Below, piece after piece: positions 1 through 64,000 of a stretch of DNA of 64,000 bases. Below the pieces are notes generated by a model, which saw nothing but the letters and a program-made list of their open reading frames with translations, did not search any database and had not been told where the DNA came from. Each line of letters begins with the position of its first letter. Within the stretch, counting starts at the first letter, position 1. The position numbers and the translations under genes were made by a program. This stretch comes from Herbiconiux sp. A18JL235 (GTDB taxonomy: Bacteria; Actinomycetota; Actinomycetes; Actinomycetales; Microbacteriaceae). The stretch covers positions 3,286,001 through 3,350,000 of the forward strand of contig NZ_CP162511.1 in assembly GCF_040939305.1 (NCBI RefSeq). The letters run 5' to 3'.

Positions 1-1725
1 TTCACCGTGGCAGCGGGCGAGATCATCGGTCTGGCCGGTGTGCAGGGCAACGGGCAGGCGGCGCTCATCCGTGCGCTCGCCGGGCTCGAGCCCACCTCGG
101 GCGCGATCGAGGTCGGCGGGCGGCCCGTCTCCAACGGCTCCAACGCCGCGGCCGCCTCGGCCGGCGTCGTCTACGTTCCCGCCGACCGCCACGGCGAGGG
201 TGTGTTCCTCCCTCTCTCGGTGGGCGACAACATCTCGGCGAAGACCCTGCCGCAGGTCTCGCGCGGCGGCATGGTGAGCGAGCGCAAGGTGCTCTCGGTG
301 GCCGCCGAGCAGATCCGTCGGCTCGCCATCAAGACCCCGTCGGCGCGCACTCCCATCCAGTCGCTCTCGGGGGGCAACCAGCAGAAGGCCGTGCTCGCAC
401 GAACTCTGCTCTCCAAGCCCGCCGTTCTCCTCGCCGAGGAGCCGACCCAGGGCGTCGACGCCGGCGCGCGCGTCGACATCTACCGCATCCTTCGCGACGC
501 GGCGGATGCGGGGGCGGCCGTGGTCATCCTCTCCTCCGACGGCGTGGAGCTCGAAGGGCTCTGCGACCGCGTGCTCATCATGTCGCGCGGGCAGGTGGTG
601 CAGGAGCTCGTCGGCGACGAGGTGTCGGAGGCCGCCATCGCGCGGGCGGCGCTCACCTCGACGACCGTGCGCGAGCGCACCGACAGCGACAAGGCGGCGA
701 AGGGCGTGAAGCTCCGTCGCTTCCTGCGCGGCGACCAGTCGCCCGCCGCGGTGCTCGGCGCCATCTTCCTGCTGCTCGGCGTCGTCGTCGCGGCCACGAA
801 CCCCGCCTACCTCGGGGCCTTCAACATCAACAACCTGCTGTTCATGGCCGCACCCCTGCTGTTCGTGGGGGCCGCTCAACAGGTGGTGGTGCTCGGCTCG
901 GGCTTCGACCTGTCGGTCGGGCCGCTGATGGGCCTGCTCGTCGTGCTCGCCTCTTACTGGATCGTCGACGGCGGCAACCTCTACGTCGGCATCGCACTCA
1001 TGGTGGTGGGTGCCATCGGAACCGGGGTGGTGAACGGCTTCCTCGTCACGAGGTTCGCCATCAACCCGGTGGTGGTCACGCTCGCCATGTACATGGCGCT
1101 GCAGGGCATCTACCTCACCCTGCGGTCGACCCCCGGCGGCATCATCTTCGGCCCGGTCGCCGACCAGATCCAGGGGCGCATCGGCATCGTGCCCGTCGTC
1201 ACCATCGTCGCCGTCGTGGTGCTGCTGGTGCTCGAGTTCGCGCTGCGCCGCACCCGCTGGGGTGTGGAGCTGCGCGGCGTCGGCTCGCGCGTCGACGCGG
1301 CGGCCCGGCTCGGCATCAAGGTGAAGCGCACGCAGTTCCTCTCCTACGTGCTGTGCTCCTTCCTGGTGCTCCCGGCCGCGGTCATCATGATGGCGCAGAT
1401 CGGCATCGGCGACGGGCGGCCCTCGCTGTCGTACACGCTCTCCTCGGTCACCGTCGTGGTGCTCGCGGGCGCCTCCATCTTCGGCGGGCGCGGGTCGTTC
1501 ATCGGGGTGCTGGCAGCGGCGTTCCTCGTGCAGCAGGTGCTGAACGTGTCGCCGTTCCTCGGTCTCTCGCAAGCGTGGTCGTACTGGCTCCCTGGGCTCA
1601 TCACGCTCGCCGCCGCCGTGCTCTACGCGCAGCTGCGCCGCTCCCGCCGCCGGCGCCTTCGGGCTCCGATCGCCGGCACCACCTCCACCTCGTCCATCGC
1701 CGCCATCCCCGGGAGGAACTCATGA
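1..1725 (+). CDS. Sugar ABC transporter, fused ATPase-permease (5' partial)
   Basis: The frame is open from base 1, so the gene is cut by the window edge and the GTG at 7 is not its start. What remains is the second nucleotide-binding domain of a ribose/xylose-type importer (about residues 1-205 counted from base 1; signature LSGGNQQ at 122-128, Walker B region LLAEEPT at 143-149), followed by an RbsC-like inner-membrane permease domain with about ten hydrophobic segments (about 245-550). Walker A is degenerate (GVQGNGQ, no Lys-Ser/Thr), as is usual in the second domain of this family. These parts are normally separate proteins, so this is a fusion. Its stop overlaps the next ATG. The sugar carried is unknown. 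Confidence 0.88.
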   Translation, partial: FTVAAGEIIGLAGVQGNGQAALIRALAGLEPTSGAIEVGGRPVSNGSNAAAASAGVVYVPADRHGEGVFLPLSVGDNISAKTLPQVSRGGMVSERKVLSVAAEQIRRLAIKTPSARTPIQSLSGGNQQKAVLARTLLSKPAVLLAEEPTQGVDAGARVDIYRILRDAADAGAAVVILSSDGVELEGLCDRVLIMSRGQVVQELVGDEVSEAAIARAALTSTTVRERTDSDKAAKGVKLRRFLRGDQSPAAVLGAIFLLLGVVVAATNPAYLGAFNINNLLFMAAPLLFVGAAQQVVVLGSGFDLSVGPLMGLLVVLASYWIVDGGNLYVGIALMVVGAIGTGVVNGFLVTRFAINPVVVTLAMYMALQGIYLTLRSTPGGIIFGPVADQIQGRIGIVPVVTIVAVVVLLVLEFALRRTRWGVELRGVGSRVDAAARLGIKVKRTQFLSYVLCSFLVLPAAVIMMAQIGIGDGRPSLSYTLSSVTVVVLAGASIFGGRGSFIGVLAAAFLVQQVLNVSPFLGLSQAWSYWLPGLITLAAAVLYAQLRRSRRRRLRAPIAGTTSTSSIAAIPGRNS

Positions 1726-2747
1726 CCGACTTCACCGGACAGGCCGGGTCGCTGTGGCGCCGGATGCTCTCCGGCAGCTGGGTGGGCATCACCGTCGCCA
1801 CGGTGCTGCTGTTCGCGCTCTCGCCCGTGATCGCACCGGGATCGCTCGCCCCGGCACCGCTTCTCAGCATGCTGCCCTTCGCATCCGTCTTGGCCATCGT
1901 GGCCGCGGGCCAGACCCTCGTGGTGCAGCAGCGCGGGCTCGACCTGTCGATCCCCGGCATGATCGCGCTCGCCGCCGTGCTCTCGACCGGGCTGCCGCAG
2001 AACTACGGGTGGCCGCTGTGGGCGGCGGTGATCGCGGGCATCGTCGGGCCGGGCATCGTCGGCATCGTGAACGGCGTGCTCGTCACGGTGTTCAAGGTGA
2101 TGCCGCTCGTCGTGACCCTCGGCATGAACGCGGTGCTCCTCGGCACGGTGTTCTTCATCGCCAACGGCACGCCCTCCGGCGCCCCCGCCGAGCTCAACGG
2201 CTTCGCGCTCGACCGCACGCTCGGCGTGCCGAACACGCTGCTCATCGCGATCGTCGTGGTGGTGCTGGCGGGGCTGGTGACCCAGAAGTCGATCATCGGG
2301 CGCCGCCTCACCGCGGTGGGCGTGAGCGAGCGGGCGGCCGCGGCGCTCGGCATCCGGGTGAACATGTACCAGATGTTCGCGTACGGCTTCGCCGGCCTCG
2401 CCTACGGCGCCGGCGGCGTGCTGCTCGCGGGGTACACGAAGACCCCGGCGCTCTTCCTCGGCGACTCGTACCTGCTGCCGACGGTCGCCGCCGTCGTGCT
2501 CGGCGGCACCGCCCTCACCGGCGGCATCGCGAGCGTCATCGCCACGGGCATCGCCGCCCTCTTCCTCACCCAGCTGGGGCAGCTCCTCCGCTCCCTCGGC
2601 TGGCAGGACGCACTGCAGCTCATCGCCCAGTCGGTCGTGCTCATCGCGGTCGTGCTCCTCCGCGAGCTGGTGCCCGTGCTCGTGCGGCGCTCCCGCGCAC
2701 GCCGCGAGCAGCGCCCGCTCGCCCCCGCGGGCGCGTCGGCCGGGTAA
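1722..2747 (+). CDS. Sugar ABC transporter permease, RbsC type
   Basis: 341 residues. This is an inner-membrane permease of the branched-chain/ribose superfamily with about nine to ten hydrophobic segments and the family motif GLDLSIPG near residue 70. GGTALTGG near residue 255 matches the conserved loop of RbsC, XylH and YtfT proteins. ATG at 1722 was chosen because GGGAGGA lies 5 bases upstream and the codon overlaps the stop of the fused ATPase-permease (ATGA). Two permease domains and one ATPase fit a complete importer core; the binding protein must lie left of the window. The Arg-rich C-terminus is cytoplasmic. Confidence 0.85.
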   Translation: MTDFTGQAGSLWRRMLSGSWVGITVATVLLFALSPVIAPGSLAPAPLLSMLPFASVLAIVAAGQTLVVQQRGLDLSIPGMIALAAVLSTGLPQNYGWPLWAAVIAGIVGPGIVGIVNGVLVTVFKVMPLVVTLGMNAVLLGTVFFIANGTPSGAPAELNGFALDRTLGVPNTLLIAIVVVVLAGLVTQKSIIGRRLTAVGVSERAAAALGIRVNMYQMFAYGFAGLAYGAGGVLLAGYTKTPALFLGDSYLLPTVAAVVLGGTALTGGIASVIATGIAALFLTQLGQLLRSLGWQDALQLIAQSVVLIAVVLLRELVPVLVRRSRARREQRPLAPAGASAG

Positions 2748-2804
2748 TCGCGTCGCGGATTCGGGGACGGATACGGCCCCGGCCACGTACGGATGAATTC
2801 CCGT

Positions 2805-2833
2805 TTGCGAGTTTTCTTCATGTCAGCTATCCT
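2805..2833 (+). promoter_or_regulatory. Candidate sigma-70 promoter of a small RNA
   Basis: TTGCGA (2805-2810) and TATCCT (2828-2833) are separated by exactly 17 bases, a good match to housekeeping promoter hexamers. Transcription would start near 2840. It would run through two hairpins and then into the HEPN gene at 2923. This short patch is visibly AT-richer than its surroundings. Confidence 0.6.
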
Positions 2834-2839
2834 GATGGA

Positions 2840-2905
2840 GCACGACGGCAGGCAGGATCTGCTCGTCACTCATCCGAGGGCCCCGCACAGCGCGGGGCCC
2901 TCGAA
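2840..2905 (+). ncRNA. Candidate AbiF-associated structured small RNA
   Basis: A predicted transcript of about 65 nt between the promoter at 2805-2833 and the HEPN/Abi_2 gene. Hairpin 1 pairs GACGGCAG (2844-2851) with CTGC-t-CGTC (2859-2867, one bulge) around a 7-nt loop. Hairpin 2 is a perfect 11-bp stem (2876-2886 with 2892-2902). GGAT in the first loop (2855-2858) can pair with ATCC in the linker (2872-2875), giving a possible pseudoknot. From memory, small structured RNAs upstream of abiF-like genes are a described motif class. Membership here is inferred from position and fold, not from an alignment. Confidence 0.5.
2876..2902 (+). terminator. Strong hairpin just upstream of the HEPN gene
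   Basis: A perfect inverted repeat GAGGGCCCCGC / GCGGGGCCCTC with the 5-nt loop ACAGC. It ends 20 bases before the ATG at 2923. No T-run follows, as is common for actinobacterial terminators. It could end the small RNA and also limit read-through into the HEPN gene, or simply be the 3' domain of the RNA. Confidence 0.6.
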
Positions 2906-2922
2906 GTGTTTCCAGGTCGAAC

Positions 2923-3696
2923 ATGCCACAACGTCTCATCTCGCAACTCCACCCGGCACGCCTCGCCTCGTACGCCGAGCACGGCCCGCCGGCCGTGACA
3001 ACGGCCGGGTCCGTCGCAGCCTTGTACGTGTGGCACGTGGCGCTCTGCTCTGCCTGGTACGAGACGTTGGCGTACACAGAAGCGCTGCTGAGAAACGTGG
3101 TCGACGCGCAACTCCGGCGCTGGAACGTCTGCCAGGAGGCTGGAGAGGACTGGCTCTCACATCCTGCGCCACCGCTCGCCGGTCTCGTCCGTCGGGCATC
3201 GGGTCAGTGCACATCACGCGCGCAGCAGGCAGCTCTCCGACGGCCGCCGACACACCCGCGCCATGCCGCTCCGGTCAGCTTGGACGACAAGGTCTCGCAG
3301 CTCGAGCTGGGGAGCATCAGCGCGCTCTTCCGGCTCGTTCCTCCGTCTGACCGCAAGCTGAAGAGCACAGGTCACACGGGACGGGAGAACCTGTGGTGCC
3401 ACGCTCTGGCGAAAGGCTTCCCCTCGCTCGACGAGCATCTCCTCGCCAGCTGGAACGGGTGGTTCCCGGCCCCCTTGCCTGCTGAGGTGCAAGGTGGATA
3501 TGCGATCGGTCACGCGGTCGAGCGGCTTCGGAGGCTACGCAACCGCATCAGCCACCACGAACCGATACTCGGCGTGAATCACCGCGAACGGTTGAAAGAT
3601 GTGTCGATGCTGGCGCGCTGCATCGACCTCGGCGTGGCGCATGATCTGCGGAACCTCGATCGGGTGCGTCGCACTCTCGCTCTTCGACCTCGCTGA
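2923..3696 (+). CDS. HEPN-domain Abi_2 (AbiF-like) protein
   Basis: 257 residues. The N-terminal part has the pattern of actinobacterial Abi-family proteins: a helix with ALYVWHVALCSAWYETL followed by EALLRN (about residues 33-62). The C-terminal part carries LRRLRNRISHHEP, whose R206-x4-H211 is the HEPN ribonuclease motif. Families like this act as RNA-cleaving toxins in abortive phage defence; here that role is inferred. ATG at 2923 has only a weak ribosome site, and a structured RNA with a strong hairpin lies directly upstream. The gene stands alone, has more mixed codons than its neighbours, and sits between unrelated metabolic genes, which suggests lateral transfer. Confidence 0.75.
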   Translation: MPQRLISQLHPARLASYAEHGPPAVTTAGSVAALYVWHVALCSAWYETLAYTEALLRNVVDAQLRRWNVCQEAGEDWLSHPAPPLAGLVRRASGQCTSRAQQAALRRPPTHPRHAAPVSLDDKVSQLELGSISALFRLVPPSDRKLKSTGHTGRENLWCHALAKGFPSLDEHLLASWNGWFPAPLPAEVQGGYAIGHAVERLRRLRNRISHHEPILGVNHRERLKDVSMLARCIDLGVAHDLRNLDRVRRTLALRPR

Positions 3697-3788
3697 GCGG
3701 CACTGCCGAAAGTGCTCGACGTCAAGCCCCCACCCGATCGGCAAGGCGGTCCGAACCGATGGCCGGGCGGGTACGAATGAGGGGTGAG

Positions 3789-3808
3789 GCGCCGCGACCG
3801 CGCGGCGC
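3789..3808. other. Hairpin touching a ribosome-binding site
   Basis: A perfect 8-bp inverted repeat GCGCCGCG / CGCGGCGC with loop ACCG. It ends one base before the AGGAG (3809-3813) of the hydrolase gene. It may terminate the HEPN transcript or structure the hydrolase leader. No T-run follows. Confidence 0.35.
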
Positions 3809-3821
3809 AGGAGAGGTTCTG

Positions 3822-4697
3822 ATGACCGACACCAACGCTCACTCCGACACCCCCGGCACCCCGGCCCCCGCCCCCGAATCGCACGGGCTGCTCGGTGACA
3901 CCGGGTTGCACGTCGACGACACCGGTGGCAGCGGCCGCCCGGTCGTGCTGATCCATGGCTGGCCGCTGTCGGGCGAGGCCTGGAAACTGCAGGTTCCGGC
4001 GTTCCGCGACGCCGGCTACCGCGTCGTCACCTACGACCGCCGCGGCTTCGGGCGCAGCGACAAGCCGCTGACGGGGTACGGGTACGACTCGCTCTCCGAC
4101 GACCTCGCCGCCGTTCTCGACGAGCTCGACCTGCGCGACGTCACCCTCGTCGGGTTCTCGATGGGTGGCGGCGAAGTCGCTCGCTACCTCCCCCGGCACG
4201 GCGCCGACCGCATCCGGAGCGTCGTCTTCGCCTCGGCGGTTCCGCCCTACCTGCTGCACCTGCCCGGCAACCCCGACGGACCGCTGAGCGCCGCCGAGGC
4301 CGCGAAGATGACGGCGGCGCTCACCGCGAACCAGGAGAAGTTCTACGACGACTTCACCACCACCTTCTTCTCGGTCGACGGCGAACTTGCCGTCACGGAG
4401 CAGCAGCGGCAGGAGGCGCTCGAGCTCACGAAGCAGGCCTACAAGCCCGCAGCACTCGAGGCGATGGCGGCGTTCGCGGGCACCGACTTCCGCGACGACC
4501 TAGCGGCGGTCACCGTGCCGGCTCTCGTCATCCACGGCGATTCGGATGCGACTGTACCGTTCGAGGGATCGGGCAAGCGCACCCACGAGGCGATCGCCGG
4601 TTCCGAGCTCTACGTCGTGGCGGGGGCGCCCCACGGCGTGAACGTGAGCCACGCCGCGGAGTGGAACCGAGCTGTGCTGGAGTTCCTGGCGAAGTAG
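3822..4697 (+). CDS. Alpha/beta hydrolase, non-haem chloroperoxidase-like
   Basis: 291 residues. The fold is recognised from HGWPLSG (oxyanion region), the nucleophile elbow GFSMGGGE with Ser113, the acid region HGDSDATVP and the final GAPHGV with the catalytic His. This pattern matches cofactor-free chloroperoxidases/perhydrolases and related esterases; the natural substrate cannot be told. ATG at 3822 follows AGGAG by 8 bases; the in-frame extension upstream to 3759 has no ribosome site. The first 30 residues are a Pro/Thr-rich tail with no signal peptide, so the enzyme is cytoplasmic. The aldo/keto reductase gene follows 32 bases downstream. Confidence 0.85.
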   Translation: MTDTNAHSDTPGTPAPAPESHGLLGDTGLHVDDTGGSGRPVVLIHGWPLSGEAWKLQVPAFRDAGYRVVTYDRRGFGRSDKPLTGYGYDSLSDDLAAVLDELDLRDVTLVGFSMGGGEVARYLPRHGADRIRSVVFASAVPPYLLHLPGNPDGPLSAAEAAKMTAALTANQEKFYDDFTTTFFSVDGELAVTEQQRQEALELTKQAYKPAALEAMAAFAGTDFRDDLAAVTVPALVIHGDSDATVPFEGSGKRTHEAIAGSELYVVAGAPHGVNVSHAAEWNRAVLEFLAK

Positions 4698-4729
4698 CGC
4701 ACGGGAGGGGTGAGGCTCAGGATGGAGTC

Positions 4730-5668
4730 ATGAAGAGCTTCACCCTCCCCGGAACCGACATCACCGCCCCCAACATCGTGCTCGGCCTCATGCGCATCGC
4801 CGAGAAGACCGACGACGAGGTGCGCGAGCTGGTGCACACCGCCCGCGACGCGGGCATCGACTTCGTCGACCACGCCGACGTGTACGGCAACCCTGTTCTG
4901 CACGGCTGCGAGCGCCGCTTCGCCGAAGCCATGCAGCTCACGCCCTCCGAGCGCGACGCCGTCACCATCCAGACCAAGGCCGGCATCGTGCCCGACGGCC
5001 CCTACTTCGACTTCTCCTACGAGCACCTGATCGAGTCGGTCGAGGGCTCGCTCGAGGCGCTGCAGACCGACCGCATCGACATTCTGCTGCTGCACCGCCC
5101 CGACGCCCTGGTCGAGCCCGACGAGGTCGCCCGTGCCTTCGACGAGCTGCACGAGTCGGGCAAGGTACGCGCCTTCGGCGTCTCGAACCACACTCCGCGC
5201 CAGATCGAATTGCTGAAGCGCTCGGTGCGCCAGCCCATCGTCGCCAATCAGCTGCAGCTGTCGATCACCCACTCGCCGATCATCGCCCAGGGCGTCTCGT
5301 CGAACATGGCGGGCGCCGAGCAGTCGATCACGCTCGATGGCGGCGGCATCCTCGACTACTGCCGCCTCAACGACATCACCGTGCAGGCGTGGTCGCCGTT
5401 CCAGGCGGGGTTCTTCGACGGCGTCTTCCTCGACGCCGAGCGCTTCCCCGAACTCAACGCCGTCATCGACCGCCTCGCCGCGAAGTACGACGTGCCGCCC
5501 ATCGCCATCGCCACGGCGTGGATCACCCGCCACCCCGCGCAGATGCAGGTCGTGCTCGGCACCACCACCCCGCAGCGGGTGACGGATGCGGCCCAGGGCT
5601 CCGACATCCCCCTCACCCGCGCCGAGTGGTACGAGCTGTTCCGCACCGCGGGGCACATCGTCCCGTAG
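4730..5668 (+). CDS. Aldo/keto reductase, YdhF-like
   Basis: 312 residues, an NADPH-dependent TIM-barrel oxidoreductase. The catalytic tetrad is visible: Asp and Tyr in DHADVYGN, Lys in QTKAG and His in LLLHRPD. The sequence resembles E. coli YdhF in length and in the IVANQLQLS and AWSPFQAG segments. ATG at 4730 follows GGATGGAG and starts at the conserved MKSF...GLMRIA beginning. It probably reduces small aldehydes or ketones and is cotranscribed with the hydrolase upstream. The gene ends against a convergent small gene. Confidence 0.85.
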   Translation: MKSFTLPGTDITAPNIVLGLMRIAEKTDDEVRELVHTARDAGIDFVDHADVYGNPVLHGCERRFAEAMQLTPSERDAVTIQTKAGIVPDGPYFDFSYEHLIESVEGSLEALQTDRIDILLLHRPDALVEPDEVARAFDELHESGKVRAFGVSNHTPRQIELLKRSVRQPIVANQLQLSITHSPIIAQGVSSNMAGAEQSITLDGGGILDYCRLNDITVQAWSPFQAGFFDGVFLDAERFPELNAVIDRLAAKYDVPPIAIATAWITRHPAQMQVVLGTTTPQRVTDAAQGSDIPLTRAEWYELFRTAGHIVP

Positions 5669-5672
5669 CGGG

Positions 5673-5882
5673 TCAGTCGGCAGCGGCCTCGGCGGCGGCT
5701 TCGGGGTCGATGATCTCGGGGTCGCCGCCCGGCCGCACGACGGCGTCGTCGCGCACGTCGATGCGCTTGTGACCGTCGGCCGTCTCGCTCACGTCGATGC
5801 GGGGCGCCGCATCCTCCTCGGTCGCGTTCGGCGCCGATGTCAACTGATCGTGCCGCTTCGCCTCGAAGTCCTCGTCGCTCAT
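5673..5882 (-). CDS. Small acidic hypothetical protein
   Basis: 69 residues, hydrophilic and acidic, beginning MSDEDFEAKRH and ending in a Glu/Ala-rich tail. There is no membrane segment or known motif. ATG at 5882 is preceded by GGGAGGAG with good spacing, which is the main reason to call it a gene; the longer in-frame reading to 5999 lacks a ribosome site. It is convergent with the aldo/keto reductase, with 4 bases between the stops. Function unknown. Confidence 0.6.
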   Translation of the reverse strand: MSDEDFEAKRHDQLTSAPNATEEDAAPRIDVSETADGHKRIDVRDDAVVRPGGDPEIIDPEAAAEAAAD

Positions 5883-6013
5883 GCCGCTCCTCCCGTCACC
5901 TGCGCCCGGATGACGCCTGCTCCCATCCTCGTCTCGCAACGCCTGCCCGCAAAGGCCCCCCGCACGATCCGAGGACGTGCCTGGGTGGTGTGATCGCAAG
6001 GCGGAAGAGGAGT

Positions 6014-6030
6014 CGATAGCGGCGCTATCG
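6014..6030 (-). terminator. Hairpin downstream of the GAF-Fis regulator
   Basis: Perfect 7-bp inverted repeat CGATAGC / GCTATCG with a 3-base loop, 43 bases past the stop of the regulator gene. It is a plausible terminator without a T-run. Confidence 0.35.
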
Positions 6031-6072
6031 GCGACGATGACAACGCCGCGAGCGCGCCGCCCGGGTGCGTCG

Positions 6073-7797
6073 TCAGGCCGTCATGCGGTAGGCCTTCATC
6101 TTGCGGTAGACCGTGGCGCGGGACAGCCCGAGGATCTCGGCGGCCTTCGACCGGTTGCCGTCGGCCTCGTGAAGCGCCTTGCGGATGGCCTCGAGCTCGA
6201 CCCGCTCGATCATCGACAGCGCCCGCGCCCCCTGCATCGAGGCGGGCAGGTCGGCCGGCAGCACGGCGCCGCGCTTGCCCGTGAGGGCGAGCTGCTCGAG
6301 CACGCCACGCAGCTCCTTCAGGTTGCCCGGCCATGCGTAGCCCTGCAGCAGCTCGAGCGCGTCGGCACGCAGCTCGAGGCCCGCCCCGTGAGCCACCTGC
6401 TCCGCGAACACGTGCCACAGCGCCGGGATGTCGGCAGTGCGCTCCCTCAGCGGCGGCACCCACAGCGAGCCCATTCCGAGCCGCGCCGCGACGCCCTCCG
6501 CCTCCTCGGGCGAGCTCGCCGCGAGCGTGAGCAGCACCGGGCCGCGGCCCGTGCTGCTCTCCACCAGCGACCGCACCCCGTCGACGGTGTGCGGATCGAG
6601 GGTCTCGATGCCCCGCACGATGACGGGGGCCGACGCGGTGAGCTTCTCCGAGAGTTTCTGCAGCCACTTGCGTGAACCGACGACGTGCCGCTCCGCGGCA
6701 TCCGTCACCAGCCCCTGCGCCACGGGCGTTCCCGGTCGGAACGGCAGCCCGAGCGCGAGCGAGGTGCGCCCGGTTCCTGGTTCGCCTGCGATCACGAGCG
6801 GGCGCCGCGCCTCTCGGTGGCGCGCCACCTGGTGCACCACCTGCAGCCACTCGGGCGTGCGCCCCACGAGCTGCGGGCGCGCCGGCCCGATGCTCGTCGT
6901 CGCGGTGCGCCGGTCGCGCTCGAGCGCCACCACGACACCGGCGTCGTCGCCGAGCGCCGTCACCTGCAGCTCGACGGTTCCCGTGGAGAGCTCGAGCGCG
7001 AGGCGACCCGAGCGCCGCTCCCCCGCGCAGTGCTGCTGGATGAGATTGAGATCGGCGACGGTGAGCCGACCCGCCTTCTGGCTCTGCATCACGAGCCCCT
7101 GCGGCCCGAAGGCCAGCACCGGCCCCGTGTGGGCCCGCACCGTCTCGAGGAAGCTGGAGAACATCATCCGTGCCGCCGGCTGCTCCACGTCGAGCACCTG
7201 CTGCTCGAGCTGCATCGTCACCGATGTCACGAGCGGCCGCAGCAGACCGCTGCGCTCGGAGAGGTCGCTCGACACGGTGACGACGGCGAGCAGCTTGCCG
7301 GTGATCGGATGCCGCACCGGCGACCCCGTGCACACCGCCTGGCTGTAGAAGTCGGCGAAGTGCTCGGCGCCCGAGATCTGCACGCTGCGCCCCGTGGCCG
7401 CCACGGTGCCGACGCCGTTCGTGCCCACCACGTCTTCGGCGAGCACCGCGCCACGCACCGTGCCGAGACGGTCGAGGTGGTCGAGGGCGTTGTGGTCGTG
7501 CGACCAGCGCTGCAGGATGCGGCCCTGCGAGTCGGCGAGCAGCAGGCCCATCCCGGTGCCGTCGAGGTCGTCGGAGACGCGCGCGAGCGGCGCCTGGAAC
7601 ATGTCGAGCAGGTGCGCGTCGAGCATCTCGTCGGAGACGCGGGGCACGTCGCGGATGTTGGCGGGAACGCCGATGGCGTCTTTCGAGCGCTGCCACGACT
7701 TCAGCAGTTCGGGGTTCAGCGTCTTGGTGAGGGCGTCTGCGGCGAGGAAGTCGTCTTTGACCTTCTGCACGCGGTTCGGGTCGAACGGGATTGGCAC
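6073..7797 (-). CDS. GAF-Fis transcriptional regulator with degenerate AAA domain
   Basis: 574 residues, built like AcoR-type activators: an N-terminal segment with the family motif LLKSWQRSK, a GAF sensor (about 85-230), an AAA-like region (about 320-500) and a Fis helix-turn-helix at the C-terminus (GNRSKAAEILGLSRATVYRK). The AAA part keeps GEPGTGRTS (Walker A) and WPGNLKEL, but shows no GAFTGA loop and no clear Walker B. It therefore probably does not remodel sigma-54, which actinobacteria lack. Such proteins often control aldehyde and alcohol dehydrogenase genes, as found just upstream. Start is GTG at 7797, with AGGAG 6 bases upstream. Confidence 0.83.
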   Translation of the reverse strand: MPIPFDPNRVQKVKDDFLAADALTKTLNPELLKSWQRSKDAIGVPANIRDVPRVSDEMLDAHLLDMFQAPLARVSDDLDGTGMGLLLADSQGRILQRWSHDHNALDHLDRLGTVRGAVLAEDVVGTNGVGTVAATGRSVQISGAEHFADFYSQAVCTGSPVRHPITGKLLAVVTVSSDLSERSGLLRPLVTSVTMQLEQQVLDVEQPAARMMFSSFLETVRAHTGPVLAFGPQGLVMQSQKAGRLTVADLNLIQQHCAGERRSGRLALELSTGTVELQVTALGDDAGVVVALERDRRTATTSIGPARPQLVGRTPEWLQVVHQVARHREARRPLVIAGEPGTGRTSLALGLPFRPGTPVAQGLVTDAAERHVVGSRKWLQKLSEKLTASAPVIVRGIETLDPHTVDGVRSLVESSTGRGPVLLTLAASSPEEAEGVAARLGMGSLWVPPLRERTADIPALWHVFAEQVAHGAGLELRADALELLQGYAWPGNLKELRGVLEQLALTGKRGAVLPADLPASMQGARALSMIERVELEAIRKALHEADGNRSKAAEILGLSRATVYRKMKAYRMTA

Positions 7798-7942
7798 GAT
7801 GAACTCCTAGGTTCTGCCCGCGCGCTCGAACGACGCGGTTTGCCTCGTCGTCGAGATCGCAGGACCGATATGGTGCGTGCACACCGGGTGGGTGAATCGT
7901 AACGTCATCATCACGGCTCGTCGGTCGGAGGTCAAGTCACGA

Positions 7943-8647
7943 TCAGATCGCGATCTCCGACACCTCCTCGGTGTGCTGCAGGCGCTTGGTGTACTCCAGA
8001 ACGGCGAGCTCTCCGGCGAGCTGGATGTGGTGCTCCGAGGCCCGGCGCGCCGCCGCCGGGTCGCGGGTGACGGCCAGCTCGTGGACGATCTGCCGCAGCT
8101 CCTCCATCGAGATCGCGACGCGGTGCTCGTCGATGAAGGCGTAGCGGCGGAACAGCCCGATGCGCGTGTGCACCCCGCGCAGCTGGTTCTCGAGCACGGC
8201 GTTGCCCGCGCCCTCGAGCAGGAGCGAGTAGAACTCCTCCTTGCTCTCCTCGCGGGTCTCGACGGTGCCGTGCAGGTACCTGGCCTCCATCGATTCGATG
8301 AGGGCGCACATCCGTGCCGCCTGCTCGGCGCTCGCGTCGCGGGCGAAGAGTTCGGCGGCGAGCCCTTCGAGCGCGGCTCGCACCTGGTAGAGGGCCTGGA
8401 TGTCGTGCTTCTCGAGCACGGTCACGATCGGGCCGCGACCGGGAAGCATGGTGATGAGGCTCTCGCTCTCGAGCTGCCGGAGCGCTTCGCGCACCACCGT
8501 GCGGGAGACGCCGTAGCTGTCGCAGAGCGCGTTCTCGAGCAGCCGCTCGCCGGGGGCGAGCACCCCCTCGAGGATGTCTTCACGCAGCGACGTCACCACT
8601 TGCAGACGCAGCGGTGCGGCGTGACGCTCGATCTTCGCGCTCGGCAT
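7943..8647 (-). CDS. GntR-family repressor, FCD subfamily
   Basis: 234 residues. A winged helix at the N-terminus (LREDILEGVLAPGERLLE, then YGVSRTVVREALRQLE) is followed by an all-helical FCD ligand domain (about 85-220). These regulators bind small organic acids with a metal and repress neighbouring catabolic genes. ATG at 8647 follows GAGGGAG with good spacing; the in-frame upstream start at 8677 lacks one. It is divergent from the aldehyde dehydrogenase operon with a 33-bp palindrome between them, so it very likely controls that operon and itself. Confidence 0.85.
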   Translation of the reverse strand: MPSAKIERHAAPLRLQVVTSLREDILEGVLAPGERLLENALCDSYGVSRTVVREALRQLESESLITMLPGRGPIVTVLEKHDIQALYQVRAALEGLAAELFARDASAEQAARMCALIESMEARYLHGTVETREESKEEFYSLLLEGAGNAVLENQLRGVHTRIGLFRRYAFIDEHRVAISMEELRQIVHELAVTRDPAAARRASEHHIQLAGELAVLEYTKRLQHTEEVSEIAI

Positions 8648-8695
8648 CCGATCTCCCTCGATCTCAATCTGACACACTCGGCCCTGGGGGCCGTA

Positions 8696-8728
8696 TTCGG
8701 ATCTTATCGTAATACGAGATTATCCGAA
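8696..8728. promoter_or_regulatory. 33-bp palindromic operator between gntR and ALDH operon
   Basis: An inverted repeat centred on A8712. The outer arms are TTCGGAT (8696-8702) and ATCCGAA (8722-8728); the inner arms are TCGTA (8707-8711) and TACGA (8713-8717). Thirteen of 16 symmetric pairs match. The core TCGTAATACGA fits the TnGTnnnACnA pattern typical of FCD-type GntR operators. It ends 12 bases before the ALDH start codon, where bound repressor would block transcription or elongation. Confidence 0.65.
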
Positions 8729-8740
8729 GGGACGGAATCC

Positions 8741-10297
8741 ATGACGACTCTCACCACCGAGCAGGCGGAGACGGCGACGACGACGAATGCGACGCCGACG
8801 ACGGATGCACGCACCGGCTCCCCGCGCGCCTCGGTCGAGCTGCGGGGGCACACGATCCCCACGGGCCTGTACCTCGACGGCGACTGGCTGCCCGTCGAGT
8901 CGACCTTCGAGGTGATCGACCCGGCCACCGGTGGTGTGATCGCCGAGGTTGCCGACGGCACCGCATCCGACGCCCTCGCCGCGCTGGCCGCCGCAGACCG
9001 GGCGCAAGACGCCTGGCGCCACGTCGCCCCGCGCGACCGCGCCAACCTCTTCCACCGCGCCTACGCCGTGCTCATGTCGCGGGCCGACGCCATCGTCGAG
9101 ACCATGACGCTCGAGAGCGGCAAGCCGCTCGCCGAGGCGCGCGGCGAGTTCCAGCTCTCGACCGACTTCTTCCTGTGGTACGCCGAGCAGGTCGCCCACC
9201 TGCACGGCACCTACGCCGAGGGCTCGCGCGGCGGCTACCGGGTCGTCACCACCCACCAGCCGGTGGGGCCGTCGCTGCTCATCACGCCGTGGAACTTCCC
9301 GCTGCTCATGATCGCCCGCAAGGCCGGAGCCGCGCTCGGCGCCGGCTGCACCGTCGTGGTGAAGTCGGCCAAGGAGACGCCGCTCACCTGCGCCCTCTTC
9401 GTCGAGGCGCTGCACGACGCGGGCTTCCCACCCGGGGTCGTGAACCTCGTGCACACCACCCGCTCGGCCGACGTCTCGGCGGCCGTGATGGCGGATGCGC
9501 GTCTGCGCAAGGTGAGCTTCACCGGTTCGACCGGGGTCGGCAGCACCCTGCTGAAGCAGGCCGCGCCCGGCATCGTGAACGCGTCGATGGAGCTCGGCGG
9601 CGACGGACCGTTCGTCGTGCTCGACGACGCCGACGTGGAGCTCGCGGCGCAGCAGGCCATCCTGTGCAAGTTCCGGAACGCCGGGCAGGCGTGCGTGGCG
9701 GCGAACCGCATCATCGTGCACAGCGCGGTGGCGGAGGAGTTCACCCGCCGCTTCGTCGAGCTCACCCGGGAGCTCACCGTGGGCGACGGCTTCACCGCGG
9801 GCGTCGACGTGGGCCCCATCATCTCGGCGAAGCAGCGCGACGGGGTGGCCGCGCTCGTTGCGGCCCTCTCCGAGATCGACTCGGAGCTGCTGACGGGCGG
9901 CTCGCCGCTGGGCCGCGACGGCTACTTCTTCGAGCCGACGGTCTTCAAGATCAACGACCGCGACAACGAGGTGTGCAACCAGGAGCTGTTCGCCCCCATC
10001 GCCACCATCTACACGGTCGACTCCACCACCGAGGCCATCCGGGTCGCGAACGACACCAGCTACGGCCTCGCTGCCTACGTGTTCACGCAAGACCTCTCGC
10101 GGGCCATCGCCGTGAGCGAGCGGCTCGACTCTGGCATGGTGGGCATCAACCGCGGCATCATGGCCGATCCTGCGGCCGCGTTCGGCGGCGTGAAGTCGTC
10201 GGGCCTCGGCCGTGAGGGCGGGCACGAGGCCATCTACGAGTTCCTCGAACCGAAATACCTCGCCATCACCGTCGATGAGAGCAAAGGACTGGACTGA
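8741..10297 (+). CDS. NAD(P)-dependent aldehyde dehydrogenase (succinate-semialdehyde dehydrogenase-like)
   Basis: 518 residues with the ALDH landmarks: ITPWNFPLLM, FTGSTGVG of the cofactor fold, ELGGDGPF with the general-base Glu and NAGQACVAANR with the nucleophilic Cys. These residues and the C-terminal KSSGLGREGG are close to succinate-semialdehyde dehydrogenases. ATG at 8741 is preceded by GAAGGGA; the first 30 residues are a Thr-rich tail absent from many relatives. It leads an operon with an iron alcohol dehydrogenase 3 bases downstream, a pair able to oxidise a hydroxyacid or diol through its aldehyde to an acid; 4-hydroxybutyrate is one possibility, not proven. Confidence 0.87.
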   Translation: MTTLTTEQAETATTTNATPTTDARTGSPRASVELRGHTIPTGLYLDGDWLPVESTFEVIDPATGGVIAEVADGTASDALAALAAADRAQDAWRHVAPRDRANLFHRAYAVLMSRADAIVETMTLESGKPLAEARGEFQLSTDFFLWYAEQVAHLHGTYAEGSRGGYRVVTTHQPVGPSLLITPWNFPLLMIARKAGAALGAGCTVVVKSAKETPLTCALFVEALHDAGFPPGVVNLVHTTRSADVSAAVMADARLRKVSFTGSTGVGSTLLKQAAPGIVNASMELGGDGPFVVLDDADVELAAQQAILCKFRNAGQACVAANRIIVHSAVAEEFTRRFVELTRELTVGDGFTAGVDVGPIISAKQRDGVAALVAALSEIDSELLTGGSPLGRDGYFFEPTVFKINDRDNEVCNQELFAPIATIYTVDSTTEAIRVANDTSYGLAAYVFTQDLSRAIAVSERLDSGMVGINRGIMADPAAAFGGVKSSGLGREGGHEAIYEFLEPKYLAITVDESKGLD

Positions 10298-10300
10298 CCG

Positions 10301-11590
10301 ATGAGCACCACCACCGCATCCGGGGTCTCGGCGGAAGCCGCCGCCCCCGCGCCCGCCTCCGCCGCCACTGCGCTCGGCATCCTGCGCCAACCGAAGACCG
10401 TGCTCTTCGGCGCCGGTCAGCGCCGGCAGCTGCCCTACATCGTGCGGGCCATCGCGAAGCACCTGCTGGTGACGACGGATGCGCGCATGGCCACGACCCC
10501 CGAGTTCCTCGACATCATCTCCGCCGTCGAGGCAGCGGGCGTGCAGGTGTCGATCTACGCCGAGGCCGAGCCCGACCTTCCGCGCGAAGACGTCGTGGCC
10601 GTGGTCGAGCGCTTCGGGCACACGGAGGTCGACGCGATCCTCGGCATCGGCGGCGGCTCGTGCATGGATCTGGCGAAGGTCGTCTCGATCGTGCTCGCCA
10701 ACGGCGGAGACGTGCGCGACTACTACGGCGAGTTCTTGGTGCCCGGGCCCGGTGTGCCGGTCGTCACGGTGCCGACCACGGGCGGTACGGGCGCCGAGGT
10801 CACCTGCATCTCGGTGGTGTTCGACCGCGACCGCGGTATGAAGGTGGGGGTGGCGAGCCCGTTCCTCGAGGCGCACACCGCCGTCATCGACCCCGAGCTC
10901 ACCGTGAGCTGCCCGCCCGGGCTCACCGCGGCGACGGGGGCGGATGCGCTCTCCCACCTCGTCGAGGCGTTCACCGGCCGGGTGAAGAACCCGAGCCCCG
11001 ACGACCTCGACACGAAGCTCTACGCTGGCAAGAACCGGTTGACGGATGTGTTCGCACGGCAGGGGCTCGAGCTGCTGAACACCTCGCTCGAGGCCGTGGT
11101 CGCCGACCCGTCAGACCTGGCGGCCCGCTCCGACACCATGCTCGCGGCGTACTGCGCCGGCATGTCGATCAATACCGCGGGCACGGCCGGGGCGCACGCG
11201 GTGCAGGGGGCCATCGGCAACCTCACCCACACGCCGCACGGGTTCGGCATCAGTGCGCTGCTGCCGTCGATCATGCGGTTCAACCTGCCCGAGCGCGTGG
11301 CGGAGTTCGCCGAGATCGGGCGGATCCTCGGCGTCGCCGACCCCGCGTCCCCGCTGGAGGAGCAGGCGCACGCCGGTATCCTGCGCATCGAGGCGCTGCT
11401 CGAGGCACTCGGGGCGCCGCTCGACCTGAAGACGCTCGGGCTCTCCCCCGACGACTTCGGCTTCGTCGCCGACCAGGCACTGCTCGCCACCCGCCTCACC
11501 GCCAACAACCCGCGCGAGCTCACCCGCGACGACGTGCTCGCCATCCTCGAGCACGCCTACGCCGGCGACCGTTCCTGGTGGACGGTGTGA
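10301..11590 (+). CDS. Iron-containing alcohol dehydrogenase
   Basis: 429 residues, group III alcohol dehydrogenase. It has GGGSCMDLAK (dinucleotide binding), PTTGGTGAEVT, and Fe ligands in ADALSHLVEAF and HTPHGFG. The reaction is reversible oxidation of an alcohol with NAD. It starts 3 bases after the aldehyde dehydrogenase stop, so they are made together and probably catalyse consecutive steps. An Ala-rich N-terminal extension of about 25 residues precedes the conserved fold. The substrate is not evident; the 4-hydroxybutyrate dehydrogenase family is one candidate. Confidence 0.87.
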   Translation: MSTTTASGVSAEAAAPAPASAATALGILRQPKTVLFGAGQRRQLPYIVRAIAKHLLVTTDARMATTPEFLDIISAVEAAGVQVSIYAEAEPDLPREDVVAVVERFGHTEVDAILGIGGGSCMDLAKVVSIVLANGGDVRDYYGEFLVPGPGVPVVTVPTTGGTGAEVTCISVVFDRDRGMKVGVASPFLEAHTAVIDPELTVSCPPGLTAATGADALSHLVEAFTGRVKNPSPDDLDTKLYAGKNRLTDVFARQGLELLNTSLEAVVADPSDLAARSDTMLAAYCAGMSINTAGTAGAHAVQGAIGNLTHTPHGFGISALLPSIMRFNLPERVAEFAEIGRILGVADPASPLEEQAHAGILRIEALLEALGAPLDLKTLGLSPDDFGFVADQALLATRLTANNPRELTRDDVLAILEHAYAGDRSWWTV

Positions 11591-12582
11591 CGCCGCCCCC
11601 GGCGCCCGGGCCGGCGCCCGCGGCAACGGATGTGCGAGGCACGCGGGAGCGCACGGTCGCCATCGCCGGGGCCGGGTCGATCGGGGTGGCGTTCGCTGTG
11701 CTGTTCGCGGGGGCCGGGTTCGCGGTGCGGGTGTGGGATGCGTTTCCCGAGGCGTTCGAGCGGGCGCGCGGTGAGCTCGCCGAGCGGCTCGAGCTGCTGG
11801 CCGCACATGGGCTGCTGGGCGACGAGTCCTCACACACCATCGCTGGTCGCGTGTCGTTCGAGGCCGATCTGGGGACAGCCGTGGCCGATGTCGAGCTTGT
11901 GCAGGAGTGCGCCCCGGAGCGGCTGGAGCTGAAGCGCGAGCTGTTCGCGGCCGTCGCCGAGGCGGCCCCTGCATCCGCTGTGCTGGCGAGTTCGAGCTCG
12001 GCGATCGTGCCGAGCAGCATCGCGGGCGACGACCCGGCGCTGGCGGAGCGGGTGATCGTCGCGCACCCGGGCAACCCGCCGTACCTGCTCTCGGTGATCG
12101 AGCTCGTGCCCACCCCCGCGACCGACCCCGAACTTCTCGAGCGTGCCGCCGACCTCTACCGCGCCGCCGGGCTGCGCCCGGTGTTCGTGCGCAAGGAGGT
12201 GGAGGGCTTCCTCTTCAACCGCCTGCAGGGCGCGGTGCTGCGCGAGGCGTACGCGCTCGTGCGCGACGGTGTGGCGACGGTCGACGACATCGATGAGGTG
12301 GTGCGCAGCGGCCTCGGCCGCCGGTGGAGCTTCATCGGCCCGTTCGAGACCGTCGACCTCAACACCCGCGGCGGACTCGAGTCGCACGCCGAGAAGATGG
12401 GCCCCGCCTACGAGCGCATGGGCGCCGAACGCGGCCAGCACGACCCCTGGACTCCCGACCTCGTCGCATCCGCCGTCGCCCAGCGCCGCGCCACCCTCCC
12501 CCTCGAGTCATGGCCCGACCGCGTCCGCTGGCGCGACGAGCAGCTCATGCGCCTCAAACCCCTCTGGGACTCGATGCGCTGA
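11587..12582 (+). CDS. 3-hydroxyacyl-CoA dehydrogenase family protein
   Basis: 331 residues. A Rossmann domain opens with IAGAGSIGVAFAVLFAGAG, and ASSSSAIVPSSI and AHPGNPPYLL correspond to the catalytic Ser and His regions. The C-terminal dimerisation domain has EGFLFNRLQGAVLREAY. The size and single-domain form resemble lambda-crystallin/L-gulonate 3-dehydrogenase and short HADs rather than fatty-acid multienzymes. GTG at 11587 overlaps the stop of the alcohol dehydrogenase (GTGA), marking it as the third gene of the operon; an in-frame GTG at 11578 is an alternative. It probably oxidises a 3-hydroxyacid made by the pathway. Confidence 0.8.
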   Translation: MTPPPAPGPAPAATDVRGTRERTVAIAGAGSIGVAFAVLFAGAGFAVRVWDAFPEAFERARGELAERLELLAAHGLLGDESSHTIAGRVSFEADLGTAVADVELVQECAPERLELKRELFAAVAEAAPASAVLASSSSAIVPSSIAGDDPALAERVIVAHPGNPPYLLSVIELVPTPATDPELLERAADLYRAAGLRPVFVRKEVEGFLFNRLQGAVLREAYALVRDGVATVDDIDEVVRSGLGRRWSFIGPFETVDLNTRGGLESHAEKMGPAYERMGAERGQHDPWTPDLVASAVAQRRATLPLESWPDRVRWRDEQLMRLKPLWDSMR

Positions 12583-12748
12583 GCAACCGCGGCCCCCGCC
12601 ACGCCGGCCCGGGGTCAGCCCGCGTTCGAGTCGCCCCCATCCGGGCGTGCCACGCGGTGATCGCCCTCGCCCGCCGCGGCGGAGCGGATGCGAGTGTCGA
12701 TCTCTGCGAGACGGATGCGGAACTCGGCATCGTCGACCGGCAGCACCG

Positions 12749-13285
12749 TCAATGCCCCCGGGTGTGGAACGACAGTGGAAGCACGACGGGTGCTCCCGGG
12801 CGGCGCATCCGTAGTCCGACGGCGCGCTCCTCGGCGAGGGTCGTCGAGACGACGACCGGGGCGCACGACTCGACGTCGCTCCAGGGCCCGCGCACCACGA
12901 GCACGGCCTCGCCCGCCTCCCAGCGCCACACCGCGATGCCGGTGGCGTCGAGCGTCGCGGCGAGATGCTCGTCGGTGGTGACCGGAACCTCCTTCCCGAG
13001 GAGCAGAGATGCCACGCGCACGAACTCCTCCGAGCTGCGCGCGAGTGCGACGTCACGGGCGCCCCGCCGGGTCATCGCCTGCAGCACAGCACGAGCCCGC
13101 CGTCCGTCGGCGCGAAGCCGGAGCAGGCTCCCGACGGCGAGGATCGCCGTCAGCACCGCGATGTACAGCAGAGGCGGCCCGGGCTCCGCGACGACCACGA
13201 TCACGGCCACCGCCGCGATCACCGGAGCCGCCAGCGACGGCACCCCCCGGTTCCGCACCAGCCACCCCACCCACTCCACCCGCAC
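12749..13285 (-). CDS. Membrane-anchored hypothetical protein, possibly frameshifted
   Basis: 178 residues. Two hydrophobic segments near the N-terminus (about 15-60) are followed by a soluble part starting LRLRADGRRARAVLQAM. GTG at 13285 is chosen because GGGGGAGGAG lies 12 bases upstream. The frame stops at 12749, but the alternative frame continues from about 12785 to 12615 with well-formed coding sequence (ALTVLPVDDAEFRIRLAEID). One base lost or gained near 12780 would join them, so this is either a true frameshift mutation, a sequencing error or a shorter protein. Function unknown. Its promoter region overlaps that of the toxin-antitoxin remnant. Confidence 0.5.
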   Translation of the reverse strand: MRVEWVGWLVRNRGVPSLAAPVIAAVAVIVVVAEPGPPLLYIAVLTAILAVGSLLRLRADGRRARAVLQAMTRRGARDVALARSSEEFVRVASLLLGKEVPVTTDEHLAATLDATGIAVWRWEAGEAVLVVRGPWSDVESCAPVVVSTTLAEERAVGLRMRRPGAPVVLPLSFHTRGH

Positions 13286-13429
13286 CCGCCGCGGCAACTC
13301 CTCCCCCACCCTCAGCCCTCCCCGCCCCGCGCCCGCCTCCGTGCGCCCCCGCCCGATGATATCGGCGGGGAGCCCAGCGCCCGGGTGATCGTCGGCCGCC
13401 GCCTTGCCGTCCCGTCTCGAGGCATCTAA

Positions 13430-13555
13430 CCTGTCATCGCCCTGGTCGCAGGCGTCAAGGCGGGAGCGTGGCAGCGCTGGTATCGGGAGGCGATTCCCCG
13501 GGCCGACCGGCTTTTCGACCGCTACCTGGCACACACGAACGGAGAACACCGATGA
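13430..13555 (+). pseudogene. C-terminal remnant of a HigB/RelE-type toxin
   Basis: The frame 13430-13555 reads VIALVAGVKAGAWQRWYREAI followed by PRADRLFDRYLAHTNGEHR, which matches the end of HigB (RelE-superfamily) mRNA interferases (pattern LLVAGDKxGxWxxWYxxxIPxADxxFDxHL). It is preceded in frame by TAA at 13427 and has no start codon, so only about 41 codons survive of a toxin near 110. Its stop overlaps the antitoxin ATG (ATGA), the normal arrangement in higBA operons. This is recognition of family patterns by eye, without an alignment. Confidence 0.65.
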
Positions 13556-13857
13556 GCACCTCCCTCTCTGACGTCGTCGCCCGCCGGCCGGTCGACCGCG
13601 CATCCGTCGAGGCGATCAAGGAGCGGATGCTCGACGAGGTTCGCGCGTACCGCCTCCGCGAACTCCGCAAGGCCATGGGTCTCACCCAGACCGCACTGGC
13701 GCAGAGCCTCGACGTCAGCCAGAACCGGGTGTCGCGGCTGGAGCATGGCGACCTCCAGACGACTCAGATCGCGACCCTGCGCCGTTGTGTGGAGGCGCTC
13801 GGCGGCCATCTGCACATCGAGGTCGAGATCGACGATCGGCGCATCCAGATCGCGTGA
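13552..13857 (+). CDS. XRE-family antitoxin, HigA-like
   Basis: 101 residues. The helix-turn-helix is LRELRKAMGLTQTALAQSL then VSQNRVSRLEHGD (about 40-72), followed by a short beta-rich tail ending EVEIDDRRIQIA, the layout of HigA antitoxins that pair with RelE-like toxins. ATG at 13552 overlaps the end of the decayed toxin upstream. With no intact toxin, it may persist as an orphan repressor or protect against related toxins elsewhere in the genome. Autoregulation is likely but no operator was identified. Confidence 0.75.
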   Translation: MSTSLSDVVARRPVDRASVEAIKERMLDEVRAYRLRELRKAMGLTQTALAQSLDVSQNRVSRLEHGDLQTTQIATLRRCVEALGGHLHIEVEIDDRRIQIA

Positions 13858-13922
13858 CGCCGGGGGCGGGGGCCGCGAAGCGGCGCCCCACCCCCGACGA
13901 CGATGGCGACGAGACCGAGACC

Positions 13923-15098
13923 TCAGTCGCCCTTCACGTTGACGATCTGGCGGAGGCGGTGGCGGATCGTGACGAGGTCGGCGGCATCGGCCATGATCTG
14001 GTCGATCGGCTTGTACGCCGCAGGGATCTCGTCGAGGAACGCGTCGGTGTCGCGGTACTCGATGCCCGCCATCGCCTCACGCAACTGCTCGTGCGTGAAG
14101 GTCTTGCGGGCGGCGCTCCGCGAGTACTCGCGCCCCGCGCCGTGCGGCGAGGAGTGCAGCGCCGCCGCGTTGCCGAGCCCCTCCACCACGTACGACGCCG
14201 TACCCATCGATCCGGGAATGAGCCCCAGCTCGCCGGCCCGCGCCGAGATGGCGCCCTTCCTCGACAGCCACACGCTCTTGCCCCAGTGGGTCTCCTTCTG
14301 GGTGAAGTTGTGGTGGCAGTTGATGCGCTCCTCCTCGATGACGGGGGCGCCCATCCAGTCACCGAACTGGCGCGCGACCCTGTCCATCATCTCCTCACGG
14401 TTGAGCAGCGCGTAGTGCTGCGCCCACCGCAGTTCGGCGATGTACCGGTCGAACTCGGGCGTGCCCTCGACGAGGTAGGCGAGGTCGGGGTCGGGCAGCT
14501 CGATCCACCACGTCGCCATCGCCCTCTGGGCGACCTTGATGTGGCGCTGCGCGATGCGGTTGCCCACACCCCTGCTGCCGGAGTGCAGGAACAGCCACAG
14601 CCGATCCGACTCGTCGACGCTCACTTCGATGAAGTGGTTGCCGCTGCCGAGCGTGCCGAGCTGCTCGCGCCAGCGCCCGAGCGCCTGGCCGGGGTCGAAG
14701 CCCGCCTCCTCGGCGAGCGCCTCGAGCTCCGCGACGCGCGGTTCAGCGGTGGCGACGATGCGGTTGTTGTGCGCACCGGCCGAGACGGGGATGGCCCGCT
14801 CGATCTGCTCACGCAGCACCCGCAGCTCCCGCGCTTCGCCGGTGGCGTCTTCGAGGCGGAACTGGGTGCGCACGGCGATCATGCCGCATCCGATGTCGAC
14901 GCCCACCGCGGCGGGCATCACTGCCCCGAGGGTGGGTATGACCGACCCGACGGTGGCCCCGAGCCCGAGGTGGGCGTCGGGCATCAGCGCGACGTGCGGG
15001 AACACGAACGGCATCGTCGAGGTGGTGCGCGCCTGCGCTTCGGCCTTCGCATCGAGGATGCTGGCCCAGCTGAGCAGGCGCGTGGAGATCTCTTTCAT
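13923..15098 (-). CDS. rtcB: RtcB-type RNA ligase
   Basis: 391 residues. RtcB joins a 2',3'-cyclic phosphate (or 3'-phosphate) RNA end to a 5'-OH end using GTP and Mn2+. Metal-binding and catalytic motifs are present in order: DAHLG, GVDIGCGM, LGSGNHF, LHSGSRG, CHHNF, PGSMGT and HGAGR, whose His is the guanylated residue. ATG at 15098 begins MKEISTRLLSWAS, typical of the family; the longer frame to 15152 lacks a ribosome site. The gene seems to be monocistronic, with no archease or RtcA beside it. In bacteria it is linked to RNA repair after ribonuclease stress; a toxin-antitoxin remnant and a HEPN gene lie nearby. Confidence 0.93.
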   Translation of the reverse strand: MKEISTRLLSWASILDAKAEAQARTTSTMPFVFPHVALMPDAHLGLGATVGSVIPTLGAVMPAAVGVDIGCGMIAVRTQFRLEDATGEARELRVLREQIERAIPVSAGAHNNRIVATAEPRVAELEALAEEAGFDPGQALGRWREQLGTLGSGNHFIEVSVDESDRLWLFLHSGSRGVGNRIAQRHIKVAQRAMATWWIELPDPDLAYLVEGTPEFDRYIAELRWAQHYALLNREEMMDRVARQFGDWMGAPVIEEERINCHHNFTQKETHWGKSVWLSRKGAISARAGELGLIPGSMGTASYVVEGLGNAAALHSSPHGAGREYSRSAARKTFTHEQLREAMAGIEYRDTDAFLDEIPAAYKPIDQIMADAADLVTIRHRLRQIVNVKGD

Positions 15099-15395
15099 CG
15101 TCTTTCTATCTGTGTGGAATCCAACGGATGGGGGCACCCGGGGATTCGACACGTCACCGCCACGAGGGGTGGGGAGACGACGAACGCCCCGGGATCCTCA
15201 CGGTCTCGGGGCGTGTGAAGACGGCCGCGTTACGCGAGGTGCTGGAGAGGGTTCAGTTCTCGGAGCTGCTTCTGCTGCTCGGTCGAACGAACGCCGGAGG
15301 AACGGATGCTGAGACGGCGCAGATAGCTCACGGCTCAGTCCTCTCCAGGTCAACGGGGTGTCGTACGCCGGACGGTGCGGCCGGGCTCAGCAACA
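15099..15395. other. Gene-free leader region of rtcB with one hairpin
   Basis: No convincing gene in these 297 bases. A perfect 7-bp inverted repeat CGCCCCG / CGGGGCG (15185-15191 with 15207-15213) can be extended inward by GATC/GGTC with one wobble pair. It lies about 90 bases upstream of the rtcB start, between it and the glycosyltransferase stop at 15396. It could be the terminator of the glycosyltransferase transcript or part of an rtcB leader. I looked for a tRNA-like or Y-RNA-like fold and did not find one. Confidence 0.4.
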
Positions 15396-16205
15396 CTAGT
15401 CGGCCGTTCGCGGCGTGTCCAGCACCGATTCGGCGACCGGCGTCGAACGCTCGGTGCGGGTGGCGCGACGGCGCGCGAGTACCGTGCGCCAGCGATGCCA
15501 GGGCAGCTCGGCCGGCCAGTGGACGAAGACGGTGTGGAAGCCGCGCGCGAAGCGGCGGCGCATCGAGGAGGCGTCGGTGAGCGGGCGGTGCGAGATCTGC
15601 ACCGCGATGCCGGGCACGAAGGCGACGGCGAAACGGCCGCCCAGGTGGAACGAGAGGTCGAGGTCGTCGTGCACCTCGGTGTCGCTGCGATGCACGGCGA
15701 AGCGCACGGCCTCCCAGCTCTCCCGGCGCATGGCCAGGTTCGATCCGAAGAGTGCGGGGTGTCCGAGTGCCAGCAGCAGTGCCCACTGATATGCGCCGAG
15801 GTAGAGCGCGGCGCCCGCCCGCCGGAGCAGGCGGGGCCCGCCCGAGAACCTGGCTCCGCCCGTGATGGCACCGAGCCAGGGCCGCCTCGCCATGGACACC
15901 GCGACCGCACGCACCCAGTCGGCGTTCGGGATGCTGTCGGCATCGAGCCGCGCGATCACCTCGCCCGTCGCCGCGTCGTAGCCTGCCGACGCCGCGGCGG
16001 GGATGCCTGGGCGATCCTCCCGCACGACCCGCGCACCGGCGGCACGGGCCACCTGCGCACTGTCGTCGGTGGACGCGTTGTCGACCACCACCACCTCGAG
16101 CGGCGCGACGCTCTGCCGGCCGAGGGCGTCGAGGCAGACCCGGAGCCGCTCGGCGTCGTCCTTCACCGGGATGACGACCGACACCGAGGGCAACGATCCA
16201 TTCAC
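15396..16205 (-). CDS. Family 2 glycosyltransferase
   Basis: 269 residues. A GT-A fold: SVSVVIPVKDDAERL at the N-terminus, VVVVDNASTDDSA, and ARLDADSIPN with the DxD-like metal site (about residue 90). Two hydrophobic stretches near the middle (AALYLGAYQWALLLALG) suggest contact with the membrane. GTG at 16205 is preceded by a purine-rich GGGGTGGG; the in-frame GTG at 16214 is possible, and the long upstream frame overlaps the next gene. The product is unknown: a polysaccharide, glycolipid or polyprenyl-linked sugar. It lies 50 bases downstream of the zinc dehydrogenase, on the same strand. Confidence 0.78.
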   Translation of the reverse strand: MNGSLPSVSVVIPVKDDAERLRVCLDALGRQSVAPLEVVVVDNASTDDSAQVARAAGARVVREDRPGIPAAASAGYDAATGEVIARLDADSIPNADWVRAVAVSMARRPWLGAITGGARFSGGPRLLRRAGAALYLGAYQWALLLALGHPALFGSNLAMRRESWEAVRFAVHRSDTEVHDDLDLSFHLGGRFAVAFVPGIAVQISHRPLTDASSMRRRFARGFHTVFVHWPAELPWHRWRTVLARRRATRTERSTPVAESVLDTPRTAD

Positions 16206-16254
16206 TCGTCCCACCCCGACGACCCGCGCCCCCACCCGGCCCAGAGACCACCGC

Positions 16255-17424
16255 TCACGGCCTGAACACCGCCCGCACGCATCCGTCGCTCTTCGACTTG
16301 AACATCGCGTACCCTTCCGGCGCCTCATCGAGCGGCATCACGTGGGTGGCGAGGTGGTCGGTGCGGATCTCCCCCGCCGCCATGCGCTCGAGCAGCATCG
16401 GAATGTAGCGGTGCCCGTGCTGCTGCGCCCCGCGCACGGTGAGCCCCTTGTTCATCATCGCGCCGAGGGGGAACTTGTCGACGACCCCGCCGAACACCCC
16501 GAGCACGAACAGGCTGCCGCCCTTGCGAGTGGCCAGCACCGCCTCGCGCACGGCTGTGGGCCGGTCGGTCTGCAGCTTCAGGCCCGTCTTCACCTTGTCG
16601 TAGAGGTAGTCGGGCCGCTCGCTGTGCGCCTCCATGCCCACGGCCTCGATGCTCACGTCGGGCCCGCGGCCACCGGTGCGCTCGCGCAGCTCGGCGAGCA
16701 CCTCGGTCTGCGAGTAGTCGAGCGTCTCGGCACCGATGACAGACTCCACCTGAGCGAGTCGTTCGGGCAGGCGGTCGATCACGATCACCCGCTCGGCTCC
16801 GAGCAGCAGGCTCGCCCGCGCGGCCATCTGTCCCACGCCGCCGGCTCCCCAGACGGCCACCACCGAACCGGGGCCGACCCCGCCGAGGTCGGCCCCCATC
16901 CACCCGGTGGGCACCGCATCCGAGGCGAACACCGCGGCCTCGTCGCTGAGCCCCTCGGGCACGGGAAAGGCGCCGGTGTCGATGTGGGGCACGCGCACGT
17001 ACTCGGCGTGACTTCCCGCGAAGCCGCCGGTGATCTGGCTGTAGCCGAAGCATCCGCCGGTGGGTGCGCCGAACAGGCCCTCGCCGAGTCCCGGATGCGG
17101 GTTGGTGTTGTCGCACAGCGAGGTGAGGCCGTTCGTGCAGTACCAGCACCGCCCGCAGCTGATGAACGAGCACACCACGACCCGCTCGCCCACCTGCCGG
17201 CGCTCGACCCCGGGGCCGACGGCGACGATCTCGCCGAGGAACTCGTGGCCCAGCACGTCGCCGGCGCGCATGCCGGGCACGTACCCGCCGAGCAGGTGCA
17301 GATCGGATCCGCAGCTCGCCGAGAGCGTCACCTTGACGATGGCGTCGCCGGGATCGAGGATGCTCGGCTCGGCGACGTCTTCGACCGCGAGCTTGTTGAT
17401 ACCTGTCCAGCAGAGGGCCTTCAC
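16255..17424 (-). CDS. Zinc-dependent alcohol dehydrogenase (formaldehyde dehydrogenase-like)
   Basis: 389 residues, medium-chain dehydrogenase. Catalytic zinc ligands are in SASCGSDLH and GHEFLGE; the structural zinc site is CGRCWYC...C. The NAD fold has VWGAGGVGQMAA. A long form with the C-terminal GCVRAVFRP and an extra loop near 265-290 matches the actinobacterial branch related to glutathione-independent formaldehyde dehydrogenases. ATG at 17424 overlaps the stop of the small upstream gene, so both are cotranscribed. Aldehyde detoxification is a reasonable role but the substrate is unproven. Confidence 0.85.
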   Translation of the reverse strand: MKALCWTGINKLAVEDVAEPSILDPGDAIVKVTLSASCGSDLHLLGGYVPGMRAGDVLGHEFLGEIVAVGPGVERRQVGERVVVCSFISCGRCWYCTNGLTSLCDNTNPHPGLGEGLFGAPTGGCFGYSQITGGFAGSHAEYVRVPHIDTGAFPVPEGLSDEAAVFASDAVPTGWMGADLGGVGPGSVVAVWGAGGVGQMAARASLLLGAERVIVIDRLPERLAQVESVIGAETLDYSQTEVLAELRERTGGRGPDVSIEAVGMEAHSERPDYLYDKVKTGLKLQTDRPTAVREAVLATRKGGSLFVLGVFGGVVDKFPLGAMMNKGLTVRGAQQHGHRYIPMLLERMAAGEIRTDHLATHVMPLDEAPEGYAMFKSKSDGCVRAVFRP

Positions 17425-17876
17425 AGCACACCTTCCTCGGGCGAGCGACGGGTCACGAGGTCGACGACGAGCCCCGCCGGGGTGCTCGGCCGTGCACCCT
17501 CGGGCTTCGGGTCGAGGGTCATCAGGTGCCCCACCTCGAGCAGTTGCTTCGTCTCGCGCAGCGCCTCGCGCACGGCACGGCGGATGTCGCGCGGGTCTTT
17601 CTGGAACACCTCGGCGCGCGGGCGGGCCCGCAGCTCGGTGCCGCGGTCGCCGGGCGCGGCGCTCCAGGTGACGTCGATGACGTCGTGCAGCACGGCGAGC
17701 GGCTCCGGCAGCGAGTGCTCCTGCACCACCTCACTCGGCGGCCGGGCGATCGTGACGACGTTCCAGCGGTGCCCGTCGTCGTGCGGTCGACGTGACCGTC
17801 GCGCGACACCCCAGACGGATGCTGTGGCCACCACCCCGGTCACCCCCAGCGTGACGGCGAGCGCCTTCCTGCCCAT
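17421..17876 (-). CDS. Small membrane-anchored protein paired with the zinc dehydrogenase
   Basis: 151 residues. One N-terminal hydrophobic segment (about 5-25) is followed by a soluble domain with WNVVTIARPPSEVV, LPEPLAVL and PGDRGTELRARP, and ends in a helical region with DIRRAVREALRETKQLLEVG. The pattern resembles an incomplete SRPBCC (START-like) fold seen beside such dehydrogenases, but I cannot assign a function. ATG at 17876 follows GGAGGAGG. Its stop overlaps the dehydrogenase start by 4 bases, and it is divergent from the catalase. Confidence 0.65.
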   Translation of the reverse strand: MGRKALAVTLGVTGVVATASVWGVARRSRRPHDDGHRWNVVTIARPPSEVVQEHSLPEPLAVLHDVIDVTWSAAPGDRGTELRARPRAEVFQKDPRDIRRAVREALRETKQLLEVGHLMTLDPKPEGARPSTPAGLVVDLVTRRSPEEGVL

Positions 17877-18145
17877 GCGGCCTCCTCCACCTCGATGCCT
17901 CAACCCACGCTCCCTCGGCGGGCGTGCATCCGCTCGGGGGTTGACACGGGGGGCGGCCGACCCCGTGTGGGACCGGCAGGACGCGCGTCGCGACGATGAC
18001 CGCCTCGCGCGTTGTACGCCTCGGTGGCCCGGGTGTCCAGCCCCTCGCCGGTCTGAGGCGCGTCCGTAGGTTCGCGAGTGTGCGAGCTGCGGCGGGGAAC
18101 TCCTCGTCGTGCAGAGACGACAGAGCAAGAGAATCGGAGCGAGAC

Positions 18146-19027
18146 GTGTTCTTCCACAAGCAGGAGATGCAGTTCAAGGCGACACCGACCAAGCCGGATG
18201 CGGTGTTCGCGAGGCGCTTCCAGGAGGTGCTCGGCGGCCAGTACGGCGAGATCACGGTGGCCATGCAGTACGGGTTCCAGGCCTGGAACGCGCACGAGCC
18301 GGGCAAGTACCGCGACCTGCTGTTCGGCATCGGCGCCGAGGAGTTCGGGCACGTCGAGATGATCGCGGTGATGATCGCGCAGCTGCTCGAGAAGGCACCC
18401 GTGGAGCAGTCGGAGGCGGCGATCGCCGCCGACCCGGTGCTGGGCGCCGTGATCGGGGGCACCGACGTGCAGGCCGCCATCGTGGCCGGCGCGGGTGTGC
18501 GGCCCGTCGACAGCAACGGCAACCCGTGGCAGGGGTCGTACATCACGGCGAGCGGCAACCTGCTCGCTGACTTCACGGCGAACGCCAACGCCGAGATGCA
18601 GGGCCGGCTGCAGGTGGCCCGCCTCTACAACATGACCGACGACCACGGGGTGCGTGACCTGCTGTCGTTCCTGCTGGCCCGCGACACGATGCACCAGAAC
18701 CAGTGGATCGCCGCCGCCGCCGAGCTGCGCGCCGAGGGCAAGGAAGACCTGCCCGTGCCGAGCAACTTCCCGCTGTCGCAGGAGCAGCGCGACGTGGCGT
18801 ACCAGTACATCAACTTCTCCGACGGCGCCGCCGCGGCCGAGGGCAGCTGGGCCTCGGGCCCCACGCCCGACGGCAAGGGCGAGTTCAGCTACCTCGACGG
18901 GCCGCAGAACACCGTGCCGATGCCGCCGCCCACGCAGCCCGACCCGCGCTTCTTCGGCACCGACGCGAAGCCCAACATCGTCGACAAGGCGGCGGGAGTC
19001 ATCAAAGACAAGCTGAGCACGAAGTAG
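18146..19027 (+). CDS. Manganese catalase
   Basis: 293 residues, non-haem catalase that converts H2O2 to water and oxygen at a dimanganese site. The ferritin-like bundle carries ligands in GAEEFGHVEM and in the second helix pair (ANANAEMQGRLQVARLYN and RDTMHQNQW). The Pro-rich C-terminal tail (MPPPTQPDPRFFG) is characteristic. Start is GTG at 18146, with GGAG 6 bases upstream, giving MFFHKQEMQF; longer readings have no ribosome site. A CBS-domain gene follows after 10 bases. Its likely role is peroxide protection. Confidence 0.92.
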   Translation: MFFHKQEMQFKATPTKPDAVFARRFQEVLGGQYGEITVAMQYGFQAWNAHEPGKYRDLLFGIGAEEFGHVEMIAVMIAQLLEKAPVEQSEAAIAADPVLGAVIGGTDVQAAIVAGAGVRPVDSNGNPWQGSYITASGNLLADFTANANAEMQGRLQVARLYNMTDDHGVRDLLSFLLARDTMHQNQWIAAAAELRAEGKEDLPVPSNFPLSQEQRDVAYQYINFSDGAAAAEGSWASGPTPDGKGEFSYLDGPQNTVPMPPPTQPDPRFFGTDAKPNIVDKAAGVIKDKLSTK

Positions 19028-19037
19028 GCGGCGCGAG

Positions 19038-19454
19038 ATGACTGTCGCACGCGACATCATGACCCCCGACCCGCAGTGCGCCGGGATCGGTCAGACCATT
19101 GGGGAGGCCGCGACGCTGATGCGCGACCTCGACGTCGGGGCACTCCCCATCTGCGGCGACGACGGCAAGCTGGCCGGCATGATCACCGACCGCGACATCG
19201 TGGTGAAGGTGGTCGCCGTGGGGCGCGACCCCGGGTCGGTGAAGGTGTCCGAGCTCGCCGACGGCGAGCCGGTGACCGTCGGCGCCGACGACGACGTGCG
19301 GGAGGCGCTCCGGGTGATGCAGGAGTATCAGGTGCGCCGACTGCCGGTGATCGACGGGCACGAGCTCGTCGGCATCATCAGTCAGGCCGACGTGGCCCTC
19401 TCCCTCTCGGCGGCCGAGACCGGCGAGACCGTGGAGGAGATCTCGGAGGCGTGA
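19038..19454 (+). CDS. CBS-domain pair protein
   Basis: 138 residues consisting of two CBS motifs (about 8-60 and 70-125), with ITDRDIVVKVVA and the second-repeat ending GIISQADVALSL. Such stand-alone pairs bind adenine nucleotides and act as regulatory sensors. In actinobacteria they are often stress induced, fitting the catalase gene just upstream. The last 73 bases overlap, on the other strand, the end of the lacI-type gene, so the two genes form a convergent overlapping pair. Confidence 0.85.
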   Translation: MTVARDIMTPDPQCAGIGQTIGEAATLMRDLDVGALPICGDDGKLAGMITDRDIVVKVVAVGRDPGSVKVSELADGEPVTVGADDDVREALRVMQEYQVRRLPVIDGHELVGIISQADVALSLSAAETGETVEEISEA

Positions 19455-20515
19455 GCTCGCGAGGCGCCGGCGGCGGGCGAAGGCGCCGCCGCCGGCGCCG
19501 CCGCGCTCGCCCGCACCACGAGCGACACCCCAAGTCCGTCCCCGGCGAGCGCCTCCGGCGCCCCGCCCTCGCGCTCCCCCAGCACGCCGAGCACCGCCTC
19601 CATCGCCGCTCGCCCGAGCACCGTGAAGTCCTGCCGCACGGTGGTGAGCGGCGGCGAGAAGAACGCTGCCTCGGGGATGTCGTCGAACCCCACGACGCTG
19701 AGGTCGTCGGGAACCCGCAGCCCCGCCTCGGTGTAGGACCTGATGAGCCCGAGCGCCATCTGGTCGTTCGCCACGAACACCGCCGTCGCCGACCCTTCCG
19801 ACGCGAGCCGCACGCCGTGGGCGTATCCGCTGGCCGGAGTCCAGTCGCCGACGAGCGGCTCGCGGCTCACCAGCCCGTGGGCGGCGAGGCCGCCGAACCA
19901 TCCGCGCACCCGCTCCGCAGCATCCATCGACCCCGCAGGCCCTGCGATGTGCCTGATGTCGCGGTGCCCGAGCCCCACCAGGTGGTCGACCGCGGCGCGC
20001 GCCCCCGCGTACTGGTCGAGCGCCACGCGGTGCGGCGCCCCGCGGTCTTCCGACGACACCGCCACCACCGGCACCCCGAGATCCACCCCGGTGATGCCCT
20101 CCACCGCCGCCCGTTCCTGCACGATGAGCACGATCGCCTCGACGTTCTGCCGCACCAGCAGCTCGGCCGCGCTGCGCACGTGCGCGGCGTCCGCCTCGAG
20201 GAGTCCGGCGGTGATGACGGCGTAGCGCGCATCCCTCGCCGTCTCGTTGAAGTGCAGCGCCGTCGAGGAGGGCCCGAAGTCGGCCGACCCGGTGGTGATG
20301 AGCCCGATGGTGCGCGAGCGCCGCGTCACCATGGCGCGCGCCGCCGGCGAGGGCACGTAGCGCAGCTGACGGATGGCGTTCTCGACGCGTTGCCGGGTGG
20401 CCGGCCGCACGTTAGGCAGGTCGTTGAGCACCCGCGACACCGTCTGGTGCGACACCCCCGCCAGGCGCGCGACATCGAAGATCGTGGCGGCTCGCGCCTT
20501 GTCGTCTTCAGTCAC
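19382..20515 (-). CDS. LacI-family repressor, probable regulator of ytfQRT-yjfF
   Basis: 377 residues. The N-terminal HTH is TIFDVARLAGVSHQTVSRVLN, followed by the hinge helix and a periplasmic-binding-like sensor ending VVGFDDIPEAAFFSPPLTT...VVRAS. The recognition helix has His-Gln-Thr-Val-Ser-Arg; Gln and Arg occupy the positions of LacI Gln18 and Arg22, which read the lac operator. A matching operator lies at 25500-25519. The C-terminus carries an Ala/Ser-rich tail of about 35 residues, not usual in the family, which overlaps the CBS gene. It follows yjfF by 99 bases on the same strand; GATAAT in that gap may be its own -10. Confidence 0.86.
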   Translation of the reverse strand: MTEDDKARAATIFDVARLAGVSHQTVSRVLNDLPNVRPATRQRVENAIRQLRYVPSPAARAMVTRRSRTIGLITTGSADFGPSSTALHFNETARDARYAVITAGLLEADAAHVRSAAELLVRQNVEAIVLIVQERAAVEGITGVDLGVPVVAVSSEDRGAPHRVALDQYAGARAAVDHLVGLGHRDIRHIAGPAGSMDAAERVRGWFGGLAAHGLVSREPLVGDWTPASGYAHGVRLASEGSATAVFVANDQMALGLIRSYTEAGLRVPDDLSVVGFDDIPEAAFFSPPLTTVRQDFTVLGRAAMEAVLGVLGEREGGAPEALAGDGLGVSLVVRASAAAPAAAPSPAAGASRAHASEISSTVSPVSAAERERATSA

Positions 20516-20614
20516 TCTGGGTCCTCATCGGCGCGGGTGGGCGCGGTGTCGGCGCGGGGTGATCGCGTCTGGGCGCGGGGTCGGCGCGTCTTCGTATTAT
20601 CGCGGGCCTTTCGC

Positions 20615-21661
20615 TCACCGTCGTCTCGCCGTGAGCACCTTCTGCAGAATGATGAAGACGAGGAGCAATGCGCCGATGAAGATCTTGGTCCACCACGACG
20701 ACAGCGTTCCCTCGAAGGTGATGATGGTCTGGATGACGCCTAGGACGAGCACCCCGAGCACCGAGCCGAGCACGAACCCGTAGCCGCCGGTGAGCAGCGT
20801 GCCGCCGATGACGACGGCGGCGATGGCGTCGAGCTCGGTGCCGATGGCCGTGAGCGGATAGCCCGAGAGCGTGTAGAAGGAGAACAGCACGCCGGCGAGC
20901 CCTGAGCAGAAGCCGCTCACCACGTAGACGATCACCTTGGTGCGGGCCACCGGCAGCCCCATCAGCATGCCCGACTGCTCGTTGCCACCGATGGCGTACA
21001 CGGTGCGGCCGAAGCGGGTGAACCCGAGCACCCACACGGCGACGACCACGACGACCAGCGCGATGACGACGCTCGGCGTGATGCTGAGCCCGCCGCCGAG
21101 CGGGATGCGGGTCACGGCGAGGGCCACGAACGCGGGCTCGGTGATCGAGATCGAGTCTTTTGAGATGACGTAGCAGAGCCCTCGGGCGAGGAACATGGCG
21201 GCGAGGGTCGCGATGAACGGCTGCACCTTGAAGACGTGGATCATGAGCCCGACCAGCAGCCCCAGCACGCTCGTGAGCACCAGGATGAGCGGGATCACGA
21301 CCCCGGGCGACCACCCGCTCTGCAGCAGGCTCGCCGCGATCATCGTCGACAGCGCCACCACGGCGCCCACCGAGAGGTCGATGCCGCCGGTGAGGATGAC
21401 GAAGGTCATGCCGACGGCGAGCACGATGAGGTAGGAGTTGTCGACGAACAGGTTGAGGAACACCTGCCCCGAGAAGAACCCCTTGTAGCGGATGCCGCCC
21501 GCCACGAACACCGCCACGAACAGGACGGCGGTGACGAGCACGGGCCCCGACTTCGGGCTCGTGAGCAGGTCGCGCACGCGGTCGAGGGGGCGGCGTGGGG
21601 AACGGATGCCGCTGCGCCCCGCGGGCGCCTCGGTGGCGGGTCGTTCGAGGGTCGACGTCAC
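20615..21661 (-). CDS. yjfF: Galactofuranose-type ABC permease YjfF
   Basis: 348 residues, inner-membrane permease with about ten hydrophobic segments. Motifs VGMTFVILTGGIDLSVGAVVAL and GGTLLTGGYGFVLGS follow the YjfF pattern, and the gene order ytfQ-ytfR-ytfT-yjfF is that of the E. coli galactofuranose importer. Start is GTG at 21661, overlapping the ytfT stop (GTGA). The partner permease is YtfT. The sugar may be galactofuranose or another furanose; this is inference from family and gene order. Confidence 0.85.
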   Translation of the reverse strand: MTSTLERPATEAPAGRSGIRSPRRPLDRVRDLLTSPKSGPVLVTAVLFVAVFVAGGIRYKGFFSGQVFLNLFVDNSYLIVLAVGMTFVILTGGIDLSVGAVVALSTMIAASLLQSGWSPGVVIPLILVLTSVLGLLVGLMIHVFKVQPFIATLAAMFLARGLCYVISKDSISITEPAFVALAVTRIPLGGGLSITPSVVIALVVVVVAVWVLGFTRFGRTVYAIGGNEQSGMLMGLPVARTKVIVYVVSGFCSGLAGVLFSFYTLSGYPLTAIGTELDAIAAVVIGGTLLTGGYGFVLGSVLGVLVLGVIQTIITFEGTLSSWWTKIFIGALLLVFIILQKVLTARRR

Positions 21662-22706
21662 GATGCTGCTGCTTCCTTGACTCGGGCGGTTCGCGCGGCG
21701 ATGCGCTGACGCAGCCGCGCGAACGCGGCGTTGGTGGCGGGCGACTGGAGGAGGCACACGGCGGTGACCACGGCGGCCTTGAACACCATGGTGATGATGG
21801 GCGGGATGCCCACCGTGTAGACCGTGGTGACGAGGGTCTGGATGACGAGCGCCCCGATCAGCGTTCCTGCGAGCGAGTAGCGGCCGCCTGCCAGCGAGGT
21901 GCCGCCGATCACCACCGCGAGGATGGCGTCGAGCTCGATGAACAGGCCGGTGTTGTTCGCATCCGCCGCCGTCTGGTTCGCGGTGAGGATGAGGCCGGCG
22001 ATGCCGGCCGACAGTGCGCAGAAGGTGTACACGGCGAACAGCAGGCCGCGCGCCCGCACGCCGGCCTGGCGGCTGGCCTCGGGATTGATGCCGACCGACT
22101 CGATGAGCATGCCGAGAGCGGTGCGCCGGGTGAGCAGGGCGGCGAGGGCGAAGATGCCGGCCCCGATCACCACGGCCACGGGCAGCCCGAACCAGAAGCC
22201 CGAGCCGAGCGCCTTGAACGGGGCGCTGTCGACGGTGAGGATCTGGCCCTCGGTGATGAGCATGGCCACTCCGCGGCCGGCGGTCATGAGGATGAGCGTG
22301 GCGATGATGGGCTGGATGCCGATCACCGAGACCAGGAACCCGTTCCACACTCCGAGCACCAGGGCGATGAGGAGGGCCACCGCCACGGCGACGGCGACCG
22401 TGCCGAACGAGCCGGGGTCGGAGGAGCCGAGGAGGATGGAGCAGGCGACCGCACCCGAGATGGCGGCGACGGCGCCGACCGAGAGGTCGATTCCCCTGGT
22501 GGCGATGACGAGCGTCATGCCCACGGCGATGATGAGGGTCGGGGCGCCGTTGCGCAGGATGTCGATGACCGAGCCGAACAGGTGCCCGTCCTTCACCGTG
22601 ATGGTGAGGAAGCCGGGGAAGGCGATGACGTTGATCGCCACCAGCAGGAGCAGCATGACGATCGGCCAGAACAGCCGGCTCGACACGGCACGGAGGAGGA
22701 GGGCGT

Positions 22707-22710
<4 letters not shown>
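21658..22710 (-). CDS. ytfT: Galactofuranose-type ABC permease YtfT
   Basis: 350 residues, first permease of the importer. VGMTLVIATRGIDLSVGAVAA (about 65-85) and GGTSLAGGRYSLAGT (about 270) are the conserved transport-loop motifs of the RbsC/YtfT group, and NTGLFIELDAILAVVIGG is typical of YtfT. ATG at 22710 overlaps the ytfR stop. It forms the transmembrane channel with YjfF. Confidence 0.86.
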
Positions 22711-24299
<1,589 letters not shown>

Positions 24300-24405
24300 G
24301 GTTCTCTCTTCTTCGAGGGAAGGGCTTCTTCGAGGGAAGGGTGCGTGCTGTGTGCAGGGGTTGACGGATGCGCGGTGTGTCCCGCGCATCCGTCACCGGG
24401 TGTGA

Positions 24406-25398
24406 TCAGTACTGCCGGTCGGGCAGGGCCGCCTTGGCCTGCTCCTGGTCGAAGGTGGTCTCCTCCGTGATGATGCGCTTCTCGGGGGTCTCACCGTCGT
24501 TGATCTGCTCGACGATGTCGACGAGCTGCTTGCCGAGCAACGGCGAGCACTCCACGATGAAGTTGATCTTGCCATCGGCGAGCGCCTGCATGCCGTCTTT
24601 CACCGCGTCGACGCTGACGATCTTGATGTCTTCGCCCGGCTTCAGGCCCGCCGCCTCGATCGCCTCGATGGCACCGAGCGCCATGTCGTCGTTGTGGGCG
24701 TAGATGAGGTCGACGTCGGGGTTCGACTTCAGCAGCGCCTCGGTGACCTGCTTGCCGCCGGCGCGGGTGAAGTCGCCGGTCTGGCTGGCGACGATCTCGA
24801 ACTTGTCGTCGCCGCCGATGACGTCGGCGAAGCCCTCGGCTCGGTCGATGGCGGGGGCGGCGCCCGTGGTGCCCTCGAGCTGGATGATCTTCACCGGGTC
24901 GGTCGAGTCCTTGTACTCCTCGACCACCCAGTCGCCCGCCTTCTTGCCCTCTTCGACGAAGTCGGAGCCGAGGAAGCTGACGTAGAGCGAGTCGTCTTGC
25001 GAGTCGACCGCGCGGTCGGTGAGCACGACAGGGATGTTCGCGGCCTTGGCTTCGTTGAGCACGGCGTCCCACCCGGTCTCGACGACGGGCGAGAACGCGA
25101 TGACGTCGACCCCCTGCTGGATGTAGGAGCGGATGGCTTTGATCTGGTTCTCCTGCTTCTGCTGGGCGTCGGAGAACTTGAGCTCGATGCCGGCGTCTTT
25201 GAACGCCGACTGGATGTCGGTGGTGTTGGCGGTGCGCCATCCGCTCTCCGCACCCACCTGGGCGAAGCCGACGACGAGCTGGTCGACGGGCTTGGGGCCG
25301 TCGGAGCCTGCGGTACCGGTGTCTCCCCCGCCGGCGCAGCCCGCGAGGGTGAGGAGCATGGCCCCGGCCGCCGCGAGTCCGATGAACTTCTTCTTCAT
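24406..25398 (-). CDS. ytfQ: Galactofuranose-type sugar-binding lipoprotein YtfQ
   Basis: 330 residues. A lipoprotein signal (LLTLAGC, Cys about 21) anchors it to the membrane face. The mature part starts with VVGFAQVGAESGWRTANT, the hallmark of YtfQ-type receptors, and has IAFSPVVETGWD and DLIYAHNDDMALGAIEAI of the two-lobed type I binding fold. It delivers sugar to YtfRT-YjfF. It is the first gene of the operon, with a lac-operator-like site about 100 bases upstream. Confidence 0.88.
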   Translation of the reverse strand: MKKKFIGLAAAGAMLLTLAGCAGGGDTGTAGSDGPKPVDQLVVGFAQVGAESGWRTANTTDIQSAFKDAGIELKFSDAQQKQENQIKAIRSYIQQGVDVIAFSPVVETGWDAVLNEAKAANIPVVLTDRAVDSQDDSLYVSFLGSDFVEEGKKAGDWVVEEYKDSTDPVKIIQLEGTTGAAPAIDRAEGFADVIGGDDKFEIVASQTGDFTRAGGKQVTEALLKSNPDVDLIYAHNDDMALGAIEAIEAAGLKPGEDIKIVSVDAVKDGMQALADGKINFIVECSPLLGKQLVDIVEQINDGETPEKRIITEETTFDQEQAKAALPDRQY

Positions 25399-25499
25399 CG
25401 TGATGAACCTCTCTGTTCAACCTCCCGGCCGCTTCGGTGCTGCGTCTGGTGCCGGGTGCGGCAACCACGTCGGTGCCGCTGGAGCAGAAGCTTGACACA

Positions 25500-25519
25500 A
25501 ATTGTGAGCCTTCACAATT
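25500..25519. promoter_or_regulatory. Near-ideal lac-type operator upstream of ytfQ
   Basis: AATTGTGAGCCTTCACAATT is a 20-bp inverted repeat with perfect 8-bp arms and a 4-base centre. It differs from the symmetric E. coli lac operator (AATTGTGAGCGCTCACAATT) only at the two positions after GAGC. On the minus strand TTGTGA within it could serve as a -35 box, with a weak -10 17 bases on. The likely ligand protein is the LacI-family repressor at 19382-20515. Confidence 0.72.
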
Positions 25520-25626
25520 GTGATTTTTCGCGGATGTTCGTTACGGACTTGGTACTGGCGTTGGGCACGCGGTGGCCCTAATGTGAACGCTAATATTGCG
25601 CGGTCGACGACGAACGGAGGTGAGCG

Positions 25627-25644
25627 GCGCCCGAGCTGGGGCGC
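25627..25644 (-). terminator. Hairpin after the HAD phosphatase gene
   Basis: Perfect 6-bp inverted repeat GCGCCC / GGGCGC with a 6-base loop, 11 bases beyond the HAD stop. It may close the lacI-esterase-rhamnosidase-HAD operon. Between it and the ytfQ start the only other notable site is the lac-like operator. Confidence 0.4.
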
Positions 25645-25654
25645 GGCGGAAGAC

Positions 25655-26365
25655 TCAGCGGCTCGGCCGGTGGACCGGGCCGATCACGCTCCAGACCGCG
25701 TCGGCGAGCTGCTCGGGCTGTGCGGCCGTGAGCGTGGCGAACGCGCCCTCCTCGGGCGAGCCGTATCCCCAGCCCGCCCAGACCGAGGGGATGCCATTGG
25801 CCGACGCGCCGGTGAGGTCGTGCTCCCGGTCGCCCACCATCACCGCGGCCTCGGCCGTCCCGCCGGGGCCGGCCACGAGGTCGAGCACCTCGCGGATGAT
25901 CTCCGCCTTGCTTTCCCGCTCCCCGGTGGGCCGATAGCCCACCACGACCTCGAAGCCCCCGCTCAAGCCGTGCTCGTCGAGCAGGGCGAGGGCCTGGGGT
26001 TCGGGTTTCGAGGTGGCGATCGCGAGCCGTGCACCGTTCTCGGCCAGCGCATCCAGGGCCTCGCGGACACCCGGGTACACGCTCACCCCGTCGCGGAAGC
26101 GCTCGTCGGAGATGCGCCCGTAGAGCCGCCCGGCCTCCTCCGCGTCGGCGTGGTCGAGGCCGGCCCGGAGACGGAAGGAGTGCCGCACGGGTGGCCCGAT
26201 GTAGTGCACGAGTTCCGTGTCGTCTGGCACCGGCAGCCCGAGCGCGGCGAAGGTCGCACGGAGGCCGGCGAGGATGTTCGCGCCGGAGTCGACGAGCGTA
26301 CCGTCGAGGTCGAAGATCGCGAGCGGCGTCGGGCCGTGCGGCTCGGTCGCCGGTCGGGCACGCAT
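25655..26365 (-). CDS. HAD-superfamily phosphatase, phosphoglycolate-phosphatase-like
   Basis: 236 residues. HAD motif I is FDLDGTLVDSG (nucleophile and acid Asp), motif II ATSKP, motif III Lys near GERESKAEII, and motif IV VGDREHDLTGA. A helical cap lies between motifs I and II. It hydrolyses a small phosphate ester in the cytoplasm; the closest recognised group is Gph-like. ATG at 26365 shares one base with the stop of the rhamnosidase (TGATG), so it is the last gene of that operon and may act on a sugar phosphate formed there. Confidence 0.83.
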   Translation of the reverse strand: MRARPATEPHGPTPLAIFDLDGTLVDSGANILAGLRATFAALGLPVPDDTELVHYIGPPVRHSFRLRAGLDHADAEEAGRLYGRISDERFRDGVSVYPGVREALDALAENGARLAIATSKPEPQALALLDEHGLSGGFEVVVGYRPTGERESKAEIIREVLDLVAGPGGTAEAAVMVGDREHDLTGASANGIPSVWAGWGYGSPEEGAFATLTAAQPEQLADAVWSVIGPVHRPSR

Positions 26366-28722
26366 CAGGCGACCGGCCGCGGCGAGTTCAACGACGCAGG
26401 GTTCGGCGCGGGCACGGGCGCCGCCGCCGCCGACACGGATGGGGACACCGGCACGGTGAGCTCGTGGCTGCCGCCCGCCAGCTCGCGCTCGAGGTCGCCG
26501 ACGCGCAGCAGCGCTGTCGAGCCGGGCGGCACCACGACCGCGAGGTGCGCCCGCTCTCCCTCGAGCTCCCACCGCACCGACGCGCGTCCGAGGGGCGTCT
26601 CGAGTGAGGTCTCGGCCCAGGAGATGCCCCCGCCGACGCGAGGTTCGACGAGGATGCGGCGGTACCCGGGCTCCGCCGGTGCGAGCCCGCCGATCGACCG
26701 GTGCATCCAATCGGCGACGGCTCCGAACGCGTAGTGGTTGAAGCTCGTCATCTCACCGGGGTTCACCGCGCCGTTCGGGAGCATGCTGTCCCAGCGTTCC
26801 CAGATGGTCGTCGCCCCGAGGGTCACCGGGTAGAGCCACGACGGGCACTCCCGCTGCAGCAGCAGCCGGTAGGCGTCGTCGAGGTGCCCGGTGAGGGTGA
26901 GGGCGTCGAGCACGAAGGGTGTCCCGGCGAATCCGGTCGAGATGCGGTGGCCGGAGGCGGCCACCGACTCGGCGAGCCTGTCGCCCGCCCAGCCGAGCTG
27001 GTCGTCGTCGAGGAGACCGAAGACGATCGCGAGCGAGTACACCGTGGCGCAGTCGCTCGTGATGGTGCGGTCGCTGACGAAGAGCCTGCGGAACGCGGCC
27101 CGGAGCGCTTCGGCCTGCGCCTCGAACTCCGCCACGTCACCGGAGCGCCCGAGCACGGCCGCCGTCTCGGAGAGGATGCGCGCGGTGCGATAGGCCGAAG
27201 CGGTCGCCACCACCCCGGGATCGGCTGCCGCCGCCATCGGGTCGTCGGGAGGCGCCGTCGGGTCGAGCCAGTCGCCGAACTGGAACCCCGCATCCCAGAC
27301 CCCGTCGGCCGAGAGCAACGAACGCACCCGGCGGGCGTGCGCGGCCATCGACGGGTAGGCCTCGCGGAGGACCGCGGGGTCGCCATAGGCCTGCCACAGC
27401 GCCCACGGCACCCAGGCGGCCGCATCGCCCCAGACCGCCGTCGCGTCGAAGGGCTCGAGGGCGGGCGGGATGCCGGTGTGCCGGAACAGGTCGGGCACGA
27501 CGTAGGGCACCACTCCGCCGTTGGCCTGCTGCTCGAGGGCGAGGTCGCGCAGCCAGTCGGCGAGGAAGGCCTGCGCGTCGAACAGGAACGCCGCCGTCGG
27601 GGCGAAGACCGCGATGTCTCCCGTCCAGCCGAGTCGTTCGTCGCGCTGCGGGCAGTCGGTGGGGAGGGAGAGGAAGTTGCCCTGCGCGCTCCGCACCACG
27701 TTCTCGTGCAGCCGGGTGAGCTCCGGGTCGGAGCAGGAGAACCGCCCGATGCGTGGCAGATCGGAACCCACGACGACAGCGGTGAGACCTGTGGCGACGT
27801 CTGCCGCGACCCGGTCGGAGGCCGACCCCGCGGGCCAACCCGGCCACCCCTCGATCTCGGCGTAGCGAAAGCCGTGGAACGTGAAGGTGGGCTCGAACAC
27901 GTCGATTCCCCCGCTCAGCGTGTACTCGTCGGTGGCGCGGGCCGAACGCAGCGGTCTGATCGCGAGCTCACCCTCTTCAAGCACCTCGGCGTGCCTGACG
28001 GTGATGCGCGATCCGGCAGCCCCCGAGACGGTCACCCGAACCCACCCGACGATGTCCTCCCCGAAGTCGGCGATCATCCGGCCGCTCGGGCTCGGGGCGA
28101 TCGAGGCGGGGGCGATCTCGCGCAGACGACGCACCGGCGGAACCGTCGAGGCCACCAGCTCCGACGTGTCGGAGGGTAGTTCCTCGACGTGGGCCCACTC
28201 CGAGTCGTCGAACCCGGGACGGTCCCAGCCGGGCCGGGCGCGCCGGGCGTCGATCCGCTGACCGTCGTAGAGGTCGTCAGCGATGGTCTCACCCGTCGAG
28301 GTGCGCCATTCCGAGTCGGTGGCGACGAGGTGGTGGTGCCCGTCGGCGAAGCGGATGCGCAGCTCCGCGATCACGGCGAGCCGACTCCCGTAGAGCGCGC
28401 GGGCCCCCTCCCAGCCGAGGCGACCGCGATACCACCCGTTGCCGACGCGGATGCCGATCGCGAACCTTTCGCCCCGTACGCGCTCGGTCACGTCGTGCTC
28501 GGAGTACCGCGTGCGCCACTCGTAGCTCGTCCACCCGGGTGCGAGCAGTTCGTCGGAGACCGGGCGACCGTCGATGCTCGCCTCGCAGACCCCGTGCGCC
28601 GCGAGCCGCAGCACCGCCGAGACGACCTCGCCGTGACCTGTCGGCAGCACGACCTCGCGCCGGAACAGCGGGGCGGCCGTGCCCTCGTCGCGCGACGAGA
28701 TGAACCGCGCCGTCCAGCTCAT
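26365..28722 (-). CDS. Alpha-L-rhamnosidase, GH78
   Basis: 785 residues. It shows the GH78 order: N-terminal beta domains (LRLAAHGVCEASIDGRPV, RVGNGWYRGRLG), then the (alpha/alpha)6 barrel with LPTDCPQRDERLGWTGD, where the DE of DERLGWTGD is the catalytic acid region, WGDAAAWVPWALW, and GATTIWERWDSM. It cuts terminal alpha-L-rhamnose from glycosides or rhamnogalacturonan fragments. There is no signal peptide, so it works inside the cell on imported oligosaccharides. ATG at 28722 overlaps the esterase stop (ATGA). Confidence 0.9.
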   Translation of the reverse strand: MSWTARFISSRDEGTAAPLFRREVVLPTGHGEVVSAVLRLAAHGVCEASIDGRPVSDELLAPGWTSYEWRTRYSEHDVTERVRGERFAIGIRVGNGWYRGRLGWEGARALYGSRLAVIAELRIRFADGHHHLVATDSEWRTSTGETIADDLYDGQRIDARRARPGWDRPGFDDSEWAHVEELPSDTSELVASTVPPVRRLREIAPASIAPSPSGRMIADFGEDIVGWVRVTVSGAAGSRITVRHAEVLEEGELAIRPLRSARATDEYTLSGGIDVFEPTFTFHGFRYAEIEGWPGWPAGSASDRVAADVATGLTAVVVGSDLPRIGRFSCSDPELTRLHENVVRSAQGNFLSLPTDCPQRDERLGWTGDIAVFAPTAAFLFDAQAFLADWLRDLALEQQANGGVVPYVVPDLFRHTGIPPALEPFDATAVWGDAAAWVPWALWQAYGDPAVLREAYPSMAAHARRVRSLLSADGVWDAGFQFGDWLDPTAPPDDPMAAAADPGVVATASAYRTARILSETAAVLGRSGDVAEFEAQAEALRAAFRRLFVSDRTITSDCATVYSLAIVFGLLDDDQLGWAGDRLAESVAASGHRISTGFAGTPFVLDALTLTGHLDDAYRLLLQRECPSWLYPVTLGATTIWERWDSMLPNGAVNPGEMTSFNHYAFGAVADWMHRSIGGLAPAEPGYRRILVEPRVGGGISWAETSLETPLGRASVRWELEGERAHLAVVVPPGSTALLRVGDLERELAGGSHELTVPVSPSVSAAAAPVPAPNPASLNSPRPVA

Positions 28723-29636
28723 GCAGCCACGCCCCTGCGGAGCGATTCCGCGAGCCGCGCCAGACTGCGCTCGATCTCCGGCAGCGCGGGCACGGGCGGG
28801 ATGTTGAGGTGCCCGTGCGGGAGCCCTTCGGCGACGTCGACGACGACACGCCCGCCCACCGAGCGCAGCTGCCGGGCGAACAGCTCGCCCGAGGCGCGCA
28901 GCTCGTCGACCCCGCCGAGCGCCAGGTGGGTCGGCGGCAGACCCTCCACCGACCCGTGCCCCGGCATGACGTCGGCGGGGATGTCGTGGATGCGCCCGAG
29001 GTACCCCTGCAGGATGGCGAGGTTGTGCTCGGGGGTGAAGCGGAGGATCTCGGGCAGCTCTTCGACCCCGAGACCTTCGCTCGCGGGGGTCGGGAAGTGC
29101 AGGGTGGGATAGCCGAGCAGCAACCCGGCGGGCACCCGGCGGCCGGCGTCGCGTTCGCGCCGAGCCGCGGCGACGGCGAGGTTGCCGCCGGCAGAGCAGC
29201 CGCCGAGCTGCAGGCGGGCCGGATCGACGCCCAGCTCGGTGGCGTGGTCGGCGAGCCAGAGCCACGCGGCCTGCACGTCGTCGAGACCGGCCGGGAAGAG
29301 GGTGCCGGGCCCTGCGAGCCGGTAATCGACCGTGACCACGAGCGCGTCGGCGCGGTGGGCGAGCTCGCGGGCCACGACGTCGGCCTCCGGCATGTCGACC
29401 GAGCCCCCGGTGAAGCCTCCCCCGTGCACCCAGAGCAGACCGGGCATCCGTTCCCCCGAGCGGTCGGAGCGGTACAGGCGGAGCGGGACGGCGCCGTGGG
29501 GGCCCGCGAGGGAACGGGTCTCCACCTCGACCGGCGGGGGGCGGTAGCCTTCGGTGAGGGCGCCGAGGACGCGTTCGTAGTCGTTCCAGTCGCCGACTCC
29601 GGCCAGCGCGTCACGGAGGAGCGGGTTCAGTGTCAT
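28719..29636 (-). CDS. Alpha/beta hydrolase, hormone-sensitive-lipase-type esterase
   Basis: 305 residues. HGGGFTGG is the oxyanion motif of the HSL family, GCSAGGN holds the nucleophile Ser, GGVDELR the Asp and GLPHGHLN the His. In this operon it probably removes acyl (acetyl or aromatic) groups from rhamnosyl oligosaccharides before GH78 acts; this is inference. ATG at 29636 overlaps the stop of the LacI gene, giving a tightly coupled order of repressor, esterase, rhamnosidase, phosphatase. Confidence 0.83.
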   Translation of the reverse strand: MTLNPLLRDALAGVGDWNDYERVLGALTEGYRPPPVEVETRSLAGPHGAVPLRLYRSDRSGERMPGLLWVHGGGFTGGSVDMPEADVVARELAHRADALVVTVDYRLAGPGTLFPAGLDDVQAAWLWLADHATELGVDPARLQLGGCSAGGNLAVAAARRERDAGRRVPAGLLLGYPTLHFPTPASEGLGVEELPEILRFTPEHNLAILQGYLGRIHDIPADVMPGHGSVEGLPPTHLALGGVDELRASGELFARQLRSVGGRVVVDVAEGLPHGHLNIPPVPALPEIERSLARLAESLRRGVAA

Positions 29637-30631
29637 CGCGAGGAGTTCCTGATCACGAGGTCGACGGGGAGCACCTGCTTCAGGCGGGCGGTGCGGGGGT
29701 CACGGCGCTGAGTGAGGAGCATCTCGGCGCAGTGGTAGCCGACCGCGTGCAGCGGGAGTCGCACGGTCGTGATGCCCAGTGCCGCGCTCTCGGGGGAATC
29801 GCCGCAGCCCACCACGGCGACCTCGCCCGGTACCGCGCGGTCGTGCTCGACGAGGTTCTGCCAGGCCCCGATTGCCGCTGAGTCGTCGGGGAACACGAGG
29901 GCGTCGAACTGCACCCGCCGGTCGAGGAGGAACTCGCTTCCGGCGCGCCCGCCGGCCGCACCCACGCCGGGCAGCACCTGCTCGATCAGCACCGCGTCGG
30001 GGTCGAACCCTGAGTCGCTCGCTGCCGCCCGGGCGGCAGCCGCCCGCCCTGCCGAGCGGACCGGCTCGCGGCCGTCGTGCGCCAGCACGATGCGGCGCCG
30101 ACCGCCGGTGAGGAGGTGCTCGACCACCAGCCGGCAGGCCGCATCGTCGTCGACGGCCGCCGCCGACAGCCGCGACGAGCTCGAGGCGCCGGCGATCACC
30201 ACGGCCGTGCCTCGGGAGGTCAGCGACTCGGCGAGCTGGTCGGTGCCCTCCCCTGACTCGAGGATGATGCTGTGCATTCCGAGCCGCTCGAAGGCGTTCA
30301 GGGCACCGAGCAGTCGCTCGCGGTCTCCGTCGGTGAACGCCGTGAGGGCTTCGACGTCGGTGCGCCGGATGCGCTCCTGGATGCCTTCCAGCACGGCGGC
30401 CCGCGACGACGAGGCGTCGACGAGCACCACGCCCATGGTCTCCAGCCGCCCCGGCGCCTTGCGGGCGCGCCCCGACGGCGTCCAGCCCAGCTCGTCGATC
30501 GCAGCGCGCACCCGGCGCAGGGTGGCGGTCGAGACGCGTTCAGGATGGTTCAAAGCATTTGAGACCGTGCCGACGGAGACTCGGGCGCGTGTGGCGACAT
30601 CGGCGATCGACGTCGGTGTTTCTTCAGCCAT
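29633..30631 (-). CDS. LacI-family repressor of the rhamnoside locus
   Basis: 332 residues. HTH: SIADVATRARVSVGTVSNALN; hinge and sensor domains follow, ending PLHAVGYHCAEMLL...LPVDLVIRNSS. ATG at 30631 is chosen because AGGAG lies about 10 bases upstream; an earlier in-frame ATG at 30709 would overlap the operator region. It heads the esterase-rhamnosidase operon and is divergent from the sugar importer at 30779, so it likely senses an imported sugar and controls both directions. Confidence 0.83.
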   Translation of the reverse strand: MAEETPTSIADVATRARVSVGTVSNALNHPERVSTATLRRVRAAIDELGWTPSGRARKAPGRLETMGVVLVDASSSRAAVLEGIQERIRRTDVEALTAFTDGDRERLLGALNAFERLGMHSIILESGEGTDQLAESLTSRGTAVVIAGASSSSRLSAAAVDDDAACRLVVEHLLTGGRRRIVLAHDGREPVRSAGRAAAARAAASDSGFDPDAVLIEQVLPGVGAAGGRAGSEFLLDRRVQFDALVFPDDSAAIGAWQNLVEHDRAVPGEVAVVGCGDSPESAALGITTVRLPLHAVGYHCAEMLLTQRRDPRTARLKQVLPVDLVIRNSSR

Positions 30632-30682
30632 CTTCCCGCTCTCCTGGTGCATCCGGTTCGTGCTGCGTCCATCCTTGCACAT

Positions 30683-30696
30683 TTGAATTAGTTCAA
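30683..30696. promoter_or_regulatory. Candidate LacI operator in the divergent promoter
   Basis: TTGAA (30683-30687) and TTCAA (30692-30696) form a perfect inverted repeat with a 4-base spacer in an AT-rich island. It lies between the repressor gene and the importer gene. It is the only clear palindrome in that gap. Confidence 0.5.
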
Positions 30697-30778
30697 CTAG
30701 CATCGCCAATCGCGGGGGGTCTTCGCCGATCTCCGCACTCCCACGAGAACAGTGCCCAAGAGAGAATGAGACTCAACG

Positions 30779-32152
30779 ATGAAGCTCCGAATTCGACACG
30801 GCATCGCCGCCGTCGCGGTCGGCGCGGTCACGCTGGCCGCAGCAGGCTGCACCGCATCCGCCCCCGCCGCGCCGCAGGTCGACCCTGACGCCCCCGTCAC
30901 CATCACGGTCGGCGACCTGCCCAGCACGCAGGCCGAGGCCGCCCGCAAGGGGTTCCTCGACGCCGTCGACTCCTTCGAGGAGGAACACCCCAACGTCACC
31001 ATCGAGACCAGCGAGACGCGCTGGGACAACGGTTCGTTCTCGGCCCTCGTGGCCGGCGGCACGATGCCGACCGTCATGTCGGTGCCGTTCACCAACACGC
31101 AGCAGGTGATCGACAACGGCCAGGTCGCCGACATCACGGGCATCGTCGAGCCCCTCGGCATCGTCGACCGCGTGAACCCCGACACGTTGAAGCAGGCCCA
31201 AGACGACGCCGGCAACGTCTACGGCATCCCGACCTCGGTCGACGCCCTGGGCCTCATCTACAACCGCCAGCTCTTCGAGCAGGCGGGCCTCGACCCCGAC
31301 GACCCGCCGGCCACCTGGGACGAGGTGCGGGAGGCAGCCAAGACCATCACCGAGAAGACCGGGGCGCCTGGCTATCTCCAGATGACGGAGGAGGGCCAGG
31401 GCGGGTGGATCTACACGGCCACCGTCTACTCGCACGGCGGCACGGTCGAAGACCCGACGGGCGGCGAGGTCACCCTCGACAGCCCCGAGAGCGTCGACGC
31501 ACTGCAGACGGTGCACGACATGTACTGGACCGACAAGTCGATGGGGTCGACCGTGCTGTTCAGCCTGAAGACGCTCATGCAGGAGTACGCGGCCGGCCGT
31601 GCCGGCATGTTCATCGCCCCGGTGCAGACCTACGAGTGGCTGAACAACGTCTACGAGCTCGACCTGTCGACGATCGGGGCCACCCACGTTCCCCAGGCCG
31701 GCGGCGAGGAGGGCGCGCTGCTCTCGGGCAACGTGCAGATGTTCAACCCGAAGTCGACGCCGGAGCAGCTCACCGCGGCCGCCGAGTGGGTCGATTTCTA
31801 CTACTTCGGCAAGTACACCGACGAGGAGACGGCCGTGGCGAACGCCAAGGCGATCGTCGCCGACGGCGGGGTCGTCGGGCTCCCGGGTCTGTCGCCGCTC
31901 AGCCCCGAGGCCTACGACCAGTACCGCGAGTGGATCGCCGACTACATCAACGTCGACCCCGCGCACTTCACCGGGTACACCGACTCCCTGACGGTCATCC
32001 CGCTGGTGCCCGAGCCCGCCACCCGCGCCCAGGAGGTCTACGCCGACCTCGCTCCCACGGTGCAGCAGGCGCTGACCGACGAGAACGCCGACATCCCTGC
32101 CCTGGTGTCCGACGCCTCGTCGCGCATCGACCGCATCATCTCGCAGGGATGA
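30779..32152 (+). CDS. Sugar-binding lipoprotein of an ABC importer (family 1)
   Basis: 457 residues. The signal peptide ends in a lipobox (LAAAGC, Cys about 24). The mature protein resembles maltose-type extracellular receptors: ITVGDLPSTQAEAARKGF, YGIPTSVDALGLIYNRQLFEQAGLD and AGRAGMFIAP. It delivers an oligosaccharide to the two permeases downstream. No ATPase gene is present, so a shared MsmK/MalK-like ATPase encoded elsewhere is expected. The ribosome site before ATG 30779 is weak. Divergence from the rhamnosidase operon suggests a rhamnose-containing ligand. Confidence 0.88.
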   Translation: MKLRIRHGIAAVAVGAVTLAAAGCTASAPAAPQVDPDAPVTITVGDLPSTQAEAARKGFLDAVDSFEEEHPNVTIETSETRWDNGSFSALVAGGTMPTVMSVPFTNTQQVIDNGQVADITGIVEPLGIVDRVNPDTLKQAQDDAGNVYGIPTSVDALGLIYNRQLFEQAGLDPDDPPATWDEVREAAKTITEKTGAPGYLQMTEEGQGGWIYTATVYSHGGTVEDPTGGEVTLDSPESVDALQTVHDMYWTDKSMGSTVLFSLKTLMQEYAAGRAGMFIAPVQTYEWLNNVYELDLSTIGATHVPQAGGEEGALLSGNVQMFNPKSTPEQLTAAAEWVDFYYFGKYTDEETAVANAKAIVADGGVVGLPGLSPLSPEAYDQYREWIADYINVDPAHFTGYTDSLTVIPLVPEPATRAQEVYADLAPTVQQALTDENADIPALVSDASSRIDRIISQG

Positions 32153-32171
32153 CCGGAGCACTCAGCACCTC

Positions 32172-33140
32172 ATGATGCAGCAGCGCACAGCCGCCTCCGG
32201 CTCCCGAGCCTTCAAGGACTTGGGAGTCGGGGCGGCGCCCCGACGTCCCCTTCGCGTCCGCCTCTCACGCTGGGTGAAGGGCGGCGGTCTCTGGGCCATC
32301 GTCTTCGGCGCCCCCCTTGTGATCGTCTTCGCCTATTTCGCCTGGGGGCCGATCGTCAGCGGCGTCGTGCTGTCGCTCCAGAAGACCAACTTCCTCACCA
32401 CCACCTGGGTGGGGTGGTCGAACTTCGAGTTCGTGCTCACCGACCCGGTGCTGCCGAAGGCAGTCGCCAACACGATCGCCTTCACCTCGATCTCTCTGCT
32501 CATCGGCGCACCTCTCCCTCTCGCGCTCGCCGTGGTGATGGCCGAACTCCGCCGGCGCAAGGGCCTGTTCAGCGCCCTCGCCTACCTGCCCGTGGTGATC
32601 CCCCCGGTCGTCGGCATCCTGCTCTGGAAGGTGATGTACCTGCCGGGCGAGGAGGGGTTGTTCAACTCGATCCTCGGCAGCATCGGTCTCGGTCCGTTCG
32701 CCTGGCTCAACTCGGAGCAGATGGTCATCCCGTCGATGGTGGTGGCCAGCACCTGGGCGGGAGCCGGCACCGCCGTCATCATCTACCTCGCGGCGCTCGG
32801 CGGCGTGCGCCCCGAGCTCTACGAGGCCGCCGAACTCGACGGCGCCGGGGTGTGGAGACGCATCTGGCACGTCACGCTCCCGCAGATCCGCGGTGTCGTG
32901 CTGATCCTGCTGCTGCTGCAGATCATCGGCACGCTCCAGGTGTTCAACGAACCCAAGCTGCTGACCGGAGGCGGGCCCAACAACGCCTCGATCACGGTGC
33001 TGATGATGATCTACCAGTACGGCTTCGTGAACTCCAACTACGGTGCGGCGGCGGCACTCAGCGTGCTGCTGGCGCTCGCCCTGGCGCTCATCTCGGTCGC
33101 CTACCAGTTCGCCACCCGGAGATGGAGTGACAATGACTGA
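32172..33140 (+). CDS. Sugar ABC permease, MalF type
   Basis: 322 residues with six hydrophobic segments. The EAA loop that contacts the ATPase is EAAELDGAGVWRRIWHVTLP (about 218-237). The LTGGGPNNAS motif before the last segments is typical of MalF-type proteins. Two ATG codons (32172, 32175) are possible and neither has a strong ribosome site; translation may be coupled to the binding-protein gene 19 bases upstream. Confidence 0.87.
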   Translation: MMQQRTAASGSRAFKDLGVGAAPRRPLRVRLSRWVKGGGLWAIVFGAPLVIVFAYFAWGPIVSGVVLSLQKTNFLTTTWVGWSNFEFVLTDPVLPKAVANTIAFTSISLLIGAPLPLALAVVMAELRRRKGLFSALAYLPVVIPPVVGILLWKVMYLPGEEGLFNSILGSIGLGPFAWLNSEQMVIPSMVVASTWAGAGTAVIIYLAALGGVRPELYEAAELDGAGVWRRIWHVTLPQIRGVVLILLLLQIIGTLQVFNEPKLLTGGGPNNASITVLMMIYQYGFVNSNYGAAAALSVLLALALALISVAYQFATRRWSDND

Positions 33141-34098
33141 CCTCGACATCCGCGAGGAGGCAGCGGCGCCCGTGCGCGATCGCGGCTTCTGGCGGCGCTC
33201 TCCCCGGAGCGCCGACGACGAGGCGGTGCGCTCGGCGGTGTCGTGGGGCGACCGTCACGACCCGCGAGTGCGCTGGACCCTCCGTGTCGTCCAGATCCTC
33301 GTCTTCGTCGGCCTCGTCGTCGCAGCGGTGTTCCCGATGATCTGGCTGGCCAAGGCGTCGATCTCGACGACTGCCGACCTCATCCGCGACCCGCTCGGCT
33401 GGTGGCCCTCGGGGGTCGACTTCAGCAACTACGCCGTGGTCTGGAACGAACTCGGCATCTACAAGTACCTGCTGAACACCCTGTGGCTCGCGCTCGGCAG
33501 CGCCGCGGTCACACTCGTGGTGTGCATCACCGGCGCGTACTGCCTGTCCATCCTCCGGCCGCGCTGGGGCGCCGTGGTGTACTGGGCGGTGCTGGCGACC
33601 CTGTTCATCCCCGGCGTCATCTCCCTGGTGCCGCTCTACCTGACGGTGCTCGACCTGCCCGGTCTCGGCATCAGCCTGCTGAACACGATGTGGGCGGTCT
33701 GGCTTCCCGCCGGCGCCAGTGCGTTCTCGCTCGTGCTGGCGAAGCGGTTCTTCGATTCCATCCCGCGTGAGCTCATCGAGGCGGCCCGCATCGACGGCGC
33801 CGGGCCTGTGCGCGTGCTCTGGTCGATCGTGATCCCGCTCTCCCGGCCCATCATCAGCGTGCTCGCGCTGCTCAGCTGCGTCTCGGCGTACAAAGAGTAC
33901 CTGTGGCCCCTGCTGGTACTGCCCGACCCCGAGGTGCAGCCGATCTCGGTCGCGCTGCCCAGGGTGGAGCCGTCGCTCGAGTACTCCGCGATGATGGCGG
34001 CGCTGTTCCTGTCGCTCCTCGTGCCGATCGTGCTGTTCCTGATCTTCCAGCGGCAGTTCCTCCGCAGCGTCGGCATGGCGAACGGCATCAAGGGGTGA
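33133..34098 (+). CDS. Sugar ABC permease, MalG type
   Basis: 321 residues. It has a charged N-terminal tail of about 50 residues, then six hydrophobic segments. The EAA loop is EAARIDGAGPVRVLWSIVIP, and LPRVEPSLEYSAMMAALFLS near the end is typical of MalG-like partners. ATG at 33133 overlaps the end of the first permease, preceded by GATGGAG. It forms the importer channel with the upstream permease. Confidence 0.87.
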   Translation: MTDLDIREEAAAPVRDRGFWRRSPRSADDEAVRSAVSWGDRHDPRVRWTLRVVQILVFVGLVVAAVFPMIWLAKASISTTADLIRDPLGWWPSGVDFSNYAVVWNELGIYKYLLNTLWLALGSAAVTLVVCITGAYCLSILRPRWGAVVYWAVLATLFIPGVISLVPLYLTVLDLPGLGISLLNTMWAVWLPAGASAFSLVLAKRFFDSIPRELIEAARIDGAGPVRVLWSIVIPLSRPIISVLALLSCVSAYKEYLWPLLVLPDPEVQPISVALPRVEPSLEYSAMMAALFLSLLVPIVLFLIFQRQFLRSVGMANGIKG

Positions 34099-34156
34099 CG
34101 CCGCCGAGGATCGGCTGAGCTAGTGTCGGTGAGATGGACGGCGTGAGGAGGTCTCG

Positions 34157-35236
34157 ATGAAGCAAGCCCCCGAGAATTCTGTGCGGCGCGCGAACCTCCG
34201 TGAGGTCGCCGCCCTCGCCGGGGTCTCCCTCTCGACGGCCTCGCGGGTGCTCTCGGGCTCGTACCCCATCTCGGGCGCGACGCGCGAGAAGGTCGTGGGC
34301 GCGATGCGGGAGCTCGGCTATTCCGAGTCGCGTACCCGACGGCGCGAGGCGACGCGCACCATCGGCGTGATCGTCACCGACGTGCGATCGTCGCTCGTCT
34401 CGGGCGTCACCGCCGGCATCGACGCCGCCGCCGCCGAGAACGGCCGCATCTGCACCATCTTCCCGACGGAGGGCGATCTCGATCGGGAGCGCGACATCGT
34501 GCGGCTCGCCGCCAGGCAGCGCGAGCTCGACGCCCTGGTCTTCGTCGGTGGCATGCAGCGGGCCGACGACTACCCCGACCGGCTCGGCGACTACCTCACC
34601 ATGCTCGGCGACGTGGATGCGGGGCTGGTGCTGTGCGCCCGGCCCGACGACACGGGCACCCACCCCGGCACCCTCAGCGTCGGCTACGACAACGAGGGCG
34701 GCGCGTTCGCGGTCGCGAGTTATCTCGCCTCGAAGGGACATCGCCGCATCGCCTTCGTCGGAGGCGTGCGCAACCACTCCACGACCGAGGGCCGTCTGCT
34801 CGGCGTGCGTCGAGCCCTGGGCGCGCTCGGCCTCGAGCTCGAGGTGGCCTACACGGAGGAGTTCCAGCCGAGCAGCAGCCGGCGCATCCGCACCAGCGAC
34901 CCCACCTACGCCAACACGCGGCGGCTGCTCGAGGAGCATCCCGAGGTGACGGGCATCGTCGCGAACAGCGACTTCCACGCCGTCGAGGTGGTGCGGGCGC
35001 TTCACGACGCCGGGGTCGACGTGCCGGGAGAGATCTCGGTGGTCGGCTACGACGACAACGAGGTGGCGCTGCAGGTGCGCCCCAACCTCACCACCGTGCA
35101 CCTCCCGGTGTTCGACCTGGGTTGGGAGGCCGCGCGTCTCGCCGTCGAGAAGCCGGTCTCGGGTCTCCCCGGCTCGGCGGTCGAGCTCGGCACCCACGTC
35201 GTGGTGCGCGACTCGGTGGCGCCCCCGCGGGCGTAG
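34157..35236 (+). CDS. LacI-family repressor, second of the region
   Basis: 359 residues. HTH: NLREVAALAGVSLSTASRVLS; sensor domain with GVIVTDVRSSLVSGVTAGI and HRRIAFVGGV, ending TTVHLPVFDLGWEAARL. ATG at 34157 follows GTGAGGAGG. It lies 58 bases after the importer permeases and upstream of the GH3 fusion gene, so it may regulate either. It is not the same as the divergent LacI at 29633-30631; their recognition helices differ (SLSTASRV against SVGTVSNA). Confidence 0.85.
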   Translation: MKQAPENSVRRANLREVAALAGVSLSTASRVLSGSYPISGATREKVVGAMRELGYSESRTRRREATRTIGVIVTDVRSSLVSGVTAGIDAAAAENGRICTIFPTEGDLDRERDIVRLAARQRELDALVFVGGMQRADDYPDRLGDYLTMLGDVDAGLVLCARPDDTGTHPGTLSVGYDNEGGAFAVASYLASKGHRRIAFVGGVRNHSTTEGRLLGVRRALGALGLELEVAYTEEFQPSSSRRIRTSDPTYANTRRLLEEHPEVTGIVANSDFHAVEVVRALHDAGVDVPGEISVVGYDDNEVALQVRPNLTTVHLPVFDLGWEAARLAVEKPVSGLPGSAVELGTHVVVRDSVAPPRA

Positions 35237-35273
35237 CGCCCGTCGCACGCCGGCCGCACCCCGGGGCCGCCGC

Positions 35274-35507
35274 TCAGGCCATGCTCGCCGGGAGCCACGG
35301 CAACTCGGCCTTCCCGTACTTCCAGGCGCGCACGTCGCACGATCGCTCGTGACCCTCGAACGACTCCACCCGCGCGGCGCGCCCGCACTGCCCACCGAGC
35401 CGGGGAGTCGGGGCCGTTCCCGGCCTGGCTCAGCAGGTCGACCGCCACGACGAAGGGATCGGCGGCGTCGTCGGCGAGCACAGCACCTCGGTGGGCCCGG
35501 CGGATGC
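35274..35507 (-). pseudogene. HisD-like dehydrogenase remnant with internal deletion
   Basis: Two minus-strand segments look like pieces of a histidinol-dehydrogenase-family protein. From about 35507 to 35410 the frame reads AVLADDAADPFVVAVDLLSQ then AGNGPDSPA, matching the HisD region ADxSADPxxVAxDLLSQAEHGP. From about 35380 to 35274, in another frame, RVESFEGHERSCDVRAWKYG then KAELPWLPASMA ends at a stop, like the C-terminus of catabolic HisD relatives. The middle third of the gene is missing. It fills most of the gap between the LacI gene and the GH3 fusion promoter. Family call made by eye. Confidence 0.5.
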
Positions 35508-35516
35508 GCGTTGCGC

Positions 35517-35560
35517 TTTGTTTCTACGTTTTGTTTCTGTAGTGTCTCTATAGCGTTTCT
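35517..35560. promoter_or_regulatory. Repeated GTTTCT boxes upstream of the GH3 fusion gene
   Basis: TTTGTTTCT occurs twice (35517-35525 and 35530-35538), and GTTTCT a third time at 35555-35560, in the only AT-rich stretch of a 368-base gap between genes. TATAGC at 35549-35554 is a possible -10. Related TTTGTTTC words sit in the promoter regions at 43318-43342 and 44336-44347, suggesting a common regulator, perhaps the LacI protein at 34157. The rest of the gap holds the HisD-like remnant. Confidence 0.4.
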
Positions 35561-35604
35561 CCGCGACGCTCCCACCGCAATCACATTCGTGAGGATCCGA
35601 TTTC

Positions 35605-38600
35605 ATGACACGACGGCGTGCATTCTCCACACTGGGCTGCCCCTCCGCGAGCGTCGAAGAGGTCGTCGGGATCGCCGAGACCTCGGGATGGAACGCGATC
35701 GAACTGCGGTCGGCCGACGACTCGTTCGCGCATCCGGGGCTGGATGCGTCCCAGCGGGCCTCCGTGGCCGCCGCGCTCGGCGGGGTGGATCGGGTCTGCC
35801 TCTCGACCTACGTCGCACTCGGCAGCACCGAGGCCGACGACGAGCGGGTGCTCGCCGGCCTCCGCGCCGAGGCGGAACTCGCCCGCGACCTCGGGTTCAC
35901 GGCCATCCGGGTGTTCGCGGGCGGCGGCGACGACGCCATGATCGTGCGCCGCCTGCGGGCTGCCGCCGGCCACGCCGGAGTCGACATCTGGCTCGAGACC
36001 CACGACAGCCACTCCACCGGGCTCGCCGTCGCCAGGGTGCTCGACGCGGTCGACGACGCGCGCGTCGGCGCCGTCTGGGACATCGCGCACCCCTGGGCGG
36101 CCGGAGAGCCGGTCAGCACGACCGCTGCGCTGTTGGCGCCATGGCTCCGCCATGTGCAGATCAAAGACATCGCGAGTCGTCGCGACCCTCTGCCCGTACT
36201 CCCCGGAGCCGGGTCGCTGCCGCTCGGCGAGGTGCTGACCCAGCTCGACTCCCGCGGCTACGACGGCCGGCTGGGTCTCGAGTGGGAGCTGCGCTGGCAT
36301 CCCGACCTGCCACCGCTGGAGGATGCACTGGCTGCCGCCGACTCATGGCTGGAGCGCTTCCCCCTCGAACCGCGCACCCCCGTGCGCACCGTCGACGACG
36401 CGCTCGAGGCCCTCACGCTCGAGGAGAAGGTCGCGCTGGTCAGCGGGAGCGGCTTCTGGACCACCGCGGCCGTGCCGCGAATAGGCCTCCGCCCGATCGT
36501 CTTGTCCGACGGGCCGGCCGGGGTGCGCGGCCCCTCGATGGACGAACGGCAACCCTCGCTCAACCTCCCCTCCGCCGGTGCGCTGGCGGCCAGCTGGGAC
36601 CCGTCGGTGGCCTACCAGGTCGGCACCGAACTCGCCGTCGAGGCCGCCCGTCACGGAGTCGACGTCGTGCTGGGGCCCACCGTGAACCTTCACCGCACCC
36701 CGCTCGGCGGGCGGTCGTTCGAGTCGTTCTCGGAAGACCCTCTCCTCACCTCGGCTCTCGCCGTGCGCTACATCGCCGGGCTGCAGGACAACGGCGTGGG
36801 CGCCTGCGCCAAGCACTACGTGCTGAACGACTCCGAGACCGAGCGCATGACCGTCTCGGTCGACGTCGACGACACGACACTGCGCGAGCTCTACCTGCGA
36901 CCGTTCGAGGATGCGGTGGCCGCCGGCGTCTGGACGGTGATGAGCGCCTACAACTCGGTCGACGGGGTGCGCATGACCGAGCACGAGCTGTTGCGCGACC
37001 CCCTGCGGACCGACTGGGGTTTCGACGGCGTAGTGGTCTCCGACTGGTCGGCGGTGCGGTCGCTCGACTCGGCCTCCGCCGGTCAGGATCTCGCCATGCC
37101 CGGCTCCGACGGGCAGCCAGGCGGCGTCTGGGACGACGGGCTGCTCGCTGCCGTGCGGTCGGGCGAGGTGGCCATCGACTCGCTCGACGAGAAGGTGCGC
37201 CATCTGCTGACGCTCGCGCAGCGCGTCGGCGCGCTCGGGGCCGACCACCGGGTGGGAGTCGCCGCCTCCGACTCCCGCGCCGCCGAGACGGCCCGGCTGC
37301 TGCTCGAACGGGGCTCGGTGCTGCTCGCGAACGACGGCACCCTCCCGCTCCCGGTCGGCGAGACCACGATGAAGGTCGCTGTGATCGGCCCGGGAGCGGT
37401 GCGGCCTCGCACGCAGGGCGGCGGCAGCGCCGCGGTCGTCCCCGACCGCGTCAGCACCCCGGCGGAGGCGCTCCGGGCCGTGCCGGGTCTCGAGGTCACC
37501 GAGCACGCGGGCGTCGTCGCCGAGCACCCTGAGGCCTTCCCCGCCTCCGAGCTCCGCGCGCCCGACGGCACTCCGAGCGCTGTGCGGGTGCGCCTCACGG
37601 ATGCGGCGGGCCGCCTGCTGAGCGACGAGCTGCGTTCCTCCTCGCGCCTCATCTGGCTCGGCGATCTGCCCACCGCCGCCCGCGAGATGACGGCGGAGTT
37701 CGACGCACTGTTCCACCGCGACGGACCGGTCGAGATCGTCGTCGAACTGCCGGCCGGCGGATCGCTGACCGTCGACGGCACCCGCGTCACGGCCGAACCC
37801 CACGAGTCGCCCCTGTCGGCGACGGTCGAGGCGGTGGCCGGGCGTGCCGTGCGCATCGAGGTCGTCGCCCACGCTCCGCACGACCTCGAGCTGCGCATCC
37901 TCGACGTGCGCATCGGGCGGCTCTTCGAAGATGCCGTCGGCGCCGCCGAGGCGAGGGCGGCCGCGGTCGCGGCGGCCGCGGCCGCCGACGTGGCCGTCGT
38001 CTTCGTCGGCACGGATGCACGCATCGAGACCGAGGGTCGCGACCGCACCGACCTCTCGCTGCCCGCCGCCCACGACGCCCTCGTCGAGGCGGTCGCGGCG
38101 GCCAACCCCCGCACCGTGGTGGTCGTCAGTGCGGGCGCTCCCGTCGAGCTGCCCTGGCGCGACCGGGTGGCGGCGGTGCTGCTCACCTGGTTCGGCGGGC
38201 AGGAGTTCGGAGACGGCGTCGCCGCATTGCTCACCGGCCGCGCGGAGCCGGGTGGCCGGCTGCCGACGACCTGGCCCGACCGCCTCGCCGACGCCCCCGT
38301 GCAGAACGTCGTGCCGACCGACGGCACGCTCTGGTACGAGGAGGGCATCGCGATCGGCCACCGCGCCTGGGCCCTCGGCACGAACCGGCCCGCCTTCGCG
38401 TTCGGCCACGGGCTCGGGTACACCTCGTGGCGGCTCGGCGACATCGCGGTGGAGACCGAGGACAGCGACGGCGATGACGGCGGCGATGACACCGTGATCG
38501 TCGTGAATGTCGGCAACACGGGCCACCGCCGCGGCAGGCAGGTCGTGCAGGTCTACCTCTCGCGGCCCGACTCCACCGTGTCGAGACCGCCGCTCTGGCT

Positions 38601-38790
38601 CGGCGGGTTCGCGTCGATCGAGCTCGACGCCGGCGCCCGGGCCGAGGTGCGCATCCGTCTGCCCCGCCGGCAGTTCGCCCACTGGTCGGAGGAAGAGCAC
38701 GCCTGGCAGATCGAGCCGGGCGAGTTCACCGCCAGGGTGGGCTTCTCCGCCACCGACCTCCCGCAGTCGATCGCGTTGTCGACGACCTGA
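35605..38790 (+). CDS. Fusion of sugar-isomerase-like TIM barrel and GH3 glycosidase
   Basis: 1061 residues in one frame. Residues about 1-255 are a xylose-isomerase-like/AP-endonuclease-2 barrel (STLGCPSASVEEVVGIAETS, WDIAHPW, HVQIKDI, LGLEWELRW). From about 260 it is a complete GH3 beta-glucosidase-type enzyme: LTLEEKVALVSG, DGPAGVRG, CAKHYVLNDSE, GFDGVVVSDWSA with nucleophile Asp480, a beta-sandwich insert at about 640-770, LLTWFGGQEFGDGVAALLTG and a fibronectin-like end. No signal peptide: it acts in the cytoplasm. The two parts are usually separate proteins. ATG at 35605 follows GAGGATC. It probably hydrolyses an imported glycoside and may isomerise the product. Confidence 0.85.
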   Translation: MTRRRAFSTLGCPSASVEEVVGIAETSGWNAIELRSADDSFAHPGLDASQRASVAAALGGVDRVCLSTYVALGSTEADDERVLAGLRAEAELARDLGFTAIRVFAGGGDDAMIVRRLRAAAGHAGVDIWLETHDSHSTGLAVARVLDAVDDARVGAVWDIAHPWAAGEPVSTTAALLAPWLRHVQIKDIASRRDPLPVLPGAGSLPLGEVLTQLDSRGYDGRLGLEWELRWHPDLPPLEDALAAADSWLERFPLEPRTPVRTVDDALEALTLEEKVALVSGSGFWTTAAVPRIGLRPIVLSDGPAGVRGPSMDERQPSLNLPSAGALAASWDPSVAYQVGTELAVEAARHGVDVVLGPTVNLHRTPLGGRSFESFSEDPLLTSALAVRYIAGLQDNGVGACAKHYVLNDSETERMTVSVDVDDTTLRELYLRPFEDAVAAGVWTVMSAYNSVDGVRMTEHELLRDPLRTDWGFDGVVVSDWSAVRSLDSASAGQDLAMPGSDGQPGGVWDDGLLAAVRSGEVAIDSLDEKVRHLLTLAQRVGALGADHRVGVAASDSRAAETARLLLERGSVLLANDGTLPLPVGETTMKVAVIGPGAVRPRTQGGGSAAVVPDRVSTPAEALRAVPGLEVTEHAGVVAEHPEAFPASELRAPDGTPSAVRVRLTDAAGRLLSDELRSSSRLIWLGDLPTAAREMTAEFDALFHRDGPVEIVVELPAGGSLTVDGTRVTAEPHESPLSATVEAVAGRAVRIEVVAHAPHDLELRILDVRIGRLFEDAVGAAEARAAAVAAAAAADVAVVFVGTDARIETEGRDRTDLSLPAAHDALVEAVAAANPRTVVVVSAGAPVELPWRDRVAAVLLTWFGGQEFGDGVAALLTGRAEPGGRLPTTWPDRLADAPVQNVVPTDGTLWYEEGIAIGHRAWALGTNRPAFAFGHGLGYTSWRLGDIAVETEDSDGDDGGDDTVIVVNVGNTGHRRGRQVVQVYLSRPDSTVSRPPLWLGGFASIELDAGARAEVRIRLPRRQFAHWSEEEHAWQIEPGEFTARVGFSATDLPQSIALSTT

Positions 38791-38811
38791 CCCACCATCT
38801 TCGAGGATCCC

Positions 38812-39792
38812 ATGCACTCCGACCTTCCCCTCGAGCAGCTCCGCGAGCACTCGCCCGCCCTGACGCTGCCCGCCGACTTCGAGTCGTTCTGGAGCGACAC
38901 GCTCGCGCTCACCCGGGAGCTGCCGCTCGACGTGCAGCGGGAGGAGGTCGAGCTCGGCTTCCCCGGCCTGCGTGTGTTCGACTTCTCGTTCGCCGGGTAC
39001 GGCGGCGACCACATCCGGGCCTGGCTGCGCCTGCCGACGCACCCCGAGGGCGAGCCGGTGCCCGGGTTCGTGGAGTTCCACGGCTACCGCGGAGGCCGCG
39101 GACTCGCCCACGAACCCCACCTCTGGCCACAGGCGGGGTTCGCGCACCTCGCCGTCGACACCCGGGGGCAGGGCGGCGCCTGGACGGCGGGCGCCACGCC
39201 CGACCCGCACGGGGGCACCGGCCCCGAGACGGCGGGCTGGGTCACCCGGGGCATCGCCTCCCCCGCCACCTATTACTACCGTCGGGTGTTCGTCGACGCC
39301 GTGCGCGCCGTCGAGGCGATGCGGAGCATCCCCGAGGTGCAGGCCGGTCAGATCTTCGCGGGCGGCGTCAGCCAGGGCGGAGGGATCGCCCTCGCCGCCG
39401 CCGGCCTCCTCGACGATCTCGCAGGGGTCGTCGCCGACGTCCCGTTCCTCTCCGACTTCCCCGAGGCCCTCACCCTCACCTCCGACTACTCCTCGGGCTA
39501 CGGCGAGGTGCTCCAGTACCTCATGGTCAACCGCGACCAGGAGAGCCTGGTGCTCGACACGCTGTCGTACTTCGACGTGGCGAACCTCGCCACCCTCGCC
39601 CAGGCGCCCGCGCTCTTCTCCGTGGCGCTCGCCGACTCGGTCTGCGCACCGCGCACGGTCTTCGCGGCGTTCAACCGCTACGGCGGCACGGACAAGGAGA
39701 TCGCCGTCTACCCCTACAACGGGCACGAGGGCGGAGGCGCCCACCAGGCGTGGCGGGCGGTGGAGTGGGTGCGCGAGAGGTGCGCGGCATGA
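38812..39792 (+). CDS. Acetyl xylan esterase / cephalosporin-C deacetylase family
   Basis: 326 residues, CE7-type alpha/beta hydrolase. EFHGYRGGRG forms the oxyanion region, GGVSQGGGIALA holds the nucleophile Ser, Asp is in VALADSVCAP and His is in YNGHEGGG. These enzymes deacetylate short sugars in the cytoplasm, which fits the GH3 fusion 21 bases upstream: removing acetyl groups opens oligosaccharides to the glycosidase. ATG at 38812 follows CGAGGATCC. The stop overlaps the next ATG. Confidence 0.87.
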   Translation: MHSDLPLEQLREHSPALTLPADFESFWSDTLALTRELPLDVQREEVELGFPGLRVFDFSFAGYGGDHIRAWLRLPTHPEGEPVPGFVEFHGYRGGRGLAHEPHLWPQAGFAHLAVDTRGQGGAWTAGATPDPHGGTGPETAGWVTRGIASPATYYYRRVFVDAVRAVEAMRSIPEVQAGQIFAGGVSQGGGIALAAAGLLDDLAGVVADVPFLSDFPEALTLTSDYSSGYGEVLQYLMVNRDQESLVLDTLSYFDVANLATLAQAPALFSVALADSVCAPRTVFAAFNRYGGTDKEIAVYPYNGHEGGGAHQAWRAVEWVRERCAA

Positions 39793-40787
39793 CCGCCGGG
39801 CGGCCCAAGGCCCTGCTGTCGATGTGGAGCGACGTCGTGCAGGAGGTGTTCCCGCCGGCGCTGCGGGCCGAGCTCGAGCAGGTGGTCGAGCTGCTCGACC
39901 CCCGCCCGCTGACGAGCCTCGACGACGCGGTCGCCGGGTGCCTCCCCGAGGCGGAGGTGCTGGTCACCAGCTGGGGTGCGCTTCCGGTCGACGACGAGCT
40001 GCTCGCTCGCGCGCCGAAGCTCCGCGCCGTCTTCCATGCGGCGGGCTCGATCAAGGGCACCGTGCACGATGCCGGCTGGCGCGCCGGTCTCGTGGTCACC
40101 TCGGCCGCCGCGCTCGGCGCACAGCCGGTGATCGAGTACACGGTGGCGGTGATCACGCTCGCCGCGCACCGCATCTTCCCGCTCGCGCAGAGCTACCGTG
40201 AGGGGTCTTTCGTGCCGGTGCGCGGCCGTCGCGGCCGCCCGGGCACCACGGTGGGAATCGTCGGTGCGTCGGCGATCGGGCGCGGCGTCATCGAGCGGCT
40301 CGTCGACGACGGCTGGGACGTGTCGGTGTACGACCCCGTGGTCGACCCCGCCGTCGTCGCCGGGCTCGGCGCCCGGCAGGTCGAGCTCGACGAGCTCTGC
40401 GCCTCGAGCGACATCGTGTCGCTGCACGCTCCGGATGTCGCCGCGACCCGTCGCATGATGGATGCGCGGCGGCTCGCGCTGATGAGAGACGGCGCCACGC
40501 TCGTCAACACAGCCCGCGGCGCGCTGGTCGACCACGACGCGCTCCGCGTGGAGTGCGCGAGCGGGCGCCTCGACGCGATCCTCGACGTCACCGACCCCGA
40601 GCCGCTCGAGCCCGGCGACCTGCTGCTGCGACTGCCCAACGTGTTCTGCACACCGCATGCTGCGGGGGTGCAGGGCACCGAGGTCGCTTCGCTCGGCGCG
40701 TTCATGGTGGAGGAGCTGCGCCGCTATGGGCGCGGCGAGCCGCTCCACGGGGCGATCGACCACCGCCTGCTGCCTGTGCTCGCCTGA
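39789..40787 (+). CDS. D-isomer 2-hydroxyacid dehydrogenase family protein
   Basis: 332 residues. The NAD fold reads VGIVGASAIGRGVIERL (the Gly motif carries Ser where most have Gly), followed by NTARGALVD with the substrate-binding Arg, DPEPL with Glu and TPHAAG with the catalytic His. It resembles the glyoxylate/hydroxypyruvate reductase branch, but the substrate is unknown. ATG at 39789 overlaps the esterase stop (ATGA). It may reduce a ketoacid from sugar breakdown. Confidence 0.82.
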   Translation: MTAGRPKALLSMWSDVVQEVFPPALRAELEQVVELLDPRPLTSLDDAVAGCLPEAEVLVTSWGALPVDDELLARAPKLRAVFHAAGSIKGTVHDAGWRAGLVVTSAAALGAQPVIEYTVAVITLAAHRIFPLAQSYREGSFVPVRGRRGRPGTTVGIVGASAIGRGVIERLVDDGWDVSVYDPVVDPAVVAGLGARQVELDELCASSDIVSLHAPDVAATRRMMDARRLALMRDGATLVNTARGALVDHDALRVECASGRLDAILDVTDPEPLEPGDLLLRLPNVFCTPHAAGVQGTEVASLGAFMVEELRRYGRGEPLHGAIDHRLLPVLA

Positions 40788-40824
40788 GGCCGGCGGGCCC
40801 GCTCCTCGAGCAGACCCGCCGGCC
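40788..40824. terminator. Bidirectional terminator between convergent genes
   Basis: Perfect 10-bp inverted repeat GGCCGGCGGG (40788-40797) / CCCGCCGGCC (40815-40824) with a 17-base loop. It exactly fills the gap between the stops of the dehydrogenase (40787) and the lyase (40840). Confidence 0.75.
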
Positions 40825-40839
40825 CCGAGTTCGACCGCC

Positions 40840-43293
40840 TCAGGGCAGGTCGTAGACGAGCGTGTGCGGCACGGACGGCTCGAGCGAGACGGTGATGCGC
40901 CCGTTCGATCCCACCGTGTAGTAGTCGCGAAGCTCACCGTCGACGGTCACGCTGAACGCGCCGGGGTCGAGCAGCCCGAGCGTGAGGTTCGCGGCGGGGG
41001 TCGCGCCAGGGGCCACGGCGTCGACCTGCACGGTGATCGCCGTGCCGTTCGTCGCGAGCCGGAGGTTGCGCCGGCCGCCGCTCACCTCGACCCGGGCGCC
41101 ACCGAACTCCACGAAGGTCGCGTCGACCGCCGTCAGCGTGGTGGGCACCGGCGTCGAGCCCTCGCTGCGCACGAGCAGTGCCCGGCCGTTGCCCGAGGCT
41201 CCGGCGACGGAGAGCACTCCGTAGCCGTCGCCGCTGGTCGCGATGGCGAGGGTGTCGAGCCGGTTCGGCCGGGCGAGCTCGGCGCTGAACTGGCTGCCGC
41301 TCGCCGCCGAGGTGAGCGTGGCGGCGTCGACCGCCGAGCGCTGCGGCACGAGCGCGGTGGCGATGCGGGCCGAGGTCGCGCCGGGCACCGTGGTGCGCCA
41401 GGTCGTGCCGAGCTCGGGCAGCAGACCGGTGCCGTTGGTGAAGGTCGCGCCGCTGTCGGGCGAGGCCTGCAGGTAGCGCGCGGTGACGGTCGAGGAGCCG
41501 ACCGTCTGCGCGATGTCGCTCCCGCCGGTCACCGCGGAGACCGTCCCCTTGCTGTGGAACAGCGAGTGGATGTTCCTCGCGGAGGAGACCGTCACGTCGT
41601 CGAGCACGATCGCCGCCTGCCGGTCGACGTAGGCGATGGTGCGCCGCGCCCGGGTGATGCCCGAAGTGCTCGGGGCCGCGTAGAGACCCGTGGTGTCGGC
41701 CACCACCACGGTGTCGGCGCCGATGGCGTTGACGGCGGGAATGGAGGCCCGGCCTCGCATGTCGGTGTACGGCTGGGTGAACCCCGACGCCCGTTCCCCG
41801 GCCTGGCCCACGTCGGAGCCCGCCACGACAGCGTTGGTCTGCTTCGTGAGGTAGGCCCCGTAGGGTGCGTACGCGCCGAAGACGGCTCCGCCGAACGAGA
41901 GGCTGAAGTGGCCGCCGTCGGGGTGGTCGTGGCCGACGTTGATGTAGCGGGAGTTCGGGCCGAGACGGTCGCGCCATTCGTTGAGGCGCACGCCTCCCAT
42001 CACTCCCGCCTTGAGGTGCAGCGAGACCGCGTCGGCGCTCCAGTCCGTCCGCGACGCGAGGATTCCGAGGTCGGGGTAGAGACGCGTGGTCTGTCGGCTG
42101 TCGAGCCCCGCGGCCGCCAGGGAGTCGTCGTGCCAGAGCAGATTCCAGGCGTTGTAGAAGAACGAGCTCACCCCGGCGGGGCCCGACTGGTACACCCGCT
42201 GGAGGAACTCCTGCAGCTGCGAGTCCTGGTACTTCGAAGCGATGTGCCAGAGGTAGGGGTTGAAGTAGTACAGCGACCCGTCGGTGTCGCCGTAGGAGAA
42301 CTGCCCGACGTTCCTCGGCAGCGAGACGTCGATCTTGAACGCCCCCATGCCCGGGATCTCCGGCTCCGCCCAGAGGTCGCCGCCGCCGACCGATTCCAGC
42401 ACGTCGACCGCCCGCACCAGGTGCTCGTTGCCGTAGGTCGCGTAGGTGATGCTCTCGTGCTGCGAGCCGTCGGGCGAGATCCAGCTGAGCACCTGACGCA
42501 GCTGGCTCCGGCCGAACTCCAGTCGGTAGTCGTCGCTCTCCGAGCTGTCGGCGGCACCGTCGCCGTGGATGGCGGCGGCTGCGGTGACGATGCCGTCGAT
42601 GCGGAAGTGACGGTGGTTCGGCTGCGGGTCGTTCTTCCAGTAGGCGTCGTTCGCGATACCGGTGTTCGAGAACTGCGCGATGAGGCGGTCGGCCTGCAGG
42701 GCGAGCTTGTCGCGGATCATCGTGCGCTCGGCCTCGGAGAACAGCTCGAAGCACCAGTCGTAGGCGATGGAGACGCCGATGAGGCCGACGGCGTTCGACA
42801 TCGACCCGCCGTTCTCACCTCCCCAGTTGGGGAAGTTCGCCGGGTCTGCGACGTAGAGCGTCCAGTTGCGGACCTTCGTGGCGTAGGCACTGTCGCCCGT
42901 GATGAGGTACGACATCGCGAGCTCCGGCAGACCCCAGTACACCGTCTGCCACTCCCCGTCGTTCCCGGCACCGGTGATCGTCGGCAGCGCCGCGCGGGCC
43001 GTCGCGTAGCCGAGCATCGAGTTCACGAAGCCGGCGTACGCCGGCGCGGCCGCGCGGCGCTGCAGCTCGCTCATCGAGACCCGGGTGCCCAGGATGATGC
43101 GGGGATGCTGCCCGTTCAGCGCCGGGTCGAACAGCCCGCTCGCGTCGGGGACGGTACCGAGGGCGGGCAGTAGGCCCTGGCCGGCGGCGGAGACGGAACC
43201 CACGGCCGCGGCACCCACGAGGGTGCCGAGCAGGAGGCTTCGCCGGGAGACGGGACGGTCGGGAACGGGTGGTGGATTTCGATCGGTACGCAC
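40840..43293 (-). CDS. Secreted heparinase II/III-like polysaccharide lyase
   Basis: 817 residues. The N-terminus has a twin-arginine signal (SRRSLLLG followed by an Ala-rich hydrophobic stretch), so the folded enzyme is exported by Tat. An alpha/alpha-toroid region (about 100-400, with HRHFRIDGIVTAAAA and SWISPDGSQHESITY) precedes a beta-sandwich with NVGHDHPDGGHFSLSFG, the signature of heparinase II/III-type lyases. The substrate is probably a uronic-acid polysaccharide, not further defined. GTG at 43293 is chosen for GAGGAG 4 bases upstream. It sits downstream of the beta-helix protein gene on the same strand, after a strong terminator, so it has its own promoter. Confidence 0.82.
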   Translation of the reverse strand: MRTDRNPPPVPDRPVSRRSLLLGTLVGAAAVGSVSAAGQGLLPALGTVPDASGLFDPALNGQHPRIILGTRVSMSELQRRAAAPAYAGFVNSMLGYATARAALPTITGAGNDGEWQTVYWGLPELAMSYLITGDSAYATKVRNWTLYVADPANFPNWGGENGGSMSNAVGLIGVSIAYDWCFELFSEAERTMIRDKLALQADRLIAQFSNTGIANDAYWKNDPQPNHRHFRIDGIVTAAAAIHGDGAADSSESDDYRLEFGRSQLRQVLSWISPDGSQHESITYATYGNEHLVRAVDVLESVGGGDLWAEPEIPGMGAFKIDVSLPRNVGQFSYGDTDGSLYYFNPYLWHIASKYQDSQLQEFLQRVYQSGPAGVSSFFYNAWNLLWHDDSLAAAGLDSRQTTRLYPDLGILASRTDWSADAVSLHLKAGVMGGVRLNEWRDRLGPNSRYINVGHDHPDGGHFSLSFGGAVFGAYAPYGAYLTKQTNAVVAGSDVGQAGERASGFTQPYTDMRGRASIPAVNAIGADTVVVADTTGLYAAPSTSGITRARRTIAYVDRQAAIVLDDVTVSSARNIHSLFHSKGTVSAVTGGSDIAQTVGSSTVTARYLQASPDSGATFTNGTGLLPELGTTWRTTVPGATSARIATALVPQRSAVDAATLTSAASGSQFSAELARPNRLDTLAIATSGDGYGVLSVAGASGNGRALLVRSEGSTPVPTTLTAVDATFVEFGGARVEVSGGRRNLRLATNGTAITVQVDAVAPGATPAANLTLGLLDPGAFSVTVDGELRDYYTVGSNGRITVSLEPSVPHTLVYDLP

Positions 43294-43317
43294 GTGACTC
43301 CTCGTTGAATGGTGCGG

Positions 43318-43342
43318 TTGTTTCATGATGTTCCTGAAACAA
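43318..43342. promoter_or_regulatory. Palindrome upstream of the lyase gene
   Basis: TTGTTTCA (43318-43325) and TGAAACAA (43335-43342) form a perfect 8-bp inverted repeat with a 9-base spacer. It is 25 bases upstream of the lyase start codon, a position expected for an operator. The arm contains the same GTTTC word seen upstream of the GH3 fusion gene. Confidence 0.5.
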
Positions 43343-43414
43343 ACGGATGTGGTTGGCACGGTAATCCCACGTCGACCGCCCGTCAAGGGCTGGTCCCGGA
43401 GAACGCGGCACACG

Positions 43415-43448
43415 GGGGCGGGAGGCGTCAGGCGACGCCTCCCGCCCC
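43415..43448 (-). terminator. Strong terminator of the beta-helix gene
   Basis: Perfect 14-bp stem (GGGGCGGGAGGCGT with ACGCCTCCCGCCCC) and a 6-base loop. It begins 12 bases beyond the stop of the beta-helix gene on its strand. Confidence 0.8.
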
Positions 43449-43459
43449 ACTGATGGCAC

Positions 43460-44323
43460 CTACCAGGGCGCAGGCACGGAGATGGGGGTCCCGTCGGCGA
43501 GTTCGTTCCCGCTCCACACCAGCGTCGTCGGCACCGGACCGGTGACGCGCACGGGCGGACTGCCCACTGCATCCGACACGATGTTGTCGGTGACCGTGAC
43601 GGTTCCCTGGGTGCCGTTCAGGCGCAGCGGGTAGTAGGAGTTGACGGCGTGCATGAGCACGTTGCACGAGATGGTGAGGTCGGCCACCGGGTCGGAGTCC
43701 GAACCCATGGTGAAGATGGCGGCATTCACGGTGTCGTTGACGATCCCGCTTGCGGGAGTCGGGTCGATCCAGCTGTTCGTGATCGAGATGCCCGTGCCGC
43801 GGGTGATCTGGATGCCGTCGACGTGCTGGCCGTAGAGCGGCCTGAGCTGCTCGATGCGCACGTTGTCGATCGTGACGAGATCGTTCGCGATGAACAAGCC
43901 GTCGGCCAGGATCGTGCCGGGCGACCCGAAGATGTGCGTGTCTCGCACGGTCGAGCCGTCGGAGAACTTGATCGGGCCGTTCACATCGGAGTCCTGGATC
44001 GTGAATCCGAGACCGCCGGCGGTTGAATAGACGGCGTAATACGCATCACCCACCAGGGTCGAATCGCGGATGACGACCCCCGGGTGATCGATGTACAGCC
44101 GCCCCCTGATCTCGACGTTGTCGAGAACCTGGTTCGCGGCGGTCGTGTGGACGCTGCCGGTGAGCACGGTCGGGGCGGGCAGCGCCGACGACCGCCCACC
44201 CGTTCCCGGCGCGGGGCACGATGCAGGATCAGCCTGCGCCGAGACACCTGGAGCGAGAGCTCCGGCGAGCGCAAGTGCAGCAGCGAACAACCCGAGCGCG
44301 ACGTTGCGTCGTGGTTTCATCAT
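43460..44323 (-). CDS. Secreted right-handed beta-helix protein
   Basis: 287 residues. The Sec signal peptide (about 1-32, ending GVSAQA) is cleaved. The mature chain consists of short repeats rich in V/I, N and D (DNVEIRGRLYIDHPGVVIRD, GFTIQDSDVNGP, VTIDNVRIEQL, ISITNSWID), the pattern of pectate-lyase-type parallel beta helices. No catalytic set can be named. It may bind or cleave plant polysaccharide together with the lyase gene downstream. ATG at 44323 (or 44320) follows AAGGAGAG. Confidence 0.75.
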   Translation of the reverse strand: MMKPRRNVALGLFAAALALAGALAPGVSAQADPASCPAPGTGGRSSALPAPTVLTGSVHTTAANQVLDNVEIRGRLYIDHPGVVIRDSTLVGDAYYAVYSTAGGLGFTIQDSDVNGPIKFSDGSTVRDTHIFGSPGTILADGLFIANDLVTIDNVRIEQLRPLYGQHVDGIQITRGTGISITNSWIDPTPASGIVNDTVNAAIFTMGSDSDPVADLTISCNVLMHAVNSYYPLRLNGTQGTVTVTDNIVSDAVGSPPVRVTGPVPTTLVWSGNELADGTPISVPAPW

Positions 44324-44346
44324 GTCGTCTCTCCTTTTGTTTCTAC

Positions 44347-44370
44347 GAACAACGTGCGAACACGTTGTTC
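44347..44370 (-). terminator. Hairpin with UUCG loop after the pucR gene
   Basis: GAACAACGTG (44347-44356) and CACGTTGTTC (44361-44370) pair perfectly over 10 bp. Read on the minus strand the loop is TTCG, a very stable tetraloop. It lies 16 bases after the pucR-type stop and 24 bases before the next start, so it may terminate pucR or shape the leader of the beta-helix gene. Confidence 0.55.
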
Positions 44371-44386
44371 GGGAGAGAGTACGCCT

Positions 44387-45571
44387 TTACACCCGATCGG
44401 GGCGCAGCCAGAGCAGAGCCGTCGCCATCTGCGTGAAGTCCGTCATGGTGAGGGGGTCGAAGCCGGTCAGCTCCTGGATGCGCTTGATGCGGTACGTCAC
44501 CGTGTTCGGGTGCACGAACAGCGCTTTGGCGACTGCGGCCTGCGAGTGGTTGCAGGCCACGAGGGCCTCGAGGGTGTCGAGCAGGTGCGGATGCCCGCGA
44601 AGGCCTCCGAGGCGACTCTCGACGAGCCGGTCGGCGAGCTTCGGCTCGCGCCCGAGGAGCACCTCGAGGAGCACGTCGTCGAACTGCACGACCCGGGTCG
44701 TGGCCACCCTGCCGAGGGCGATCGCCACCGCATCCCTCGCCTGCTCGCACGACTCCTGCGCCGCAACCAGGTCGCCGCTCGGGCCACCCACCCCCACGGC
44801 GTACCCGGCGGTCGACTCGAAGCCGTCGACGGCACGGGCGAGCGCCTCCTGGATGTCGCCGGCGCTCCCCCTGGGCCGGGCGAGCGCCACCGTCAGTCTG
44901 CCCATGTCGCCGAACAGCAGAGGGCCGGCGACAGACGCCTGCAGGGCCGCGGAGATGCGCTGCCGCAGTCGCAGCACCTCCACGTGATCGGCGTTGCGCA
45001 CGCTGCCGATGGCGAACGAGAGCCACGGCCCCTGCTGCTCGATGCGGAGGGTGTGCGCCCAGCGATCGAGATCGCTCGCGGCCGGCACGGCACCGTTCGC
45101 GATCGCGGTCACCAGCTCGTTCTCGACCCGGCGCTGGGCCGCCTCGATAGCCGACGCCGTCTCGCGGTAGGAGTTGATCATCTCTTCGGTGAGCAGGTCG
45201 AAGGTGCTGATGATGAGATCGGCGTAGTGGCTCGTGAGTTCGACGGGCCACGCCTGCGACCCCGAGAAGATGTCGAGGATGATGGTGCGCTCGGTCGAGC
45301 GATAGGCCTGGATGACGGACTCGAGCGGCACACCCTGGCTCGCCCGACGGCCCCCGAGGTCGCGCCCCGGCAGCAGTTCGTCGCGCGAGGGCGGGCTGCC
45401 CCGCCGCAGCACCCGCACCCCGAGGTCGATGTTCTTCGCGACGGAGGGGATCAGCTCCTTCTTGTCGAAGACGTCGTCGGAGTACCCGACGTAGTTGTCC
45501 CACATGAGGTCGACGGCGCGGGCGGTGAGCAGCTCGATGTTCGGTGCGTACCGGAACGATTGGGAGACCAT
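44387..45571 (-). CDS. PucR-family transcriptional regulator
   Basis: 394 residues. An N-terminal helical region (about 1-150) is followed by a GGDEF-like middle part and the C-terminal PucR helix-turn-helix: LVACNHSQAAVAKALFVHPN then TVTYRIKRIQELTG. Such proteins activate purine, amino acid or aromatic catabolic operons in response to the substrate. It is divergent from the operon at 45680-52860 with 108 bases between the starts, so that operon is its likely target. ATG at 45571 lies directly after an AT-rich promoter region. Confidence 0.85.
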   Translation of the reverse strand: MVSQSFRYAPNIELLTARAVDLMWDNYVGYSDDVFDKKELIPSVAKNIDLGVRVLRRGSPPSRDELLPGRDLGGRRASQGVPLESVIQAYRSTERTIILDIFSGSQAWPVELTSHYADLIISTFDLLTEEMINSYRETASAIEAAQRRVENELVTAIANGAVPAASDLDRWAHTLRIEQQGPWLSFAIGSVRNADHVEVLRLRQRISAALQASVAGPLLFGDMGRLTVALARPRGSAGDIQEALARAVDGFESTAGYAVGVGGPSGDLVAAQESCEQARDAVAIALGRVATTRVVQFDDVLLEVLLGREPKLADRLVESRLGGLRGHPHLLDTLEALVACNHSQAAVAKALFVHPNTVTYRIKRIQELTGFDPLTMTDFTQMATALLWLRPDRV

Positions 45572-45640
45572 CCCAAAATTCTAAGAGAAACGTTGGGGTT
45601 GATCCCGTCGATTTGTGAGAGTCCACCTGGAACTGTGGAG

Positions 45641-45660
45641 GGGTGACAGAGCAGTCACCC
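45641..45660. promoter_or_regulatory. Palindrome in the divergent pucR/epimerase promoter
   Basis: GGGTGAC (45641-45647) and GTCACCC (45654-45660) are perfect inverted arms with a 6-base spacer, 19 bases before the start codon at 45680. A second smaller repeat, TCCAC / GTGGA, lies just upstream (about 45622-45639). Either could be a regulator site or a leader hairpin. Confidence 0.45.
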
Positions 45661-45679
45661 ACGACACCGGGAGAAGCCC

Positions 45680-46696
45680 ATGACGGCAATTCAGCAGATC
45701 GAAGCGGACCTCACGGTTCCCACCCCCGCCCTCATCGATGACATCGCGAGGCTCGACGGCGACATCATGGTGCTCGGCGTCGGCGGCAAGGTCGGCCCGA
45801 GCGTGGCCATCATGGCCCGCCGCGCCATCGAGGAGGCGGGCGTCGACAAGAAGGTCTTCGGCGTCGCCCGCTTCAGCGATCCGGCCGCGCGCGAGTCGCT
45901 CGAGAGCTACGGCGTCGATGTCGTTCCCGCCGACCTCACCGACGACCTCGAGCTCGACGGGCTGCCGGAGGCCCGCAACGTCATCTTCATGGCGGGCAAC
46001 AAGTTCGGCACCACCGGCAACGAGCACCACACCTGGATGATGAACTCCTACCTTCCGGGCCGGGTCGCCCAGCGGTTCCGCGACTCACGCATCGTCGCCT
46101 TCTCGACCCTCGTCACCTACCCGCTCGCCGACGTCACCACCGGCGGTTCGCGGGAGTCGGATGCGTCGGGGCCGATCGGCGAGTACGCCATGTCGTGCCT
46201 CGGTCGCGAACGCATCTTCGAGCACTTCTCGCTGCAGAACGGAACACCGCTGCTGATCTTCCGTCTCGGGTACTCGATCGAGACGCGGTACGGCGTGCTT
46301 CAGGAGATTGCGCAGGCTGTGCACGACGGCACGCCCATCCCGCTCGCCATGGGGCATGCCAGCGTCATCTGGCAGCGCGACGTCGCCGAGTACGCCATCC
46401 GTTCGCTGCATCTGGCCTCGACGCCCCCTCGTCGGCTCAACATCACCGGCCCCGAGATCGTGTCGATCCGCTGGCTCGCCGAGCGGTTCGGCGAGCGATT
46501 CGGAAAGGGGCCGGTGTTCGACGGGGTGGAGACCGGAACGGCCTACGTGATGGACGGCTCGTCGCTGCAGACCGAGTTCGGGTTCCCTTCGACCACGCTG
46601 GCGCAGATGATCGAGCGGGTCGGCGACTGGGTCGCCGCCTCCGGCCCCACCATCGGCAAGCCCACGAAGTTCCAGCAGCGCAACGGCGAGTTCTGA
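45680..46696 (+). CDS. NAD-dependent epimerase/dehydratase-like protein
   Basis: 338 residues. It has a Rossmann fold with DIMVLGVGGKVGPSVAIMAR in place of the common TGxxGxxG and, further on, VVPADLTDDLEL and FSTLVTYPL; the YxxxK pair is not clear, so it may be an atypical SDR (NmrA/epimerase group). The C-terminal half has LNITGPEIVSIRWLAERFGE, typical of sugar-epimerase folds. ATG at 45680 follows GGGAGAAG. It is the first gene of the operon; its role may be to rearrange or oxidise the imported compound. Confidence 0.75.
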   Translation: MTAIQQIEADLTVPTPALIDDIARLDGDIMVLGVGGKVGPSVAIMARRAIEEAGVDKKVFGVARFSDPAARESLESYGVDVVPADLTDDLELDGLPEARNVIFMAGNKFGTTGNEHHTWMMNSYLPGRVAQRFRDSRIVAFSTLVTYPLADVTTGGSRESDASGPIGEYAMSCLGRERIFEHFSLQNGTPLLIFRLGYSIETRYGVLQEIAQAVHDGTPIPLAMGHASVIWQRDVAEYAIRSLHLASTPPRRLNITGPEIVSIRWLAERFGERFGKGPVFDGVETGTAYVMDGSSLQTEFGFPSTTLAQMIERVGDWVAASGPTIGKPTKFQQRNGEF

Positions 46697-46706
46697 GGCG
46701 GGCGGC

Positions 46707-47582
46707 ATGACGAACACCGCCACCGCTGCCACGCAGCTCGCCGACGACGGGGACTCGCCCGTCGCTCCCCCACCGCCGCGCCGCCGAAGCGCCTGGTCGA
46801 AGAACCACAAGTGGGTCATCACGCTGGGCGTCGGGCTCTTCGTGCTGCTCGTCTGGCAGCTCGTGGCCGTGCTGTTCGAGCTGCCCACCTACATCCTGCC
46901 CACCCCGGTCGACGCGGCGGAATCGCTCTGGACGAACCGCGACGAACTGTGGTCGGCGACGCTCGTCACCACGGGAGAGGTGCTCGCCGGCTTCAGCATC
47001 GCCGTGATCGTGAGCATCCCGATCGCCATGCTCCTGGTGTCGTTCCGCTGGTTCGAGACCGTCGTGTACCCGTTCATCGTGCTGCTGCAGACCGTGCCAA
47101 AGATCGCGCTGGCGCCGCTGTTCGTGGTGTGGTTCGGGTTCGGCATCCTGCCGAAGATCCTCGTCACCTTCTTGATCTGCTTCTTCCCGATCCTCCTCGA
47201 CACCATGACCGGGCTGCGCTCGTCGAACCCCGACATGGCGAGCCTCGTGCGGTCGATGGGCGGCGGCAAGTGGTCGATCTTCCGCAAGGTGCGGCTTCCC
47301 GCCGCCCTCCCCCACGTCTTCGCCGGTGTGAAGGTGGCGATCACCCTCGCGGTGGTCGGCGCGGTCGTCGGCGAGTTCGTCGGTGCCACCCAGGGGCTCG
47401 GGTACCTGTTGCTGCGCGCCAACGCGAACCTCGACACGCCCCTGCTGTTCGCGGCGATCGCGATCCTCACGGTTCTCGGCCTCGTGCTCTACTACGCCGT
47501 CTCCCTGGTGGAGCGGCTCGTCATCCCGTGGCACGTCTCCCAGCGCTCGGAGGGCACGGTCACCACGGGGCCCGCCGTCTGA
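46707..47582 (+). CDS. ABC permease, SsuC/TauC/ThiX type
   Basis: 291 residues with about six hydrophobic segments. A cytoplasmic N-terminal tail of about 35 residues precedes LFVLLVWQLVAVLFELP. PTYILPTPVDAAESL is typical of this family, as is the EAA-like loop MGGGKWSIFRKVRLPAALPH. These permeases carry small organic compounds such as sulfonates, pyrimidines or aromatic acids. It is 10 bases after the epimerase-like gene and precedes its binding protein and ATPase. Confidence 0.86.
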   Translation: MTNTATAATQLADDGDSPVAPPPPRRRSAWSKNHKWVITLGVGLFVLLVWQLVAVLFELPTYILPTPVDAAESLWTNRDELWSATLVTTGEVLAGFSIAVIVSIPIAMLLVSFRWFETVVYPFIVLLQTVPKIALAPLFVVWFGFGILPKILVTFLICFFPILLDTMTGLRSSNPDMASLVRSMGGGKWSIFRKVRLPAALPHVFAGVKVAITLAVVGAVVGEFVGATQGLGYLLLRANANLDTPLLFAAIAILTVLGLVLYYAVSLVERLVIPWHVSQRSEGTVTTGPAV

Positions 47583-47652
47583 GCCCCGCCCTCCACACCC
47601 ACCTCATCCCGTACCACTCATCTCAGCAGCACACATCTCAAAGGAGAGATCC

Positions 47653-48684
47653 GTGATCAAGACCCCCGCCCGGCTGGCGTCACTCGTCCTCGCCGGCTCC
47701 GCAGCCCTGGCCCTCGCCGCCTGCTCCGGCACCACCCCGCCCGACTCGCCCGCCGCCACCGGCAGCGCCGAGCTCGACGTGCTCCCCATCCGCCTGAACT
47801 GGACCTTCGAGGCCGCCGACCACCCCTGGTTCTTCGCCGGCATGGAGGAGGGCATCTACGCCGAGCACGGCATCGAGCTGCAACCGCAGGAGGGCACCGG
47901 TTCGGCGTCGACGCTGCAACTCGTGGCCTCCGGCAGCGACCCCGTCGGGCTGGTGGATGCGGGAACGATGATGGGCGGGGTCGGCAAGGGCCTGCCGGTG
48001 CAGGCGGTGTGCGTGCTCGCTCAGCGCAACCCGATGTCGGCGATCTTCCCCGCGTCGGCCGGCATCACGAGCCTCGACGACCTGAAGGGCAAGACGATCG
48101 CGGTGACCCCGGGCGACTCCCTGTCGCAGATCTTCCCGGCCGTCCTCGCGGCGAACGACCTGAGCGAGAGCGACGTGAACATGGTCGGCCTCGCCGACCC
48201 GGCCGCCAAGCAGAGCTCTGTCCTCACCGGCGCATCCGATGCCTTCCTCGGCTACTACACCCTGCAGCTGCCCGCGATCGAGCAGACCTCGGGCGAGGAC
48301 ATGGACTATCTCGCGTTCTCCGACCTCGGCGTCGACACGCTCAGCATGGGCATCGTCGTGAACAAGGCCTGGGCCGGCGAGAACGAAGACCTGCTGACGC
48401 GGTTCGTCGCGGCCACCCAGGAGGCCGCCCAGTTCGTGGTCGACAACCCCGAGAAGGCCGCCGACGACTTCGTCGCCGGAGTGCCGAGCTTCGACCGCGA
48501 GCTCGCCCTCACCCAGATCGATGCGGCGGTGCCCCTGCTGCACACCGAGGCGACGGAGGGCTCACCGATCTGCGAGACCGACGAGAGCGACTGGGCCGGC
48601 ACCGAGGAGATCCTGTCGACCTACGCCGGCCTCACCCCGGCCGACTCCCTCGACGCCTACTACACCAACGACTACATCAAGTGA
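47653..48684 (+). CDS. ABC substrate-binding lipoprotein, NMT1/THI5-like
   Basis: 343 residues. Lipoprotein signal ends LALAACSG. The mature chain has IRLNWTFEAADHPWFFAGME and EGIYAEHGIEL, the opening pattern of NMT1-type receptors, then GKTIAVTPGDS and ITSLDDLKG. The ligand is a small organic molecule; relatives bind thiamine pyrimidine precursors, taurine, nitriles or aromatic acids. GTG at 47653 with AAGGAGAG upstream is chosen. It works with the permease before it and the ATPase after it. Confidence 0.85.
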   Translation: MIKTPARLASLVLAGSAALALAACSGTTPPDSPAATGSAELDVLPIRLNWTFEAADHPWFFAGMEEGIYAEHGIELQPQEGTGSASTLQLVASGSDPVGLVDAGTMMGGVGKGLPVQAVCVLAQRNPMSAIFPASAGITSLDDLKGKTIAVTPGDSLSQIFPAVLAANDLSESDVNMVGLADPAAKQSSVLTGASDAFLGYYTLQLPAIEQTSGEDMDYLAFSDLGVDTLSMGIVVNKAWAGENEDLLTRFVAATQEAAQFVVDNPEKAADDFVAGVPSFDRELALTQIDAAVPLLHTEATEGSPICETDESDWAGTEEILSTYAGLTPADSLDAYYTNDYIK

Positions 48685-48697
48685 GCGAGCCGACACC

Positions 48698-49528
48698 ATG
48701 AGCACGGTAGACACCAGGAACTCACCCCCTCCCACTCCGGGAACCGGCACCCCCATCGACGTCGGCGCGCTCGAGATCGAGTACGAGACGAGCGGCGGAC
48801 CCGTTCACGCCCTCGGCCCGATCGACCTCTCCATCAAGGCCGGGGAGTTCGTCTCGGTCGTGGGGCCGTCGGGATGCGGCAAGTCGACGCTCCTGAAGGC
48901 CGTCGCCGGGCTCATCCGGCCGAGCGCCGGCGGGGTCGCGATCGGCGGGGTACCCGTCACGAAGCCGCACAGCGACCTGGGCATCGTCTTCCAGAACCCG
49001 CTGCTGATGGACTGGCGTTCGGTGCTGTCGAACGTGCTGCTGCAGGCTGAGATGCGCTCGATGCCCAAGCAGCAGGCCACGCAGAAGGCCAAGGCGCTGC
49101 TCGCCCAAGTGGGACTCAGCGGCTTCGAGAACCGTCGGCCGCACGAGCTCTCGGGCGGCATGCAGCAGCGGGTGGGCATCTGCCGCGCCCTCCTCCATGA
49201 CCCGCCGCTCATCATGATGGACGAGCCGTTCGGAGCCCTCGACGCCCTCACCCGGGAGCAGATGTGCTACGACCTGCAAGACCTGTGGATGCAGCGGCGG
49301 CCCACCGTGCTGTTCATCACCCACTCCATCCAGGAGGCGACCCTGCTCTCCGACCGCGTGATCGTGATGTCGAAGCGGCCCGGGCAGATCCTCGCCGAGT
49401 TCGAGATGACCCGCCCGCGACCCCGGTTGCTCGACGACGACGAGCATCCCGAGGTCGACCGGGTGAGCCGCGAGATCCGGCGCCTGCTCGGCGTCACCGA
49501 CCATGCCACGACCAGGAGGGCATCATGA
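48698..49528 (+). CDS. ABC ATPase, SsuB/TauB type
   Basis: 276 residues. Walker A GPSGCGKST, Q-loop VFQNPLLMDW, signature LSGGMQQRVGICRAL, Walker B LIMMDEPFGALD and switch His in ITHSIQEA are all intact. It energises the importer of this operon. ATG at 48698 lies 13 bases after the binding-protein stop; the upstream in-frame reading overlaps that gene. Its stop overlaps the next ATG (ATGA). Confidence 0.91.
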   Translation: MSTVDTRNSPPPTPGTGTPIDVGALEIEYETSGGPVHALGPIDLSIKAGEFVSVVGPSGCGKSTLLKAVAGLIRPSAGGVAIGGVPVTKPHSDLGIVFQNPLLMDWRSVLSNVLLQAEMRSMPKQQATQKAKALLAQVGLSGFENRRPHELSGGMQQRVGICRALLHDPPLIMMDEPFGALDALTREQMCYDLQDLWMQRRPTVLFITHSIQEATLLSDRVIVMSKRPGQILAEFEMTRPRPRLLDDDEHPEVDRVSREIRRLLGVTDHATTRRAS

Positions 49529-50466
49529 GACTCATCTCGATCGATCGAACCGGATTCGCCGCGGCGGCCCTGGTGACCAGCGGCGACGACGGCGCGGAGC
49601 TCGTGCTCCCCGTCATCGCGGCGGGCAACGGCACGGGCACCGGTTCGACGGTTCCGGTCTCGATGAACGACCTGCTCGACGACTGGCAGTTCTGGAGCGA
49701 GCGACTGAAGGCGGTGCACGCCGAGGCGTCACCCGAGTCGTGGCGCCCGATCACCGACTTCGAGGTGCTCGCACCGGTGCCGCATCCGCGCTCGGTGATC
49801 TGCATCGGCCTCAACTACCGTGACCACGCCACCGAGACCGGGGCACCCATCCCCACCCAGCCCGTGGTGTTCGCGAAGCATCGCTCCTCGGTGGTCGGCA
49901 GCGGCACGGCCGTCGAGCTGCCGGGCTCCTCCGACGAGGTGGACTACGAGGCCGAGCTGGCCGTCGTCATCGGCCGGCGGGTCTTCGAGGCGTCGCCGCA
50001 GGAGGCGTTGCGGGCGGTGGCCGGGTACACGGTGATGAACGACGTGAGCGCCCGCGACTGGCAGGCACGCACCAGCCAGTGGATGACGGCGAAGTCGTTC
50101 CCGACCTTCGGCCCGATGGGGCCCGCGCTCGTGACGGCCGACGAGCTCGGCGACGCGCGCGGGCTGCGGATCGGCCTGCGCGTCAACGGCGAGACGCTGC
50201 AGGACTCGTCGACCGACGAGATGATCTTCGGCGTCGCCGAGCTCATCAGCCACCTCTCGCAGTTCTGGCCGGTCGAACCCGGCGACGTGATCGCCACCGG
50301 CACCCCGGCCGGTGTCGGGTTCACCCGCACCCCACCGGTGTTCCTCCGCGACGGCGACGAGGTCGAGGCGTTCATCGAGGGAATCGGCGTGCTGCGCAAC
50401 CCTGTGGCGAGCCGCGCGGCGCGACCGGCGAGTGGCGCAGGTGCGTTGCAAGGCGCTCGGGCATGA
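49525..50466 (+). CDS. Fumarylacetoacetate hydrolase family protein
   Basis: 313 residues. A variable N-terminal part (about 1-75) is followed by the FAH fold: CIGLNYRDHATETG, VVFAKHRSSVVG, EVDYEAELAVVIG with metal-binding Glu residues, YTVMNDVSARDWQ and GDVIATGTPAGVGFTRTPP. Members hydrolyse a C-C bond in 1,3-diketo acids or tautomerise/decarboxylate catechol-pathway acids. In this operon it probably cleaves a late intermediate to pyruvate or a short acid. ATG at 49525 overlaps the ATPase stop; the aldolase gene overlaps its own stop. Confidence 0.87.
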   Translation: MRLISIDRTGFAAAALVTSGDDGAELVLPVIAAGNGTGTGSTVPVSMNDLLDDWQFWSERLKAVHAEASPESWRPITDFEVLAPVPHPRSVICIGLNYRDHATETGAPIPTQPVVFAKHRSSVVGSGTAVELPGSSDEVDYEAELAVVIGRRVFEASPQEALRAVAGYTVMNDVSARDWQARTSQWMTAKSFPTFGPMGPALVTADELGDARGLRIGLRVNGETLQDSSTDEMIFGVAELISHLSQFWPVEPGDVIATGTPAGVGFTRTPPVFLRDGDEVEAFIEGIGVLRNPVASRAARPASGAGALQGARA

Positions 50467-51290
50467 GCGTGCCCGGCCCGTTCCCGACCTCGTTCCCGGC
50501 GGCGCGACGGCGCCGTCGCCTGCTGGGTGACGTCGACTTCTCGGTGTTCGTGTGCGCCGACGTCGGGCTTCAGGTCGGCCCGCCGGGCGCCACCCGCCGG
50601 CTCGACGAGCTGCGGCGGTTCGCCGAGCTCGACGCCGACGGCATCCTGCTCACCCAGGCGGCGCTGCCGACCTTCGCCGAGACGCTGGCCGCCCGCCCCG
50701 AGCTGACCCTCGTGGTGCGCCTCGACTGGTGCAACCAGTGGCGGGGGCCCCAGCTCAGCCCCGTCGCCGACGGCGTGGGGGTCACCGTGTCGACGGCGGC
50801 CGAGGCGGCGGCGAGCGGCGCAGACGCCGTCATCCACTACTGCCTCCTCGGTCACGGCGACCCGCGGGTGGAGGCCGACTACGTCGACCGCGCCGCCCGC
50901 GCGGTTCGCGACGCGCACGACGTGGGGCTGGCGTGCATCCTGGAACCGCTCATCCGGGGCACGAACGCCGAGGGGCGCGAGCGGGATGCGGCGCACCTGA
51001 TGTGGGGCATCCGCACCGCGGAGGAGCTGGGGGCCGACGCGGTGAAGGTCGAGCAGCCCGCCGACGGCGACGCCGACCGGGTGATCGGCTCGGCCGGCGT
51101 GCCCGTGCTGCTGGCCTCCACCCCGCCGATCTCCGCCGCCGATGCCGTGCGCCGCGCCGCCGAGGGTGCGCGGGCCGGGGCGGCGGGGGTCGCCTACTCC
51201 TCCGACTTCTTCGCGGCCGAGCGGCCTGCGGACCTGGTGGCGAGCATCCGCTCAGCCGCCCTCACACCGTCTCGAAAGGACATGTCATGA
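50463..51290 (+). CDS. Class I aldolase, DeoC/LacD/FbaB-like
   Basis: 275 residues, TIM barrel. The Schiff-base Lys is probably in GADAVKVEQP (about residue 196), with VCADVGLQVGPPGA, VVRLDWCNQW and ACILEPLIRG along the barrel strands. The closest recognised groups are DhnA/FbaB and LsrF-type aldolases, which make or break C-C bonds in short ketoacids and sugar phosphates. ATG at 50463 overlaps the FAH stop. Next to a hydrolase and a dehydroquinase-like protein, it likely acts in the same breakdown route. Confidence 0.72.
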   Translation: MSVPGPFPTSFPAARRRRRLLGDVDFSVFVCADVGLQVGPPGATRRLDELRRFAELDADGILLTQAALPTFAETLAARPELTLVVRLDWCNQWRGPQLSPVADGVGVTVSTAAEAAASGADAVIHYCLLGHGDPRVEADYVDRAARAVRDAHDVGLACILEPLIRGTNAEGRERDAAHLMWGIRTAEELGADAVKVEQPADGDADRVIGSAGVPVLLASTPPISAADAVRRAAEGARAGAAGVAYSSDFFAAERPADLVASIRSAALTPSRKDMS

Positions 51291-51724
51291 AGATCGCCGT
51301 GCTGCAGGGGCCCAACCTCAACCGCCTCGGCGTGCGCAAACCGGAGGTCTACGGCACGGTGACGCTGCCCGACATCGTCGCCGACCTCGACGTGCTCGCC
51401 GGTGAGATCGGGGTGGAGCTGGTGCACTTCCAGTCGAACCACGAGGGTGCGATGATCGACTGGCTGCAGTCGGTCGAGGGCGAGATCGACGGCGTCGTCT
51501 GCAACCCCGCCGGGCTCACGAACTACGGTCTGTCGCTGCGGGACGCACTGAACGAATGCGGGGTTCCGGTGGCCATCATCCATCTCTCCAACGTGCACGC
51601 GCGTGAGGAGTGGCGTCGGCACGACGTGTTCGCCGAGATCGCGACGGTGTACTTCGCGGGGGCCGGGTGGTACGGCTACCGGCACGCGCTGCAGGCGCTG
51701 CTGTCGAAGATCGGGGCGAAGTGA
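51287..51724 (+). CDS. Type II 3-dehydroquinate dehydratase paralogue
   Basis: 145 residues, the full length of the AroQ fold: GPNLNRLGVRKPEVYG, FQSNHEGAMIDWLQ, LSNVHAREEWRRH and GAGWYGYRHAL. Compared from memory with the M. tuberculosis enzyme, the Asn, Arg and Tyr of the N-terminal loop, the catalytic His (IIHLSNVH) and the later Arg are kept, but the Glu two residues before that His is Ile, and the His in the GLTHTS motif is Asn (GLTNYG). A catabolic operon is an unusual place for the shikimate enzyme. It may dehydrate a related cyclic acid. ATG at 51287 overlaps the aldolase stop. Confidence 0.8.
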   Translation: MKIAVLQGPNLNRLGVRKPEVYGTVTLPDIVADLDVLAGEIGVELVHFQSNHEGAMIDWLQSVEGEIDGVVCNPAGLTNYGLSLRDALNECGVPVAIIHLSNVHAREEWRRHDVFAEIATVYFAGAGWYGYRHALQALLSKIGAK

Positions 51725-52860
51725 TGGCGAGCGACCGGCTCGGGGTACCGAGCTCGATGCGGGCGGCGATCTGGAACGGCGGTTCGCCCGAGCTCGTCGT
51801 CGAGACGGTACCGGTGCCGGTGCCGCAGCGGGGTGAGGCGCTCATCCGGGTCGCCGCCTGCGGCGTGTGCCACACCGACCTGCACGTCATGAAGGCTGAG
51901 GTGGCGTTCCCGCCGCCCGCCGTCATGGGGCACGAGGTGAGCGGCACCGTCGTCGAGATCGGGGCGGGCAGCGAGACCGAGCTGGCGCCCGGTCAGCGGG
52001 TGGTCGGGGCGTTCATCATGCCGTGCACGGAGTGCGAGATGTGCCGGGCGGGCCGCGACGACATGTGCGAGGCGTTCTTCGGCGAGAACCGCCTGAAGGG
52101 CAACCTGTTCGACGGAACGACGCGGCTGCACCGGGCCGACGGGAGCCGGCTGTCGATGTACTCGATGGGCGGGCTCGCCGAGTACGCGGTCGTGCCGGTG
52201 TCGGCGCTGGCGCCGCTGCCGTCGGGCCTCAGCTTCGAGGAGGCGGCCGTGCTCGGCTGCGCGGCGTTCACCGCCTACGGCGCGGCGGCCAAGTCGGAGA
52301 TCGTCGCCGGGGAATCGATGGCGATCGTCGCGGTGGGCGGTGTCGGGTCGAGCCTCATCCAGGTGGGCCGGCACCTCGGGGCGTCGCCCATCATCGCCAT
52401 CGACGTCGATGACACCAAGCTCGCCGCGGCGCGTGAGCTCGGCGCCGACGTGGTCATCAACTCGACCCGGGAGGATGTGGTGGCGCGCGTGCGCGAGGTC
52501 ACCGGCGGCAAAGGCGTGAGCGTCGCGTTCGAGGCGCTCGGCAGGCCGCAGACCTTCGAACTCGCGGTGTCGCTGCTGCGGGAGGGCGGAAGGATGGTCG
52601 CGGTCGGCATCGCCGCGGGGGCTGCGGCGGCGGCTGTGCCGATCACCCCGCTGGTGCGACGGGGGCAGGTCATCATGGGCTCGTTCGGGGCGCGCACGCG
52701 GCGCGACCTGCCGAAGGTGGTGGAGATGGCCGCCTCCGGCGGGTACGACGTCGACCGCGCGGTGACCCGGCGGTACTCGCTCGAGCAGGCGGGAGAAGCG
52801 TACGCGGCGCTCGACCGCGGGGAGATCTCGGGGCGGGCGATCGTGACGATGGGGGGCTGA
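51724..52860 (+). CDS. Zinc-dependent alcohol dehydrogenase
   Basis: 378 residues, medium-chain dehydrogenase. Zinc ligands: AACGVCHTDLH and GHEVSGTV (catalytic), CTECEMC...C (structural). The cofactor fold is AIVAVGGVGSSLIQVG. ARRRYS-type C-terminal sequence and the insert LKGNLFDGTTRLHR resemble 6-hydroxycyclohex-1-ene-1-carbonyl-CoA dehydrogenase-like and acryloyl-CoA reductase-like branches, though I cannot choose. ATG at 51724 shares one base with the preceding stop. It is the last gene of the operon; a redox step on a cyclic alcohol is plausible. Confidence 0.83.
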   Translation: MASDRLGVPSSMRAAIWNGGSPELVVETVPVPVPQRGEALIRVAACGVCHTDLHVMKAEVAFPPPAVMGHEVSGTVVEIGAGSETELAPGQRVVGAFIMPCTECEMCRAGRDDMCEAFFGENRLKGNLFDGTTRLHRADGSRLSMYSMGGLAEYAVVPVSALAPLPSGLSFEEAAVLGCAAFTAYGAAAKSEIVAGESMAIVAVGGVGSSLIQVGRHLGASPIIAIDVDDTKLAAARELGADVVINSTREDVVARVREVTGGKGVSVAFEALGRPQTFELAVSLLREGGRMVAVGIAAGAAAAAVPITPLVRRGQVIMGSFGARTRRDLPKVVEMAASGGYDVDRAVTRRYSLEQAGEAYAALDRGEISGRAIVTMGG

Positions 52861-52942
52861 GGAGGCTCGGGGGGCTCGGGGGCGCTCGCTCGGACGGTCG
52901 GCGCTCGGTGTGCCGTGCTCGGGCGGTCGGCGCTCGGCGCTG

Positions 52943-53010
52943 GTGTCAGCCGCGCAACCGTGTCAGCCGCGCATCCGTGTCAGCCGCGCATCCGTGTCAT
53001 CCGCGCATCG
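52943..53010. repeat. Tandem 17-bp repeat at the end of the siderophore-interacting gene
   Basis: Four head-to-tail copies of a 17-bp unit close to GTGTCAGCCGCGCATCC start at 52943, 52960, 52977 and 52994. The first and last have one or two changes. The unit carries a stop codon on the minus strand (TGA), and the copy at 52994 provides the real stop of the siderophore-interacting protein. It probably arose by slippage. The preceding 80 bases are G-rich and imperfectly repetitive (CGGTCGGCGCTCGG twice). Confidence 0.85.
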
Positions 53011-53941
53011 CGACGCCGCGGCGCCAGTAGCCCATGAAAGCGACCTGCGCGCGGTCGACGCCCAGGTCTTTCACGAGGTGGCGGCGCAGGGTCGTGACGA
53101 CCCCGCTCTCCCCCGCGATCCAGTAGTAGCAGTCGCTCGCGGGCGCCGGCGCGGGCGCGATCTCCTCGCCGAGCCCGGAGTAGTCGGGGGTCTCCCACAC
53201 CGTGTCTTCGCCCTCGATGTCGGTCACGGCGATCTCGCCCGCATCCGTGTCGCCCAGGTGGTCGAGCACGGTCGGGATGAGGCGGGAGCCGTGCGGCTCC
53301 TCGCCGCGCGCCAGCCATCGCACCTCGACGCCGGCGGGGGCGGCGATGGGCAGTTCGTCGGCCGCCGACGGCACCTCGATGAACGCGATGCCGCGCAGCT
53401 CGCGTGGTGAGTCTTCGAGGATGCGCGCGATGGCCGGCGCAGCCGTCTCGTCTCCCGCGAGCAGCACCTTGCCGGCCTCGCGCGGCTCCCACTCGGTGCC
53501 CCCGTGGTCGGAGCGCCCGCGCCGTGGTCCCACGATCAGCACCTCGTCACCGGTCGTCGCCGTGTTCGCCCACCGCGACGCCGGCCCGCTCAGCCCGGGC
53601 GCGAGGTGCAGCACGAAGTCGACGACCAGCTCGGTGCCCGCATCCGTCACCCGCAGCTCGCGGATGGAGTAGGTGCGCATGGCTCCGCGCTCGCCTTCGG
53701 GCACGGCGAGGTAGGCGCCCCACCAGTCGTCGACCGTGCGGTCGAGGGGCGGCAGCGCTCCCGACTCCGGTGGGAACACGATCTTGATGCGCGCGTCGAA
53801 CACCTCCCCCAGCGTGCCGAGCTCGTCGAGCTCGACTCCCCCGAACGTCACCCGCACGTACGCGGGCGACGCCCGTTCGACCCCGCGCACCTCGGCGAGC
53901 GTGAGCACGTACGGCGAGCGGATCTGGGTGTCGGTGGACAT
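52997..53941 (-). CDS. Siderophore-interacting protein (flavin ferric-siderophore reductase)
   Basis: 314 residues. The FAD-binding barrel has MRTYSIRE, followed by DFVLHLAPGLSGPASRWANT, and the C-terminal NAD(P)H domain has LLAGDETAAPAIARIL and YYWIAGESGVVTTLRRHLV. This is the ViuB/SIP family, which reduces iron from ferric siderophores in the cytoplasm. ATG at 53941 lies 26 bases from a DtxR-type iron box, so it is expected to be made under iron limitation. The C-terminal RGVAMRG and stop fall in the 17-bp repeat array. No siderophore transporter is adjacent. Confidence 0.88.
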   Translation of the reverse strand: MSTDTQIRSPYVLTLAEVRGVERASPAYVRVTFGGVELDELGTLGEVFDARIKIVFPPESGALPPLDRTVDDWWGAYLAVPEGERGAMRTYSIRELRVTDAGTELVVDFVLHLAPGLSGPASRWANTATTGDEVLIVGPRRGRSDHGGTEWEPREAGKVLLAGDETAAPAIARILEDSPRELRGIAFIEVPSAADELPIAAPAGVEVRWLARGEEPHGSRLIPTVLDHLGDTDAGEIAVTDIEGEDTVWETPDYSGLGEEIAPAPAPASDCYYWIAGESGVVTTLRRHLVKDLGVDRAQVAFMGYWRRGVAMRG

Positions 53942-53967
53942 GATGCCTTTCGATCGGGGCTGCCAGG

Positions 53968-53986
53968 CTAGGCAAGGCTCACCTAA
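53968..53986 (-). promoter_or_regulatory. DtxR/IdeR iron box
   Basis: Read on the minus strand, TTAGGTGAGCCTTGCCTAG matches the 19-bp DtxR/IdeR consensus TTAGGTTAGSCTAACCTAA at most positions, including both ends. It lies 27-45 bases upstream of the siderophore-interacting gene, where iron-loaded repressor would block the promoter. Confidence 0.8.
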
Positions 53987-54083
53987 CCTATCATCCGAGC
54001 CCCCATCCCGTCTTGGCCGTCGTCGGTGGCTGTGCCTACCATCGTCTTGCGCGGGCCGGCGTGCTTCTCACGGGAGGGGCAGG

Positions 54084-54362
54084 ATGCTCGGCGACGGGCC
54101 CATACGAATAGGTCGAGACGAGTGGGTTCTCATCCGCGACAACCCGCGCTACCCCGCCGCCCTCGTGCGCCGCCTCCACCCCGGCACTCCCCTCGAGCAC
54201 TACCGCGTCGTCACCTTCGACATCGACCCCGCCAAGCGCCTCCTGGTCGGCCGCTTCCGCACCCTCGAGGCCGCCGACCGCGCCGTCCGCTACCCCCTCC
54301 CCACCGCCCACGTGCCCGAAGCCCTCAACCGCTTCGGCGCCTACGAGCAGCGCCCGCCCTGA
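54084..54362 (+). CDS. Small hypothetical protein
   Basis: 92 residues, soluble and basic, with WVLIRDNPRYPAALVRRLHP and FDIDPAKRLLVGRFRTLEAA. It looks like a compact beta-rich domain; I do not recognise the family. ATG at 54084 follows GGGAGGGG. It is divergent from the siderophore-interacting gene and convergent with the membrane protein; no partner is obvious. Confidence 0.65.
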   Translation: MLGDGPIRIGRDEWVLIRDNPRYPAALVRRLHPGTPLEHYRVVTFDIDPAKRLLVGRFRTLEAADRAVRYPLPTAHVPEALNRFGAYEQRPP

Positions 54363-54394
54363 CGCGCCTCAGCGCGGCTCGTCGGCGCGGCGCG

Positions 54395-54889
54395 TCAGCC
54401 GCGCCGCACACCGTCCCTCCGGCTCCGGACCTGAACCGCTTTCACGACCAGGAGGGCAAGCGCGAGCAGTCCGCCGGTCGCGGCGATCAGAAGTCCCGCT
54501 CCGAGCATGGTGACGACGAGGTCGGCGCCTGGCCTCGCTCGCACGACGCCCCCCGGGTCGAGGTCGGCGAGCGCCACACTCATTGCGGCAAACGGAACCC
54601 ATACGACGGCACTCGCGGTTCCGAGGACGAGGAGTGCGCGGAATACGACGCCACCCCGGGTCATGGTGCGGTCGGTGAACATCACCGGCCGGGTCAACAC
54701 AGTGATGAGGGCGAAGACCGCGGCGATCACGACCGCCATACCGGCGATGGGTGCACCACGCCATGCCGCTCCGGGAACACCGGCCGCCATCACCCCGAAG
54801 ACCACCGCGCACCCCACGCCTAGAGGAACCGCGGCAAGCACACCCAGCAGAACGACCAACGGCAGGCGCCGCGTGGTAAAGCGGAACAT
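54395..54889 (-). CDS. Four-helix membrane protein of unknown function
   Basis: 164 residues with four hydrophobic segments (about 10-35, 45-65, 85-105 and 125-150) and a basic C-terminus (VQVRSRRDGVRRG). There is no recognised motif. Start is ATG at 54889; GAGGAGC lies upstream. Codon use is slightly less GC-biased than in neighbours. It is transcribed away from the fucose-type operon. Confidence 0.6.
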   Translation of the reverse strand: MFRFTTRRLPLVVLLGVLAAVPLGVGCAVVFGVMAAGVPGAAWRGAPIAGMAVVIAAVFALITVLTRPVMFTDRTMTRGGVVFRALLVLGTASAVVWVPFAAMSVALADLDPGGVVRARPGADLVVTMLGAGLLIAATGGLLALALLVVKAVQVRSRRDGVRRG

Positions 54890-54980
54890 CCGGCGCTCCT
54901 CAGTGATGACCTCGCGTTCCCCGGGGAGGGACGCGACTTCAACCTATCTGCTGCCCGATTCCCACGGCGGGTTTGCAGCA

Positions 54981-54993
54981 CATATTATGTATG
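54981..54993. promoter_or_regulatory. Candidate GntR operator of the sugar-dehydrogenase operon
   Basis: CATATTATGTATG lies 25 bases upstream of the aldose dehydrogenase start. It contains the perfect palindrome ACATATTATGT (54980-54990) and differs by one base from a site upstream of the dehydratase (58691-58703). The sequence is a strong AT island in a 70% GC background. Confidence 0.65.
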
Positions 54994-55017
54994 ATGATTG
55001 GCAAACGAGGAGGTTTC

Positions 55018-55974
55018 ATGCTGCAGAGGGTGCTGGGCGGGCTTGTCGTGTCGGAGGTGGGGTTCGGGGCTGCACAGCTCGGCAATCTCTACCGGGAGAC
55101 CAGCGACGAGGAGGCGGCAGCCGCGGTCGACACGGCGTGGGAGGGCGGAATCCGCTACTTCGACACGGCACCGCACTACGGCCTCGGGCTGTCGGAGCGG
55201 CGGCTCGGCGCCGCGTTACGCGGTCGCCCGCGCGACGAACTCGTCATCTCGACCAAGGTCGGCCGCCTGCTCGTCCCCACCCCCGAGCGTGCCGCCGCAG
55301 GGAAACTCGACGACGACGGCTTCGCCGTGCCCGCCGCCTACCGGCGCGCCTGGGACTTCTCGCGCGACGGCGTGCTGCGCTCGCTCGAGGCGAGCCTCGA
55401 CCGACTCGGCATGGACCGCGTCGACATCGTCTACCTCCACGACCCCGACGAGCACTGGGAGGAGGCCTCGACGACGGGCGTCGGCGCGCTCGTCGAGCTG
55501 CGCGACCAGGGGGTCATCGGCGCGATCGGCGCCGGCATGAACCAGGTCGGGATGCTCGCCCGCTTCGTCGAGCGGTGCGACGTCGACGTCGTCATGGTCG
55601 CCGGCCGCCACACCCTCTTCGACCGCTCGGCCGAGGAGCGGCTGCTCCCCCTGGCCTTCGATCGCGGCGTCGCGATCGTCTCCGCCGCCGTCTACAACTC
55701 GGGTCTGCTGAGCCGCGCCGAGGTGCCCGACGACGCGACCTACGACTACGGGCCCGCCCCCGAGAGCGTGATCGAACGCGCCCGTCACCTCGCCGAGATC
55801 TGCTCGCGCCACGGCGTCACCCTGCCCGACGCCGCGGTGCAGTACCCCCTCCGCCACGACGCCGTCGCATCCGTCGTCATCGGCATGCGCACGGCCGAGC
55901 AGGTGACGAGCACGCTCGACCGGTACGACACCCCCATCCCCGCCGAGGCCTGGCGAGAACTGGAGTCGGCGTGA
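55018..55974 (+). CDS. Aldo/keto reductase, L-fucose (D-threo-aldose) 1-dehydrogenase-like
   Basis: 318 residues, TIM barrel. The N-terminus EVGFGAAQLGNLYR and the tetrad residues in YFDTAPHYGLGLSE (Asp, Tyr), STKVGR (Lys) and VYLHDPDEHW (His) match the fucose/pyridoxal dehydrogenase branch of AKRs, which oxidises the C1 of L-fucose or D-arabinose to a lactone with NAD(P). ATG at 55018 follows GAGGAGG; the frame open from 54973 lacks a site. It is the first gene of a translationally coupled pathway operon. Confidence 0.87.
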   Translation: MLQRVLGGLVVSEVGFGAAQLGNLYRETSDEEAAAAVDTAWEGGIRYFDTAPHYGLGLSERRLGAALRGRPRDELVISTKVGRLLVPTPERAAAGKLDDDGFAVPAAYRRAWDFSRDGVLRSLEASLDRLGMDRVDIVYLHDPDEHWEEASTTGVGALVELRDQGVIGAIGAGMNQVGMLARFVERCDVDVVMVAGRHTLFDRSAEERLLPLAFDRGVAIVSAAVYNSGLLSRAEVPDDATYDYGPAPESVIERARHLAEICSRHGVTLPDAAVQYPLRHDAVASVVIGMRTAEQVTSTLDRYDTPIPAEAWRELESA

Positions 55975-56894
55975 TCATCGACGCGCATCTGCACGTGTGG
56001 GACCCGAGCCGGGCGCCCTACCCGTGGCTCACCGACGCACTGCACCCGATCGACCGCACACTTCTTCTCGACGACATCGCGGGTGAGCTCGAGGGCGCCG
56101 GCGTCGACCGCGTCGTGCTCGTGCAGGCAGCCGACAACGCCGCCGACACCGAGGTGATGCGCGCCGAAGCTGCACGCCATCCCGACCGCGTCGCCGGCAT
56201 CGTCGCCTGGCTGCCGCTCGACGACCCCGCCGCGCTCGAAGCCGCACTCCCCGATGTCGCCGCCGACCCGATCATCGTCGGCATCCGCAATCTCATCCAC
56301 GACCGCGAGCCTGGCTGGCTGGCCGGTGACCGACAGGATGCGTCGCTGGCCCTGCTCGAAGAGGCGGGCCTCTCGCTCGACTTCGTGACCGCATCGCCCG
56401 ACGCCCTGGCCGAGATCCCCGCCCTTCTCGAGCGTCACCCCGGCCTGCGCGTTGTCATCGATCACCTCGGTAAGCCGCCGATCGGCGGTGCACCCGAGGA
56501 GCGCAGCGCCTGGCGCCATCTCCTCGCCACCGCCGCCGCGAACCCGCTCGTGCACGCGAAGCTCTCGGGCCTCTACCCCGCGGTCGGCGACATGCGCACC
56601 TGGAACGTCGACGACATCCGCCCCTTCGTCGACGACGCCGCCGCGATCTTCGGCGCCGACCGCCTCCTCTACGGCAGCGACTGGCCCATCGCCGAGCTCG
56701 CCGGCGGCCACCGGCGTGTGCACGAGGCACTCCTCGAGATCCTCGACGGCTGGAGCCCCGCCGAGCGCGCAGCAGTGCTCTCCGCATCCGCCACCGCCTT
56801 CTACGGCCTCGCACCCGCACCGGCCGGCGGCGCCCCCGACGACACCGACGACACCCCCGACGACCTCCCCACCAGCGAAAGGACGACCGCATGA
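55971..56894 (+). CDS. Amidohydrolase, L-fuconolactonase-like
   Basis: 307 residues, COG3618-type TIM-barrel metal hydrolase. It starts MIIDAHLHVWDPSRAPYPWL, the family hallmark, and continues with VDRVVLVQAA, VVIDHLGKPPIG, HAKLSGLY and YGSDWPIAEL with the metal-binding Asp. It opens sugar-acid lactones made by the upstream dehydrogenase. Start is GTG at 55971, overlapping that gene's stop. The C-terminus carries an Asp/Thr/Pro-rich tail of about 25 residues. Confidence 0.87.
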   Translation: MIIDAHLHVWDPSRAPYPWLTDALHPIDRTLLLDDIAGELEGAGVDRVVLVQAADNAADTEVMRAEAARHPDRVAGIVAWLPLDDPAALEAALPDVAADPIIVGIRNLIHDREPGWLAGDRQDASLALLEEAGLSLDFVTASPDALAEIPALLERHPGLRVVIDHLGKPPIGGAPEERSAWRHLLATAAANPLVHAKLSGLYPAVGDMRTWNVDDIRPFVDDAAAIFGADRLLYGSDWPIAELAGGHRRVHEALLEILDGWSPAERAAVLSASATAFYGLAPAPAGGAPDDTDDTPDDLPTSERTTA

Positions 56895-57913
56895 ACGGCC
56901 TCGTCTACACCGGCAACCGCGAACTCACCCGCGTCGACCTCCCCACCACCCCACCCGCCCCGGGCGAGGTGCAGGTGGCTGTGGCTTACACCGGCCTCTG
57001 CGGCACCGACCTGCACATCTTCCACGGCAACATGGATGCGCGGGTGCAGACACCGCTCGTGTTCGGTCACGAGATGAGCGGCACCGTCGCCGCGGTCGGC
57101 GAGGGCGTCACCGACTGGGCCGTGGGCGACGTCGTCACGGTCATGCCCCTCGACTGGGACGGCACCTGCCCGGCCTGCCGAGCGGGCAACGAGCACATCT
57201 GCCAGAACCTCGACTTCATCGGCATCGACTCCCCCGGCGCGCTGCAGCAGCTGTGGAACGTGCCCGAGCGCACCCTCGTGCGCATCCCCACCGGCACCCC
57301 GCTCGACCACGCAGCGCTCATCGAACCCGTGGCCGTCGCGGTGCACGACGTGCGCCGGAGCGAGCTGCAGCCGGGCGACCGCGCCGTCGTCATCGGCGGC
57401 GGCCCGATCGGGCTGCTCATCGCGACCGTGGCCCGGCACGCCGGCGCCGAGGTGCTCGTCATCGAGCTCGACGAGAAGCGGCGCGCGCAGATCGCCGCGC
57501 TCGGCTTCTCCACCCTCGACCCGCGCGAGCGCGACCAGCGCGAGGCCGTCGAGGAGTGGACCGACGGGGCCGGCGCCGACGTCGTCTTCGAGGTGTCGGG
57601 CGCAGCCGCCGCAGTGCTCGGAGCGACCGACCTGGCGAAGGTGCGCGGCACCCTCGTGGTCGTCGCCATCCACCCCACGCCGCGCCCGATCGACCTGCAG
57701 CGCGTCTTCTGGCGCGAGCTGCGCATCCTGGGCGCCCGCGTGTACCAGCGGGCCGACTTCGAGACGGCCGTGCAGCTGATCGCCGACGGGGTCATCCCCG
57801 CCGAGCAGCTGATCACCCGCGTCGTTCCGCTCGAGGAGACCGCCGAGGCCTTCGCCGACCTGGAGTCGGGCCGGGCGATGAAGATCCTCGTCGACGTGGC
57901 GGGCACCCGATGA
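56891..57913 (+). CDS. Zinc-dependent sugar-alcohol/sugar-acid dehydrogenase
   Basis: 340 residues, medium-chain dehydrogenase close to threonine/sorbitol dehydrogenases. Catalytic zinc site: YTGLCGTDLH, GHEMSGTV and the Glu in LIEPVAVAVH. The structural site is reduced (CPACRAGNEHIC). Cofactor fold: VVIGGGPIGLLIA. In similar clusters such enzymes oxidise a sugar acid or act on the lactaldehyde end. ATG at 56891 overlaps the lactonase stop (ATGA). Confidence 0.83.
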   Translation: MNGLVYTGNRELTRVDLPTTPPAPGEVQVAVAYTGLCGTDLHIFHGNMDARVQTPLVFGHEMSGTVAAVGEGVTDWAVGDVVTVMPLDWDGTCPACRAGNEHICQNLDFIGIDSPGALQQLWNVPERTLVRIPTGTPLDHAALIEPVAVAVHDVRRSELQPGDRAVVIGGGPIGLLIATVARHAGAEVLVIELDEKRRAQIAALGFSTLDPRERDQREAVEEWTDGAGADVVFEVSGAAAAVLGATDLAKVRGTLVVVAIHPTPRPIDLQRVFWRELRILGARVYQRADFETAVQLIADGVIPAEQLITRVVPLEETAEAFADLESGRAMKILVDVAGTR

Positions 57914-58668
57914 GCGGCCTGTTCGACCTCACCGGAACCACGGCGGTGGTCACCGGGGCCCGGCGCGGCATCGGCTTCGCCATGGCCCTCGCCCTCGCCG
58001 AGGCCGGCGCCGACATCGTGGGCGTGAGCGCCTCGCAGCCCGCCTCGGGCAGCGAGATCGAGAGCGCGGTGGTGGCAGCCGGCCGCCGTTTCGAGGGGAT
58101 CGCCTGCGACTTCGCCGACCCCGAGGCCGTCGCCGAGCTGGGCCAGACCCTGGCGGGCCACCGGGTCGACATCCTCGTGAACAACGCGGGGGTCATCGAG
58201 CGCGCCCCGGCCGCCGAGCATCCGCTCTCCTCGTGGGATCGCGTGCTGCAGGTGAACCTCACCAGCCAGTTCGCGCTCACCCAGGCCATGGTGCCGCAGA
58301 TGCTGGCGCGGGGCCGGGGCAAGATCATCTTCACCGCCTCACTATTGAGCTTTCAGGGCGGCATCAACGTGCCGGGTTACACGGCGGCGAAGTCGGGAAT
58401 TGCGGGTCTCACGAAGGCCCTGTCGAACGAATGGTCGGTGCAGGGCGTCAACGTGAACGCCATCGCCCCCGGCTACATCGCCACCGACAACACCGAGGCC
58501 CTCCGCGCCGACGCCGAGCGCTCGGAGGCGATCCTGGCGCGCATCCCGGCGGGCCGCTGGGGCGAGGCGGGCGATCTCGCCGGCGCGACGGTGTTCCTCG
58601 CGTCACGCGCGTCGGACTACGTCGACGGCATCGTGCTGCCCGTCGACGGGGGCTGGCTCGGTCGCTGA
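57910..58668 (+). CDS. Short-chain dehydrogenase, KduD/2-keto-3-deoxy-fuconate dehydrogenase-like
   Basis: 252 residues, classical SDR. TGARRGIG binds NAD, VNNAGVIER follows, and the catalytic Ser/Tyr/Lys are in TASLLSF and YTAAKSG. LTKALSNEWSVQGVNVNAIA and GYIATDNTEALRAD are typical of the KduD group. In non-phosphorylating fucose breakdown an SDR oxidises 2-keto-3-deoxy-L-fuconate at C4, the step expected here. ATG at 57910 overlaps the previous stop. Confidence 0.86.
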   Translation: MSGLFDLTGTTAVVTGARRGIGFAMALALAEAGADIVGVSASQPASGSEIESAVVAAGRRFEGIACDFADPEAVAELGQTLAGHRVDILVNNAGVIERAPAAEHPLSSWDRVLQVNLTSQFALTQAMVPQMLARGRGKIIFTASLLSFQGGINVPGYTAAKSGIAGLTKALSNEWSVQGVNVNAIAPGYIATDNTEALRADAERSEAILARIPAGRWGEAGDLAGATVFLASRASDYVDGIVLPVDGGWLGR

Positions 58669-58690
58669 CTCGAGCTGGTGGTTCATCGTT

Positions 58691-58703
58691 CATATGATGT
58701 ATG
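58691..58703. promoter_or_regulatory. Candidate GntR operator upstream of the dehydratase gene
   Basis: CATATGATGTATG, 12 of 13 bases identical to the site at 54981-54993. Its ends CATA and TATG form the inverted arms of a 13-bp site. It lies 38 bases before the dehydratase start. A possible -10 (TATCCT) follows at about 58707. Confidence 0.65.
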
Positions 58704-58741
58704 CTCTATCCTGAATCCGCTTCACCGATGTCAAGGACGAT

Positions 58742-59920
58742 ATGAAAATCACGGGCTACCGAACCGTTCGCACCCACCGTGACTGGGGGCGACCGGTGGG
58801 CGATGTCAACGGCTTCATCGCATCCGGCATCACCGAGGTTCCGGTCGTCATCATCGAGACCGACGAGGGCGTCGAGGGCGTCGCCCTCGGCTCCGACCAC
58901 GACCTGGCGCGCATCTTCCCGGCCCTCGAGGGCCAAGACCCCCGCGGCGTCTCCGCGCTCTACGACCGGATGCTCGCCCACGTCTTCAAGGCCGGCCACA
59001 ACGGTGCCACCTTCGGCGGCGTGGCCACCTTCGACGCCGCGCTCTGGGACATCAAGGCGAAGCTGGTCGGCGAACCGCTCTGGCGCCTGCTCGGAGCGAC
59101 CGACCGTTTCGTGCCCGGCTACGCCTCGGGACTCGACATCGCGCTGAGCGACGAGCGGCTGGCGGCCTTCTACGAGTCGATGGCCGAGCGCGGCTTCACG
59201 AGCGGCAAGCTCAAGGGCGGGCGCGACGTCGAAACCGACCTGCGCCGGCTCGACATCGTGCGGGGGGCCCTAACCCGCAACACGGCACGGCCCGCCCTCA
59301 TGCTCGACGCCAACGAGTCGTGGAACCTCAAGCAGGCGGTGCGGTTCGTGAGCGCCGTCGAGGCCGAGGTCGACCTCACCTGGATCGAGGAGCCGCTGCG
59401 CCGCTGGGACGCCCACGGCCACGCCCGCCTCTCGCGGGCCGTGAACGCGGCGGTCGCCACCGGCGAGAACCTCACCGGCCTCGAGCAGTTCCGCAGCCTG
59501 TTCGACCTCGGCGGTGTCGACATCGTGCAGTCGGGCGCCGTGTGGGGCATCACCCATTTCCTGCGGCTGGCCTACGCCGCGCACGCGCGCGACCTGCCGA
59601 TCAGCCCCGTGGGCTTGACGAGCAACCCCGCCGTCACCCACGCCGCCGCCGCGGTGCCCAACCACCTGACGGCCGAGGTGCAAGATCTCGCGGCACCCTT
59701 CGGGGTCGTCGTCGACGAGGAGTTCGTCGACGGAGGCATCGTGCTGGGCGACGCCCCCGGCGCCGGCCTGCGCATCGACGAGGCGGCCATCGAGTCCGCT
59801 CGCGAGCAGGGCGATTGGATGCAGGCCGCCGGTCCGCACGTGCGCCCCGTGCGCGCGGGCCTGATGCTCACGGCAGACGCGCCTGAGGCCGACTCAACGC
59901 CGGCACCCCTCAGCATCTAG
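58742..59920 (+). CDS. Sugar-acid dehydratase, mandelate racemase/enolase superfamily
   Basis: 392 residues. A capping domain (about 1-125) precedes a TIM barrel with the general-base motif SGKLKGG (KxK), metal ligands in LMLDANESW (Asp), IEEPL (Glu) and ATGENL (Glu), and a later Asp/His region (VDIVQSGAVWGITHF). The reaction expected from the operon is loss of water from L-fuconate or a similar acid to the 2-keto-3-deoxy acid. ATG at 58742 has a weak ribosome site. A separate operator upstream suggests its own promoter under GntR control. Confidence 0.82.
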   Translation: MKITGYRTVRTHRDWGRPVGDVNGFIASGITEVPVVIIETDEGVEGVALGSDHDLARIFPALEGQDPRGVSALYDRMLAHVFKAGHNGATFGGVATFDAALWDIKAKLVGEPLWRLLGATDRFVPGYASGLDIALSDERLAAFYESMAERGFTSGKLKGGRDVETDLRRLDIVRGALTRNTARPALMLDANESWNLKQAVRFVSAVEAEVDLTWIEEPLRRWDAHGHARLSRAVNAAVATGENLTGLEQFRSLFDLGGVDIVQSGAVWGITHFLRLAYAAHARDLPISPVGLTSNPAVTHAAAAVPNHLTAEVQDLAAPFGVVVDEEFVDGGIVLGDAPGAGLRIDEAAIESAREQGDWMQAAGPHVRPVRAGLMLTADAPEADSTPAPLSI

Positions 59921-59929
59921 AATGTTGAG

Positions 59930-60694
59930 ATGAATGATCTTCGGGCGACCGGCGGCTCGTCGCGGGTCTTCGATCGTGCGGCCGCGCGCACGCCGGTCTC
60001 GCGACTGGGCGTCGCCGTCGTGCACGACCTGGTCACCGCGATCGTCACCGGCGAGATTCCCGAGGGAACGATGCTGCCGATCGAGACGGAGCTCAGTTCC
60101 CACTTCGGCGTGAGCCGCACGGTCGTGCGCGAGTCGGTGAAGCGCATCGAGGAGAAGGGCCTGGTCGCGGTCGTCCAGGGCAGCGGAACGACGGTGCGCA
60201 CGCGCGAGTCGTGGAACGTGCTCGACCCGGTGGTGCTGCAGGTCATGCTCGAGAACGACGCCTCGCTCGGCGTGCTCGACGACCTCGCCGTCGTGAGGAG
60301 CTCGCTCGAGGGAGCGATGGCGGCAGCAACCGCCGCACGCCGCTCCGACGACGAGCTCGACGAGCTCCGCAGCGCCTTCGAGCGCATGGAGGAGACCATC
60401 GACCACGAGGTCGAGTACAACGACGCCGACATGCTCTTCCACGTCGTGGTGATGCAGCAGTCCCGCATCGCCCTCGCCGAGAGCATCACGCGTTCGCTGT
60501 TCTCGCGCGCACGCGAGTCGGCCCGGTTCACGGCGAACCCGTCGCTCGACGCGTTCCGCAAGACCCTCGAGGAGCACCGCAAGGTGCTGGAGGCGATCGA
60601 GGCCGGCGACGCGGCAGGGGCCGAGGCGGCGATGCGCGCCCACATCATGGATGCCTGGCAGCGCCGCCGGCAGCCGACCGCCCGCAACCCCTGA
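59930..60694 (+). CDS. GntR-family repressor (FCD subfamily) of the fucose-type operon
   Basis: 254 residues. Winged helix: VVHDLVTAIVTGEIPEGTML, then HFGVSRTVVRESVKRIEEKG; FCD domain from about 95 with the metal His pattern (DADMLFHVVV, EEHRKVLEAIEAGD). It starts 9 bases after the dehydratase, so it is cotranscribed. Likely target sites are CATATTATGTATG and CATATGATGTATG upstream of the dehydrogenase and dehydratase genes, and the effector is probably a sugar acid. Confidence 0.86.
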   Translation: MNDLRATGGSSRVFDRAAARTPVSRLGVAVVHDLVTAIVTGEIPEGTMLPIETELSSHFGVSRTVVRESVKRIEEKGLVAVVQGSGTTVRTRESWNVLDPVVLQVMLENDASLGVLDDLAVVRSSLEGAMAAATAARRSDDELDELRSAFERMEETIDHEVEYNDADMLFHVVVMQQSRIALAESITRSLFSRARESARFTANPSLDAFRKTLEEHRKVLEAIEAGDAAGAEAAMRAHIMDAWQRRRQPTARNP

Positions 60695-60700
60695 GGAGTC

Positions 60701-60750
60701 GCGGGCGGCGTGAGTCGCGGGCGTGAGTCGCAGGCGGGCGCGCCGCCCGC
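60701..60750. terminator. Bidirectional terminator region with short repeats
   Basis: GCGGGCGGCG (60701-60710) and CGCCGCCCGC (60741-60750) are perfect inverted arms in the 59-base gap between the convergent regulator and mutarotase genes. Between them GAGTCGCGGGCG-like units are repeated in tandem. Confidence 0.55.
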
Positions 60751-60753
60751 GCT

Positions 60754-61098
60754 TCAGTCCTGGTGCCAGACTTCCGCGAACTGCTCCCAGTTCGGCGCAC
60801 CTGAGCCCTCACGGAACGGCAGCTGGCACGGCGCGGTGTACGACCACCACTTCTGCGTCTCCGGGTCTTCGGCCATCCGCGCTTGATCGGCCTCGTAATC
60901 GTCGCCCACGTACTCGTAGTAGCCGAGAATCACGTCGTCGAGCACGAAGATCGAGAAGTTGCGGATGCCGCACTCCGTGATCGTCGCCTCCACCTGCGGC
61001 CACACGTTCGCGTGCAGCTTCAGGTACTCGGCTCTCTTCTCGGGCACGAGCCGCGCGGCCATGCCGAACCGCCTCACGGGCGTCTGCGCATCCGTCAT
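60754..61098 (-). CDS. L-rhamnose/L-fucose mutarotase-like protein (RhaM family)
   Basis: 114 residues, the full length of the RhaM family. FGMAARLVPEKRAEYLKLHA with the active-site His, NFSIFVLDDVILGYYEYVGD and MAEDPETQKWW are the family landmarks. It interconverts alpha and beta forms of a deoxysugar. ATG at 61098 overlaps the stop of the permease. Placement with an importer and beside the fucose-type pathway suggests it hands the right anomer to the dehydrogenase. Confidence 0.88.
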   Translation of the reverse strand: MTDAQTPVRRFGMAARLVPEKRAEYLKLHANVWPQVEATITECGIRNFSIFVLDDVILGYYEYVGDDYEADQARMAEDPETQKWWSYTAPCQLPFREGSGAPNWEQFAEVWHQD

Positions 61099-62015
61099 TC
61101 CTTCGTGCCTCCCGCGGTCATGCCGGTCACCAGGAACCGCTGCGAGAACAGGAAGATCACCAGCACGGGTGCCACGGAGACCACGGTGGCCAGGGCGAGC
61201 ACCGGCAGGGTGATCGTCACCGAGGCCGAGCTCGTGGGGTTGAACAGCGGCACGTTCGACAGCAGCTCGGCGAGGCCGACCTGAATGGGCGACTTGCGGC
61301 CGGGCGCCATGACGAACGGCAGGAAGTAGTTGTTCCAGTTGCCGACCAGGTTGAAGAAGCCGACCAGGGCGATCACCGGCGTCGCCAGAGGCATGGCGAT
61401 GCGGGCGAACACGCGCCACTCCCCCGCGCCGTCCATGCGGGCGGCGTCGAGCAGGTCTTTCGAGACGCTCGTCGAGAAGTAGATGTAGGTGAGGTACACC
61501 CCGAACGGGAAGAACGAGAACGGGAGGATGACGGCGAGCGGGTTGCCGACGAGCTTCAGCGCCGACATCTCGAGGAAGATCGGCAGCACGAGCGCGGTGC
61601 TGGGAATGAGCATCACGATCAGCGTGACGACGAGCAGCGTCTTGCGCAGCTTGAAGTCGGTGAGGGCGAGAGCGTAGCCGGCCGGGATGGTGACCAGCAG
61701 CGTCACCACGAGGGCCGCGCCGGTGTAGAGCACCGAGTTGCCGATCCAGACCCAGACGATGCCGCCCTGGAACTGCATCAGCTCGTTCCAGTTCGAGGCC
61801 AGGGTGTCGAAGCCGCCGAAGCTGAACGGCGCATCCAGGAGCAGCTGGCCCGCCGTCTTCGTGGGCGCCAGGAGGAGCCACAGGATGGGGACGGCGAAGA
61901 AGACGACGAAGAACAGCAGCACGACGGTGACCAGCACCCTCGTGATCCATTGCGCGGGAGACACGGCTACCCGGGTACGTCGGCGGGTGGCGGTGGCGAG
62001 ATCAGTCGCGTTCAA
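61095..62015 (-). CDS. Sugar ABC permease, MalG type
   Basis: 306 residues, six hydrophobic segments. The ATPase-contact loop is DAARMDGAGEWRVFARIAMP, and FNLVGNWNNYFLPFVMA and the C-terminal LVTGMTAGGTKE are typical of the group. Start is TTG at 62015, preceded by GAGGGGG, inside the end of the first permease gene; a longer reading to 62165 would overlap that gene heavily. It is the channel partner of the protein at 62002-62994. Confidence 0.82.
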   Translation of the reverse strand: MNATDLATATRRRTRVAVSPAQWITRVLVTVVLLFFVVFFAVPILWLLLAPTKTAGQLLLDAPFSFGGFDTLASNWNELMQFQGGIVWVWIGNSVLYTGAALVVTLLVTIPAGYALALTDFKLRKTLLVVTLIVMLIPSTALVLPIFLEMSALKLVGNPLAVILPFSFFPFGVYLTYIYFSTSVSKDLLDAARMDGAGEWRVFARIAMPLATPVIALVGFFNLVGNWNNYFLPFVMAPGRKSPIQVGLAELLSNVPLFNPTSSASVTITLPVLALATVVSVAPVLVIFLFSQRFLVTGMTAGGTKE

Positions 62016-62994
62016 AGAGTCCCCCTCGGAAGACGAACACAGCCGACAGGGCGCCGGCGACGAGGAGCAGCAGGAGTGAGATGGCGGCGGATCCGTTGAA
62101 GTCGCCCTGCCGGAAGGCGAACAGGTAGGCGAGCTGGTTGATGGAGTAGTCGGGCGGCACGACACCCTTCGACGCCTGCGACAGCACGCGCGGCTCGACG
62201 AAGAGCTGGGTTCCGGCGGCGAGCGACATGATCGCCATGTACGAGATCCACTTGCGCATCAGGGGGATCTGGATGTGAAGGGCGGTCTTCACCGGGCCCG
62301 CACCGTCGATGCGGGCGGCCTCCAGCACGTCGCCGGAGATGTTGTTGAGGGCGCCGTACATGATAACGATCCAGCCGCCCGCGCCCGTCCAGAAGGCGAT
62401 GACGGTGAAGATGATCGGCAGGTTGTCGATCGACACCGTCTGCACGAAGGTGTCGAAGCCGAGCGCCCGGAGGAGGAAGGCGACCGGGCTCACGCTCGGG
62501 TCGAGGAGGAACAGCCACAGCATGACGCTGGATGCTCCGGCGAGCGCCCCGGGGATGTAGTAGACGAAGCGGTAGCTCGACGACAGCCACCGGCGGCCGA
62601 GGCCGTGCACGAGGAGCGCGAGCAGCACCACGAAGATGAGCAGCGAGGCGAGGTAGAAGACGAGGTAGACGGCAACGTGTGCCACCGCCGGGAGGAACCG
62701 GTAGTCGTTGAAGACCTTGATGAAGTTGTCGAACCCGGCGAACGACCCGTCTTTCGTGAACGACAGGAAGACGGCGTAGAGGGTGGGGAACACGCCGAAG
62801 GCGAGCAGCAGCAGCACGTAGCCGGAGACGAACACCGTGCCGATGCGGCTCTGCGAGCGATCCAGCCGGCGGCGGCGGGAAGACGAGGGCTCCCGCCCCC
62901 GCCGGGCCTCCGAGGAGGCCGCGGCGGCGGCGGGAGCGGTGACGGTTGTAGTGATGAGAGTGTCCTTCGTCGCGGTGGATGCCGCAGCATCCAC
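62002..62994 (-). CDS. Sugar ABC permease, MalF type
   Basis: 330 residues. A basic, Ala/Arg-rich cytoplasmic tail of about 50 residues precedes six hydrophobic segments; the contact loop is EAARIDGAGPVKTALHIQIP. GTG at 62994 is used because no better start lies downstream, although its ribosome site is weak. It lies 10 bases after the binding-protein gene. No ATPase gene is seen, as usual for this family in actinobacteria. Confidence 0.85.
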   Translation of the reverse strand: MDAAASTATKDTLITTTVTAPAAAAASSEARRGREPSSSRRRRLDRSQSRIGTVFVSGYVLLLLAFGVFPTLYAVFLSFTKDGSFAGFDNFIKVFNDYRFLPAVAHVAVYLVFYLASLLIFVVLLALLVHGLGRRWLSSSYRFVYYIPGALAGASSVMLWLFLLDPSVSPVAFLLRALGFDTFVQTVSIDNLPIIFTVIAFWTGAGGWIVIMYGALNNISGDVLEAARIDGAGPVKTALHIQIPLMRKWISYMAIMSLAAGTQLFVEPRVLSQASKGVVPPDYSINQLAYLFAFRQGDFNGSAAISLLLLLVAGALSAVFVFRGGLFERD

Positions 62995-63004
62995 AGGATC
63001 GGAT

Positions 63005-64000
63005 CTACTTGACGGTGTAGCCCTGCACCTGGGCCTGGTTGAGGTATTCCTTCTGCAGGTCGGGCGCCAGGTCGGCCATGGTCTTGCCCGCCGCGATGCC
63101 GGGGATGACCACCGAAGCGTACGCGGTCTCGGGGCTGAAGGAGGGGAAGCCCCAACCGTCCCACACGCTCGACGCCGCGGTCGAGATCGCCGACTTGAAG
63201 TCGCCGACGAAGAAGCCCGAGCTCGCCTGGTCGGTGAGCCACGTGTCGGCGGCCGACTCGTAGGCGGGGAGACCGGAGGTGAGCTTCACGGCGTCGTCGG
63301 AGCTCGTGACGAACTCGAGGAACTTCGCGACACCCTCGAGGTTCGCGGAGTGGCTCGAGCCGTACCAGACGCCGCCACCCACGTTGCCGGTGACCTTGTC
63401 TTCACCTTCCCAGCTCAGCGGTGCCGCGGCGCCGATGGTGCCGGCTGCGGCGTTCAGGCTGTCCGGGTTCTGGAAGAGCGCGCCGGCGTACCAGGCCGGG
63501 CCGGGCATCCCGAGCACCTTGTCGCTGTACTTCGTCACGAAGTCGGCCCCGAAGACGGAGTCGTTCACGAGGGTGCCGTTCTCGACCATGTGGTCGAGCA
63601 TCTCGGTGACCTTCTCGGAGTTGGGGTCGGAGAAGTCGCTGGTGAAGGTGTCGCCCTCGGTCTGGAAGACGGGGGCCTCAGCACCCCAGTAGTAGATGTA
63701 GGGGCCCTGGAACGAGTCGCCCACCGAACCGAGGATGTATCCCGGATGCTCGGCAGCGACCTTGTCGCTGAGCGCCTCGTACTCCTCCCAGGTGGTCGGC
63801 ACCTCGTAGCCGAACTCCTTCATGAGGGTGTCGTTGTACCAGTAGACGACCGGGGCGAGGTCGTTGCGCACGCCGTAGACCTTGTCGTCGACGGTCATCG
63901 GGGTGAGGGCGCCGTCGGTGAAGCCGTCGAGGAAGTCGTCGGAGAGGAGCCCCTGGTTGAGCACGGCGGCGAACGGCTCGGCGCCGTTGTTCGACTTGCT
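63005..64000 (-). CDS. Sugar-binding protein of an ABC importer (start beyond the window)
   Basis: The open frame continues past 64000, so the N-terminus with its lipoprotein signal is missing; 331 residues are visible. YGVRNDLAPVVYWYNDTLMK, TTWEEYEALSDKVAAEHPG and KFLEFVTSSDDAVK belong to family 1 extracellular receptors. It delivers sugar to the two permeases downstream. With the mutarotase in the same operon and a fucose-type pathway convergent to it, L-fucose or L-rhamnose is a reasonable ligand guess. Confidence 0.85.
   Translation of the reverse strand, partial: SKSNNGAEPFAAVLNQGLLSDDFLDGFTDGALTPMTVDDKVYGVRNDLAPVVYWYNDTLMKEFGYEVPTTWEEYEALSDKVAAEHPGYILGSVGDSFQGPYIYYWGAEAPVFQTEGDTFTSDFSDPNSEKVTEMLDHMVENGTLVNDSVFGADFVTKYSDKVLGMPGPAWYAGALFQNPDSLNAAAGTIGAAAPLSWEGEDKVTGNVGGGVWYGSSHSANLEGVAKFLEFVTSSDDAVKLTSGLPAYESAADTWLTDQASSGFFVGDFKSAISTAASSVWDGWGFPSFSPETAYASVVIPGIAAGKTMADLAPDLQKEYLNQAQVQGYTVK

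Follow-up and report, generated by a model that had tools for sequence, protein, structure and literature searches.

The analysed stretch of 64,000 bp, here called the window (G000:C1:3286001-3350000), belongs to the 4.3-Mb genome of Herbiconiux sp. A18JL235, a member of the Microbacteriaceae that is congeneric with genome G093. On its forward strand, a promoter, a gene for a small RNA (sRNA) and a gene for a HEPN protein follow one another. The sRNA promoter (2805 to 2833) consists of TTGCGA (2805 to 2810) and TATCCT (2828 to 2833) separated by a 17-base spacer. The sRNA gene is about 64 nt long (2840 to 2903), its start near 2840 being predicted from the -10 box. According to folding it comprises hairpin 1 (2845 to 2866) with 8 bp, the loop CAGGA and one bulged base in the 3′ arm, which is also supported by covariation; a single-stranded tail of 8 bases (2867 to 2874), which has CACT here and TACT, TATT or TAAT after the hairpin in aligned relatives; and the terminator-like hairpin 2 (2875 to 2903) with 12 bp, which lacks a T run and is followed by T-rich stretches in some relatives. 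The HEPN gene (2923 to 3696), characterised by its open reading frame, profile matches and alignments as PD-T4-5-like and distantly Abi_2-like, codes for 257 amino acids, with the RNase motif R206-N207-x3-H211 encoded at 3538 to 3555.

A search of the genome showed that the HEPN gene is present in a single copy, flanked by an ABC transporter permease gene on one side and an alpha/beta-hydrolase gene on the other. The locus in genome G205 (L044) is syntenic, with 98% identity of the permease and 92% identity of the HEPN protein, and lacks the hydrolase gene (window 3705 to 4697) between the HEPN gene and an aldo/keto reductase gene. In the sibling species G093 (L146), the same permease gene is followed by a helix-turn-helix gene and a HipA-like gene, both named by eye, instead of the RNA-HEPN pair of the window, and for this reason toxin-antitoxin (TA) genes may have a hot spot beside the permease gene.

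The residues R206 and H211, which an initial annotation of this DNA had correctly assigned as the HEPN motif of a 257-residue protein, were invariant in all 30 rows of alignment A1 and all 24 rows of alignment A9, in agreement with the HEPN motif R-[N/H/D]-x3-H. Residue 207 is Asn in the window and Asp in the 92%-identical copy of G205, the latter being a permitted residue of the R-phi-x3-H motif according to the available text of PMC12373285. The same annotation had called the protein AbiF- or Abi_2-like, which proved right as to the HEPN type and too specific as to the family. The window protein had no notable match in Pfam, Abi_2 included, and its one match in PADLOC was PD-T4-5 (E 3.3e-7, 27.9 bits, best stretch residues 6-66; PADLOC matches are given by E-value and bits, the profile cut-off not being stated). 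The PD-T4-5 profile was matched by 24 of 24 relatives (best 1.4e-17). The window protein did not match the AbiD profile, NCBIfam contributed nothing useful, and a sequence search of solved structures returned nothing relevant (best E 1.1). Among the relatives, 8 of 24 matched Abi_2 (E up to 0.1, best 1.4e-7) and 7 of 24 matched HEPN_Swt1 (E up to 0.1); P0029, labelled PF07751, reached 21.9 bits against a cut-off of 25.6. An hhalign comparison with canonical actinobacterial Abi_2 proteins was weak (probability 14%, E 0.0019, 34 columns). Relatives of the window protein were found in 41 plasmid records, which we take to be from actinobacterial genera, and as two distant proteins in viral contigs; phage records gave no match.

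Canonical AbiF with its RNA, Rfam family RF03085, is a different gene from that of the window and occurs in 1 of the 16 genomes of the genus. In L075 (G250, same genus) a canonical abiF RNA (RF03085, 47.1 bits, 1501 to 1536) immediately precedes a canonical Abi_2 gene (PF07751, 121.6 bits). The Abi_2 protein of L075 had 406 homologues, and many of the 120 listed of these 406 were actinobacterial.

Taken alone, the promoter match is weak, with 8 of 12 consensus positions, and a promoter scan over 2600 to 4000 with a 9-of-12 cut returned no site. The initial annotation had given the coordinates and the 17-base spacing correctly, and what makes the sRNA promoter convincing is that the position of the -10 box recurs across relatives. 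A TANNNT box ends 10 to 13 nt ahead of the hairpin in 23 of 26 relatives, 20 of these at 11 or 12, in a set that contains the hairpins parsable by eye, a subset of the loci examined, and holds close kin (the window and L044; L047, L086 and L089 with one common hairpin sequence). Elsewhere up to 75 nt upstream, TANNNT occurred at 0 to 2 loci per 4-nt bin, the bins 8-11 and 12-15 excepted. By a looser count, the best box 8 to 20 nt upstream matched TATAAT at at least 4 positions in 18 of the 26 (10% in shuffled stretches).

The region 2838 to 2906 folds with -43.8 kcal/mol (z -7.1), and none of 200 shuffled sequences was equally stable. A terminator scan called no terminator, hairpin 2 included; the second hairpin is nevertheless best read as one. 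Covarying stems beside homologues, which had been proposed as a check of the RNA, were found in alignment A5 (MAFFT, structure-free, 23 hairpins), where all 7 counted pairs were changed on both sides and none of 500 shuffles reached the observed values; such counts can be inflated by kinship among the sequences, and the hairpins of distant groups were parsed by eye. The column structure fits A5 only partly (71.9% of cells paired) because the bulge shifts between groups. In the model-fitted alignment A8 (14 rows), 92.8% of the cells were paired and 12 of 19 pairs were changed on both sides, and in alignment A4 the values were 85.6% and 9 of 20. The number of further pair types was not unusual, as it was reached by 66 of 500 shuffles for A8 and 179 of 500 for A4. 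The terminator stem accounts for much of the signal; for hairpin 1 alone, 3 of 8 pairs were changed on both sides in A8 and likewise in A4. The bulged base in the 3′ arm of hairpin 1 is present in many members and absent, for example, in L076, L006 and L084. Single-stranded bulge bases of the RNA inhibit the RNase in the PbAbiF complex according to the available part of a review (PMC12737573), and by analogy the bulged base would be a candidate contact to the RNase.

The association of the RNA with the protein was analysed by covariance searches. A protein profile search of 398 genomes of the family gave matches in 34, six of which were strong (G000, G205, G093, G373, G210 and G019; E about 1e-59 or better), followed by a match with 2e-36. 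The covariance model R1, constructed from 12 sequences with the six family RNAs among them, yielded six strong matches in these 398 genomes (61.7 to 79.7 bits), directly upstream of the six closest homologues; the next match, with 28.2 bits, was background-like. In 394 genomes of the class, the window aside, no match exceeded 31.0 bits. Both large R1 scans were run with stricter filters and 12 candidates scored per genome, and weak matches were judged by score alone. L081, which was not part of the R1 training set, scored 46.2 bits beside its own HEPN gene.

As the training set of R1 includes the six family RNAs, we also used a hold-out model, R2, whose training set was seven RNAs from the genera Nocardia, Rhodococcus, Gordonia, Mycobacterium and Arthrobacter, four of them opposite-strand and none from the family of the window. 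R2 was run against 30 genomes hand-picked from those already seen (6 positives and 24 others), and the six best matches (40.8 to 59.2 bits) were the RNAs beside the close homologues, each being the top match in its genome. The seventh match (31.3 bits, G274) adjoins another HEPN gene, on the strand opposite to it, and the last four scored at most 27.0 bits. The window RNA (2840 to 2904) reached 74.2 bits with R1, as a training member, and 40.8 bits (E 3.4e-6) with R2, as a hold-out. The RNA gene is thus located beside the putative toxin gene and kept together with it, a feature of type III or RNA-antitoxin TA systems. The hold-out search, the covariation and the fixed position of the -10 box show that the earlier assignment of a predicted RNA of about 65 nt with two hairpins is more than chance and confirm it, and the model searches and the covariation bear out the view that this HEPN-type protein has a conserved structured RNA of its own.

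The identity of this RNA as an abiF RNA, which had also been suggested, was not supported. RF03085 (threshold 37 bits) gave no match in the whole window even at a low threshold, and none at the RNAs of relatives that were scanned. In a scan without L019, no RNA region reached an Rfam gathering score except the canonical abiF RNA of L075. Three sub-threshold Rfam matches were taken as chance: F6, the best such match in the window (23.6 versus 46 bits), which sits on the terminator stem, and BjrC68 in L053 (23.6 versus 39 bits) and sX12 in L054 (28.9 versus 106 bits), both aligned mainly on the terminator stem and conceivably related. In viral contigs the RNA pattern was matched exactly only once, on the strand opposite an open frame of 779 codons and in a contig where a search with the window protein found nothing, and this match was likewise taken as chance. 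The RNA family is absent from Rfam and is in this sense a new RNA family. Among the matches listed in the open-licence literature there was no description of it, or of an RNA partner for PD-T4-5; a study by Zilberzwige-Tal et al., which papers in this literature cite, may cover part of this.

In the close protein group, the RNA was present at all 13 loci that were fetched and assessable, L080 being left out as it lies at a record edge. At nine of them (the window, L044, L002, L003, L004, L008, L076, L079 and L081) it is on the strand of the gene, and at four, which form a Nocardia/Rhodococcus sister clade (L005, L006, L007 and L077), it is on the opposite strand. The opposite-strand RNAs keep the GACAGGATC core and the tail, with one base changed next to the core in L077; L078 is a plasmid copy with an RNA identical to that of L005. 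Among distant actinobacterial loci, L047, L048, L050, L083-L086, L088-L091, L093 and L009 showed by eye a comparable hairpin on the opposite strand, most of them with a -10 box and a terminator too, and L072, L073 and L092 have the hairpin on the strand of the gene. In a quick tree of 33 proteins, 29 of which carry an orientation label assigned by eye, at least two changes of orientation are needed, and 15 of the 17 labelled distant relatives have the RNA on the opposite strand.

These data bear on the possibility that the element is a leader or attenuator only, its hairpins halting transcription into the HEPN gene while the free RNA is irrelevant. In the window and eight close relatives, the predicted 5′ end of the RNA lies 82 to 87 nt before the start codon on the same strand, with a terminator-like hairpin at the end of the RNA, as a leader would require, and RCd22 of C. 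difficile is described in the available text of PMC12373285 as acting partly as a leader/attenuator too. In the sister clade and the 15 distant relatives, however, the RNA cannot be a leader, and in the sister clade it nevertheless keeps its sequence. The opposite-strand copies, which the initial annotation had not contained, speak against a leader-only role as far as sequence comparison can tell, and we consider such a role improbable. Because the sequence is kept after inversion, the RNA is, on these comparative grounds, a trans-acting RNA gene and not just a leader.

Beside the HEPN genes of L049, L071, L087 and L157 no RNA was recognised by eye; the sequence upstream in L157 is presumably a ColE1-type origin by its appearance. 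L155, L013, L017, L024 and L031 were left without an RNA call after viewing, and L010-L012, L014-L016, L018, L020, L022, L027, L028, L030, L032-L034, L037-L039, L041, L059, L060 and L063-L070 are outside the RNA tally. Two further kinds of hairpin were seen by eye beside the HEPN gene of distant relatives (L051, L053, L055 and L056, L057, L058, L061, L074), one on the opposite strand and one on the same strand with CCCCGG...CCGGGG, none of them at the Rfam gathering score. For P0011, P0014, P0015 and P0019, four of 29 proteins compared at the amino-acid level, the predicted frame extends back through the apparent RNA. In L008 (G093, H. moechotypicola) a shortened HEPN gene, read in another frame in its middle part, adjoins an intact RNA gene (75.3 bits). 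This pattern, one case only, is what would be expected if the toxin can be lost before the antidote.

Sequence does not distinguish an RNA antitoxin from an RNA guide. With a guide, the HEPN protein would find a target RNA in the manner of a Cas13-like single-RNA system, and HEPN RNases of the AbiD/F kind have been proposed as ancestors of Cas13 (PMC12165695 and PMC12737573, in their available parts). The RNA of about 64 nt, however, is mostly paired, has a loop and a tail conserved across the group and contains no variable spacer, which makes a guide function decidedly improbable. Antisense pairing of the RNA with the HEPN mRNA, which would block translation as in type I systems, is very unlikely: favourable pairing was seen at some single loci (z down to -2.4, reaching about -2 or lower in 3 of 13), but the mean z over 13 loci was -0.34 with mixed signs, and transcription of the opposite-strand RNAs leads away from the gene. 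That an unrelated sRNA lies next to the HEPN gene by chance is least likely of all, since under strict filters R1 found nothing above 28.2 bits in the 398 family genomes except the six and nothing above 31.0 bits in the 394 class genomes except the window.

The locus was compared with known systems. With the AbiF/AbiFr modules (RCd22-AbiFCd, PbAbiF) it shares a HEPN RNase motif R-x4-H and, immediately upstream, a structured sRNA that has a promoter and a terminator of its own; it differs in that the RF03085 motif is missing, the hairpin is another one, the protein is only remotely related, and the RNA occurs on either strand. The order of promoter, RNA, terminator and toxin in the window is that of type III TA systems of the ToxIN kind, whereas the window RNA shows by inspection no tandem repeats (one hairpin and the terminator) and its gene may be inverted in relatives; moreover, we take the window protein to have a HEPN and not a ToxN fold. 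Cas13 also combines a HEPN RNase motif with a short hairpin RNA, but the window protein has one HEPN motif in 257 amino acids and the RNA has no spacer; no CRISPR array was among the Rfam matches in the window. PD-T4-5 is likewise a single HEPN gene, its profile is matched by 24 of 24 family members, and the window family is often found on plasmids. The best-matching stretch of the window protein, however, spans only residues 6-66. The available text of PMC9519451 calls PD-T4-5 plasmid-borne and "a distant relative of AbiF/D" and mentions no RNA partner for it.

The conserved RNA, its structure, the promoter position, the company with one protein subfamily in either orientation and the invariance of the HEPN residues are results of the computations described here. 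In our view they are probably explained by a two-gene RNA-protein module in which a HEPN RNase is neutralised by an RNA of a new family, similar to AbiF and type III systems and with a flippable layout. That the RNA and HEPN genes stay together in relatives even when the RNA gene is flipped suggests a phage-defence pair in which the RNA is the antidote of the toxin. For C. difficile AbiF, the available text of PMC12373285 describes neutralisation in cis and in trans by its own RNA, which binds the toxin, and a loss of toxicity upon R202/H207 changes, and by this analogy the RNA-antitoxin reading, already put forward in the initial annotation, appears the best one. Since the RNA is unlike RF03085 and the protein has little in common with canonical Abi_2, this mechanism is borrowed from a distant relative. 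We infer binding, inhibition, RNase activity, a trigger and defence as follows. The sRNA with its promoter, bulged hairpin and terminator would be made constantly, bind the HEPN protein and silence its RNase site. Only little HEPN protein would be formed, in the window through transcription past the terminator and in the opposite-strand relatives from a promoter belonging to the HEPN gene. Loss of the RNA or an upset balance, for example by phage infection or plasmid loss, would free the HEPN dimer, which would then cut RNA and stop growth.

Relatives of PD-T4-5 in proteobacteria were examined because PD-T4-5, an E. coli plasmid gene, is a proven abortive-infection gene giving phage defence (Vassallo et al. 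2022, available text of PMC9519451). The set comprised 10 loci, nine from the plasmid search and L025. An opposite-strand structured RNA and, behind it, a GC-rich terminator with a T run were found upstream of the gene in L151 (Shewanella), L152 (Nitrosospira), L153 (E. coli; 226.7 bits against the PD-T4-5 profile), L154 (Edwardsiella), L156 (Klebsiella) and L025 (a Methylophilaceae contig), with L153, L154 and L156 counting as one because their RNA regions are near-identical. L151, L152, L153 and L025 have similar folds (z -2.6 to -5.2 with simple shuffles), with exchanged paired bases recognised by eye, and in L158 and L159 a promoter, an RNA and a terminator were likewise seen by eye. An opposite-strand RNA thus seems to be present in 8 of the 10 proteobacterial PD-T4-5-like loci, including L153 but not L157 of the two E. 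coli loci, as judged from these regions. The setting is plasmids and one chromosome contig, and no Rfam match was obtained at these RNAs. Another opposite-strand hairpin, roughly CCCCGCGACAGCC..GGCCCTCGCGGGG, was noticed by eye upstream of the gene in L019, L021, L023, L026, L029, L035, L036 and L040, i.e. seven alphaproteobacterial loci and one viral contig, L019 and L026 being near-identical.

Cas13 has been proposed to derive from HEPN toxins that are neutralised by RNA, and for such toxins the abiF motif has so far been the known RNA partner. The locus described here provides a second RNA family, without recognisable likeness to the abiF motif, which is kept with its HEPN gene though the RNA gene has been turned round. 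The flipped layout makes a trans-acting role testable, and the family offers RNA-protein pairs for specificity swaps. The finding also points to a possible overlooked RNA partner of PD-T4-5, a defence gene proven in laboratory E. coli. We give an even chance to the wider view that the whole PD-T4-5 branch, in actinobacteria and as far as E. coli plasmids, is made up of RNA-antitoxin modules, with a fast-changing, undescribed and mostly opposite-strand sRNA particular to each lineage. If this were true, a partner would be missing from PD-T4-5, which is known as a single-gene defence, and control of HEPN RNases by RNA would be a general rule that predates Cas13 and not a peculiarity of AbiF.
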